A DNA stretch of 64,000 nt. Origin: Microbotryum silenes-acaulis (taxonomy: Eukaryota > Basidiomycota > Microbotryomycetes > Microbotryales > Microbotryaceae). Below the pieces are notes generated by a model that had not been told where the DNA came from, made no database searches, and saw only the letters and a program-made list of their open reading frames with translations. A program made the position numbers and the translations under genes. Of this stretch, positions 1 to 64,000 are shown in pieces. The stretch is taken from positions 372,001 through 436,000 of the forward strand of contig QPFY01000020.1 of NCBI GenBank assembly GCA_003665825.1. The letters are read 5' to 3'. Within the stretch, counting starts at the first letter, position 1. Each line of letters starts with the position of its first letter.

Positions 1-1817
1 GAGCCTGGCTTGCTCTCTCCCCACCACCTCACCTTTGCTTTTCCCCCTCTCCTCCCATTCGGCTACTGACCATGGTTGACCATCAGCACCCGCTGTGCTC
101 TCGACCATGACCGACTCTGTACAACCTCCACCACCACTCTAACCCTCGTGAGTACACCTTCACGCGCTCTCCCTCGTTTTTTCCTTTGCTCTCCTCTCCA
201 CCGGTGCGACGCGGTCGGGTGCGACCCAGTTGGCACCACACCCTGCTCTTCACCTTCCCTCACTGCACACACAACAACATGCCTGTGATTTAACTCTACA
301 CAATAAATCATTTTATACTCGCCAACCGTCTTGATTGACACTTCCATGCGGACTTTGTGTTATGCACTACCAAATGAGGCGTGAAATTTCCCATTCTCAT
401 CGACTCTTTTTTATCTCGTGGGGGTCAGATTCGGAATCGCAAAGAGGACTGATCATTCGTTCTTTCTGCATTAGCCGAGGCCTCGGTCGCTTTCTCCCCT
501 CTCGGCCGTCCCAACCAAAAGGTCAGTCTCTCCATCTTTTCTTCGACCCCACCCCAACGACGACGACAACAGAAAAAAGACCCCGTCCTACGATGATTGG
601 TTACTATTTTCCAGTTCTGCTTCGTATTAAATGATGCCGAGATTCTACCATATCTGCTTTACCTCATTCTGAGGACAATCCGTCTCTTTCTGTTGTCGTC
701 GTCGTCCGGGTTTTTGCACACCTTCACGCGACTTGAGGCTGACTCGTCATGCTCGGACCTGACATAGATACCGCTAGATCCTTCGACACCATGCGTAAGT
801 GTCTCCCACCAGAGTAACCCCCCTTTTACCCCCACTCCCTCGACAATAGCGGATGAAACCAATCGATAATCCATTCCTTGAAAGGCATCACGCTGCGGCG
901 AAGTACTCGCGAGGCCTCCAAAGATTCTTCCGCCCACACAGCCCTCTTTCCAATGCGTGCGCATATACCAAAATATCTGGATCCACGACGTTCTTGTTCG
1001 ACGCGTTCGTTCCCTGATACTTTCGTCTGACATCTCTTCGCGGCACGTTCGACTATCCTGCGGCTCGCTTGGGCCAATTGTTGGAAAGGAGCTAGATATC
1101 GATGGTTTTCAAGTGGCTCTTGGTTCGTGCGAGATCAGTCATAGTTGGCTTGAGGGCCGGCCCGGCGGCTTTCTTCGATGTTACGGAGTGCTGGTCAAGG
1201 TAGTGCAGGAAAAGGCTTACACCTGACTACTGCACCACTTACCCAGTGCTTTGACATTGAGGTCTGCTGGGCCTGCCGTCTCGCTGACGTGCGCTCCTCG
1301 ACCGAAAGACCACCATCGATTCACCGAGGACGCCCATCCCATCTGGCCTTTGCGATGAGCTTGGGAGAAAGAATAGCGGAGAAGTGGATGTCTTTTGATG
1401 GTTGCAAGGGGAGTTCGAACAAATCGTCTCGAGCGTCATTGGGGTTCGGATGTGTGCGAGCGCATTGAGAAGTGGGTCACGGCGCATGAGTCTTTTGCGG
1501 TCTTCGTATCATGGTGCTTCGTCGATGTTCGATCGCCTCTTTGAAAAAGAAAACGGCGACTGAAAAATCTATACCCTCCCCTTCTTTTTGACCCCGTTCA
1601 CGCTTTCTCTGTTTGCCTTTGGCGCTGACATTCTCGACGGGAACGTGTAGGTTTTTCCTTCCAGGTCGCTCTCGCTTCCCGTTCATCCTCCGGTACGTGT
1701 CTTTTATGCTTCACTCGTCTTTGTAGTCACCATCACCTCGAGTATTCCTGCAATGTGCTTCCTGTTGTTACATCATGTTCCGCCTGTACAACCTGTTTTG
1801 AGAGAGACCAAGCCAAA
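1..1817. other. left-edge stretch without a supported gene
   Basis: I find no frame here with recognisable domains or a convincing exon chain. The open frames are short, overlap on both strands and look like chance. Part of it is probably the 3' flank of THOC7 and UTR or promoter of a gene outside the window. CT-rich runs and a CCAAT-type box near 596-602 are present but prove nothing. No tRNA or rRNA pattern was seen. Confidence 0.4.
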
Positions 1818-3097
1818 TCAAGGAGTTGTCCCCGCATCACCCATCTCCCCTTCCTCCCCCTCCTCCAGATCTCCGTCTTGCTGCTCTCGATCGATTTCCC
1901 CACCCGGTTCGAAACTCGCCGCATTCGGATTCAATACCCCACTCTTGCCAATCGAATCTTCCCCCCCTCCACCTGCAAGAACCTCTACATTCGCCACCTG
2001 ATCATCCTCATCATTCTCCTCCAAAGCCTTCCTCCTATCCTGATCCAATTTCTCCAACCTGATCGCCTCGGACATGGTTTCTAAAGATTGAACGATCGAA
2101 TCGAAACTGACTTGTCGATGAGCCCAGGTGGAAGAATAGGTCGCTTCTTCGGATTCGAGGAGGGCGATATCTTGGTGCAGTTTCGCGATGGCTCTGAATT
2201 CGGTTTGGGAGGGAGGTGCGTGTGAGTGAGTTGTGGAGTTTTAGAGGAGATGGGGGGATAGGTGGGTTCCGAAGGGGAGAGGGATTATAGGGTTAACGTA
2301 CTCGCTACCTTTGGCTCGGTCGGGAAGTTTCTTGATCGTTCGCGCGATGGCGTCATATTCCTAAACAAGGAGCAACGAGAGGAGGTGCGATTCGAATGTG
2401 TTAAAAGGGTTCTCTAACATCGTCTCTCATGAGTGATCACCCCCAAGATAAGAGTACTCACGATCCTCCTCGCCCGTTCCTGTTGCGCCAACCCCAACCT
2501 CGTCCTCAACGCTTCGATACTCTGAATCGTTTCCCGTGCCGTTCGTTCTACGAACCGTCAAGAAACATCAGTCCTTCAAAGAGCGAAATCCTGGTTTTTT
2601 TCTTTTCTAGGGATGATCTCGACTGACCTAGTACCAAAGCATCATCCTGATAACCCGAAACTTCGATTTGAGTGACCGTTCGTATTCGTTTAGGTTTGGC
2701 GAGTTGTTGAGAGAGTTGATCGAGGCCGATTAAAAAAGTAGCGTGGGCTGCTTCACTGAGGATGTAGTTGGGGTTATCGTCAGTTGGTGTATTCGGCAAG
2801 CTGCGGGGGAGGAGCGTACAGTTGATCGGGTGTGAGATCAGGGTGCGAGAGTCGGTAAAATTCCCGAATGGATTTCCTTTGGGGGGTGATGCATCAATCA
2901 AAAGTCAGCTCATTAGCGTAGATCGTGTCGTTGCCCTCAAGTAACCTGAACGGACTTGAGTAACTTTGTATCGTCTTGAACACGGGTCTTGGCGAGTTGA
3001 GTCGCGGCTGGGGGGGTGTGTTGGATGAGAAAGGAGGGGGCGTCAGTGCGGAATCAAAACATGGCTTTAGTTATGAACGCCAACCTTCTGTGTGCAT
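1818..3097 (-). CDS. THOC7: THO complex subunit 7 (THOC7/Mft1-like)
   Basis: Coiled-coil subunit of the THO complex, which couples transcription to mRNP assembly and export in the nucleus. Splicing five or six small exons gives an N-terminal TQLAKTR..DDTKLLKSV segment, SIREFYRLSHPDLTPDQ, EAAHATFLIGLDQL, then RTARETIQSIEALRTRLGLA, RARRIEYDAIARTIKKLPDR and AIAKLHQDIALLESEEATYS, ending in an acidic tail. The run 'RRIEYDAIARTIKKLPDR' is the THOC7 hallmark (human RIRKNRQEYDALAKVIQHHPDR). Visible introns include 64 nt after DLTPDQ, one after DALVL and one after QERARRI. The start at 3097 (M-H-T-E, then an intron) is my best guess, and the phase of the intron after LLKSV is unresolved. The gene is divergent from the DnaJ gene and shares about 0.5 kb of upstream DNA with it. 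Confidence 0.8.
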
Positions 3098-3605
3098 GGC
3101 TCCTCTGTGTATGGTCAGCGACGATGTGCTCGGTCGCAAAGGAAGTTGGTTAACCGGAAGAGTGGGAGAGAGCGGTCGGAGGCGCAATAGGAGGAGCGGG
3201 TTAGCTTGGGTTGGTAATGCCGATTATTAGCTGCTAATAAGTGGTCCAAAATGTCGATTGGGCGTTGCGCGGGTTCAAAGCGGGGGTTGGTGGTCGTCGT
3301 GTGCGGTTGCGTTGGCCACGTACAAGCTCCCTCCGGCTTACCACGCCTTCGAGGACCATCGGACCTTTGGCCAGTCTATCGCAAGGGTGAACTAGTGTGA
3401 GATTGACTAGCGCAGACCACGACCTTGCTCCCGTTGGGTTCGTCGTGCGATTTGACGACGACGACAAAGACGACGAGCCTATCTCAACTCGTTCCCCCCC
3501 CCCCCCCCCCCCACACACACACTAGCTACGACGCCTTGTGTCACACCCTCCACCCCATCCCCATAAACTTCACCCAACTCAAACTAGGCCTTTCCCACCT
3601 CGACT
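3098..3605. promoter_or_regulatory. shared upstream region of THOC7 and the DnaJ gene
   Basis: Divergent intergenic region of about 0.5 kb with no supported gene. It carries a 19-nt C homopolymer (3494-3512) followed by a CA-rich run, about 90 bp before the DnaJ start. A bidirectional promoter is inferred from the gene layout only. Confidence 0.4.
3494..3512. repeat. 19-nt poly-C tract
   Basis: Uninterrupted C run directly upstream of the DnaJ gene, followed by (CA)n. True length may differ, since such runs are prone to sequencing and assembly error. Confidence 0.85.
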
Positions 3606-5472
3606 ATGAATTCCGAAGCGGCGCAACAAGCGCTCGACCTCGCACGCCGACACTACAATTCCAACCACCTCGACTCGGCCTTACGATTCATCAAGAAATC
3701 CGTATCACTCCATCCTACCGCCGAAGCGAAAACTCTTTTGGAAAAGATCGAATCTGCACAAGCTAGTGCAGCACGCACGAGCGCAACTTCCAGTGCTACC
3801 TCCCAGGGGACGACTCGACCTACTTCCCGAAAACCTACCGCTTCTACTTCGACCGCCTCGTCGTCGTCGTCGCAGGCCGAACCTCCCAAAGCTAGAGGCT
3901 ACACACCGGCCCAAATCGCGTTGGTGAAAAAGGTCAAGGCGTGCAAGGTGACCGAGTATTATGCGATCTTGGGCTTGGACAAAACCTGTTCGGATTCGGA
4001 CATCAAAAAGGCCTATAGAAAGTTGGCCCTCGGTCAGTTTTCATGAGACCACGCAGAGGGATAGTGGGAATAGTGGGAATGTACTTATGCGTTTTTGGGT
4101 TCAATGGACAGGTCTTCATCCGGACAAGTGTGGTGCACCGGGAACTGAAGAGGCGTTCAAGAGTGGGTCGTCCACGGGCTTGACCATCCTCGCGCTTGCG
4201 CACCCGAGCTGATTGTAATCTCTATCTTCCCACAGTGGTCTCGAAAGCGTTCCAAGTGCTCAGCGACGGCAACAAACGCGCCATATTCGACCAAACTGGA
4301 TCCGACCCCGACTCACGAGGCGGAGGCGGTGGGGGTGGAGGCGGAGGAGGAATGCATCCCTTTGCTCGGGGAGGTGGAATGGGTGGAGGAGCCGAGGAGA
4401 TGTCCCCCGAGGATCTGTTCCGTTTCTTCTTCTCCGGTGGAGGAGGAGGTGGAGGAGCACCTTTCGGCTCTCAATTCGGTGGAGGTGGATTCCAATTCTA
4501 CGGTCCGGGAGGGATACGAATGCAAACCGGTGGTGGAATGCCGAGAAGAGGTGGCGGTGCAGGTGGCCAGGGAGGACAGAGGGAACAAGGTTCGATTTGG
4601 ATCCAAATCGCACCCTTGTTGTTGTTGTTTGGGTTCTCCTTGTTGTCCCAATTACCGAGCTTGTTTGGCAGTTCGACACCGGCCGATCCCGAATTCACGT
4701 TCGAACCAACGACGAGGTATTCGGTGCGTTGGGGCTTTGTTCTTGAACTTTTCACGTCGAAGGAAGATCACTGATGTTCCCTCGTCTTCTATAGGTTGAA
4801 CGCACAACATCCAACATGCACATCAACTATTACGTCAACCCAATCCAATTCGCCTCCCACCCAATATACGAAACCTACCTATCCACCAACCCATCCCTCG
4901 GATTCAAATCCTCCCACGAGTCAGGGACGTCGGCCTATAAAGCGGATTTGACGAGGTTCCTGGCTTCGGAGGAGAAGATGACGGATCAGGTGCAAAAGTT
5001 GAGGATCCCTAAGAGTTTGGCGACGTTTGAGAGAACGGTCGAACAGACTTATGTGGCGAGGTTGCAGCATACTTGTAGGCAAGAGGTTAGTCGGCCTTGA
5101 GGGATGAGTGGTGATCGTTATATGAGGTGAATGTACTGACGTTTGGGAGTACGGTACTGATACAGTTGCAATATCGCGACGAACGGCTCGATCGAGCAAG
5201 GGGTTTCTTGGGTGCGCTGGTTTCTGATTTCCCCTCTTTGCCAACGAAGCTTTCCCTAACGTTCTGATCCTCTCTTTGCGTAGGTTTCGGAGCCGATTGG
5301 GACAAAGTACGCGAAATCACCAATGAGAAGGTACGTTGCCCCCCTTTCCTCTTTTTCCACGCCTGAGAAGCCCTTAGCTCCGAGAGCTGACCGTAAAGCA
5401 CACCCTCTTTCCTGACAGTTACCGAGGTGCGAAGAATTGTCCAAGTTGGGCTATCGGGTCGATTATAGATGA
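3606..5472 (+). CDS. ER-membrane DnaJ (HSP40) with DUF1977, DNAJB12/B14 type
   Basis: J-domain co-chaperone that recruits Hsp70 at the ER membrane, acting in folding and ER-associated degradation. The N-terminus (MNSEAAQQALDLARRHYNSN) resembles the helical N-terminal segment of DNAJB12/B14, then comes a Ser/Thr-rich linker. The J domain (YYAILGLDK..IKKAYRKLAL) is split by introns, with HPD present in LHPDKC. A Gly-rich linker follows, then one hydrophobic segment (IAPLLLLFGFSLLSQLPSLF) and the DUF1977 region (INYYVNPIQFASHPIYETYL). Later exons include LQYRDERLDRARGFL, GFGADWDKVREITNEK and the C-terminus ..LGYRVDYR, with the stop at 5470-5472. About seven exons. Topology is expected to be tail-anchor-like with the J domain in the cytosol. 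The closest yeast relative is Hlj1; the DUF1977 layout fits DNAJB12/14 better. Confidence 0.88.
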
Positions 5473-5737
5473 TACAGGAGGCGTTTTTTGATGACATGTT
5501 TCAGGGTTTTGTGCTCTGTAATCACGATTCGTCGATCTCCCAGTTCTCCTTCGTTCTGCAACGTGTGTGTATCACTACTCAGGTCTCTCAAAAAAAAGGG
5601 TGCCAAGGATATGCAATCGCAGGATATAGCGGCAAAGATGTTGAAGCTTTTGTTGCGGGACATCCTTAACTTTCGGGTTCCAAGAAAGACCAACGGGGCA
5701 GAAGGAATGCAGTTCAAAAAGAAGATCCTTACTTGAA

Positions 5738-6402
5738 CTACCTCGTCACGGAAAGCCCGATCCTCGCGGCCAACCTCCCGTATTGCCGTGATGCGAGGAC
5801 GCGATGTCGGTACATGAGCAGCGCGATCGAAGCCGTGGCGAAGAAGAGGTTGCACAACTTTGGGGGAGGAGCGAAAAATGCGGTTAGGAGATTTTTAGCT
5901 TCTGACCAAAAAAAAAAAAAAAGAAAAAAAAAAAAGGGTTTTATCAGAAGGGTAAGAATTTGAACTCACAATGAATTCATAATAATCCTCCTTTTCCTTC
6001 TTGACGACCCTCTGACAAGCCTCCCACGTCATAATCTCATCCGGACCATCCTGATCATCCATAACGGCCCTCGTCCCCTTCCTAACTTGATCCCAAGCCT
6101 CCGGGTCCAAATCGGTATCGAACCCTGAAAACGCACTAGGATCGCTATCCTCATCCCCGATCAATTTATCCACCACCGCGGCGCCCGCACCTCTTGACCC
6201 ATCTCCTGAATCCGATTCGAATTCCATCGCTGAATTCAGCTCGTCGTTCGAATCTTTTTCTTGTGGTGTTGTATGAGATGGGTTCGAAAGTTTCTTGAGA
6301 TTCTTCTCCGGGGAGGAGGAAGACTCGGAAGTGGAGAGGAATCGTTCGCAGATCAACTTCTTACGATTGCCGTAGAGGGAGCAGACGGAACTGAAGAGCT
6401 GT

Positions 6403-6434
<32 letters not shown>

Positions 6435-7008
6435 GCTACAAGAAGATCATTTGTTGAGCTACCTCTTGGATTGGTTTTTGTCCACTCACCTCATCGGCGG
6501 GACAAGGTTCGCATTCGCCATGGGAACGACAGATGTAGTTCCCTACTCGGGTTGAGCCATGTGGGAGCGGTGGACTGGATTCGGAAAAGCCTGGGATCAC
6601 GGCTCGAGGTTGGGGGACGAGGGCTTGGACGACGGGTGGTGGAGTGATAATTAGGAGAGTCGTGAGGGCGAGGAGGAGGAGTAGTTTGGGATTGGTGAAT
6701 GTTGGAGGCACCACGCAGGGGAACGTGGAACTACGTGGCGAGCATGGCCGTCGTTGAATGGGCAGGGATGCTAACCCGTCACTTGGCAGGTGGGGTGTGA
6801 GTTCCGATTCGTTCTGGGAGAGGTAATCGTTGTGAAGGGTCTCATTCTTGCTTCGGGACCGTGTTGTACGTCTCTTCATTGGGTCAACCCGCCGCCGAGA
6901 TGAGCCAGCGCATTCCGTCCTCGACGTATCCGAACCGGAAGCGGGCATGTTTGTTGTCGTGACATCTGGTGACCACGAGTCTGAGGACGTTCGCCGTAAT
7001 CGTGGCAT
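5738..7008 (-). CDS. JTB-family (jumping translocation breakpoint-like) type I membrane protein
   Basis: Three exons. Exon 1 has a basic N-terminal region and a hydrophobic stretch (KLLLLLALTTLLII), then CRSHGECEPCPADE. An intron containing a (GA)n microsatellite follows. Exon 2 is LFSSVCSLYGNRKKLICERF, a long acidic Ser-rich insert, and ITMTWEACQ-type sequence ending DYYEFI. The last intron (branch CTAAC) leads to LCNLFFATASIALLMYRHRV, a transmembrane segment, and a short basic tail. The order EC-PC, spaced cysteines, W-ACQ, acidic/aromatic pre-membrane motif, one membrane span and basic tail is that of JTB proteins; human JTB has AEECSPC and RLFWKFE before its span. JTB function (mitochondria/cytokinesis in animals) cannot be transferred with confidence. 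The Met at 7008 puts about 100 residues before the first hydrophobic segment, so a later Met may be used. Confidence 0.6.
6402..6427. repeat. (GA)n microsatellite
   Basis: About 13 GA units, inside the first intron of the JTB-like gene, where on the coding strand it forms the polypyrimidine run just before the acceptor. Confidence 0.9.
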
Positions 7009-7313
7009 ATTAAGAGGTTTGGTAGCTATCGAGCTCTTCCTTAAAGTATATCGATTCCGATTAAACTGCTGGCGGGTGAGGACTGAGGAGGGTGGAAGCT
7101 AAGATGGACGACTCTTAAGAGGTGATCGGACGCGCCGTCCCGATTGGCTTGGCTTCATCAAATCAAAACGGATCGATTCGACAGCCAGTAATATTCGCGT
7201 GTGCGCCTTCGTTCCTCAAGTCAATGTAACGCATCCAATACAACTTGATCAACAATAATAATAAAGTAGAAGAAAAAAAAAGGAGCACACGACCCACTTG
7301 GCCGCACCGCACC

Positions 7314-8525
7314 TCATCGTCTCTTGACAATCCTCCTCTGTTTCGGCATCTTAGGCGGCACCTTCTTCGCCACCACTGGCGCCTCCTCCACTTCCTTCCC
7401 TTCCTCCATCGCACCACCACCCGTGAGAGCCCCCATAGGACCCTTCCCTTTCAGCGCAGCATCCAAGACGCCGTGAGAGATCGCCGGTGACAAGGCTGGC
7501 AGTCGACGTTCTAAAGGTGGTTTCTCGCCGGGTGAGGTGGTGGAGAATTTTGATTTGGGCAGATGTACAGAAAGGAACGAGCAGAGGTGTTGCAGGAGGA
7601 TTCGTTCTGGTGTGTGATGATCCAGGTTAAGTTTTGGGATGATGTGCCATGCAGTATTATGGACGGGAGCAACTGACTCGTAGGAATTTGTGGGTTCAAC
7701 ACCTTGCCATCTTTTTTGAGCAAGACCTTGACTCGACCGGGGTTCTCCCAATCTTGTGGGTGGACGCGGAGTGGCTGTAGTGAGGAAGGAGGAGAATGAG
7801 AGAGTGGGTGAGTGGGAAAAAAAATCAGCACTGGATTGGACAGATGAGACGGTCTTGAACATGTTCGCTCGTCGTGCGTCTGGGGGCCGGGGCCAGTCAC
7901 CACGTACCTCATAAACGTTCTCAACCCCCAAGAACCCACAGGCCTGCGCCATAATTTCCGCCAACGGATACTGCGAACATAAATTGTCGTCAAGATTCAG
8001 TCCACCGAACATTTCCTTCCAGCCCCCACTTCGCATCCTCGACTGACCTCCAAAGCGATCTTCTTTGAAACTCTCCTTCCCCCCCGGCCCTGGCGTCGTT
8101 TCCGATCGATGTAGATGGGGTAAATCGTTTCCCAACTTTCGTTCGAAAGAAACCCACCCGTACACACCAAAAAGAAGAGGGAAGTGTCAGTTCATAGCCC
8201 ACCACGCAGTCCTGAACGGGCAGAGATAGAAAACGTACCCCGTATAATCCTCCTTCTTCAAAACCTGGTAATGATTCTGAGTCGGTAAACCGTCGATACC
8301 CGCAATATAACTCTTCTTTGGGCCCATCGGTGAGAAACCCGGTACACCAGCCGCAGTAGCTGTACTAGAGGCAGCAACAGAGGGAGGAAGTCGCGACGAG
8401 GATCCGAGGTTGCCTTTGGCTTTCTTGGCGAGTGTTGGCGTAGGTGCGGGTTGGGTAGGTAAAGGTGCGACGGGTTCCAAGGGCATGTCGTCGGGATCGG
8501 AATCGTATTCCTCGATGGTCGGCAT
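7314..8525 (-). CDS. SRP19: signal recognition particle 19 kDa subunit (SRP19/Sec65)
   Basis: SRP19 binds SRP RNA helices 6 and 8 and promotes SRP54 loading, in the co-translational targeting pathway to the ER. The spliced reading shows an acidic/Pro-rich N-terminus (MPTIEEYDSDPDD), DYTGWETIYPIYIDRKRRQ, GRRVSKKIALE, YPLAEIMAQACGFLGVENVYE, DWENPGRVKVLLKKDGK and IPTKRILLQHLCSFL. This is the SRP19 fold order (YPxYI-D, GRR-x-SK, NPGRVRV-L) with a basic tail ending KMPKQRRIVKRR. About five exons; the splices at G|W and T|K restore the conserved frame exactly. The long N-terminal extension is typical of fungal Sec65. Confidence 0.9.
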
Positions 8526-8783
8526 GGTGATGGTGGTTGGAAGGGGTGGGTGGAGGGTTTGTGGGTTGTGAGAAGGAATAAGCGCGGGAGTGGGGGGAAG
8601 CGAGCGCGACTGAGGTCGAAACCCACCATAATTGAACGTTATCCATATCTCTCCGTTTATTATATCACGCCATGGTGTTCATCCCGGAGAGATAGCAATA
8701 CAAAATAGAACTCAAAATTGCAAAACATCACGCCAAAAACCACACCATGCACTCCCAACAAAATCCCATTTTACAACCCTCCT

Positions 8784-10289
8784 CTACGGAAGCGTTCCCG
8801 CCCCCGCAGCAACGACGACCACTTTCCCAAACATGGCCCCTAGTACCGTTTTGGCGATGTTGAAACCTAAAAGGGAGACGACGTAGAAGGCGAAGAAGAT
8901 GGCGACGGGGAAGAGAAGGAGTTCGGAGCGAATGAGGAAGGGGAGGGCTGTGGTGTGGGGATTGGCAAAAGGGTTAGTTGTTCGTGAGGGCTTTGGGTGG
9001 GTGTGGAGAAAGAGGGGAGACGTACCGTTGTAGCCGAGGTCTGGAGGAGGGAAACACATTCAAAAGAGTCAGCAATCGATTCAGAGGTGAGATCATCACC
9101 AAGTCTTTGCTCACATGTCACATAGGCATATTGAGTGAGCTGTCCAAGTCAAAGCGAACGAATGTCAGGCACACCCCACCGCACCACAGTCCCTCTCCCT
9201 CGGAATACTAACAGCAGAAAGGTACAACGTATTGCCGACCCAGAGACAGACCCAATTACTCCGTGTCACCACAGGCGCAAGCAACAATTGCGCGACGTAG
9301 AGTTGGAGGAAGAGGGGGAAGAAGGCGTTGGCGTGCACGTCGAAGGCGTAGGGCCTGTGGAAGAGAGAGAGACGTGTCAGGACTTTGTAGATGGATGAGA
9401 TGACAAGTGTGAGTGTCCTCGTACCATTCTACATGTTGGTCCGTTGCGTGGGTATGGGATGTATGCGTGAGGAACTTGTTGGAGGCAGCCCTGGGAAAGT
9501 GACACGATCTTGATGAGTTCTCCTCTGGACGACCTCCCGAGCCCCAACTGCTCGCAACTGACCACAACACTGTGCTAATCACCACTCCGACGAGGAAGAA
9601 ATGGATCGCGACCATGGAGAATATTGTACGCAGGGTGGTGAGGAAGTCGTAGCGGGCGTAGAGCACGGACCATAGAATCGCGGCGAGGAAGAGACAGGCC
9701 GAGATGAGGAGGGGTACGGCGGGGTCGTCGCGCGCCCAGGTATTTTTGGTCTCTGTGGAGGGCCACCTTGATGTCAGAAGCTGATGCGATGAAAAAAGGC
9801 GATGCCGTACGTACGCTTGTGATAGTACACGTTGCGGTAGCTGCAAGATTATATCGAGATCGAGTTTAGAGGGTTGCTACGTCATCTCTTTCTCGGTGGG
9901 CCGTACTTACACCCTCCGTGGTGCTATGCACACATGAACTAATGTCCATCCCGCCATTTCAAAGTCCTGATCGAACGAGGATGGTCGGCCCAAGTCGAGG
10001 TGGAGTCAGCTCAGCGCTGAGGGTCGCGCAACCGAGTCGACGAACTGACCATCTGGGGATAGCGCGACAATCTTCGCAAGAGGGTCTTCATATCGTCCAA
10101 AGAGGAAGAAGGACCGGAACTAGAGCCGTAAGAAGGTGTAGTCCGAGCCGAGTGAAAGAGGGATGAACGGGTCGAGTTGGCTGCCGAGGACGAGGACGAG
10201 GACGAGGACGACTTGTTGAGCGTGGAGGGGAGACGGAAGCGTGGACCAGCGGAGGAGGTGTGAAGGGAGCCGGTCGAGGTTGGGAGCAT
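8784..10289 (-). CDS. GMH1: UNC-50 family Golgi membrane protein (Gmh1)
   Basis: Polytopic Golgi protein; yeast Gmh1 interacts with the Arf-GEFs Gea1/2 and metazoan UNC-50 supports receptor traffic. Exon 1 is a Ser-rich cytosolic N-terminus ending LLRRLSRYPQM. Short exons follow: DFEMAGWTLVHVCIAPRRV and YRNVYYHK. The membrane core is NTWARDDPAVPLLISACLFL onward, with RPYAFDVHANAFFPLFLQLY, NWVCLWVGNTLYLSA and ALPFLIRSELLLFPVAIFFA. The WARDDPA and AFDVH-NAFFPL motifs identify the family. About eight exons. The C-terminus ends at 8784. The segment immediately upstream holds the inverted-repeat element. Confidence 0.9.
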
Positions 10290-10625
10290 AGGCGGGTGAG
10301 TGGTAAGGGTGCCCCAGCGAGCCTATGAAGGGTGATGCGGTGGGGTGTACTGCTCCTTTTGGTTGGTCGTGGTGGACGGAAGGGAGATTGACACGAGTGA
10401 GGGTGAGAGTGCGGTGACGAGCTCGTTTGGTGAGTCAGACTCGCTAAGTGACTGAGAAGAATGAGCTGTCTGCAAGGCCCTGCGCCGGGTTTGGCTAGGG
10501 GTGTTGGATAGGGGTGTTGGCTGTGATCGGCGTTCGGGGTCGCACGTCGGTCGCACGAGCTGAGGCGGGCCGAGGCAGCAGTTGCCACAAGAGAAGACGA
10601 TTCGAGAGCGAGTCGGTTAGCGAGG

Positions 10626-11233
10626 GTTAGCAAGGACCCCCGAAAGCCCAGCCATAGGCGGCCCTCTAAAAACAGCCTTTTTCGAGGCAGAATGTCCAGA
10701 ATTTTTCCCGGATTCTGACTGAAAATGTCCAAATATGAGGGCCGCCTAGTGTTGAACAATTTCTCAAAACTACTCTACAAGCTGTACAATGCTCAGAAAT
10801 TGACGTAGCTCGACAAGTCGGCGTTCCGAGCGAGAGACGATCAAAAAAACGATAAACGACTCCAATCGCAAATGTAAGGGGATGCCTTACAGGAACAGCC
10901 CCATAAGTAGCCTCTGAGTAGCTAGAACTATCAGGTTCTAGTTACGACTTGCTTTTAGCCTAGCGGTCAAGAACGACAGATTGTATTTTATGCACAGCAG
11001 AGGCGCATACCGTACAGCAAATGCAGACACTAACGCGCTCCAAACGCAAACAGCGCGCCGCTGGGCCGGCTATGCCCTGCGCCTGGGCCAGCCTCCCGCT
11101 ACCCTGTTCTGCGCAAAGTTCGACCGGAGGGAGGAAAATGTCCAAAAATAAGGTGAGCCTCGACCCATTTTGAGCCAAAAATGTCCAAATTTGCGGGCCG
11201 CTTCTGGCTGGGCTGTCGGGGGTCCTGGTTAGC
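10626..11233. mobile_element. inverted-repeat element, MITE-like
   Basis: Left arm 10626-10664 and right arm 11195-11233 are 39-nt inverted copies matching at 33 of 39 positions by my count (core GGACCCCCGAAAGCCCAGCC). The left arm also starts a local perfect 12-nt palindrome pair, TAGGCGGCCCTC at 10655-10666 and its complement at 10737-10748. The word AATGTCC(A) recurs four times in one orientation, near 10691, 10725, 11138 and 11181. No transposase frame is visible between the arms. I did not find a clear target-site duplication, so the class is uncertain. The right arm lies in the 5' flank of the WW-domain gene and the left arm upstream of GMH1. Confidence 0.55.
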
Positions 11234-11375
11234 GCGTCTGGGTCTTTGCACCGTGGCTGGCGCTTCTTTCCCTCCTTACGTACCCACCACCCGTCCTTCC
11301 TCCCACTCGGCCGCACAAGTGCAGCAGAGCTTCAACCTCCCACCCCACTTGGGCCCCCACTACGTACACCACACA

Positions 11376-14300
11376 ATGGAGGACGATGAATTCGAGCTCG
11401 ATTTCGGCGAGGACGAACTCGACGTGGCCTCCACGACCACCACCACTGTCGAACCGTTGGTGACCCTCGCACGTTCATCTCTCCCAATTAAAGCTGCTCC
11501 TCCTGTGCAGGTAGTACCCTCGACGTCAACTTTGACTTCGGGCTCGACACCTTTCTCTATTCCCCCAGTCCCTTTACCTGGTCAAGCTAGTGGTGGTCGC
11601 AGTTTGAGCGAGGTCAAGACCACCAGCAGTAACAACGGCAGCACTTCGATCAAACCCAAGACATCCGTACCATCCCCACCCCAACCCTCCACTACCACCA
11701 CCACCACCAGCCAACCGAAACACGACTCGAGCAAAGATGCGAACGGTCAACCCATGCTCAAAGGTTGGGTCTCGCGCATGTCCACTTCGACCGGCGACAT
11801 TTACTATCGCAAGCCCGCCACCCCAAACAGTCCGACCCGGTCGTCGTGGTACATTCCTGGATCTGCCGAGTGGAAAGCTGATGAAGAACGCAAAGCGAAG
11901 GAGACTGCTCGTCCCGCGTCGACAACTTCCGAGACACGTGCAGCAGCTGAGAAGCAGCCTTTGCCCCTGCCAACCGCTTCCAAGACCGAGACGGAGGCTC
12001 AGTCGGGTCGGACTACACAGAAGCAGCCATCTTCGAAACACAGCGAAGGCATCTCGGAATTTGCGCAAGGCGGTGGTTGGCACCTCACCACCAACAATAC
12101 TGCTGCTCCTTCTCGACAGGGTCCATCGGGTGAGCGATCCCATCACATCTCCGCGATCCATGCTGTCGATCGAGCGTATCTCGCCACGTCGCTCGTACGA
12201 GTTGCATGATTCTTGCATCGCATACACCGCGTTGCGATCTACATTGCCGATCGTGTGAAGGTCGGAAAGCTCGGGTTTATCGGAGCCTCGCTCGCCCCCC
12301 CCCCTGATCACGAACAACCTGTTTTCGGAAGCCAATCGCTCATTCTCACGCTCGGTCGATCTTCATCGCTCGTGCTCTTCTACGATACAGGATCCGACTC
12401 TTCGCGCAATGTAGCTACTCGTGATACCATCGTGACGCAAGACGACCGGGGTCCTCAACCCTCCGAACCGGCTCGAACGGTCGCAACCAAAAGTCAGCCT
12501 CATCCCACCGCTTCTTCGTCGTCGCTTTGCGCGCATCATCGCTCTCAGATCTGATGCTCTCTCGTTCCGTTTCCCTCGCGTACCTTCGACCGTATTCTCC
12601 GCAACTCTACAGGTCGAACACCCTTGCCACCGCAGCAAGCCGTCATCGGGCGATCGACGTCGACGAATCCCGTAACCGCGGCGCCCGTCGATGGACCGAG
12701 TAGACCATCGTCGATGGAGGCTACGCGATACGCCTCACCTTTGAGTGGGCGAGACGTCGCCCTTCGACCTCGTGAAGCACCGATTGCGAATGGTGGGCCT
12801 CGGTTCGCTGCAGACGCACCTCGGTTCGCGACGGATGCTCGTCCCAACCGAATAGATGACAATTCACGATGGGCTCAACCTGCACCGCCGGTTCAAAGGA
12901 GTGCCAATTCGGTCCCTTCTACCGCAGGAGGTGCGAATCGCGTCCCATTAGGGAACAAACGGCCGAACCCGATGACGTTGGACCCTTCGACCAAATTCGC
13001 TTCGCCGGCCTTGTCTGTGGCTGCGAGTGTGCCACCTAGAAGACGCTCACCTTCTCCTCCTGCACGACTCGTTTCCTCTCCACCGCGAAGAATGGCCAAG
13101 GAGGAGACTCGTTTTGCATCAAACAGGGACGTTCCACCGCATATTCGTTCGAACTTGGATCGCGATCGACGTCCTTCCCCTCCACCTCGTCGATCTTCGC
13201 CACCTCCTCGTCATTCATCACCGTCCCGTAGACCCGTGTCGACTTCGAACATGCATCCACTTTCCGCACCGCAAGCATCAACACGACCAATGAAACCCGA
13301 TCTTGAACTACCTCCCCATCTCGCGCATCGCGAACCTCCTCGAACGACACCAGACCTTCACCGAGACCGAGACCGAGAGCGTGAGCGAGAGCGTGACTCC
13401 GCACCTCATCTCATGAATCGAACGCCTCTACCTCCCTCTTCTTCTTCCTCAAGGAGAAGATCCCGATCCCCACCACCTCCTCCATCATCTGTTTCCGCTC
13501 CGACTACGACTCCGACGAGGATGAACGAATGGACCCACCCTGATCGTCAAGCATTGGTAGGAGGTAGCGCGGGGGGAATGAGTAGGTCGTCGCAAGCGCA
13601 AGGTTGGTTAACGAATGATGTTCAATCGAGTGGTGGTGCGGAACGGTCCGGGTCCATCGGGGTTAGAGGAGTACTGAATGGAGTGAAGAATGGTAGTGGT
13701 GGTGCGGAATCTGAGGGTCCGAAACCGATGAGGACTTGGGGAAAACCTCAGTCGCAAGTCGTTCAAGATAGGGTTCAAGAGCAAGGTGGTGGTGGGGAGA
13801 GGGAGAGGGAGGATTTGAGAAGGCCCCGAGGGGAGAGGAATGAGGTGGAGGTGGAGACGAAACGGAGGAGGGTTGAGGGGGCTGAAGAGAGGAACAGAGG
13901 GACGGGTTGGGATGAGAGGGTTGAGAAGGAATGGGGGACGGGTGGGTGGGATTCAGGCGCGGGTGTGAATGGGAGTGGTAATGAGGGGAGGGACGAACGG
14001 AGGGAGGTTCGACCGGATGAGGATCGGGGTCGGGATCGAAGGGATGAGATGAGGTACGAAGATCGAGTTGAGGAGCGGGTTCAAGCACCGAGGGAGCCCG
14101 TTCCTCCTTCTCGCGCGATCGGACAAGGTTGGGAAACGAAGAGCTCCTCCCTGTCGGAGGCGAATGGGTGGGAAACGAAGGAACAGCCTTCCGCACCGCG
14201 TGCAGACGAGTGGGCCGATAACAGGAATCGAAGGGACGACCGACCTGAAAGAGAGGACGAACGGACATTATCGGATCGCTTCAAAGAACCCAACCTCCCT

Positions 14301-14866
14301 GTCCAAAAAGAGGGCTGGGCATTGAAAGGCAAAGGCGACGGGCGATCGCTCCAACAACTTCCCACCAATTATCGACGCTCCGGCGACCCATCTTCTCATT
14401 TAACCGATCGTCCGCTCTCCGATCGGTTCAACGGTCCTTCTCCGCCCCTCACACGCCAGGAAAATCAGAATCAGAAACGGGGAAGTGGGAGTAAAACTAG
14501 TGATCCTTCGATCTCACCTCCCCTCAATGGAAATAGGGAGGAAGGGACTTTTGGAGGAAGGGGCTCGGATAGTTTGGTCGGGAGACTGGAAGGGAGGTCT
14601 TTGTCGGATCGGCTTGGCGGTAGGGGCGGCAAGGAGGGGGGTATGAACAAGGGCGGCAAGGAGGCAGTGGCGAATAGGGTGAGCAACTTCCGGAAGGCTC
14701 CTTGGAAGGGGTCTGAAGCTGAAGTCTGGAATTTGTGCAGGGTTCTCTGGCCACCAAGCAGCGTGAAAAGTCTCTACTCGATCGAGTCGATTCGAAATCA
14801 AGGGGTTCGGCCTTTCCTGCCCGAGGTGGTCGAGGAGGACGATCCTTGTTGGATCGGTTGTCCTAA
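11376..14866 (+). CDS. WW-domain low-complexity protein with repeated LSDR-type motifs
   Basis: Function unknown. I start at MEDDEFELDFGEDELDVAS (11376); the frame is open further upstream, but that part lies in repeat-element DNA. A WW-like domain follows (LKGWVSRMSTSTGDIYYRK ... SWYIP). After two introns (a 12391-12492 exon in between, rejoining at GRTPLPPQQAVIG) comes a long Arg/Ser/Pro and then acidic/basic, RS-like disordered region. The last intron (about 68 nt, donor GTGAGC after VANR) shifts frame and gives GSLATKQREKSLLDRVDSKS and the end SLLDRLS at 14866. A short motif S/T-L-S/L-D-R-F/L/V occurs five times near the C-terminus: LSDRFKEP, LSDRFNGP, LSDRLGG, LLDRVDS, LLDRLS. A splicing or RNA-related role is only a guess from the WW plus RS-like composition. 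Confidence 0.7.
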
Positions 14867-14981
14867 GACTCCGAAAGTCTCTCTCCCTCTCTTGCTCTCT
14901 CTAAGACTGTAGTCTATCTCTTCCTCCGGAAACCAAGTTACCACAACTGCAATACATCAAACCAATTCATCACCAAACCAT

Positions 14982-17543
14982 CTACTGCCTCTTGAGCCAC
15001 TCGATCGCCCTCTGATCCCCCTTGAGGAAAGGGATCAACGTCGCTCGAATATGATCATTGTGCTTCTTGAGCCATGTCTTCTCATCGTGAGTCAGGAGCT
15101 CAAAGTTGACGAGTTTGTTGGATTGGATGGGGACCTATTGAGATCACCAAGAAAACAAACAGTATCAGTAATCTTTGGGCCCAGAGGATCCGACGGAGAA
15201 TACTGCTCGAGCAGGACTGACCATCGTGACCCTCTCGAACCCGAACCATTTCTTATTCCCAAAATCGCGCCTCGTCTTGACCTCTTTGACGACCAAAACG
15301 CTCTCGATCCGGATTCCGTAACTTCCTTCTTCGTAAAAGCCCGGTTCGTTGGAGAGGACGTGACCGACCTTGAGGGGGTAAGTCGATTTGTATCCAAGGC
15401 CATGAGGTCCTTCACTGTGAAAGCGAACAGGAGGCGAGTAAACAATGATCAGTTTATTGACGTACGAACTGAACTGAATGGTGAGGAAGAGGAAGAGGAC
15501 GTACTGCACCCCCAAATACTGCCCAATCCCATGCCCGGTCCCATGCGAATATTGCATCCCTTCTTTCCACAACTTGATCCTCGCCAACACGTCCAAATCA
15601 CCCCCCGAAGTACCTTCAGGGAAAATCGCTTGGTCGATCGCGATATGTCCCTGAAGCACACGCGTGAAGGCCCTTTTCTGTTCGGGGGTTGGATGACGTC
15701 CTAGGAAGGACGTCCGGGTGCAGTCGATGGTCGCGTCGCTGGTGGGGTTGAGGGGGCAGGGTCAGTCTTCCTTCCTGGAGTCAGATAGGACCAGAAAATA
15801 TACGTACAGATATTGCGGCCCACTATCATTCAAATAAGGTGTCCCCAATTCAATCACGCTACTCTCCTTCTTCGTCGGTGCATAATGAGGCAACGCCGCA
15901 TTCGCCCCCGTCGCCGAAATATTATCATACCCCAAACCCTCATAAAACTCCCCTTGACTCCTAATCCTCGTAAACTCCTCCGCCGCCTCGAATTCAGTGA
16001 TGGGGAGACCTTTTTTGGAGACGGTGTGTTCGAGCCAAGAGGCCCATTTGGCCCAGGCGAGTCCATCGCGTATATAGGCGTTGCGAAAACCTTGAATCTC
16101 GATCGGGTTCTTGATGGCTTCCCATTCGACGATGGGTGAGAGAGGAACGACGGTGAGGTTGTCATCTTGAATCGCTTGAGCAGCGGCCCAACTCAACGAT
16201 CCATCCGAGACGACTTTGATACTCCCTTGAATCTCTTTCAAAGCTTGAGCGTACGATCGAATCTGACCTCCCAAATCATGGATATACTCCCTCAATTGAT
16301 CCGTCACGCTCCCTTCTTGAATCCACACCGTAAACTTGTCCTCCTCCGAAGCCGGAACGAGTAGGACCGCATAAAAGAAAGGGTTGAACGCAATATCCTT
16401 GGCGCGCAAGTTCAACAACCAAGCGATTTGAGGTAAGGTCGAAACAAAAAAGGATGCGTCTCGACCGCCTCCGTTCTGGTTCTGTTGAAGCCAGGTTCGG
16501 AGTCGGGCCAGTTTAGAGGAGGCGAGTTCACCGGTGAATTGAAAAGGGTGGAGTTGGATCTTGCTGGACAGACGCGCGGGACGGTCCGAACCCCAGATTT
16601 GGTCGACGAGGTTATAGGGCGAGGCGTTGAGGGTGAGCTTGGTCGACTTGAACGAGTCCAGGAGGCGTTTGGCCGCACCTGAGGGAAGGAACGACAAGGT
16701 TTTCAGGTCAGCTGGGGTATGCTCGGTCGTTAAGATGGGAGCTTAAAACTGACTATATGCGATCGTATTCGAGTCGACCCCAATCACGCTCCCCTGCGGC
16801 AAATCCAACAACCAAGCCGACCAATCCGTGACGTCGGACATGCCCACTTTCTCCAAGGTCCACCGTTCCAAATCGAGTTGACGAGCCGCTTGGACGTAGT
16901 AACGACTATCGGTGAAGAGGTGGGCTTCGGACGAGGTGATGATGGCTGTTCCTGCGGAACCGGTGAAACTGTGGGGGGAACAGGAGACAGGGGTTGGTTA
17001 TTTTGGTTCTATATGGGAAGGCTGTAGCACTTACCCAGAGATGAACTGCCTTTGTTTATCGCATTCGCCGGGGTATTCGGACCCATGAGCGTCAGAGGAT
17101 AAGACGATGCTGAAAACACCGGGCAGAGGAAGAGAGAAAGCCAAGCTCCTGTCCATCAGTTCTGATACGACCACCCCCCACCGACACATCCCTCACCACC
17201 CCCCTCCTCCATGAACTCACTAGGCATCAATTTCCTGCTCCTTCATCAACTCCCTCAATCGCTCCAAGCGTTGCTTTCCTTGAAGCTGGCGCTGCAATCG
17301 AGCAGCAGCGACCGTGTGGGGCGGATCGGCGCACCGCGTAGTCGTGTGCGACGACACGTCAGCCTCAAAGTCGAGATATCGTTTCTCATCTAGCAACGAG
17401 TCGGCTGAGGAGGAGCGACTGCATTGACTGGAGGAGCCGGTGAAGCAGCTCAGGAGACCCATGCTGGTGTCGAGGTGTTGATGATGTGGTAGGAAGGAGG
17501 CAAAGGTCCCGTACGCGCTTCGGACAGACCGGCGAGCGCTCAT
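14982..17543 (-). CDS. XPNPEP1: Xaa-Pro aminopeptidase P (creatinase-fold metallopeptidase)
   Basis: Removes N-terminal residues before proline using two Mn ions. The N-terminal non-catalytic creatinase domains are seen in DAHGSEYPGECDKQRQFISG, FTDSRYYVQAARQLD and the long exon 15762-16697. The catalytic pita-bread domain has the ligand Asp in YLNDSGPQY, Asp in DATIDCTRTSFLG, His in YSHGTGHGIGQYLG, Glu in LSNEPGFYEEG and Glu in GIRIESVLVVKE: all five metal ligands are present. The protein ends DQRAIEWLKRQ. About seven exons. The first Met (17543) gives a basic leader (MSARRSVRSAYGTFASF); a second in-frame Met at 17462 starts MGLLSCFTG, so two N-termini are possible. The gene runs convergently into the WW gene, 115 bp apart. 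Confidence 0.92.
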
Positions 17544-17692
17544 CCCAATTTGGACGGGCAGGGTGCGGCCGAACGTGACACTTGCCTAGCTCCTCTTCAT
17601 ATGCACGAGACGACGTTCATAAATCAGGTACGCATTACAACAACGAAGAAAAGATACGATCAGGCTACAAAAACGTCCAGAACTTTCCATCA

Positions 17693-19153
17693 TCACAATT
17701 TACTGCTCGGGGGTGAATCATCGATGCTGGGTTGCGCCCTCGCGACTTTCCACCGAGGATCCTTGGAAGCCGCCTCAAAGAGCTAGAGGGTTTTAAAAGC
17801 CGGCAGTCAGCGCTTGAGCACATGCTTAGTATACTATCCCCTGAATCTGTTCACTCACCTCCTCGCGACTCTTCTCCCCCGGAGCTTCCTTCCCAAAAGC
17901 TGGTTTCCGCCCATAAGCAATCTCCGCCACCTGAATCAAAATCCCCGCGGTCAACCCCGTGACAGGTTTATGATTCGTTTCAAACGAATGGAACCGTGAA
18001 GGCACCCTATCGAACCATTCGTAATCGGCGTAGGTGTGGTAAGGTTTTTGGCCGGTGACGACGTCCTTGGGTACGGCATTGGTCAGAGAGGGGTCCGAGC
18101 CGGTGTCGGAGAGGAATCCGGAGAGGGGGAAGGAGAATACGGTGTCGACTTCGTCTGCATTCAGTTCGGGCTGTACAAAGAATTTAGGTTCGTTCTCGTT
18201 GGTGATGCCTCCGTGATGCTCCCTAAAGTTCGCGCGCACCTTGAGCGAATAATCAATCACGAAAACGACGACGGGTGTCACGAGCAACAGGTTCCTCGCC
18301 AGGTATGGAGGTAGAGTGGTCAAGTACCGGATCTTCTCCGTATTATACGGAAGACCAACTTCCTCAAACGCTGTGCAACATAGACGTGCGTCAGGACCGT
18401 CCTTTCTTTGCAACGGGGAGCTTTGCCGAAGAATTCTCCGGCTTTTTAAACACTGACCTTCCCGCCTGGCCGTAGCTTCGAGATTCATGTCTATGAGATG
18501 GGAAGTTCATGGAGTCAGCCTCAGACATTGCTCTCTATCTTGCAAAAGAGTCCGCATGACCGGACCACTCACCACCGGCCTCCATCTTGCCCCCGGGTAA
18601 AGCGACATGACCCGGCTAATGAATTCGGGCATCACCCGGGCCCCACTTTTTTGAGTCAGCTCGTGCTCCGGGATCTCTACTGCTTGGGTGAGCCCACTCA
18701 CAAAAGTGCGTAGAGTCTTTGAGCGAGTCGAGAGCAGTACGTTGAGGTTTTTCCCCGTTCGTGAGCCAAAGAGGGCGACGAGAACAGCGGCTCGACCTGC
18801 TGGGACCGGGTCTACGTGGTTGACAGCGCGGACCGGCGTTCGTGATCAGCCGAGCTGAGCTGGTTCAAGCGCCACATATTATCGACCACTGAGCGCACAA
18901 GTCCACCCCGGGTGCGGGACATCAACACAGGTTCCTCCGTGAACTCACACGTATCAAAAGGCGGCTTGTACCTCGCCAACCTCCCCAAAGCTTGCAACGA
19001 TTCGTCCGAGAGGGGTTCTATTTGGGAAAGCATGTCGCTCGATTCGTCGCGCTGTTGGACGAGTTCGTCGGTGTCGTAGTAGCCGACTTGGGACGCATCG
19101 TCTTGCATGGGCTGCGGTGGGCGCGAGGGTGGGTCAGGATTGGGTGGGCTCAT
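17693..19153 (-). CDS. PCD1: Nudix hydrolase, PCD1/NUDT7-8 CoA-diphosphatase type
   Basis: Likely hydrolyses CoA or related diphosphates, in peroxisomes if like yeast Pcd1. The N-terminal exon holds LARYKPPFDTCEF; then an AVLVALFGSR..LNVLLSTRSK strand. The Nudix box is assembled across introns: VALPGGKMEAG, DMNLEATARRE, AFEEVGLP, giving G-x5-E-x7-REAFEEVG with all consensus residues. Next come PYLARNLLLVTPVVVFVIDY and the HSFE..KPVTGLTAGILIQVAEIAYGRKP segment typical of this subfamily. The last splice (…KSREE to LFEAASKDPRWKVA) ends at KL, stop 17693-17695. About six exons. The C-terminal SKL-like signal is SSKL: the last three residues are S-K-L, a PTS1 peroxisomal signal, which supports the PCD1 call. 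Confidence 0.87.
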
Positions 19154-19364
19154 CGCTGGGAGGTTGGTAGGGTGGATTCAAAGGTGTAGAGACTGGAAGG
19201 AGGAAGAGAGCAAGCGCACAGTCACGGAGCGCGACGACCTTGCCTCGTCCTGCCTCTCTTGCCTTCCACTCTCCACCCATACACCGCGCACAGCAAGCAC
19301 CTCTACCCAGACAAAATATTATCTCCACTCGGCAGACCCCCTCAGCATCCCAACACCCTACACC
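19154..19364. promoter_or_regulatory. divergent promoter region between PCD1-like and PPIH genes
   Basis: About 0.2 kb between two divergent start codons, CT-rich toward the cyclophilin gene. The promoter role is inferred from layout. Confidence 0.4.
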
Positions 19365-20310
19365 ATGTCCAAAGTACCAGCTCGACCGATCGCCTTCTTT
19401 GACGTCTCGATCGGCAACACACCCGCAGGCAGGATCAAGATGGAACTTTTCAGCGACGTTGTACCAAAGTAGGTCAAATCCACCACGTTCATTGACCACC
19501 CACGTGGAGGCTAACGAGCCTCCCTCCAGAACGGCCGAGAACTTTCGCCAACTCTGCACGGGCGAACACCGCGTCAATCACATGCCGATCGGTTACAAGA
19601 ACAGCATATTCCATCGCGTGATCCCCAACTTTATGTGTCAGGTACGTGAGATGCACAAGGAGACATCACCGGAGCTTCAGCTGATCCTGATCCTGGGGGG
19701 CGATCCCACTTGTGGATCTTATACAGGGGGGTGATTTCATCAACGGTGATGGAACCGGTTCGACGTCGATTTATGGGCCTCAGTTTGATGATGAGAATTT
19801 CGAGGTCAAGCATGATGCGGCGGGGTTGCTGAGTATGGTCAGTCTCAAGGCAGGGACGATGCGGTGGGAGCATCATCCTTGGTACTCCAAGCGTATCGCT
19901 GACCCCATCTTTGTGTACAGGCCAACTCTGGACCAGGGACAAATGGTTGTCAAGTACGCCCCCCACCGTCGTACTCTCGACGACAGATCTTTCCTTTTTT
20001 CCCCCCACATGTTGACAACGCCCCCTATCGTTCAATCCACCCCCCCACAGTTCTTCATCACCACCGCCCCCGCCCCCTTCCTCGACGGCAAACACACCGT
20101 GTTCGGCAAAGTGCTGGGCCAAGACTCGATGTTGGTCGTCAGGAAAATCGAGAACGTCGCAACGGGTCCTAACAATCGACCGAAGCTACCGGTCACGATT
20201 ACAGGTTAGTCGAACGCACCACGTCTTTCTGTAAAACTTGTGATGGTCTTTGAGAAGCTAATGCTGGGAGTCCCGGATTTTCGTGTCCGATAGAATGTGG
20301 TGAAATGTAG
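19365..20310 (+). CDS. cyclophilin H, spliceosomal peptidyl-prolyl isomerase (PPIH type)
   Basis: Proline cis-trans isomerase of the U4/U6.U5 snRNP cyclophilin group. Five or six exons spliced give about 180 residues: [111 protein letters not shown] and a C-terminus ..LPVTITECGEM. Catalytic Arg (FHRV), Phe, Gln (GCQFF) and the His of DGKH are present. The insertion [15 protein letters not shown] and the ending CGEM are diagnostic for human PPIH-type cyclophilins. The last exon contributes only five residues and the stop (20294-20310). Confidence 0.94.
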
Positions 20311-20850
20311 ATTGTGCAATCGCGAAGCAATGCACCCCCGATGGTCTTTCGAACTGGGCCGAAAGTTGGAGTGAGTGTCCCTCAAGAATGTACATAACCT
20401 CGAAAGAGGTTTTGAGATTTTCAAAAGTCGGATGTGCATGACTAAGCTTCATGAAGATTGTGCCTCCGCCAACCTGCCGGGTTGGCCCCTTTCGGTCCAC
20501 GCGCCCACTTCGGACGTCGACGATCGAGCCTTTTCGAGCCGACCTGCTCAACCCCATCAGACACCCACTCGCTCTACTGAACCATTTTATTGTAAATAAT
20601 CCGAGAAAGAACTCACCAGAAGGATGCACACACGAAACCTGCACTTGAAACCACTTTCAAGTGGCGATCGGATTCGCTGGCAAGCAATCGCTTTTCGTGA
20701 ATTTCTGATTGGCCGAAACAGAAAGCCAGAAAGGAAGCGCGAGGCAACGAGGCCTGCCCGCGGTGACGGCTGTTAACTGTTCGCTTTCCCGCCTCACCGC
20801 AACCGCACTTGAACGCCACGCACACACTCGCACAGCTAGGCCATCCAAAC
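20311..20850. promoter_or_regulatory. upstream region of SDH2
   Basis: About 0.5 kb without a supported gene. It holds the PPIH 3' end and presumably the SDH2 promoter and 5' UTR. No specific element recognised. Confidence 0.35.
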
Positions 20851-22421
20851 ATGTCCATGTCCATGTTCTCCTCCGTCGCCAAGCGCTCTTTCCAGTCGAC
20901 ATCACGAGTGAGTACCCAGCTGCGATGTGAGGAGGTATTGAGACCTGCTGACCTCGGTTCCGTCCCGTCCCGTTCCGCGCCCAAAGCAGGCGACCCGAAC
21001 GCTCGCCACCGCGGCTTCGTCCAGTGACAAGCCGGCGCAACTCAAAACGTTCCAGATCTACCGATGGGTGAGTTGGAGCACTTCAGTCTGCTGGGGAAGC
21101 ATGGGTGGTCGCCTGGTTTAATACCCGATCGGATCGGATTGGGTCGCTTTGTGGCGCGAGACGCGAGACGAGGTGCCCCCGCGGCTCAGCGCAACAGGCC
21201 TTGGCCGGCGTGCGCCTCTGGGGATCGTCAACCGGGTCACCGCGGCAATACATCCCTCGATCTTTACCCACAATGCCTATCTCCGCACAAGATGACTGAT
21301 CACTTGCCTTACCGCCCATTCAGAACCCCGACCAACCCACCGAGAAGCCGCACTTGCAGTCGTACCAAATCGACATGGCCAAATGCGGGCCCATGGTGCT
21401 CGACGCGATCCTCAAGATCAAGAATGAGCTCGACCCAACTTTGACGTTCCGAAGGTCGTGCCGGGAAGGCATCTGTGGCTCGTGTGCGATGAACATCGAC
21501 GGCGTCAACACGTTGGCGTGCTTGAAGAGAATTGAGAAGGATAATAAGGATATGAAGATTTACCCTTTGCCGCACAGTCAGTTCTCAGCCGGGAGCTTGC
21601 GATCGGAGCGAGAGCCGTTTCGCTAACATCCGCAGAGGTCCCTGACTGACAGTGTACATCATCAAGGATTTGGTGCCCGATATGACTCAGTTCTACAAGC
21701 AGTACAAGGCCATCGAGGTCAGTCTGGGGACGATGTCACGTCGCTGGCCGCAGCGGGTCCAGCCCAACTCGGAACTCACGCCCCTCATCTCTCTTTACTT
21801 GTCTTTCTCAGCCCTTTTTGCAAGCCGAGAAGCCCGCAGATGGGAAGGAGCACCTCCAGTCGCGTGAGGACCGCAAGAAGCTTGATGGCATGTACGAGGT
21901 CAGTCGATGCTGATCCGGGAGTCCGAAGATCACGATCAGGCAGGTTATACTGATACGATTATCGTCCTCCCATCTCCTAGTGCATTCTCTGCGCATGCTG
22001 CAGCACATCCTGCCCTTCGTACTGGTGGAACCAGGATGCCGGCTACCTCGGCCCTGCTGGTGAGTGGAGCAGACGCAAAAGAATCCTATGCGAACTGCGC
22101 GCTGAACGAGTGATGTCTGCGCGTGACGCTCACAGTGCTTATGCAAGCGTACCGCTGGATCGCCGACTCTCGAGACCAAATGACGAGCAAGCGCCTCGAG
22201 CAGCTGCAGAACCCCTTCTCGCTCTACCGTTGCCACACCATCTTCAACGTGAGTTCTTAAGAGCGGGCGAGGGTAGGTGGGGTGGAAGAGCTCGCAAGGC
22301 ATGGAAGCTGATAACAGGCATGATTCCGTTTGCGATGCAACAGTGCACCAAGACCTGCCCCAAGGGTCTTAACCCGGCCAAGGCGATTGCCGCCTTGAAG
22401 CAGGAGATGTCGACGGCTTGA
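20851..22421 (+). CDS. SDH2: succinate dehydrogenase iron-sulfur subunit
   Basis: Complex II / TCA-cycle subunit on the matrix side of the inner mitochondrial membrane. Exon 1 encodes a presequence ([19 protein letters not shown]). The ferredoxin domain carries the [2Fe-2S] cysteines in [16 protein letters not shown] and TLACLKR. The C-terminal domain has [17 protein letters not shown] and [19 protein letters not shown] for the [4Fe-4S] and [3Fe-4S] clusters and quinone-site residues, including the His of CHTIFNC that is mutated in carboxin-resistant fungi; it is wild type here. Eight or so exons; the end is ALKQEMSTA, stop 22419-22421. Confidence 0.96.
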
Positions 22422-23016
22422 GGAGCATGGAGCCCGAATGAGATGCTGCTAGAGGGAGGGAACGAGAGGAGCATCAAGAGGTCGTTGGGGGAAGTCTAGT
22501 CATGAATGCAATTTTCGAACGCTTATTTGTAACTTGTTAAACGAAGATGGGATGGGATCTAATTGTAGAATGCGGTGAAAGGATGTACGATGAATTTTTG
22601 GGTTTGGTTCCCGAATTGCTCCGGGCTCGGACTTCGGCGAAGGCGAATCCCTCAAGCGACCGCCGAGTCTCGCACCGGCAGTAGTCCTTGGCCTCTCGCA
22701 GCTCGCATCGCATCCCATCGCCGTCCAGCCCGACTTTGACCGACCTTTTTCACCCGACAAATCGACGAGACTGTCTGGCATCTAATCCTGTACTGCTACC
22801 ACTCCTCGTCGTGCATCAGCCTGCACCACTCGCGAACGCTGAAACTGGACAACGGCCTCTCTCACAACCTCCCCGCTCCCTACGCCACTCTCGCGTCACC
22901 CCGCCGGCCGTCGGTGCCTGAAACTCATTCTCGACGACTACCCCGGGAGCTCCAGTGCACCCGACTCTCGCAACGCAATCTCACCTCCGTAGCCACTCCT
23001 GCAGCACATCTCCAAG
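22422..23016. other. intergenic region between SDH2 and the membrane-protein gene
   Basis: About 0.6 kb with no supported coding exon. It contains CT-rich sequence before the next start, which looks like promoter and 5' UTR. Confidence 0.35.
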
Positions 23017-24135
23017 ATGGGCGTCTTTGCCTCCCCCTCGCCCGTACCGTCCAAGAGCGACGATGCATTGCAGTGGTTGTCATTCGACCCTCCGCTGCCC
23101 GTTCAATTGGCGCTCGTGCCTAGCATCTGTCGCTTCATCGCGTTCTTGCTCTTCTTGCCCGTCATTGCTTTGGCTTTGGTCAGTCAATCAGATCTCTTGT
23201 GTATGATGTTCGTATTCTAGTCGACTGACGCTGTGTTTTTCATAACCCTCTCAACACAATTCGGCACTCATCTCGCTTCCTCGACGACGACTGGGAATGG
23301 CTCCCCCGAACCCATCGGTGGCCCTTTCTGACACGACACGCATCTCTGACCTCGAACCGTGCGCTCGTGCGTCACCGCTTCGATCAGACCGACGTCTTTG
23401 GGTGGGCCATCTTCAAATTGGTTTTGAGACCTTTGGGATACGCAAGTACGACCAGGTTTAAGGATCCAGAGTAAGGACATTTTCGATTCCTCTCATTGGG
23501 ATACCATGACCTAAGCTCGCTATGAGAAGGCTCCCCCCACATGCCGACCAGCCCTACTAATCACTCCTCGCTTTTCTCACTTCAGGCCTGAAGATGCGAT
23601 CAAGTTGACGACTCGACGATCTCGCTCTACTTCGAAACAACGTTCCTCCAGTCGACCCCGGATCAGTCCAACCGACTCGGACTACATCGACGCCACCATC
23701 GACGGTGATTCCGAGCGTAGCGGTCACTCCGAACCCTCCAACGAATCCACAGCCGAAGGGGACACTTCCTCCTCGTCGGACGCGCAAGACGAATCTCGAT
23801 CACCTTCTCGTTCACCTCAATTACCTCATCATCTCACTTTGGCAGACCGAGCGGATTCTTACTCTTCTTCAGGGACGAGTCGCTTGAATCATTTCAGAGC
23901 TCCTTCGGTCGGGTTCGATGGACCTCTTTTCGCTGTAGGGGAGGAACTCGCCAGTCCGGGAAGGAGCGATGATGAACCTTTACCTGAAATGGAGGATGGA
24001 CCCGTGACGCAGATAGGCATGAGTGATGGGTCGGATAATGAAGGGTCGGGTACCGGTGGCGCGAGACGAAGGGTCGGGCCGAGGAGGGGGACTGAGAGTC
24101 TGAGTTTCACGTCGCTTGGTACGGAGGATAAGTAG
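23017..24135 (+). CDS. putative membrane protein of unknown function, acidic Ser-rich tail
   Basis: I do not recognise a named family. Exon 1 starts MGVFASPSPVPSKSDDALQW and has a hydrophobic stretch (ICRFIAFLLFLPVIALAL). Splicing 23179-23387 (donor GTCAGT, acceptor GATCAG) joins ALAL to TDVFGWAIFKLVLRPLGYAS, a second amphipathic or membrane-associated segment. The next intron joins FKDP to EPEDAIKLTTRRS. The rest is a long Ser/Asp/Glu-rich disordered tail ending SFTSLGTEDK. One membrane span or hairpin near the N-terminus and a large phosphorylatable tail suggest an ER or organelle membrane adaptor; this is inference. The 209-nt intron was chosen because no acceptor nearer the donor keeps an open frame. 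Confidence 0.6.
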
Positions 24136-24690
24136 CTGGATAGGGGAGGTAGGGGTTGCTGTGTGGGTGATGAGGTGATTGAGGTGATTGAGGTCTGGGG
24201 GAGGGGGGTTTTTCGGGCAATGTGTATCATACTTTCTAGGGGAGGAGTGGTTGTGGCACGGACTAGATTCATTTTTCGGCATGTGCGTGATTGTGTGTTG
24301 CTTTTTCATCAAAGAGTCATGTGTTTACGATCTGGTTGCTTTTCGTGTTTTGTTGTGAGTTTGTGGGCGTGTTTTTTTGTGTGTGCAATCAGATACATTC
24401 GGCTCAGTCATTGGTGCTTAAAGTGATAGGGGAAGGAGTGTGCTTGTGAAAGTGGAGGTCACGGGTCTCATTTCGGCCCGGAGTTGGGCTGGACGAGGGT
24501 AAGCGAGGCCCGGCAAGGCTTTTTACCCCACATTGAGAGCGGGCTCTGAGTACTAGCCTGGTCCTGTCTTTCCCCTCTCCCCTCTCACCTCTCACCTCGT
24601 TCCGAACCTTCCCACCTCCCACACCACAGACCCCTCAAGACCACACCAACACCCTCCCAAACCAACACCCTTCCAACCACCCCAAGGTCC
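24136..24690. other. intergenic region, T/G-rich then C-rich
   Basis: About 0.55 kb with no gene seen. A T/G-rich 3'-flank-like part (24200-24420) is followed by a CT/CCA-rich leader just before the dehydrogenase start. Confidence 0.4.
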
Positions 24691-25913
24691 ATGCCCACCT
24701 TGAAGCCGATCCTCCTCGTCTCAGGTCTAGGTAACGGCGTTGGGATCGGAGGCGCCTGTGCTCGCTTATTCTCCCTCGAAGGTTATCGCATCGGATTAAT
24801 CTCCCGTCCGCGTCAAGACATTCATGATCTTTGTACAGAGTTGAAAGGAAAGGGAGGTGAGGTAAAAGTTTTCTCGGTACAGGTTTATGATCATGAGAAT
24901 TTGGAAAGGGTTTTTAAAGAGGTTCGTAAGGAGTGGCCCGGGAGTAGGTTGAGAACGGCGGTTTGGAATACGAGTCAGTGGTGAGTTTTTATTTTATTCT
25001 TTATTTGAATACTTGATCGGTGGTAGTGAGGAAATGGAGAGGGATGAAGGAGGGGAAGTGGGGAAAGGGCTTTTTCCGAACAGAGCAGTCGGAGGACGAT
25101 CGAGGCTGAAAGGACAAGTTCCTCACAGCCCCCACTTGGGTCTGGAGGGAAGCTCCAGTGACCGATCCCCTAACAAATCCCAAAACCCATCTTTGCCCCC
25201 AAGGTCCAACATCCCCTTCCTCGACATTAAAGAATCCGACATCCGCGCCAGCACCCAAATCAACATCATCTCCGCCACCGCGTTCGCTCAGCATGCGGTC
25301 AGGATGTTTCTTGAAAAACCGGCTTCGGAGGCGAAGGAGGATGCTGTAGGAGGTGAGTTTGGAAAGTGGGGTTTTGGGAGGAGGGGGGGGGGGGGGGGGG
25401 GTGAGGGGGGCTGATGAGCTTGGCTGATGTGTGCATTTGGCTTTTCGAGTTCGATAGGTACGCTAATTATCACGGGTGCGACGAGTGCGACGAGAGGGGC
25501 GTTGGGTTTCGGAGCTTTCGCTGCGGGCAAATCGGGGTGGGTTTTTTTTTCCTCTCGTTTTCGGAGCCATTGACCTCGGATAAGCAATACGCACCCCATC
25601 AACTCAATATCTACCCACCGCGATCATCTTCTCCAGTCTACGAGCCCTAAGTCAATCCATCGCACGCGAATTCGGACCCCAAGGTGTGCACGTCGCCTTC
25701 GTTATCATCGACGGTACCATCAAAACCAAAGCCACGGCCCGCCTATTCTCCAATCGTCATGAACGATCGCAAGCTGGAAAGAGTTGGTTGGACGATGAGA
25801 CGTTGGCCTTACAACCTGGCTCGATTGCCAAAGCGTACAAGTATTTGAACGAACAGGATCCGAGCGCATGGACGCTGGAGATGGATTTGAGACCCGCCAA
25901 GGAAAAGTTTTAA
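24691..25913 (+). CDS. short-chain dehydrogenase/reductase with Phe at the catalytic Tyr position
   Basis: NAD(P)-dependent Rossmann-fold oxidoreductase, substrate unknown. The nucleotide site is VSGLGNGVGIGGACARLFS (GxxxGxG-like). Then come ISRPRQDIHDLC, AVWNTSQW, an exon IPFLDIKESDIRASTQINII, and the active-site region TLIITGATSATRGALGFGAF-AAGKSG, LRALSQSIAREFGPQGVHVA, ending DLRPAKEKF. The Ser and Lys of the classical triad are present, but the Tyr of YxxxK is Phe (F-A-A-G-K). This Phe is, to my knowledge, common in the SDR subfamily that has ..RG..FxAFxxGKxALRALxQSxARE, so it is likely a family trait. Four exons; one intron contains a 19-nt poly-G run. Confidence 0.82.
25383..25401. repeat. 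19-nt poly-G tract
   Basis: Uninterrupted G run inside an intron of the short-chain dehydrogenase gene. Confidence 0.85.
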
Positions 25914-25983
25914 ACGCAAGGGGGTGCCGAAGGTGTCCGTCAAAACGTACTTTCGGGAATTCGTGTATTGCTATATTCTTTTC

Positions 25984-27246
25984 TTATACCTTGTTGTTCC
26001 TAACTGTAGCTACTTCGATCAAATCCCTGACCCCTTGTTTATCATGTGGCAACTTTGCACACACCTTCCAAACCCCAGCTTGATCGGCCTCCCCAAACGC
26101 ATCCAATTTCCACTGCCTATACAGATCCAAGAGTCGCGTACACACATCGACGACATCCTCCTCCGTCGCGTCGAACAAAACCCACCACGGTTCGGGAACC
26201 AAAGGTAAAGCGATCGGAGGATCATGTCTCCTCGTGGCTAGGTAGATGGCCGCGACTGCCAAGGTTGAGGGTGGGTAGAGAGCGGGGGAAGGCGTTTGGA
26301 GCATGTCGTTGGCGTAACCCCACGATTGTTTGACCAATGAGGGGTAAGAGGTCAATTCGAGCACTTTGAGGTAGTTGACGAGATGACCGTAGGGAAGATT
26401 GGATTGGGTTTGGAAACCGAGTCGTTTGAGGAGTTGCATCTCGGCGACGACGAGGGCGTCTTTGGTGTCGTAAAAGGAGGAAGCGAAATAATCCATCGGG
26501 ACGTAGTCGAACGGAAGAGGGGTGGTGGTGGTGGGTTGGCGGCCTTGGTGGGCTATGAATTCGAGGAGGTAGGCATAGCAGTTGATCAAGTCGCGGATAC
26601 GGATGGGGGACTCTTCGAGTTTGGAAGCGAGGAAGAGGGCACCGAGGCCAATGTCCTGAGAGCGCAAGTGAGATCATCCAGGTCAGGTGAACTGCAGGGC
26701 GCGGAGGTTGGGTTGGATTTGAGGGATGGGTGACGTACCCGGATGCCGAAATGCTTGAGCGATGTGACGAACCAGAAACGTTGAAAGAGGATTTGAGCTG
26801 TGGCCATGACGACTTGAGGACTGTAGGGGGATGTGATGGAGAGGATGAGGGACTGACTGTCCATGTCGACCGTTGCGATTAGGGGAACTCAAGGGGTCGA
26901 CTTGCGCTTTGAGCATCAGTCCGACTTGTTGGATCAAGATCGCACCATCTGTTGGCATAACGCACAAGTCGGGGTCAGCTGCAGGATAGAAGGAGAACCC
27001 GAGTCGCTGAAAGGCCAACTCGCAAGCTCGAAGGTCCCGCTCGAGGCGAGGTGGGACGCCATCGAGTGCGGATGGGGTAGCTGCATTCAATGGCGCCAAT
27101 GGGTTGAGAAGATGTCGAGAAGCCACGGTGGACGAGTACACCGAGAACGAGTGGGAGTGGTGGGAAGTACAAGAGACGTCCGCGAGCTCAACTTTCTTTG
27201 CGGCAGTCGCGAGGTAATCACAGCAGACAGCAGCAGCAGACCACAA
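25984..27246 (-). CDS. cyclin L (transcription/splicing-associated cyclin)
   Basis: Cyclin partner of CDK11-type kinases, linked to pre-mRNA splicing. The N-terminal box is HLLNPLAPLNAATPSALDGV-PPRLERDLRAC, then ILIQQVGLMLKA, PQVVMATAQILFQRFWFVTS, KHFGIR|DIGLGALFLASKLEESP, IRIRDLINCYAYLLEF, LVVAEMQLLKRLGFQTQSNL and the second cyclin fold (YLATRRHDPPIALPLVPEPW ... LFDATEEDVVDVCTRLLDLY). These match cyclin L well (human LPQVAMATGQVLFHRFF, ASKIEEAPRRIRDVINVF). The open frame reaches 27246 without an ATG, so the first exon and start are not found. One intron (26821-26905) uses a GC donor, and a 72-nt in-frame segment interrupts the first fold (see findings). The gene is convergent with the dehydrogenase, 70 bp apart. 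Confidence 0.85.
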
Positions 27247-27477
27247 GTCGCTCTCAGCCGCTTCCCTTCCGACTCGTCAAGGCGAGAGCTCTTCACAGCT
27301 CTTCACGCGGCGCCCGGGCCGACGCTCCGCCAGCAATTTTTTATTCTGGATATTCAATCACAAGAATGACCACCACACCCCAATAACAACATCCCCGACG
27401 ATACGGTGTCCCTCAATTTCCCCGTTTAGATCTGGCGGGGGTACCTGCATTCTAGCGCAAAATGGCATGGGAATAAT

Positions 27478-30400
27478 ATGCTATTGCCAGTCAGCTCTCC
27501 CCGAGTCTCTCTTTCTCTCCGTCTGTGTTCACGTCGCCGTGCGTCACACGACAACCGTATTCGAGCAGCGACGCAGCGATCAAGCTGCTCTTGCAACAAT
27601 GTGCGCGCAGAAATGGGGGCTTCCGTTGAGAACCGTCACACTCAATTTGATTTGCCTGTATTCATCCACAGGGAGTACGCCAGCGCATTCCTATCGGCCG
27701 CCTCCTCACTCGGCGCGAGGTCCGCGCTCTCGTCCAACTACACCCTTGCGACCGCCACCTCGGCATCGTCGTCGTCGTCGGCCACCGCAGCAGGAGCCAT
27801 CTCTTCCTCCTCTTCCTCGGCCCCCATCCGGAGCCTGCAGATCGGCCCGTGGAAGGTCGAACGCGCATCGCACAACAGCTCGGGCAAGCAAGTCTCGATA
27901 TGGTCCTGCGACAAGTCGTCCCTTGTAGCACCGACCGGAGCACTCAAACGAGACCCCAATGCTGCGAGAACGCTTGGAAAGGCTGTAGAGACGCTCAAGA
28001 AAGAGGTGCGCACTGGCTCTTGGTGTTGGTTGGCTGCCTGTGAGCGCTGACTCGGACGTTGAACCATGGACCCCCCACCCATCGAGTTAGGCGGCCTCCT
28101 TGTCCCGACTACGACACCCTTGCATCCTTGAAATGGCAGAACCGATTGAAGAGACGAGGTAGGGAACATCGCCATCAACGATGACCCATACCTGACTCGG
28201 ATGCCCGTGCACGACGATGACGACTGACGCGCTCGAGTCTTCCCCCCACTTCGTCCCCCGTCCGCAGATCCGTCATCACCTTTGCTACCGAGCCCGTCAC
28301 CGCCTCGCTCCGACAAGCGATCGCCGCATCCGCCTCGACCTCGTCCGCCGCAGGGTCCACATCTCGAGGCTCGGACCGACGCAACGGATCCTCTTCCTCC
28401 TCCGCCGCCGTGCAGCAGCAGAGCGACCTCGAGCTCGATGAGGTCGAGATCCAAAAAGGCCTGTCCCAACTCGCTAAAGGCCTGCAATTTCTTCATGAGA
28501 GCGCCAAGACGATCCATGGCAATCTCACCCCCGAAGCCGTCGTTATCAATGCCAAGGGGGACTGGAAGTTGTCCGGCTTTGGTTTGTCGATCCCCCTCTT
28601 TGGCCCGGATGGGGTTGCGACAAAGTGGGAATTCCCGGCGTACGATCATGGCTTGCCGGCGACGGTCCAGAGGAATTACGACTATATCGGTACGTTCCGT
28701 TCCCGATTCATACTGATTACGCACACCACTGAACGCAGCCTACTTCACTGGACAGCCCCGGAATACATCCTCGATGAGGCGAACCCGACCCCAGCGAACG
28801 ACATGTACTCGCTCGGCTGCATCCTCCACTCGATCCACACCCACGCCGGACCACCCTTCCAAAACCGACAATCCCTATCCAACGCGCGCACCAACATCGA
28901 AGAAGGCCTTTCACGGGGCATGATCCAACCACAATGGCGACGATTAACGGAGGAGGCCCAATCGGCGTTGGGTCAACTCGTGACGAGGTATCCGAATCAA
29001 CGAATCTCCGCCGCGGGCTTTTTGGCCCATGGCTACTTTTCCAGCTTGCTCGTTTCGACGCTCAACTTCATCGCTAGGGATGCGTTCGCGAGTCAATCGA
29101 CTGAAGCGCAGACGGGGTTCCTCAAGGGTTTGCTCAATGTAAGGCGATGTCAGGCGTTCTTCCCGGTGTCGTGGGGGAGAGAGAAACTCATGCGTTCCAG
29201 GTGTTTCGAAACGCGTACAGGTCCTCCCGCAATTCAGCGACAAAGTCAACCGACGCAAAGTACTGCCCTCCCTCCTGGAAGAGACGAACAAGACCCATTT
29301 GATCCCTTTCCTCCTTCCCAACATCGCCTACATCGGTCAACACATGGACGTCGATGCCTTCCGCTCCCAAGTCCTCCCCCATCTCATTCCCTTATTCAAA
29401 ATCAAGGATCCACCTCAAGCGATCCTAGCTCTCTTGGATTCGTTGCCGTTGTTCAGTGAGAAATCGACACCGACGTCGTTCAGGGAGGAGGTCATGCCGT
29501 TAGTTTATTATTCGTTGGAGAGTGATAATCCGGTCGTGTTGGAGAAGGCGCTCAAGGCGGTGCCTTCGTTGTGCGAGACGTTGGATTATACGGTGCGTCG
29601 TGATGACTTTTATCGTGTCGAAAACGCGGAGACTGATTGCCGGATCTCGCCTTGAACTTGCAGACGGTCAAGCAAACCCTCTTCCCCAAGATCACCACCG
29701 TAAGCCCTCCCTTGTCTCAGCTGCCTGTCTACATTCGCCAATTGACTGACCCCCTCGCCCTACAGGTCTTCACCAAAACGACGATGCTGAGCGTTAAAGT
29801 CAATACGCTCATCTGCTTCCATTCGATGACTTCGACTCTGGACAAGTTCACCATCACCGAGCGACTGGTCCCACTGCTGGCCAAGATCAAGACCAAGGAA
29901 CCGGCGGTGATGCTCGCGACGCTCGAGGTGTGCTCCAAGATCGGAGACAAGGTTGATTTAGAGGCTTGTGAGTTGTATATCAGAGCGGGTGCTGTCGTAC
30001 AGGGATGTTGCTTACTAAGACGTGAATGGTGTATACAGTGGCGAGTCAAATTTTGCCCCAACTTTGGAGGTGGTCAATGGGTCCCTTGCTCTCGGCCGAC
30101 CAATTCGCCAAGTTCATGTCCGTCATCAAACGAATCGGACACCGCGTAGAGACCGAGCACTCGAAGGCCTTGCAGGAACAAAAGCGCTTGGAAGAATCGA
30201 CGTCCGGTGGATCGCTTTCGAGAGGCGGTGGTGGTGCGGGATCAACACCGATGGACTTTGAGGCCCTGGTTCGAGGTGGAGCTGGGTTGGGAAGAGCGAC
30301 TGAAGTCGCGGCTGATATCTTTGGCGATGATAGTCCGGGAGTAAGTCCTCTCGGATGTTGGGCCATGTGTCATCGTATCTTTGCGCTAATTTGGGGTCCC

Positions 30401-31062
30401 GAGGTGATCTACAGTCCGTCACGCCCTCACATGGGTTCACACACCCTCCGAATGGGGTCGCTTCGTTCGCTCCTTCTCGACCTTCTCCAAGGAGCAGTCT
30501 TTCACACAGCTCCTTGGGCGCCAAACCCGTTCCGGCTTCGACGCTCAACTCTTCCGCCTTTGAGGCGCCGACGGCCAGTATGACACCGACGACGTCAAGT
30601 CTCAGTTCGATGACGCTGGTTTCCCCTCCTCCTCCCCCCGCTGCTCCGTCCGCTTTCGCTTCTTCATCCTCGAACTCGATGAGCTCCTTCACATCTTTGG
30701 AACCTACTCGATCCTCTTTATCTTCCCTACCCTCCCTACCAAACCAAACCAACAACTCGACCACATCCTCCTACTCCTCCCCACGACCCAATTACCACTC
30801 CCTCACCGCAACAACAACCAACACCCTTCCCCCACTCGTCCCCAATTCTTCCTCCTTCTCCCCAACCAATCCAAATCCATGGGCATTTTCAACACCTTCC
30901 CAACCTTCCATGTCAATGTCATACGTCGCACCTGCACCTGCACCACCAACAACACCAGCTCCGAAACAATGGGACGTTCTGCAACCCAAAGTCGTTACGC
31001 AACCGAGGAAACCAAGCAATGGCGATTTCGGCGCTTGGAGTGATTTCGATCCTGTGAAATGA
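27478..31062 (+). CDS. SCY1-like pseudokinase 2 (SCYL2/CVAK104 type)
   Basis: Pseudokinase with HEAT-like repeats that acts in clathrin-mediated traffic between trans-Golgi and endosomes. The kinase-like domain has SLQIGPWKVERASHN, LSRLRHPCILEMAEPIEETR, LSQLAKGLQFLHESAKTIHG-NLTPEAVVINAKGDWKLSGF, TAPEYILDEANPTPANDMYS. The catalytic HRD is HGN and DFG is GFG, so it should be inactive, as in the family. HEAT-repeat segments follow (VLPSLLEETNKTHLIPFLLP, MPLVYYSLESDNPVVLEKAL, KEPAVMLATLEVCSKIGDKV), then a Gly/Ser-rich disordered tail ending in an NxW/FG-like FGAWSDFDPVK. About nine exons. The start at 27478 is tentative; an internal Met at 27613 is equally possible. Confidence 0.9.
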
Positions 31063-33019
31063 AAGAATGGATTGAGGGAGGAGAGTTAGTTTAGGGTGCA
31101 TGTTGTTGGTCGGAGTCGTGGTGGAAGTTCGTTTGTTAGTAAACATTTTGCTCTTATTGAAGTAAATTGATCGCACATACGTGCAACGCGGTCGTATTTC
31201 TGCCTTGCTGCGCATTGCCTTTCGCGAAGGGCAACAACCTGACCTTTGTTTCAAACGCCGTTGAGAGGGGGGGGCCTATCGTACCGCTAGAGGTGTCGTA
31301 CAAAAAACCAGGGTATATACATCGCGCACACCTCTTCATAATTCGCTTTAGAATGCGTGGCCTGCGCTTCGCTCGGGCGCCAAAATCGCGGCAAGCCGTT
31401 GGAAAGCCGGAACAAGCCCTGTATTCGTTCAGGCCGGTCAGGGGTGGGAGAGAGGGGGTCTGCGCGGCGTAAGCCGTTTGATTGAATTCATCTTACCCGA
31501 GCCTCGCAGTTAACGGCTTCTCAGAAGTTGTGCACTGATGGAATACCTAATCTCGATGTAAGAGCTCTCCCGAACGGCTCTCGGTATGTCCTAAGAAGCA
31601 TGAAATCTGATGAGGGCTTGCGGATGTTGAACCTTGAACCTTGAATTCGGGCGGAAAAGCAGATTATGCCCCCAAGCGGGATGTCGAACCCCGAATAATG
31701 AGACGACTATTCGCTACTACCCGATAGAAACGAATAAGCGCTAAGACAGAGACCCGATCCCACACGTTCCCGACTTGTAGCGTCGAGCTGGTATTCCCAT
31801 CCACCCGGCGTGGCAACTTAAAAAGATCCGAATAGACTCGAAGCGCATCCGAGTCGAATGTGAATAAAACGAGACGAGTTGGGACGCGATCGCCACTGCC
31901 ACCGATGAATGTTCAAGAAGCCGTTTTATGTCGTCGTCTTTCGGGTGAGTGAAATTGCCCGTGAATGCACCGGGTAAGGTGATATACTCAAAAAAAAATC
32001 GCTTCTAGCTTTCAGACTGACCACGACCACCACTGTTCATCTGTGACGACTAGTTTACGTTGTCGTCGCTCCTACCTCAGCTCGAGCGCACGACTCGAGC
32101 ATGCCATATCGCTAACTTAGTCGCTTCCTTTTGGTGCCCCCCCCTTCGGCTACTGTCTTGTGTAGGTCTAGGCTGGTACTACGGATTCAAAAACTACCGT
32201 GCTGCATTCGTGACTCGGGGAGCGCGCAAGTGAAATGTACCAACTTAAAGTTGGGTCGGGTCGCCTACTCGTACTCGCCTATTCTGAACATTAACCGGCA
32301 ACGTACAGCGACGACTTAGGTCAACCTCAACATCCTCACCTGATCCCAAAATCTTTGCACAGCTTCTTTCGAGAACAATGAAGTCAAGTACATTTTCCCC
32401 GCGTTTCACCTTGATCGCCCACACAGGGCCGGGCTCGTATGAGATCCTTCCCGAGACCAGTTCAAGTTGGCCCCCCTATCGATTCATTCCCTGGTGATCT
32501 CGACATACTAGGTATAGGATCGACGAGTCGATGAACGCTCTTGAAGGAGTTACCGATCTCAAAAAAGCACGATAACTGGACCCGGTATGTACAACGGGTA
32601 TCGAAAGACGGCAAGGATTAGATGATCCTTTTCAGGATCCACACTGTCGTAACACTTCCGACCTTGTACGTTTTTTTACTTGAAGCCAAAGCCATCGAAG
32701 GAAATGGGACGATCAGGCATTTTCGGGGAAAGGGACTTTTTCTTTGTCCATTTTTTCACGAAAGAAAAAAGGTGAGAAAATGGGATGAGAGATTTCAGAG
32801 GATCAGATGAAATTGAGAGCAAGGGAAACGAAGGAGAGAATGGGGGTTGAAGTGGAAAGGTTGTGAGGGAGGGGCAGTGAACACGGGAACGGGAGGGGCA
32901 AAGAGACATTCGAAACAGAGTAGGGGAAGGGAGAGAGCGAATTCGCGAACAGGAACAGGAACGAAGAACAGAGAGCCACACACGCAGAATCAACCACACC
33001 CAGAGCTCCTCCCCCGAAA
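31063..33019. other. gene-free stretch between two convergent genes
   Basis: Almost 2 kb between the SCYL2 and NOT4 stop codons with no credible exon on either strand. It has small hairpins, for example near 31213-31234 and 31564-31584, a short tandem of ACCTTGA near 31629-31644 and an A9 run near 31990. I looked for U1, U2, U5, U6, 5S, tRNA and SRP RNA patterns by eye and saw none. An unrecognised non-coding RNA or old repeat remains possible. Confidence 0.4.
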
Positions 33020-36000
33020 TCAAGCACGCCTCGGTTGAGCTTGAGCCCTCGTCACACCGGGAGGAGCGAACAAGGTCGAACCACCACCACCACCGGGTGC
33101 GGAGCCGAAGAGACCTCCTCCGTTATCGAGGTATGTACCAGTCGAGGCGTTGGTTCCGTAAGGTGCGTTGGGGGGAGGTGGAAGAGGTGCGTTGGCTGCC
33201 AAACGGGCGTTGAGGATCGCAGGGTCGGAGAATAAAGGCGTCGAGTTGTGTCCGTCGTTGTTCCCTCCTCCTCCTCCTCCTCCACCACCGGCGGCGAGCT
33301 GAGCGAGGAATGCAGCTTGCTGTTGCTGTTGTTGCATCTGCTGTTGCTGCTGTTGTTGTTGATGCGCCTTGGCGCCCGAAGAAGCCTGAGCCGCCGCAAT
33401 AAGCGCCAACAAATCGACCTTTTCCCCCGTCGAACCACTGACCGTCCTCGGTGCGGCAGGAGGTAAAGGGAACGAAGCCGCGGCGATAGCCGAAGATCGA
33501 TTCAATGAGATACCGGGGGGTAAGGCAGCGTTCGCAGTGACGGAACCGATGTTCATCCCTCCTACGCCTACACCCGGTGGAGTGGACGTCGCTCCTGTTC
33601 CGTTGTTACCTCCGTAGATCATGCCTGCTCTTACGCGAGGGGAGAGTTGTGGAGACGATAAAGAGGAAGGAGAGGACGTCGCTGTGGCCAATGATCGCAG
33701 GACACCGGGTGGGAAAGCCGAGGAAGCTGAAGTCTGCCATAGTTCCCCATTGTGAATCGTCGCACGATGTTGGGACCCATCGAGGTGGGAAGGGAAACCG
33801 AATCCGAGCGAGGACGAAGACGACAAGGACCTGGTCGGCTGCTGCGCCGCCAACCCACCCGAGTGCATCGGCATCCCAATCCCAGGCGGTGGAGGCGTGA
33901 ACGAAGCCGGTGAATGACGACCCCCCGTCTCAGCGAACGCCGAGCGAGCCAACGCCGAAGCCAATTCCCCATTCTTGACTCCAAAGTTCGAACTCGAACG
34001 ACGGGCGAAACCGAACCTCGACCCACGACGGGACTGATCATCGAACGAAGGTGTAGGCGAAGGCGTTCCCGAACGCAATTCGTCATGCGGATGGTGGTGT
34101 TGTGAATGCGAAGAAGGCGCGGCCTCGAACGAATTGCTCGTATCGGCGAATGGGTCAAACGAGCCCATGTAGGACGGGATGCTGGTGAACATGTTGGTCG
34201 TGTCGAACGCGAGCGGTTCCCTTCGGCGCACACCCGCTTCCCACTCTGACTGGAACCCGAACGGCGACGCCACGCGCTTCTGCTGCTGCAATAGATGTTG
34301 TTGTTGTTGCTGCAGTTGCTGTTGATGCAACGCACCCTCACGATCATCGAACACGCCACCCGAAAACGCTCTCCCCTTGCCCTTGGTGTCCAAGTCGAGA
34401 CTGAAGCTGAATCCACCATCGCCAAATTCGAGCTCGGGGAAAATGTGCGGTACCGGGCTCGGCGATCGAGGACGCAGAGATGTGAACGTCTGCGCCGTCG
34501 TCATTCCGTTCGGCGCATGTCCGTTCTCTTGCGTCGTGCCCGGGCTCAAGATGGGAGCGGATGTCGAGGAGGAAGAAGCGACCGGATCAACGAGCTGCGG
34601 TGTCGCGTCGGCGGAAATGGAAGCAGTGGTAGCTGGAGTCGAGGAGGTAGGGAGGATTGAAAAAGGGGCTTCGACAGCGGCCGCTGGCGAAGAAGACACT
34701 GCGGCTTCTTTCCGCGTCGTATCGATCGAGTTCGGTCGAGCGAGAACGGGTTTGGACGGGAGAGGATGGGTCGTCGGAGGTTTAGGGGTCAAAGAGGTGG
34801 TGGCGGCGCTGCTGTTCTGTCGAGACGAGGTGCTAGGATTGGCTGCGAGAGGAGTCGAGGTCGAAGGGGTCGTCTGTTGAAGCGAGAACGAAGGGTTCGG
34901 TATGATGGGTTGTATCGGTGCGCCATTCTTGGAGGCCCAAGAGGCAGTTGCTGGCAACTTGGCATCGACGGCGTTCGTTCGGGTCGTGCCCAACGAATCC
35001 TTCTTCCGAGGCTGTTCGCTATCCGACACGGCGTGGCTACAAACGGGCCGTGAATCACGATCAGATCCTCCGTTCGAAAGTGCCAATTCGATCGCGCTTG
35101 TAATGAACTTACTAGGCGTAAATCTCTTCCCTACTCGCCGGTCCAGCACCTTCAATCTCTTCCCCAGGTTCATGCGCCTGCATACAACTATCGTTGTTGC
35201 ACTTCAAACCCTTGAGGTAGGTAGGGCAATACCTCGTCGTCCCCCAAATCGCCTTGAGCTTGTGCCCATCCGAAGTCGTCGTGGCATCGATCGCGGCGAT
35301 GCAGGCCGAAGCTTCGGCCGGGGTCCGATAGCTGACGTAGACGTTGACGGGTTGGAAATGGGCATGTTGCGCAGTCGACGATTGCGAAGGTGCGACGGGC
35401 GTCGTTCGTTTCGACATGAAGAGTTTGACAACTTTACCGTACTGGCCGAACTGCTCGGATCCCTTCAAATACGCCACAGTCTGAAGAAACGGCAAATTTG
35501 GCTCGTCAGCGCCGAAGATGGGTTATAACAGATGAGATACTCACATCCTCGTTGGCGATTTTTGTCGTCATGCCTTGGACATGAACCTGCGCGCGTTGGC
35601 GCACACGCACATTCGCGCGATTCTTGACCGACAGCTCCTCGTCCTTGCGCCTCTTGTCGCGTAACTTTTTGGCAGCTTGCAATCGTTTCAACCTGGTAGG
35701 ATGAGGGGTGTGAGAAAATCTGCTTCTCGGGGTCTTGAAGGCGAGGAAAGATGCGAGCACCTACTCTTCGGGCTTGACGGCCTTGAATTCGACGGTCTTG
35801 TCATCGTACGGTGTACGACAGGCGGGGCACCGATTGTTGAGGTTCTCCTTGATATGATGATAGCAGAATCGACAAATCTGTGACAAAGCATGCGGATGGG
35901 GCGAAAAGGTCGAGGTAATGAGTCAGATGTTGTGCCTCGTGCGAACGCGCGGTGTCGCGTGAGTGAGTGCATGCGCGGAGCAGTTCGGGCCGCGTGCGAG

Positions 36001-36413
36001 TACGAGCGGCAGCGTGTCCGGGGAGGGCAAGTCACGCACCTGATATCCACAAGGGCACGGCTTGAAGTTGAGATCAGAAAGATCCATTTCTTCGAGGCAG
36101 AGCGGACAATCCATATCATCCTATGGGTCCGTAGAATACACGCTCGCTCGCTCCAGTCAGCCAAAAAGGGCTCACCAAGAACCATCGTCTCGCAAAACAG
36201 GGGTGTACGCGGTGAAAAGGCAGATGCGGCTGCCGTTGTCAAGCAGGCGCGATGCCACACGGAACAAGACGCGTGGGATGGCATCGACTCGGTGGATGCT
36301 CCTGCGAGCCCTGTGATTCGGGCACGCGGCTCTCGCTCGACCATGGGGAGCGTCGCGCGCCTGCCAAGAGTCGCAACCGGAATACTCACCTCGAATCCAT
36401 CGAGCATGGCCAT
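33020..36413 (-). CDS. NOT4: CCR4-NOT complex E3 ubiquitin ligase NOT4 (CNOT4)
   Basis: RING E3 ligase tied to mRNA decay and translational quality control. The C4C4 RING reads MDCPLCLEEMDLSDLNFKPC-PCGYQ|ICRFCYHHIKENLNNR-CPACRTPYDD. A helical linker (LKRLQAAKKLRDKRRKDEEL) and RRM (QVHVQGMTTKIANED, YLKGSEQFGQYGKVVKLFMS) follow, then a CCCH finger (CPTYLKGLKCNNDSCMQAHE). The intron after EEIYA joins to YHAVSDSEQPRKKD and LPATASWASKNGAP. The C-terminal 600-plus residues are disordered with Gln runs, ending RAQAQPRRA. Five exons. I start at M-A-M-L-D-G-F-E (36413), just before the RING, but the frame continues upstream to about 37020 as a His/Gly/Ser-rich extension with no ATG. Confidence 0.93.
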
Positions 36414-37299
36414 GACCCTATCGACGGCGGTGGAAGCACTGGCGACCTTGTCATGATGGTGCTGACTGGACGAAGAATGGTGGTGACGATCATTCGAGTG
36501 GCCATGAGCCGCGGCGGGGTTATTGGGGTTATTGCTCGTCGTCGTCGTTGTGCCGTCGTCGTCATTCTCGCGCGAATATAAAGGGCCATGGTGCGACGAA
36601 TGATGCGAGCTGTTAGCGCTGTGATGGTGATGGTGGTGGTGGTGTGGGTGGTGCGAGTTGATGCGGTGTTCGTGGCGTGTGGTCGGTTGCAAGGTCGAGC
36701 TAGGCGGTGGGAACTGCGACGTCGCCAAACCGCCTGCGATCGATAAAGCGGGTGGTGCATGATGACCACCTCCTCCTCCTACTCCACCACCCGTACCGGT
36801 ACCCGTACCCGTACCACTCGCTCTCGTATTCGTGTTCCATGCGGGTCGTTGTTGCGTCTGTGAGCCGTGATGAGTGCTGCTCGACAAAGTGCCGCCGGTG
36901 CCATTGGTCGTTGTAGAAGTCGACGATGACGACGACGGACCCCCGTCGAGAGGGTCCTTCCTTCTCGAAAACGTCAGGCGAGACAGCGTGGGCGGTCGGG
37001 CTTCGAGAGACGGAACGGGTCAAAGTCGGTCCGTCTCAAGCAATCGCACGATCAAAGTTCGAGGCTGAGCGCTGAGCAGTGAGCACGAAACGAGCACCCA
37101 AAGAGGAGCGGGCGCTTGCGCGCGAGGAGGCTAATTCGTTATTACCAGTGGTTGAAAGCGCTAATTGGGAGGTTCATTCCGGCTCTTGTCTCCCTCGATC
37201 AGGGCTCGGGTGCACGTCCCGAGGGGAGGTTCATTTCTGCATGGTTCTACAACAATATAACAAAGAAAATGTCCCTTCCATCACTCACTAAACCCCGCC

Positions 37300-38266
37300 T
37301 TAATCCTCATCCAATTCCTTACCCACATCCTCCATCCCCCCCTCGCCCATCCCTTCATCCATCAACTCGTTCACCGCGTCCAACTCGTCCCTCGTCGCTT
37401 CGTCCAAAGCCATATCATCCTCATACTCTTCCTCCACCACATGCGTCGTCGTGTGCTTGCGGGAAGAGGAGGAAGAAGTTCCCCGGGCGTCTGAGGAGGA
37501 TTTGTTGTTGGTCGTGAAAGGGGGATGATGATCGTTGCTGCGCGAGATGGGTGCTCTCGCAGGTTCGGCCGAGAGATGGTCTCGTACGATCGCGAGTAAA
37601 TGATCTCGTTCTTCTTGACCGGGAAAACGTTCTTCGAATTCATCGACCGACTTGGAAGTCCCGGGAGAGAGAAAAGATCAGCCGCCGGTTGAGAGATAAA
37701 AAGACTCGGTAAGGTCATCCCGACTGACCAATACAAAGTGGATGAGTTTGGTAGGCGCGAGATTGAGGATTTGTAACCTCTCGGCCTTGGTCAAATCCAA
37801 CTGTTCCAACTTGTCCAAGAGTTGTTGCACCGAGCTCGTCGTTTGACGGAGGTGAGGATGGGTCGGGTCTTGGAGGAACTTGATCGTCTGGATGAAGCTG
37901 GGTCCTATATGATCAGAAGGGAATTTTGCCAAAAGATCTTCACCTCTCCCACGCACCTCAAAAGTGACGGTATGCAAGTCCTGCGGCTGAAGGCGATCCC
38001 TCTCCTCGTCCTCTTCCTCGTTGGGGTAGGCCTTTCTCTTCAACGCCGCTACCCTTTTGGCTTTTTGTTGGGTCAATCTCTTGATTTGGTTCGCTCGGTC
38101 GTCGCGTTGTTGACGCAGGATGGTGAGGACTTCGTGGTTGCACAAGAGACCGGCTCGCGGATCGATGGTCTGCGAATGAAGGAGAGAGAGAGGGCAGGAA
38201 ACGGGTTAGGTGGAAGAGGTAAAGTGGGATGGGATGGGATGGGGTGTCGGTGGGGCTTACCTGCAT
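37300..38266 (-). CDS. RPC17: RNA polymerase III subunit RPC9/Rpc17 (CRCP)
   Basis: Forms the stalk of RNA polymerase III with Rpc25. The spliced protein starts MQ|TIDPRAGLLCNHEVLTIL (intron after the second codon), then HTVTFEVRGR, IQTIKFLQDP, VQQLLDKLEQLDLTKAERLQ-ILNLAPTKLIHFVL and, after an intron, SVDEFEERFPGQEERDHLLA. The L-TKAE-LQ-LN--P------V signature with a final EERF---E---LL is the Rpb4/RPC9 HRDC-like fold. The tail is Ser-rich and acidic, ending GKELDED. A longer N-terminus from 38356 is open but lacks family similarity. The upstream region is shared with ARPC4. Confidence 0.87.
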
Positions 38267-38367
38267 TTGGGAAATGTTATTGCGTTGTTGCAAGCGCAAA
38301 TGATGCAGGATGTACTGAGGCGAACAGAGGCAAGAGCTTGAAAGAGCTGAGCTCATCGCGAAGAAAG

Positions 38368-38401
38368 CGCTTCCTGGCGCTTCCTGGCGCTTCCTGGCGC
38401 T
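38368..38401. repeat. 10-bp tandem repeat, three-plus copies of GCGCTTCCTG
   Basis: Near-perfect tandem copies in the roughly 240-bp divergent region between the RPC17 and ARPC4 starts. Confidence 0.85.
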
Positions 38402-38505
38402 TCTTTAATGCTTATTAGTGCTTCTCTCGACGTGCTTCGGCGTCGTCACTCGACGCTGGGCACTCGAGCCTTGACCTTGTTCATCGTTCATCCCACTACC
38501 CGATC

Positions 38506-39424
38506 ATGGTTAGCCGCAACAAAGCAGCAATTCCAGAATCCAAAACTGACCCCAGACTTTTCTCTCGCAGTCCAACACACTTCGACCTTACCTGGCCTGT
38601 GTTCGGTCGACGTTGACCGCCGCGTTGACGCTCGAAGCGTTCCCTTCCCAAGTCTCGGAACGACACAACGTCGCCGAGATTGAAGCAAGGTGAGCAGTCA
38701 GGCGGTAGTACTGTACTCTATCGGATTGGCTGACATCAAGTCCTGCCTACTCTCTCTCTCTCTCTCTCACCCGTCGCTCCTCCCCTCCCACCTAACAGAT
38801 CCACTCCCGAAGTCCTCCTCACCCCCCTCGTCATCTCCCGCAACGCGTCCGAACAAGTCCTCATCGAACCTTCCATCAACTCGGTCCGACTCTCGATCCG
38901 CATCAAACAAGCCGACGACATTGAACGCATCCTAGCCCATAAATTCACCCGTTTCCTCATGATGCGCGCCGAAGCGTTCGTTGTGCTCAGGAGGGTTCCC
39001 GTCAAGGGTTACGATATCAGTTTCTTGATTACGAACAAGAACGTGGATGAGATGATGAAGCACAAGTTGGTCGATTTCGTCATCGAGTGAGTGCGGTCCG
39101 ATCCAGCCGAGGGGTGGGTTGCGGGGCGGTGGAAGAACAGATCGACTGACACACTCTCTGTTTTCGTCCATAGATTCATGGAAGGTGCGATTATCATGAT
39201 CAAACCAACGAGACTGTATGCTGTATACTGTATACTGACCTCCTACCCCCACTGCACCGACTACGCAGCCGTCGACAAGGAAATCTCGGAAGCGAAACTA
39301 TCCCTGAACGCTCGGGCTCGTATCGTCGCAGAGTCCTTCCTGTCCACAGTCGGTCGACGAAACTATTGTCTTGGGCAAAGGTCAGAATTGCTGAATCTGT
39401 TCTCCTTCTTCACAGTTCGCCTGA
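38506..39424 (+). CDS. ARPC4: Arp2/3 complex 20-kDa subunit (ARPC4/Arc19)
   Basis: Core subunit of the branched-actin nucleator. Exon 1 is only the ATG (38506-38508), followed by an intron and [39 protein letters not shown]. Then come [80 protein letters not shown]. An 11-nt exon (39174-39184) encodes most of EFME and joins to [21 protein letters not shown] last intron (67 nt) joins FLST to FA-stop at 39422-39424. Near-complete identity of order with human ARPC4 supports every junction. Reading through instead would add about 150 unrelated residues. Confidence 0.95.
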
Positions 39425-39827
39425 AACGAGCAATCGCTCAACGAGACGAATCGGAGCTAGTTAGACGCCGAGATGGGACGAGCGCAATCCCCTGTTGCCT
39501 TTGTCCTTGTGCAAAAATTTGTAATCATAAGCAATATGAAACCAAGGATTCGTTGGCGCAACTTGGGGCAAGGCCCAAGTGGGGTTACAAGTCAGATGCA
39601 CCCTTGGAACAGCCCCCCCGAAGTTCGAAAAAAAGAGTCCGAGTTGAAACGATGGAAGGTGGTCTGAAAAGTTCAACACTTGTAGACTGTTTGAGCTCCA
39701 TCACAAATATCTTACCCGTCCTCCTCAGCGTCGAAGCTCATCTCAGCCCAAGTCGACCGACAACCTCCCTCGCGCGTTACTCTGCTCCCGCTTCTCCTCC
39801 ACCACTGCACCCCGTCCACAAAACCCC
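39425..39827. other. intergenic region between ARPC4 and APC5
   Basis: About 0.4 kb; nothing beyond 3' flank of ARPC4 and a CT-rich leader of APC5 is seen. Confidence 0.35.
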
Positions 39828-42800
39828 ATGCCCCCTACCACACCCCCACTACACCCTTCCCAAATACCCACCTTGATACTCATAACCCTTTTACCCACGA
39901 CCGTCCTCTCCACATCCCCCATCCAAGATTCGATCCTCGAACTCTGTCTGGGCTGTCTCTATGAAGTCGATCCTCCCAAAGGAGTGAACGAATGGGTGGG
40001 AAGGATCGATCAAGATGATGATATTGGAGGGGACCAGTGTAAGGTTTTGAGAAAGGAATTGAAAGCGGTCATATTGGAATCGGTGAGTTTTTCAAGGTTG
40101 GGGATCTCATGTTGGAGAGGAGGGGGCAGTTAGTTGGGTTTTGCACGCGTCGCGGCGCGCGCACGAATGGCAAGGGGCGGAGTGATAAAGAGAATGACTC
40201 ACAAGACCGTTGCTTTGGGGCTTGATAGACTTTGGCTTTGGCAAAGAATGGATTGGATATGTTTCATTTTTGGTTACAAGGTAAAGACTCTTTTGCCTAC
40301 TCAAATCGCTCTAGCAAGAAACGTTGCTGATTCGCCCCCCTCTTTCGAGTCACCTGGCTTTTACAGAATTGAAACGGCTATATCCGTCGACGGAGGAAGA
40401 TGAGGTATGCTACATCCACATGCCAAATTAGCGTAGAGCGCATTTGACAGTTTATGTTCCCATCCACAGGCCTCTCTAACCAACACCGTCCTTCATCGTT
40501 TATCCCCTTTGGCACTCTTTATCCGTCGATTCCGACTCACTTTTTCACAATTGTCGTTCGACCAAGCCGTTAAATGGTGGGAAGACGTAAGCAAATGGTG
40601 TGGTATTTCCTTACCTACGACATTGAGAGGAAAGAAAGGTGTAACGGGCAGGGAGAGTACGACGAGGGAACTTGTCGCTCAGAGGTGAGCAAAACTGGAG
40701 CTTGGCTTTTCAGGAGAATGCGATCGGTCGCTCGAAAGGAACTTGACCTGGTTTCCTCGGTCGCACGTTGCAGCTATCGAGATGCAAGAGCTTGCGCAGA
40801 TTATCAAGGGATGAAGGATGCACTTGCGTATTACGATTTGGACGATGGAACCGGTGGGCTTATGTGAGTTTCGGTCAAAGTGGCTGCGCGCTTGGTTCGG
40901 AGGCGCTGACAAGAGCATCCTTGCACAACGGTTGTGTTGCGAGAAAATAGGAAAGGAAGACCTCAAACCGCTTTACTCAACTTGGCGTTCCTCGAATACA
41001 CGCATCAAGGGTATATCGCTGCGCGTGAAGTAAAAGATTTTCAGCCCATCGTGCCGGCTCACGAGGAGGTTTTTTTATATTAATGAACTGACCTCTATGA
41101 GTTCCAACTCGACAGGCATTGAACGAAGCGATCCAAGTTGCTCGGAATGTCGGCGATTCACAATGTCTTGCTACAGCAGCCAGGTCAGTCATACGTGTAC
41201 GGCGACGCCGTCTTCATCGAATAGAAACTCATGCGACTCCTCCCCAATCCCATCAGTCTCAAAGCCCGCCTCGACTTCACCTCCCCCTCCACACGCCACC
41301 TCTCAACAATTTTAACAACCTCCCAACCGACCCCCACCGATCTCCTACACACCCTCATGGACCTCTGCCTAAACTCCACCACCCCTCTCCCCTCCCTCTT
41401 CACACTCCTCTACGCCTCCCGAACGGCGTATCAAATTCCCCCACCACCAAAACTTTCCCTGAGCGGTATGAAACCACCCCAAACTGGACCACAACCAAGT
41501 CCAAAGTCTTCACCGCTGAGTGAATTGTTGGGGATGTGCGAGGAAGTGCAAGGTGGGGAAGAGGGGGATTTATGGGAGGCTCAGATGGGGATCGTGGGAG
41601 GTGAATTGTGGAGACAAATTGGTGAGTTGGGGAAGGAACGTAATCTTGTACTTTTTGTGAAGGAACGAATTGTTGATTCAAAAGGATTGATCTTGGGTTC
41701 AGGTTCGACGAATTTGAGTCGGGTGGGGGAAGAATTGGCTTTTGAAGCATTGGATCGACATGCTACTTCTTCAAGGATCGACCCGACGACGGAATGGGAT
41801 CTTAGAATCGCTATATTGTGTCGCCAATCTCAAAGGGTAAGTCCCTGGACCAACCCCCTTTATCGTCATTTCGATAGGTACGAGTGACTGACCTGCTTTT
41901 GTCACTGTAGTTGGCCCGATCCAATCGAACCGCCGAAGCGCTAAAGGTCCTGCTCGCCGCGGTCGATACGCGCTCCAAACGTTCTTCAATGGGTTTGGTC
42001 GAACTAGTCGAATGGGAGAACCTGATCTGGGAACTGATCCATCTCGAAGCTGAACGACTCGAAGATCATTCCACACTCGAGCTAGTAACCAAGATCCAAC
42101 CTCGTTCCTTCAAATCCCCACTCCGAACCAAGGACGAAACAAACTACACCGAGTTCACTACTACCACCACTAAAGAACTTCCCCTTCCTCTCCTACACGA
42201 AGCACTTAGAACTTGCTCGAACTTGCTCGAAAGTTCATCCCCTTATTTAACGCTTAACCCAACGCTCAACGCACTTTATTCATCACGAAAACAAAGTCGT
42301 TATAAATTGAGTCTGGTCGGTTTGTTGAGGTTGGTCGAATTGAGGATTAGGATTTCACCGAGTAGGGAAGAGGCGGAGAGAGGGTTGAGGGATTTGGAAG
42401 AGGAGTGGGAGGGTTTTTTGAGATGTGGGGTTCATGAGCTGAATGGGGATGAGGATGGGGATGGGGATGGGGATGTTTTGGGATTGGGGTGGGAGACTAG
42501 GGGGAGGTTGGAGGTTTTGAAAGGGTTGAGAAAGGGGAGGGAAGAGGGGGATGGGGAGGGTGGGAAGTTGGAGAGAGATCAAAGTGAGTTTATTGGCTCA
42601 AGGAGGAGCGGCATGTCATTATGGCTGAGGGGAAATTTCGTTTGTTTCGCATTGTTCAGTTGAGGAGGAGTCGCTATTCAGAGCGATCAGAGCTTTGGAA
42701 CAGGCGTTGCAAAGTAAGTTCTCGTCCCGTTGACGAGTGATCCCGTTCCCGAGGTGATTGACCCCTTCCCACCTTCTCACCAGTCTATGAAAACCTCAAT

Positions 42801-43037
42801 CAACCCTCTTGCATCAAAAGGGTCCTCGTCTTGCTCGTTCACGTCTACGACAACCTTTCGCAACACGTCGATCCAAAGTACAATCAACAGAAAGAGGAAT
42901 ATGCCACGAGGGTGATCGAGATCGATTGTCAGCGGAGGGAGGGGAGGATAGGGACGAGGTCTTTGGAGGGTTTGGTTGATGTGTTGGAGTTGGTTAGAGG
43001 GGCGGTGGTGGGGAAGGTGATCTCGAAAGGAGGATGA
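39828..43037 (+). CDS. APC5: anaphase-promoting complex subunit 5 (APC5)
   Basis: TPR scaffold subunit of the APC/C ubiquitin ligase that drives mitotic exit. Exon 1 is MPPTTPPLHPSQIPTLILIT.., similar in position to the APC5 N-terminal helix. Next: ASLTNTVLHRLSPLALFIRR, FRLTFSQLSFDQAVKWWEDV, AIEMQELAQIIKG, and the Apc5 TPR signature QTALLNLAFLEYTHQGYIAA-REALNEAIQVARNVGDSQCL. Later exons hold degenerate TPRs (TAEALKVLLAAVDTRSKRSS, LPLLHEALRTCSNLLESSSP) and the end VLELVRGAVVGKVISKGG. About ten exons; some short middle junctions were not resolved one by one. The closest alternative, the cohesin loader MAU2, fits the N-terminal match less well. Confidence 0.82.
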
Positions 43038-43288
43038 TGCACTGTTGTATTTACGAGCGCCGTTGAATCTCGAGGGTTGACTAGTCCCGGGCGAGTTTTG
43101 AAAGCAGTATGGTGGGGGGTAGTGGTTCTATACATTACATGTGTACACATTTCGAGGGGACCGTGGAGGAAAATAGGGTGGTGATACATCGCGGAAGTGG
43201 TCCGATCCGGCTCGTCCACGAGTGTTGCGAGGTTGCGAGAGGACTGCGGCCGGGACGTGTGGTTCGCCGTCACGCGTGTCGGGTATGT

Positions 43289-43705
43289 TCACAACCGTGA
43301 TAGATGATAGTTGATGGTAGGAGCTCGTGCCTTTCCTCCGATTTTCTGTGTGATGTGACGAGCAACACCAAGTAAAGAGGTCAGAATCCTCAGCAGGGGG
43401 GGAAAACGAACGCGCACCACCAACGCTTGCGGTCGAAGGATTTGGCAGGAACGTACAGGTTTCTGCATGCACTCGTGCAATTTCGCGGCCGATTCCTTGC
43501 ACTTGTCCACGCTGGCCAAGTCGCCCGACGCGGCCCAACACGTCAACATCGCCGAGAGCTCGATCGCACACGGTTGGATGTGCGCCGTTCGACGCGGTTT
43601 GACTTTGAGCTGTGGGGGGGGGGCAGGAGGGGAGAAGGAAGGGTGAGTGGGATGGTTTGAATGTTGGGTGTAGTTGATGGGACTTACTTTGGGGATGTGT
43701 ACCAT
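43289..43705 (-). CDS. MRP10: mitochondrial ribosomal protein mS37 (MRP10/CHCHD1)
   Basis: 75-residue twin-CX9C protein of the mitochondrial small ribosomal subunit, imported by the Mia40 route. Three exons: MVHIPK; LKVKPRRTAHIQPCAIELSA-MLTCWAASGDLASVDKCKES-AAKLHECMQKP; and KIGGKARAPTINYHLSRL. Both CX9C pairs are intact. The LKVK start and the C-terminal INYHxxRL match yeast Mrp10 (LPRLKVK.., SNINYHAARL). The tiny exons and strong C-terminal motif fix the stop at 43289. It is divergent from NSA2 across about 0.55 kb. Confidence 0.9.
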   Translation of the reverse strand: MVHIPKVSPINYTQHSNHPTHPSFSPPAPPPQLKVKPRRTAHIQPCAIELSAMLTCWAASGDLASVDKCKESAAKLHECMQKPVRSCQILRPQALVVRVRFPPLLRILTSLLGVARHITQKIGGKARAPTINYHLSRL

Positions 43706-44250
43706 GATTGTGCTCTGTTGCGGGTTGCGTGTACGGAGTGGATCACAGCGGTAGAGGTCGGCTTCACACGGCCTCGAGTCGGAAACGATACGCACGCGCG
43801 CACGGACCCCTTGTTTTTGGGGGCGCGAGTCAGCGACCGGCGCACGGGCCCGTTGCCGCTTCGGGGTGGGCGCTGCGTCGCGGAGGCGGCGGAGTGGTGG
43901 GTGTGCTGCGCTGTCTTGCGCTGTGTTGCGAAGCGAGAACCGAGTGGCGGCGCGGCGACTCCGATCGCGTTTCTCCCTTCCTACATATCCACAACATCCT
44001 TGCGTTCACCACCCCCGGTCCGCCTCATTCACCTACCAAACAAAGAGGACTAGACCACCAAGACCCCGTTCGCTCTACGGACAGCGCTCATCACAAGTCA
44101 CCCACCCGTTCACCCCCTACCCCCTGGCTGGCCACTCACTCCTCGTTCGGCACATCTTCCCCTCCGCTTCGAGATCACTAGCCGTCATCCGCATCAGCAC
44201 CACCATCACCACCACCGCCACCACCACCACTACTCGTCCCCTCCTCCATC
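43706..44250. promoter_or_regulatory. shared upstream region of MRP10 and NSA2
   Basis: About 0.55 kb between two ribosome-related genes transcribed away from each other. No gene within it. Shared regulation is plausible but not shown; there is a CCA/CCT-rich leader before NSA2. Confidence 0.4.
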
Positions 44251-45550
44251 ATGCCTCAGAACGAGTACATTGAAGAGTCCATTCGAGTCAGTTCCGGCTC
44301 TCGTTGCATTCATATGGTCATAGTTCGTGTACTGACACCTCTAGCTGCTTCGTCACACCTCTCACCCGCACACCCGACTCCCGACTCCCATCGCCGAACC
44401 ACCTCCCTCTCCGCCGGTTCAAACAGCGCAATGGTCGTCGAATGGATCACGAAGAACGTACTCGTAAAAAGACGGCTCGTCAAGCGCACAAGCAATCCCA
44501 AATGGCGCAAACCTTACACGGCCACAAGGCCAAACTTCTCCACGCCCGTCGTTACGCCGAAAAGGTTCAAATGAAGAAGACGATCAAAGCTCACGAAGAA
44601 AGGGACGTTAAAACGAAGGACAAGGACGTCATGCCCGAAGGAGCGTTGCCGACTTATTTGTTGGATCGGGAAGGACAGAATGATGCGAAGGCGTTGAGTT
44701 CGGCGGTGAAGCAGAAGAGGAAGGAGAAGGCTGGTAAATTCGCGGTCCCGCTGCCTAAGGTCAGGGGTATTGCAGAGGATGAGATGTTCAAGGTCGTCAA
44801 GACCGGAAAGACCAAGAGGAAGGGGTGGAAGAGGATGGTCACCAAGGCCACCTTTGTTGGCGAGGTAAGCCATAATCGAGCAAAAGTAAAAGTCGTACTC
44901 AAGCTGATCGGTTGGCCTTCTGTTTACAGGACTTTACCCGAAAACCGCCCAAGTTGGAACGCTTCATCCGACCTTCTGCGCTCCGAGTCAAGAAGGCCAA
45001 CGTCACTCATCGTCAGTTCCGAAGCAGAAACACTCGGCAGACCTAGCCCACACTGCTTACGCCTCCATCTCACCCTTCTCACAGCCGAACTGAAAGCTAC
45101 GTTCCAATTGCCCATTATTGGCGTCAAGAAGAACCCCCAATCACCGATGGTTAGTGCTGCCGCAAAACACGCAGAGATTTCCAAAAGGTCTTTGGGAAGT
45201 TTCTGACCCTTTTCTTGCCCTATTCTCCGTTCACAGTACACGCAATTGGGTGTTCTGACAAAAGGTACCGTCATCGAAGTCAACGTCTCGGAATTGGGTC
45301 TCGTCACGTAAGTTTCAGCAATGCTCGGCCCAAACCAATTGAGTCGAATCTGACCAGAGTCTCCTTTGGTCGTTTTCAACAGTACTGGCGGTAAAGTCGT
45401 TTGGGGTAAATACGTAAGCCTATTCATACTTTCCAAGTAACCGTAGCTCTCGAGAGCAACATCACTGATAGCGATTCACCTTCAATAAAGGCACAAGTCA
45501 CCAACAACCCCGAATTGGACGGTTGCGTCAACGCCGTGCTTCTCGTCTAA
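44251..45550 (+). CDS. NSA2: ribosome biogenesis protein NSA2
   Basis: 60S pre-ribosome assembly factor, eS8-like fold, nucleolar. Exons read [154 protein letters not shown] and [19 protein letters not shown]. It follows yeast Nsa2 almost residue by residue. Seven or so exons, the last ending TAA at 45548-45550. Confidence 0.97.
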
Positions 45551-46050
45551 ACCGCGAACGTGACATCGATCGGAGCTTTCGATCCCTCATTGTCCCATCT
45601 TGTACATCATCTCTAGCTCGTCTCGTTCCGGTTAGACCATCCCATTCGGCACGTCGTTCCTAGCTTTTTACCTCCCGGTCCCACGTTTATTTTTTTGGGT
45701 GTCCTTCCCTCGCTTTTTGGGGTAAAGGGTGTATTGTAATCATCGCATTTTTTCTTTCTCTTCATCAAAATACTAAACAAAAGATTGGGAAGGAAAAGTT
45801 CAGGGGGAGGGGGGCTAAAACAAGGTGGTGGTGGTAGTGGTGGGGATGGGTTCGTGCAAGAAGGCCGAGTTGAGGGGTTCATGAGATGGGGATTTGATCC
45901 CGGATGACGACGCATGGAGCCCGAAAGGGGACGGGGCGGGGCGGGGTTAGGAGATGGTATTCCATGGCGTAGGTATGGAGACGAGTCGGGAAGTTATCGA
46001 GGGTGGTGGATGTCGGTAGTGTTTTCGGTGGTAGGTGGACAGTAGTCGCT
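45551..46050. other. intergenic region between convergent NSA2 and CBR1
   Basis: About 0.5 kb of overlapping 3' flanks, T-rich on one side and purine-rich on the other; no gene seen. Confidence 0.4.
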
Positions 46051-47491
<1,441 letters not shown>

Positions 47492-48452
47492 CTTGGCGGC
47501 TGCTCTTATGGCGGGTGGGGTCCGATGGCAGAGAGACGACAGTCGAGAGCCACTGGCAGGCGCCGGGCAGCGCGCGTTAAAAGTCAAGGCCGATCGTCCC
47601 GCGGCGGACTTTCACGTGCGACGACGGCCGCCCGGAGCCCGTCTTCCCATTGCATGTACCAAGGCAAGGCATCGAAAAATCTTACTATTTTCTGCCGAGT
47701 TCCGTCATCTTTCATACTTACTATCGAGCTCGAAGGAGCGTGGTTCCCCCGAGGAAAGTGCAAGGTGTGTTGGGGAACTTGGTCGCCGCTCGGACCTCCT
47801 CAAGATCGGGTAGTCCGGCGGAGTTCCTTGCCGTTAAGGGAGTAGAGAATGTAGGAGTATTAAGGGTTACAGTAGCTACATAATTGTGGTGACGTACGGA
47901 GTGGTATTGCTTAAAGCAGCACACCATTTCACTCGAACAATTTGATTTCGGGGAGACAAACTTCCCACGGGGGCAACTTGGCTGCGCACAGATGACTCGA
48001 TTTTCGCCGCTTGGAGACTCCTGTTCATCGCTCAGACAGGGAGAGACTATTGGCCATCCTCTATTACCCCTGGGTTTAAAGGAACACCTCTTGTTTACCC
48101 TGGGATCAGATGTAATCTCTCTGAGCTCTTTTTGCGAGTGGGTACAAGTGGGGGGTCGACCGCGTGCCAGCACAATTCTCACAGTGTCCGGCGACTGGGT
48201 CGAAGCACAGTAGTAGCACAGTACACTTCATGAAATGACTGACCATATTCGCGCGTGCCAGAACTTTTCCCGACTGGAATTTCGCTAGATTGGGAAGTCA
48301 TAAGTGAGCCGATCATTTCCTGGGAGCCGCTAGTCTCGGACGGAGCCACCGTCGGAGTACCGCCCGGCGCCAGGTTGTCGTAGGTCCAGGCTCGACGCGC
48401 CTCGACGCGGCATTGAGTCTCCTGCCGCATCCGTCCTCATGGCGCTGTGGGC
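47492..48452. promoter_or_regulatory. upstream region between CBR1 and the RecQ helicase gene
   Basis: About 0.96 kb between divergent genes. No supported exon; small open frames here lack any family feature. The promoter role is inferred. Confidence 0.35.
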
Positions 48453-51372
48453 ATGAGCAACTTTAGATACGCTCCAGCTCCGAGCGTCGATACACAGCGC
48501 GCGCGACCAACGACGACCTTTCGATCTGCTGCCGCTGTATTAGCTGCCGAGGCTGCGAACCGGCGAGCGAGCGGGTCCTCGAGCAACGCTGCGAAGAGGC
48601 TTCGTGATCTTCCTCCGACATCAACATCTGCAGCTCAAAAGGGACATCAAAATCAACAAGCGATCACGATACTGTCGGATGACGATGATGACGACGAAGA
48701 GGATACACTAGACGAGGAGATGGAGGAGATTGGCGCCCCACCTCGCGCCTTGCTGGACCCGTCGAGCATCGGGGTAGTACAGGGGCATCCAATTGGGAAC
48801 GATCAGGATGACGGTGACGAAGAAGAAGCTGTAAAGAAGGTACGCTATATTCTCATGCACCCTTCACATGATCAGGTTCCGCGCGTGCCCAGTGGCTCAC
48901 CATCAGCTACGTCACTCTGGCGCAGCTCGAAGACGAACTTGAATCGATCGATTCGCAGTTGAACAAGCTCAAGGAGCTACGTAGGGTCATCCAACGCGAT
49001 CACGACGCTCTAAGACGCAAACTCGACGCCAAGAAGACCCAAATCTCGTCGGACTCGAATGGCGACACCGTGCAAAATCGCCAACTCGGTCGTGAAGCCG
49101 GCGTGACCGACTACACGCGTTCCGATTTCGAATGGTCCAAGCAGATTCGAGTCACCGCGAGACAAGTTTTTGGCATCGATAGCTTTCGACATTCACAAGA
49201 AGCTGTCATCAATGCTGGATTTGCGGGGCGCGACATTGTTTGCATCATGCCGACCGGTGGTGGCAAGTCTTTGACGTACCAGCTGCCGGCGATCATGGCC
49301 AGTCGAGGAACGACGGTCGTCATCACCCCTCTCATCAGTCTCATGGACGACCAATGCTTCAACTTGCGCGAGCTCAGTGTCAACGCCGAGATGCTTAACG
49401 CTTCGACGACGAGCGAGGACCAGCGATGGATCATGAAGCGACTCGTTGGCAACAGTCAGGCTGCCTCGACTAACAAGAAGGGCAAGGCTAAAGCGGAACT
49501 TCAAGATTCTGAGCTCAAGGAAAAGGACCTCATCAAGCTCGTTTACGTCACGCCCGAACGCATCGACAAGTCCAAGACGTTCGTCAACACTCTGTCCAAG
49601 ATGTACGATGCTGGGTTAATCGTCCGCTTCGTTATCGACGAAGCGCATTGTGTCTCGACGATGGGGATGGACTATCGACCGTCGTATTTGGCGCTCAAGC
49701 GTCTCAAGGCCCTGTTCCCTACGACCCCGATCACAGCGACGACGGCGACTGCTCCCGCACATGTCGTTGCGGATATGATCAAGACCCTCACACTTCCTTC
49801 CCGAACCAGCCCCGGTAATGCCGCTCAACCGAACACGACCGTGATGTTCACATCGCCGTTGTTCCGACCGAATCTGCGCTTCAGTGTGGTGCCCAAGCCC
49901 CCATCGGCCGCGGCCCAGACTCAAGCGATCGTCGACGAGATCCTGACGTCACATTCCAACGATATTGGTATCGTCTACTGCCTCTCGCGCAACGACACCG
50001 AGAACGTGACCAAGGCGCTCCACGATCTGAGCAAAGGTCAGATCCGCGCCGCGATCTACCATGCCGGCTTGGACGATGGCGAAAAGTTAAGGGTCTATGA
50101 TCGATGGCGCAAGGGCCAGATCAAAGTAGTCGTCGCGACGAGTGCGTCCTTCGGTCTCGGAATCGATAACCCTTCCGTTCGTTTCGTCATTCATCATTCA
50201 CCACCCAAGTCGATGAGCTCGTTATCGCAAGAAGCGGGGAGGGCAGGCAGGGACGGGAATTCCGCAGATTGCATTTTGTTTTGGCGAGCTGCGGACGCTT
50301 CGAGGTTGTCGACCTTGATCGTCGACGAGTTTCGAAGTGGAGGCAAAGAACGATTGTACGAAATGATTCAGTACGCGGAAGACCTCAAGACCTGTCGCAA
50401 GCTCGCGTTCGCCAAGAGCTTTGATGGTGGTGCTCAGGCGTCGAACAAGACGGCCGCTCGATTCGATGAAGGTCCAGATGCCGATCGCCCGTGTGGCAAT
50501 TGTGACAACGTGAGTCAGGCCGAATCTTGCAGTTAGTGTACGAAATGACCAATGACTCTATCATAACATCGCAGTGTCTCCGCGATCCATCTACCGTCGA
50601 ATCCGTCGACGTCTCGTTGGAAGCCTATCGTGCACTGCGAATCATGTCCGCCGCCGATGCCTCAAGTGGGACCCTGACCCTTACCCAGGCCTGCGATCTT
50701 GTCCGAGGTCTTGGGAAAGGTGCGATCACGACGACGTCGAACGATACAAGGGGTAAAGTCAACAAGGGCAAAACTAATATTGATGTCGATAGCGTTGCGG
50801 GGGGAAAGGTTGGGCTCAACAAGGATCAGACGGAACAATTGTTGGTTAGGTTAATGATCGAGGGGTATTTGTCGGAGCATTTTCATACGAGTGAGTGGTA
50901 TCGCAAAGCTGGTCGTAGGGGAAGACGAGCTGACTTGTTGTTTTCGTGTACCGTCACCACTGCAGCTGGTTACACCACGACTTCGTACCTGCGTCCTCGA
51001 CCCTTGGCGACGAGATTCACACGGTTCACGCCCCAGCAGATCTCGCAGTCCCAAGGTGAAGATTTGCCTATCAGCATCGTTCTTGAGTTGCGCAAAGATG
51101 GCAAGAAGAGAACTTCAACCAGTAAGGGCGGGAAGAGGAAATCAGGCCCATCATCGACGGCGGCCGCGAAGAAGCTCAAGAAATCGGGTATCGAGACGAT
51201 AGAGCTAAAAGACGATGATGAGGACGAAGAGGGTGAAGGAGGAGATGACGACGATGACGACGATCCCGAGCTTGAACCGGCCGTCAGTTGTTCCCGAGAG
51301 GAGCCGGATGATGACGAGTTGGAAGCCGCGACCGATGCCGATGGGTGGCAAGTTTGGTCCTCTGCATCATAG
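48453..51372 (+). CDS. RecQ-family DNA helicase, RECQL1 type
   Basis: 3'-5' DNA helicase in genome maintenance. An acidic N-terminus (ITILSDDDDDDEE) and a coiled-coil (LAQLEDELESIDSQLNKLKE) precede the core, as in RECQL1. Motifs: FRHSQEAVINAGFAGRDIVC (motif 0), MPTGGGKSLTYQLPA (Walker A), TPLISLMDDQ, VIDEAHCVS (Walker B), TATTATAPAHVV (III), YCLSRNDTENV (IV), SFGLGIDNPSVRFVIHHSPP (V) and SQEAGRAGRDGNSADCIL (VI). Zinc-binding region: LKTCRKLAFA .. PCGNCDN|CLRDP. A winged-helix part and an acidic, Lys-rich tail follow; no HRDC seen. The loop after DEAH reads CVSTMGMDYRPSY instead of the usual SQWGHDFRP. Four exons. Confidence 0.93.
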
Positions 51373-51497
51373 ACTGAATAGCTTTAAACTCAGTAGCTTG
51401 TTGTATCCTTTGTATTCGCTTTCGGGCACAGTTGCATTGCGTAGCCTTATTCAGAGAAATCATATAGAACCCCAAGTCTGTTACGGATCACACGCAT

Positions 51498-54723
<3,226 letters not shown>

Positions 54724-54852
54724 TCTGATCGACGACTGCAAGGCGAGATAAGGTGAAGAAGAAGGCGAGCCCAAGAGACGAGATGATGATCCAAGAAGGC
54801 AGCGCGTGCGGCGTATCGCGGTGGAGGCGAACTGGAACGAGGACGTCGTCGT
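54724..54852 (-). CDS. ALA1: probable non-ATG-initiated mitochondrial leader of ALA1
   Basis: In frame with ALA1 and free of stops back to a TAG at 54916-54918. From three adjacent ACG codons (54844-54852) it encodes [20 protein letters not shown] and then [23 protein letters not shown] before the Met: five Arg, no Asp or Glu, rich in Ser/Leu/Ala, as expected of a presequence. No ATG occurs in this frame between the stop and the annotated start. Yeast ALA1 is known to make its mitochondrial isoform from upstream ACG codons. Functional use here is inference. Confidence 0.6.
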
Positions 54853-55216
54853 GGAGATGGAGCGGGAGCAGCAGCGGTGCCTCTTTCCTTTGGGTGGGGG
54901 GAGCAGCAGAAGAGCCTAGTCCAGTATAGACTCCAGTCCGAGCGCAGACCGAGTCAAAAGAAAATCGCCCAGCGCATCGATCGCTAATAATGCGCTAATA
55001 CGACCCGCGTCTATAGAGCAAGCAGCATTTACGGATTAGATCGCCCGCGTCCGTGCACTTTTTGTCCTGATCACTGGCGACGACGACCCCGACCACTCGA
55101 GCGCGAGCTGGTTTCCGACACGTCATCTCGTGTTCCGGCCCGTTGCGCACCTCTTGTCGTTCCTGGCGTTCGACATAGACGAGCTAGGTCGACTCAAAGA
55201 ACGGCCTACGACCACG

Positions 55217-57691
55217 ATGGTCAGTCTACTCGCCTCGTCACGGGCTGCGCGGTGGTGGTGGCCGCGGTTGCTGCTGTGCACTTTCGCCACTTCGACCGTG
55301 ATTCTGGTCGTCAACGCGCTCTCGGCCCTCGATCGACCTCGCTCCGGCTTCTTAGAGAACGTGTTGGAATCAAAAGACGTCGATCAAAAGTATTGCAAGG
55401 TAGGTTGCGTGTGATGCCCCAAGTTCCCCCCGCTGTCCGACCCCTCTCAAGCGGCTGACCCGCACACACACGCGCCGCGTCGCGCCTCGCTTCCTCTCGC
55501 AGCCTTCTGGCTTGATCGACGATGCATGCTGTGATTTCGAAACGGTCGAATCCGTCAACGACGACCTGTACAGCAGTCTACACGATATCGTATCCACACC
55601 TTATTTCCGCTACCACAAAGTACGTTCCCAGCTCTTGCTCTGATTAGTCAGCTCCGTCCCTCGGCTCGAGACGATCGCTGACCCCCCCATGACTCTCTCC
55701 CCTATTCCCACCGTCGATCATCGTCCGTCTTGGCAACGACGATAGGTCGATCTTTATCGGGAATGCCCGTTTTGGCAAGAGGATGGCAGTTGTATGAACA
55801 GGGCCTGCGGTGTAGAGACAACAGACGAGGTACGTGGCATCCCATCCCACTCGTGGAACGACCAACCCACGTGACCATCGCACTCCGGTTGTCGTGGCCG
55901 ACCCCTCGGCTCGGGACTTTCTCAAACAAGCTGAACCCATGCGAGGATCCTCTGCAGCCCAACATTCCAGAAAAGTGGAAACCATCAAAACTCGGCGCGT
56001 TGAGATTGAACGCATCATCTCCTGTACGTCGCCTTCATCGTTCGATATATCCCCCATCTCTGACCCCACGTTCGCTCGGCTTCCGCTCAACCCACAGGCC
56101 TCGGTCGAAGGAGGTTCCCTCGTCAAGGAATCCGACTTCTGCGTTCTCGAGGATGAATTCGATTCAGGTGTGTTCCCCGAATCGGTCCCGTCCCAAATTA
56201 AAAGATGAGACCGACGAGCTCACTTTTTATTTTATTTTATCTCGGTCCCTACAGAAGGCGTCTACGTCGATCTACTCGACAATCCCGAGCGTTTCACAGG
56301 ATACGCCGGCCCTTCTTCTTCCCGCGTTTGGAAAGCGATCTACGAAGAAAATTGCTTCACGCCCGTTACTTTCATAGACCCTTCCCGACCCGAATCAGAA
56401 GGAGGGTCGGGCTTTGCCTCTCTTTCCTCCACTTCTTTACAAGCAGGGGCAATGATGGGCTTACCTAGTCTGTCGATGGGTTCGAGTGGCGGTGGTGGAT
56501 GGGGAGAGAATGAGAAAAAGTTTTTTGGGTCGTTGGCGGGTCCCAGAGATGGCGGTGATGAGACATGTTTGGAGAAGAGGGTATTTTATAGGGTCATTTC
56601 AGGTAAGTTGACCCGCCGTTGAAGTGCCTTCCTTAGACTGTCGATCCTTGCGTCGTACTCATCTGTTCGGGTTCCTTACAGGTCTTCATGCCTCGATCTC
56701 GATTCATATCTGCGATGATTATCTCGATAAATCAACCGGCCAATGGGTAAGTCGAAGCACTGAACCCCTCTCCCTTCCCCTACCCCGTACTCACTCCTTC
56801 CCAATCCCCTCCCCAGGCCCCCAATTTACAATGTTTCGTCACCCGCATCGCTCAACATCCCGAACGACTTCAAAACGTTTACTTCACCTACGTCCTCTTA
56901 CTGCGCGCCCTCTCTAAATCGGGACCTTTCCTCTTGGACACTTTGAAGAATACGGAGGCTGAACCGGCTACGATCGGTAGGATGAAGGGTTTGATCAAGA
57001 GTGCGACGGGTTGTCCGACTACGTTCGATGAAGGTTCGATGTTTACGGGTGTAGAGGCGGAGGTTAGTTTACGAGCGGTGTTTTTTTTTCGATTCGATCG
57101 CAGAAAGGGGAACCGGACTGATTTGATTTTTTTTTTTGATTTTTTCTTCTTTTGTCGCTGGGGATTGGATCACGTCGAACTTATAAGGTACTCAAAAGTG
57201 AATTCAAAGCTCACTTCCGTAACGTTTCCCGAATTATGGATTGCGTAGGCTGCGACAAGTGTCGTCTCTGGGGTAAACTTCAAATCACCGGTTTGGGAAC
57301 GGCGTTAAAACTCCTCTTTTCAGCCCAAGAACTAACAACAACAACAACCACAACGAACCAAGTCGATCTTTCGAGGAGTGAGGTCGTAGCGTTTGTGAAT
57401 ACTTTGCATCGGTTGAGTGAGAGTTTGGCGGCGGTGGAGAAGTTTAGAGGGTTGTGGAATGAGAGGAGTTTCGAGGAGCGGGAAAGGGTCGAGAAGAGGG
57501 CGGAGGAGGGGAAACAGGAGGAGGAAAAGGGGGTGAAAGGGGGGGTAAAAGGGGTGGGGAGAGGGAAGGGACAGGTTAAGGAAGGGAAGGAGGATGTACG
57601 GATAGAAAAAGAGTTGGAGGAGAGGGAGGAGGTCAAACCGGTTTCGAAGAAGGAGGAAACGAGGAGGTCGGCGGGTAAAAGCGAGTTATAG
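55217..57691 (+). CDS. ERO1: ER oxidoreductin 1 (ERO1)
   Basis: FAD thiol oxidase that reoxidises protein disulfide isomerase in the ER lumen. Signal-anchor start [32 protein letters not shown]. Exons: [171 protein letters not shown]. The active site [20 protein letters not shown] (CxxCxxC) is intact. The C-terminus is Glu/Lys-rich, ending GKSEL, a possible HDEL-like remnant but not a canonical retention signal. About ten exons. Confidence 0.95.
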
Positions 57692-57924
57692 ATAGATGGG
57701 AATGACAAATCATCGCATACCTAGACCATAAGACAGAAGACAATACGCAAAGCCGTGAGGACTTTTGAGAGGCAGTCGTTCCTTCCCTCGCTGAACCATT
57801 CTCTCCCGACTCAACTTTTCTGCGGTGATCTGAATGTTCGAGTATACATAGCAAGTCTAGAGTGCAAGGAGAAACCAACCCAACTCCGAAGACATGCGAT
57901 CAACAGAATCGCTTTTTCCCTCCT

Positions 57925-59891
57925 TCATACCATCCAAGGTCCCATAACCCTAACCGACGTCGCGCCCTGACTCAACAACTTGTGATGCACCAAATTCAAC
58001 GCCTTGACCGCATCCCTGCCATCGATCACACTCGAAATATTGATCTCACTCGCGCCCTGCGAGATCATCTCGATATTGATATTCCCCTCCGCCAAAGTAG
58101 TGAACATTTTCCCTGCGATACCGACCATGTTCTTCATATGCTTGCCTACAAGGGAGAGGATGCACATATCCCGATTGACGATAACCTCCCCCACGACTTT
58201 CAACTCCTTCGTCATGCGATCCAAAACCGGTCCTCGGATCGATCCGTTGATCGCCATGGAGACGTGCACTTCGGACGTGGAGATCAAATCGACAATCACA
58301 CCGTACTTGTCCAAGGTCCCAAAGATCCTCGCGAAGAAACCGTGCGAGATCGTTTTTCGATTCGATCGGATCGATAAAACGAGAATATCATCCTTGATCG
58401 TGATCGCCGTAGGACCCCTACGAGGAGGGATTACGAGAGGTGAAGTAGGCGTCGTCGTGGTGAAAGCGGTCGAAGGATCTTCCAAATCGGATCCTTCATC
58501 CGAATTCGTCGAGTTCAAATCGGGGAAGATGATCGTCCCTGATCCCGAAGGGTTTTCGACGTTCTTGATTCGGATAGGAATCGAAGCTCGGATGACTTGT
58601 TCCATGGTGAAGGGGTGGATGACTTCGGATCCATAGTAGGTCAATTCAGCGGCTTCTTCTGGCGTAATCGTCGAGAGTAGTCGCGCCGTGGGTACTTTCC
58701 TAGGATCCGCGGTAAAGATGCCGTCGACTTCTTTCCATACTTGAAGTTCGGACGCGCCCACACCGACAGCGCAAAGCGCGGCACAGAGATCGGAATACCC
58801 TCGACCGACTTGGGCCAACAAGGAACCGGGGACGACACCGAAGAAGCCCGTGACGACGGGGACTCGATCACCGCATTCGTTCAGTCGTTCGCCCAGGCGT
58901 TTCGAAAGGCGGTCGTAGAACGGCTGACTGAGTTGTTTCGACTCCCCCTTGGCTTCTTCATCGTCCTGTGCCGAACCTTCAACGATATTCTCCAACGAAA
59001 CCAGTTCGGCCTCTACACCTCGATCATTGAGCACGGCGACCACAATGCGACACGACAACCTCTCCCCGACGCCCATGATGATATCCTTGCTCCTTGAAGA
59101 AATCTCATCAATGATCTGAGCGGCAAGGAGGAAACTCCTCAACCTCTCGCAATCATAATCGAGATCATCCTCGAGCTCGGCCAAGATTTGCGGATCCTTG
59201 ACGAAACTCCGTGCGGCCTTAAAGTGGTCTTCTTTGATCTGGTCGACCGTACCGTGGAACAATTGAGGTCCTTCGTCGATATCGCGAACGCGTAGAGAAG
59301 AGATCGAAGCGGCCAGGGAATTGGACCGTGTCGAATGGGGTGTCGAGACACCCGACCGGGTATGGGTGTTGTTTTTCGAAGCAGGTGAGGGACTAACGGC
59401 GTTCGAAGAACTTCTTTGAAAGATCTGGGACGTCAAAGGGTTGATACGATCCGAGGAAGCGACGCCCGGTGTGCCCGGTGTCGGTGTAGGAGGGAGAGAA
59501 GGGATCGAGGAAGACATGTCCGGTGCTCGTGGTCGAAGCGCTTCCAACGCTGCTCGGAGGAGGAGGTTCGTCGTTCCCGTCGATTTGGATTCACCCGATC
59601 GTGCAGAACAGACGACGGCGACTCGGTTTCCGGATTCGATGTAGGATCTGTAAAACGTCGAAACGGCCCAGAGGTGAGCTCAGCACGATCAGCTCGCGGA
59701 GGAGAGATCCGGGTCTGGCACAGTCCGAGCACTTACGGGATGATCTGCATCGTGATGTTATCGATGAACTTGCCCAAACTGGTACCACCATACTTTTGGA
59801 TGACCCAGGGTTTATCGACGAGATTACGCAGCTTGGGCTTGGGTGACGACGACGAGGACTGAGGAGGGGGTAAAGTCGAGGTTGACGCCAT
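57925..59891 (-). CDS. HOM3: aspartokinase (HOM3)
   Basis: First step from aspartate to threonine, methionine and homoserine. Two exons: MASTSTLPPPQSSSSSPKPK, WVIQKYGGTSLGKFIDNITM-QII, then YIESGNRVAVVCSARSGESK, RLSCRIVVAVLNDRGVEAEL, VPVVTGFFGVVPGSLLAQVG-RGYSDLCAAL, EVDGIFTADPRKVPTARLLS and ELTYYGSEVIHPFTMEQVIR. Two C-terminal ACT segments (ISHGFFARIFGTLDKYGVIV, ISRGASEINISSVID-type) imply feedback regulation by threonine. Ends MGPWMV. The single intron falls after IIP, in the N-terminal 60 residues. A Ser/Thr-rich insert lies after the ARSGESK motif, as in yeast. Confidence 0.95.
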
Positions 59892-60546
59892 TGTAGAAAA
59901 GGGGGATAGTCAATCCGCGCCACAGGGGCCCAAGAAGGGTCTGGGGATGTAGAAAGTAGTATTGATGTGACGGATCCTAGTACAGGTGACTTGGGGTTGG
60001 GGCGCTGCGAACGAGGAACGTTTCTCGGTCGGCTCCGTCCGTCGAAGAGCAAAGTGAGTCAAAAAACCTCCCAAGACTCCAAGCTCGTCATCGATCGCTC
60101 CTTCGAGTAGTGATCGGGTTTTTCCTCTCAAGTCGCTCTAGCAATTAGAATCGGGAGAGTTTACCCCGAGATGGTGTGGGTGTGGTCTCTGATATGCAGG
60201 ATATTTTCCCGCAAATAGTAAACACCTATCTGACCGATGTACGCACCCCGATGCTTTTCCCAGGAAGCCTCCGAATCTCGCTTCCGACCGATAGGGCCGT
60301 GGGCCGTTCGTCAGGCGCCAGAGGCCGCCGCGGTCGTCGGGCCGAGATCGCGAAGAGCTCAGAATATTCGTGCCGAGGCGTCCGCCTTATTTGCCGGTGC
60401 CCAGGAACACATTTTTCATTCCCTCTCTACCTCAAAAAAACCCAAAGTCTACATAAAAGACCTGCCCATTTCAAATCAAGTCCGAGCGCCTGGTATCCCT
60501 CGTCGTCCGAAAAGGAGGTTCAATCTTGAAACACAGATCGTCTTTC
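59892..60546. other. HOM3 upstream region and VPS29 3' flank
   Basis: About 0.65 kb with no supported gene. It should hold the HOM3 promoter and the VPS29 terminator. Open frames of about 115 codons at 60176-60581 show no known features. I saw no clear Gcn4-type TGACTC site near the HOM3 start. Confidence 0.35.
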
Positions 60547-61755
60547 CTACGCCTTGCGATGTTCAATCTTCTCGACCCTGACCTCGCCTTCCACAAGCTG
60601 ATACACGTATCTGTTCCCCAAGAGCCCCAACCAAAACAGAAAACAAACAAAAACGTTAGTACCTCCACCCTTGAACACTTTCCTCTCCGAGGCCCGTGAA
60701 ACTAACGTGACGACGACATTGCCTTGAATATCCAACAAGGCGAACGAAGGTGTCGGCGAAGGCGGTTCCATGAATTGATCTTGCTCCGTTTCTGCTTCTT
60801 TTTCTCCTGCACCGTTCCTTTTCCCCTCTGATTTGGGATCTGTCGTTCCTGCAGCAGTTGCTTCGGAGCCGGGTCTCCCTTCTTCCGCAGTCTTGGTTCC
60901 TGTGCTCAAAGTGGAGGTGGTCGAGGAGGTAGTAGACTCGACGCCGGTTGTCGAAGAGGTAGAAGGGTGGTTGATCGTCGTCGGTGTAGTCGTAGCCGGT
61001 GGTGTCCAATGAGGGGAGAAAGCGCCGGTCGCCGATCCAGGGTTGATGAAGAACCGGCCATCATATTCGAACGCTTCGAATCTGCAGGTCACGTGCGGAA
61101 GAAAGCGAGTTAGCCCGATCGACGATTCTACGGGATTTTTTTTTTTGTGTGTGCCAGATGAGGGTTAAGCCTACCGATGGGTCGCACCCGAGATGAGAAC
61201 ATCGACATCGAGTTTCCTCGCGATCGCACTGAGCGCTTCGGTATCGCCGAGGGGGACGACTTGATGGCCGTGCAAGACGCCTATCCGTAAGGGTCCGTGT
61301 TGGAGGACCATTGAAGGGGGGAGAGCAGGGTTCTAAACCGGTTCAACGAGGGAGAGGAAATCAGTCTATGGGTCAGAGGGTGGGGGATAAGGGTAAGGGA
61401 GAAGCGTACCTCATCGTATTCGCCGCGTACGCCTCGCAAGTCAGGTGCGACGCTACGAAGGTATTCCCATGTTTCTTTATCGCACACATTGCCTGTACAA
61501 AGGATCTGTTGGATCTTGCCTGGGACCTGTTGGGTGCGGTGGCAAGTGGGTGGGTATCGAAGGCGCGGAGGGTTGATCAACCACGTGTGGGGGGAGGGAA
61601 CAGAGACGGGTAAGGGCAGAGGGGACGATGCATCAGTGCGAGGCTGAGCACAGGCGTGAAGACGTCTTACTCACGAGTAGTTTCTTGAACTTTGCGGGTA
61701 GGTCGTGGGTACGGATGGGGATGTGAATGTCACCGAGTACGAGCACGAGCACCAT
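60547..61755 (-). CDS. VPS29: retromer subunit VPS29
   Basis: Metallophosphoesterase-fold retromer core protein for endosome-to-Golgi recycling. Exons: [60 protein letters not shown], then [56 protein letters not shown] Thr/Ser-rich insert of about 70 residues separates this from [16 protein letters not shown] and [19 protein letters not shown]. The metal-site residues of VPS29 (GDIHIP, GN, HGH, ATH) are present. An insert at a similar place occurs in yeast Vps29. The stretch between VVTLVS and YVYQL reads through in frame; no GT-AG intron there keeps the frame, so it is left as coding. Confidence 0.92.
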
Positions 61756-62266
61756 GATGACCGAGGGAGATGGGTGGGTGGGTCAAGTGGGACGACTACG
61801 TGTCGATTTGGGATCGGTGCAGAGTGAAATGGGCTGTCGAGGGAAGAATGCGGAGATGAGGTGGCGGGGTGGCTCCGGTCGTAGAGGCGAGGTGGGTGAC
61901 TGAGGCCAAGATGGGAGGCCAAAGATGGGATCAGTCGACACGAGGACGAGGCGCACGAGTGGAGACTGAGCGGAGCGTCACAGCGAGTCTCCGCGAGTGA
62001 TCGCCTGTAATCACCCGCGCTGTAGTGAGGTGAACCCGGCTTGGCTTGTGACCCAACGCGCGTCTAGAGCTTCGTCTGCTCAGTCACCCCTTATCAATTG
62101 ACCACCTCCCTCTCCGCCATCAAGTCGCCGCTCGAATTGGTGTGCCGCCCCGTTCGTGCCAGCAGCTCGTCATCGCCGATCGTATCAGCCCCGGCGCCTC
62201 ACCGGATAGCCCCAGCTCTCCTTTCCGCTTCCCTCCCCACCTCATTACCCACCCCACCCATCCAAT
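61756..62266. promoter_or_regulatory. shared upstream region of VPS29 and VPS2
   Basis: About 0.5 kb between divergent genes for endosomal sorting. No gene seen. The promoter role is inferred. Confidence 0.4.
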
Positions 62267-63332
62267 ATGAACCTCGTTGAATCCCTCTTTGGTCGCTCCA
62301 AGACACCCGCAGAAAGGCTGAGGTAAGCACGCCCGATCAGCCGCCCGGACCTCCATCTTGGCACAACTTCCCTCCCTCGCCCCCACACCACACATCGAGG
62401 CCGACTGACGACCCGCTTCAAACCCCGCCCCGGTAGACAACATCAACGTTCCCTGCAAAAAGCGCAACGTGAACTCGATCGAGAACGCACCAAACTCGAA
62501 GCCCAAGAGAAGAAGCTCGTCAATGACATCAAAGCCTCCGCACGCAAGGGCCAAATCGTACGCCGCCCCCCCCCCCCCCCCCCCCCCCCAGTCGGGCAAC
62601 TCTAGCCCTCGAAACTGAATCAATTCGGGGAACGCGCCCTTTCCCGCACAGAACGCGTGCAAAGTGATGGCCAAGGATTTGGTCCGGACGAGGAAATACA
62701 TCTCCAAATTCTACGGCATGAAGACGCAGTTGCAGGCCGTGTCGTTGAGGATTCAGACACTGCGATCGAATCAACAGATGGCCGAGGCGATGAAGGGGGC
62801 TACAAAGGTCGGCCGAACTGCACGGTCTAACGCTCGTTGGATCAAATTCTTACCTTTAATTTTTTTTAAACTTGTTCCCGCACAGGCCATGTCCCTCATG
62901 TCGAAACAAACGAACCTACCGCAAATTCAAAGGATCTTGCAAGAATTCGAACGCGAGTCGGCGAGCATGGACATGAAGGAAGAGATGATGGCCGATTCAA
63001 TCGACGATGCGATGGAGGATGACGAAGACAATGAAGAGGAGGAAGGGAACAAGATTTTGGATGAGGTCTTGGCCGAAATTGGGATTAGTGTTGGGCAGCA
63101 GGTCGGTTCGAGAGATCGGACTCGGCACGAACGTGAATTGCTAAGACTGACCCCGGTTGAGATCGACCCGCAGCTCGGCGAAACACCAACCGATGTACCC
63201 GCCGTCGGAGTCGCCGAATTGTCACAACGGATGGCCGTCGCGGAAGGCCCCATGGGAGCGAGTAGTGCAGGTGGAGGAGGTGCGGCCTCGGATGATTTGG
63301 AATCGAGGTTAGCGAATCTGCGAAGGGATTGA
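62267..63332 (+). CDS. VPS2: ESCRT-III subunit VPS2/DID4 (CHMP2A type)
   Basis: Membrane-remodelling subunit that recruits Vps4 in multivesicular-body formation. Exons: MNLVESLFGRSKTPAERLR|QHQRSLQKAQRELDRERTKL, EAQEKKLVNDIKASARKGQI|NACKVMAKDLVRTRKYISKF, LQAVSLRIQTLRSNQQMAEA-MKGATK|AMSLMSKQTNLPQIQ-RILQEFE, SMDMKEEMMADSIDDAMEDD. It matches CHMP2A in order and wording. The C-terminal MIM1 helix DDLESRLANLRRD for Vps4 binding is intact; stop at 63330-63332. One intron carries a 24-nt poly-C run before its acceptor. A further small intron near 63101-63165 may remove a non-conserved piece after VGQQ. Confidence 0.95.
62566..62589. repeat. 24-nt poly-C tract
   Basis: Longest homopolymer in the window, inside VPS2 intron 2, some 60 nt before the acceptor. 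Confidence 0.85.
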
Positions 63333-64000
63333 TAGGGGGGGAAAGTGATGGGGACATTGATGTAATAGTATGATGGTATCAACTATGAAAGTATTCACGG
63401 AAGGAGTGTTCGAGTGATGTGGCTTTGCAAGTGATTTCACACACTCGCTCGGTTGATTTCGGTGCGATCGCCCCGGCGTCGCTCGTTTGCCCTTTTGACA
63501 TTCCCCTGAACCACTCGGTCCTGCGTCCGTCCTCCGCTAGCTTGTACATCGCAGTCTGTACCCCTGTAGCGACCAGCGTCTATGCACCCACTTCGTCGAA
63601 CACATCAATCTCAAGTTCTGGTCGCTCGACAACAACACTGCACCAGCGCTTTTGGCTCGATATAGGCTTGTCACGTGGCTCGCTGGCTGGCTGACAGCAC
63701 GTCGAGGCGCGTCGCACGAGACGAGACGACACCCACCTCGCGCACTGGCATCGCTTAGGGGTATCCACTAGTTCAGACGACATCAACGCAGTCGCTCGGA
63801 GTAGCTTCGCCCTTTACACTCGAGCAAGCCCTCTAGACAACTTGTTGGCCAGGCGTTGGGGCAGGACGTCTCGAAAGGAGTCAGTGTTCCAACGAGCCAC
63901 CCTCCTCTCCTCTCGTCTTCCGGATCCTCAAAGCCCAGACCGTAGCCCATCATGTCGTCCGGTGATGACGGATCGGTTGACATTGGGCGCAGTGCACCCA
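63333..64000. other. right-edge stretch, possible unrecognised gene on the minus strand
   Basis: A minus-strand frame opens at an ATG at 63983 (MSTDPSSPDDMMGYGLGFED-PEDE) and another minus frame near 63380-63580 reads TLVATGVQTAMYKLAEDGRR-TEW, which looks coding in composition. I could not join them with convincing splice sites and recognise no family. They may be exons of one small gene, or chance. Confidence 0.25.

Follow-up and report, generated by a model that had tools for sequence, protein, structure and literature searches.

The closest described precedent for the locus analysed here is alanyl-tRNA synthetase (AlaRS) of Saccharomyces cerevisiae, for which the accessible part of the source reports that the mitochondrial form of ALA1 starts at ACG(-25)/ACG(-24), that two consecutive ACGs are stronger than one, and that non-AUG starts depend above all on the base at -3 (PMC2909995). 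According to the same text, ALA1 translation can begin at most near-cognate codons, and a downstream TTG serves as a remedial start when the ACG is mutated (PMC2909995). As far as the accessible text of Wallace et al. goes, near-cognate dual starts of AlaRS occur in S. cerevisiae, Schizosaccharomyces pombe and Candida albicans, AlaRS in Cryptococcus and Neurospora crassa uses a weak upstream AUG, and LeuRS and ArgRS of Cryptococcus have near-cognate starts; the surveyed fungi are reported to have, as a rule, one dual-targeted AlaRS, with a duplicated case in Vanderwaltozyma polyspora, and the authors conclude that weak AUG and near-cognate starts have been exchanged several times (PMC7049704). 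A literature search, lying mostly outside subscription papers, found nothing published on AlaRS initiation in Microbotryum or in its class.

The AlaRS gene of Microbotryum silenes-acaulis lies in the 64,000-nucleotide stretch of DNA analysed here (the window), and its features are collected in the table below. It resembles ALA1 of S. cerevisiae in the enzyme, the single gene, the tandem in-frame ACGs, the ATG-free extension and the downstream cytosolic ATG. It differs in having three ACGs, not two, at 41-43 codons upstream instead of 24-25, and in belonging to another phylum; moreover, initiation is proven in yeast, whereas in Microbotryum it is predicted. LeuRS (adjacent ACG-AUU) and ArgRS (cccaccAUU) of Cryptococcus are likewise products of single basidiomycete genes with a near-cognate codon before a predicted presequence, although AlaRS of Cryptococcus itself, unlike that of Microbotryum, has a weak upstream AUG. 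The AlaRS proteins of the Basidiomycota Tilletia indica (P0088) and Gloeophyllum (P0057) also carry a basic extension before the conserved cytosolic Met, 48 residues long in P0088 and thus near the 43 of Microbotryum; however, these presequences start with Met and not at an ACG. We consider it probable that one gene with two starts supplies both compartments, the ACG cluster giving the mitochondrial AlaRS and the ATG at 54723 the cytosolic enzyme.

Features of the AlaRS locus (positions in the window; codons numbered from the cytosolic ATG)
Feature	Position	Strand	Remark
AlaRS gene	54723-51498	minus	six exons
In-frame TAG	54916..54918	minus	closes the upstream frame
Stop-free frame without ATG, preceding the cytosolic ATG	54724..54915	minus	64 codons
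CTG CTG, codons -62/-61	54904..54909	minus	rival near-cognate starts; C at -3
ACG ACG ACG, codons -43/-42/-41	54844..54852	minus	proposed mitochondrial start (predicted initiation)
Proposed mitochondrial presequence	54724..54852	minus	43 codons
ATA, codon -31	54814..54816	minus	possible secondary near-cognate start; G at -3
Cytosolic ATG	54721..54723	minus	context ATCAGA-ATG-A (A at -3); start of annotated Microbotryum protein P0001
Exon 1 (cytosolic coding part)	54569..54723	minus	
Exon 2	54381..54496	minus	
Exon 3	54228..54310	minus	
Exon 4	53964..54153	minus	
Exon 5	53354..53898	minus	
Exon 6 with stop	51498..53273	minus	581 of 591 residues identical to M. silenes-dioicae P0001

The identity of the gene is clear from its catalytic, editing and DHHA1 domains (Pfam PF01411, PF07973 and PF02272) and from a protein search, in which P0001 of Microbotryum silenes-dioicae matches with 99% identity over 96% of the query. 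The earlier note, made from the letters of the window alone, had described a frame open from the TAG to the cytosolic ATG with no in-frame ATG, three tandem ACG codons, and a peptide after them with five Arg and no acidic residue. All of this holds: the 64 codons are open, no ATG occurs in the open leader in any frame, the ACG codons begin at 54852, 54849 and 54846, and the 43-residue extension contains 5 Arg, 12 Ser and 6 Leu but neither Lys nor Asp/Glu, and has a hydrophobic moment of 0.491. The base at -3 is T for ACG(-43) and A for both ACG(-42) and ACG(-41), because the preceding ACG provides it; the latter two thus have the purine that favours near-cognate initiation. Further near-cognate codons in the frame are ATC at -45 and TTG at -17 and -6, and a purine at -3 is found among all of those in the leader only for ACG(-42), ACG(-41), ATA(-31) and TTG(-6).

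The genome bears on the need for a mitochondrial form. Searches with PF01411, TIGR00344 and P0001 found one AlaRS locus in the 29.85 Mb assembly, and no second, mitochondrial AlaRS gene was found there by Pfam, NCBIfam or protein search. The earlier note had taken the window's only AlaRS to serve both compartments and had named a search for a second gene as a check; singleness extends from the window to the whole assembly, and besides the one AlaRS gene the search returned an AlaX-like editing protein encoded elsewhere. The latter (G000:C8:120004-121073, minus strand; L007, L023) matches only the editing and C-terminal part of AlaRS and appears to be a free-standing alanyl-tRNA editing protein with weak partial matches, AlaXM being among its best families and all scores lying below the family cut-offs. 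The assembly can reveal separate mitochondrial enzymes, and does so for IleRS, where one is to be expected: in a PF00133 search, two loci are best matched by IleRS, on C12 and C20. The N-terminus of the C12 copy is ATG-started, basic and presequence-like, whereas in the C20 copy a stop lies 22 codons upstream of the presumed ATG, a start chosen by us. Rhodotorula belongs to the same class as Microbotryum. Its species Rhodotorula taiwanensis has a mitochondrial genome for which the accessible part of the source gives 23 tRNA genes with all 20 amino acids represented (PMC3633354), so AlaRS is needed in mitochondria.

The leader itself was compared with 20,000 dinucleotide shuffles of its 192 nt. 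The 64-codon frame stays open in 40% of shuffles and the last 43 codons in 53%, and in the real 129 nt none of the three sense frames is interrupted; frame +1 would even encode 9 Arg with a hydrophobic moment of 0.527 (against 0.491), though with one acidic residue. Taken singly, the Arg count is average (P 0.51) and the lack of acidic residues has P 0.11, and Arg, acid and hydrophobic moment are matched jointly by 1.5% of the 7,985 open Met-free shuffles; when the 129 nt are shuffled alone and net charge is used, 2.5% of open shuffles match the real leader. The peptide, which had been called a typical presequence, keeps its five Arg, its lack of acid and its moment of 0.49 as a candidate presequence, but 1.5% of open Met-free shuffles do as well. 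The ACG run counts for less because such triples are common here: ACGACGACG occurs 17 times on both strands of the window where shuffles give 1.27; at the window rate, the probability of an in-frame ACGACGACG somewhere in 62 codon positions is roughly 0.8%. The tripled codons ACG, TCG, CGA and GAC each have 17-19 copies across the whole window. GC by codon position is 0.40, 0.70 and 0.65 in the extension versus 0.59, 0.39 and 0.69 in exon 6, and GC3 of the extension falls from 0.94 over its first 18 codons to 0.44 over the remainder; this is not coding-like, and is either uninformative or mildly unfavourable. The open frame and composition are near chance, and the leader by itself is weak evidence. 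A helping hairpin downstream of the ACGs was also considered and dropped, since the leader folds worse than 192 of 200 shuffles (z +1.89).

These figures give some room to the idea that the frame is a chance opening in a pyrimidine-rich 5' UTR, with AlaRS imported through a weak internal signal or the mitochondrial gene missing from the assembly. The frequent openness of shuffles and the three open sense frames fit this, the completeness of the assembly is not stated, and no match to COX1 was found in it, which indicates that the mitochondrial DNA is absent. However, a single dual-targeted AlaRS is the rule in the surveyed fungi, at least in the accessible text (PMC7049704), and the first 15 residues of the AUG-started AlaRS include none that is basic; we regard this explanation as unlikely. 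Similarly improbable is that near-cognate initiation uses this frame but chiefly a codon other than the ACGs (CTG -62/-61, ATC -45, ATA -31 or TTG -17), the ACG run being incidental. Such codons do occur in the frame, and the breadth of starts accepted by yeast ALA1, including its remedial TTG, lends them some credit within what the accessible text reports (PMC2909995); yet the base at -3 is a pyrimidine (C or T) for CTG, ATC and TTG(-17), and TTG(-6), despite its purine, is too close to the ATG to encode a presequence.

An AUG might instead be supplied before the presequence by an unseen upstream exon or by alternative splicing, which the earlier note had raised against its own reading. Under the loosest rule (any GT, any AG), 32 in-frame, stop-free joins of an upstream ATG can be drawn. 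The five real introns are 65-80 nt long, with donors of the form GTNNG(T/C) and acceptors CAG or TAG, and only 2 of the 32 joins keep that donor form. One of them (ATG 55176, donor 55150, restart 54880) would place MSNARNDKR before the whole presequence, but this would take an intron of 270 nt whose acceptor, GAG, follows purine-rich sequence; the other, with a 426 nt intron, yields MSNARNDKR alone and no presequence. CTRAY was found within 55 nt of the acceptor in 0 of the 32 joins, although this branch-site test is weak because the motif is present in just 2 of 5 real introns. Enumeration thus leaves no well-formed join and one poor one. In addition, an ATG on the plus strand at 55217, 494 nt upstream of the AlaRS ATG, suggests a divergent neighbour gene, possibly sharing the intergenic region with AlaRS, which would leave little room for further AlaRS exons. 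An upstream exon is, in our judgement, very unlikely.

Initiation at the ACG cluster can also be viewed against the N-termini of related proteins. Among the best 120 full-length protein matches, we distinguished 17 anchored Microbotryomycete proteins (P0016 being placed there by similarity) from 102 others, with the partial P0018 left uncounted. All 17 Microbotryomycete proteins start at the cytosolic Met, while the 102 others comprise at least 21 with an AUG-started, basic, acid-free extension, 2 with another extension and 79 with none. The contrast in AUG-started presequences (0 of 17 versus 21 of 102; Fisher P 0.04) might suggest a clade-wide loss of the AUG, but we set this aside as weak, since 79 of the 102 others also lack an extension and annotation may miss starts. 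The 195 partial matches (P0121-P0315) include 53 with an AUG-started basic extension, 35 with another extension, 105 with none and 2 unanchored. Six of them, all exon-1 ORFs, are Microbotryomycete-like by our judgement of the sequence; 4 start at the cytosolic Met, and the other two, P0143 and P0239, run upstream of it with acidic far ends. Both show a Met-free basic stretch that begins near a Thr-Thr located 28 and 45 residues, respectively, upstream of that Met, as read from protein records only, which agrees with the proposed reading. At the DNA level, no fungal locus stood among the best 80 of the 574 relatives from genome contigs, whose titles are bacterial throughout, and a scan of viral contigs found no relative.

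Other synthetases of the same genome show two kinds of leader among the seven surveyed, which appear single-copy (the N-termini of Thr, Lys, Pro and Trp synthetases lie outside the survey; LeuRS is single by the PF00133 search only, which also gave one weak match on C1 without firm assignment). In HisRS, CysRS and GlyRS, an in-frame ATG lies upstream at -29, -33 and -64, its -3 base being C, T and T respectively, and in all three a basic, presequence-like stretch follows this weak ATG and precedes a cytosolic ATG whose -3 base is A; GlyRS carries another in-frame ATG at -105, likewise preceded by A at -3. The upstream frames of AlaRS, ArgRS and LeuRS stay open for 64, 75 and 59 codons, and these stretches lack ATG in every frame; in ValRS the nearest upstream ATG stands at -116, beyond 115 codons without one; all four have a basic upstream frame before a cytosolic ATG with a purine at -3. 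That position is A or G in 7 of 7 synthetases. In a shuffle test of charge, acid and moment over the last 43 codons, P is 0.015 for Ala, 0.105 for Arg, 0.046 for Leu and 0.060 for Val, compared with 0.021 for Cys, <0.001 for His and 0.038 for Gly, and 0.18 for cytosolic IleRS, where the stretch is not open. Taken together, the leaders form a consistent pattern, but each is weak by itself, ArgRS most of all.

Individual leaders offer candidates of their own. In LeuRS (G000:C3, upstream of 1798297, minus strand; L130), for which PF00133 found just a locus of the archaeal/eukaryotic type, the 59 ATG-free codons include CCCACC-ATT at -56, the context published for ArgRS of Cryptococcus, and ArgRS of Microbotryum is also ATG-free upstream. 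The ArgRS leader (G000:C18, upstream of 194451, minus strand; L138) has GTG(-67), ATC(-50), TTG(-42) and ACG(-23) as candidates. ValRS (G000:C2, upstream of 486895, minus strand; L114) has a basic stretch ...VARVLVSNSVRLLIHRPPF...RRYLCSTSSVRRSSASA before MASTDP, with a purine at -3 of both GTG(-49) and TTG(-45).

For AlaRS, we propose the following. A transcript that begins upstream of 54852 would carry the leader, and scanning ribosomes would sometimes initiate at the tandem ACGs, each of which may help the next by giving it an A at -3, with ACG read as Met. The product would bear an N-terminal presequence of about 43 residues, to be imported into mitochondria and cleaved. Most ribosomes would pass the ACGs by leaky scanning and start at the strong ATG at 54723, thus producing the cytosolic enzyme. 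We infer the transcript start, the ACG initiation, the import and the cleavage of the long form from the genomic arrangement. The claim of the earlier note that this fungus uses the trick of yeast ALA1 is partly supported: the single gene, the want of a well-formed ATG exon and the parallel anatomy of the sister synthetases fit it, but the leader is near chance, and the genomic logic is stronger evidence than the leader alone.

The same note had held dual initiation to be ancient or repeatedly evolved. The findings lean to "repeatedly", as AUG and near-cognate starts are mixed among fungi and at least 21 of the 102 other matches have an apparent presequence that begins with Met; this is not new, since the exchange is already stated in the accessible text of PMC7049704. 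A wider reading, which we offer tentatively and hold at somewhat below even chances, is that in Microbotryum, and perhaps in Microbotryomycetes, the mitochondrial Ala, Val, Leu and Arg synthetases all arise from non-AUG starts, those of LeuRS and ArgRS being ancestral to basidiomycetes and the upstream AUG of AlaRS and ValRS having been lost later in this lineage. If so, at least four non-AUG synthetases in Microbotryum would be twice the known two of Cryptococcus. On the main reading, tandem-ACG initiation of mitochondrial AlaRS would reach from ascomycete yeasts to a basidiomycete, with the ACG cluster arrived at separately, which would suggest repeated switching between AUG and near-cognate starts within a single gene. 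Such N-termini would form a class that gene annotation overlooks; annotated P0001 begins at the cytosolic ATG.

Elsewhere in the window, positions 57925-59517 on the minus strand encode an aspartokinase-like amino-acid kinase with ACT domains, and positions 49247-50536 on the plus strand part of a RecQ-type DEAD helicase with a RecQ zinc-binding domain.
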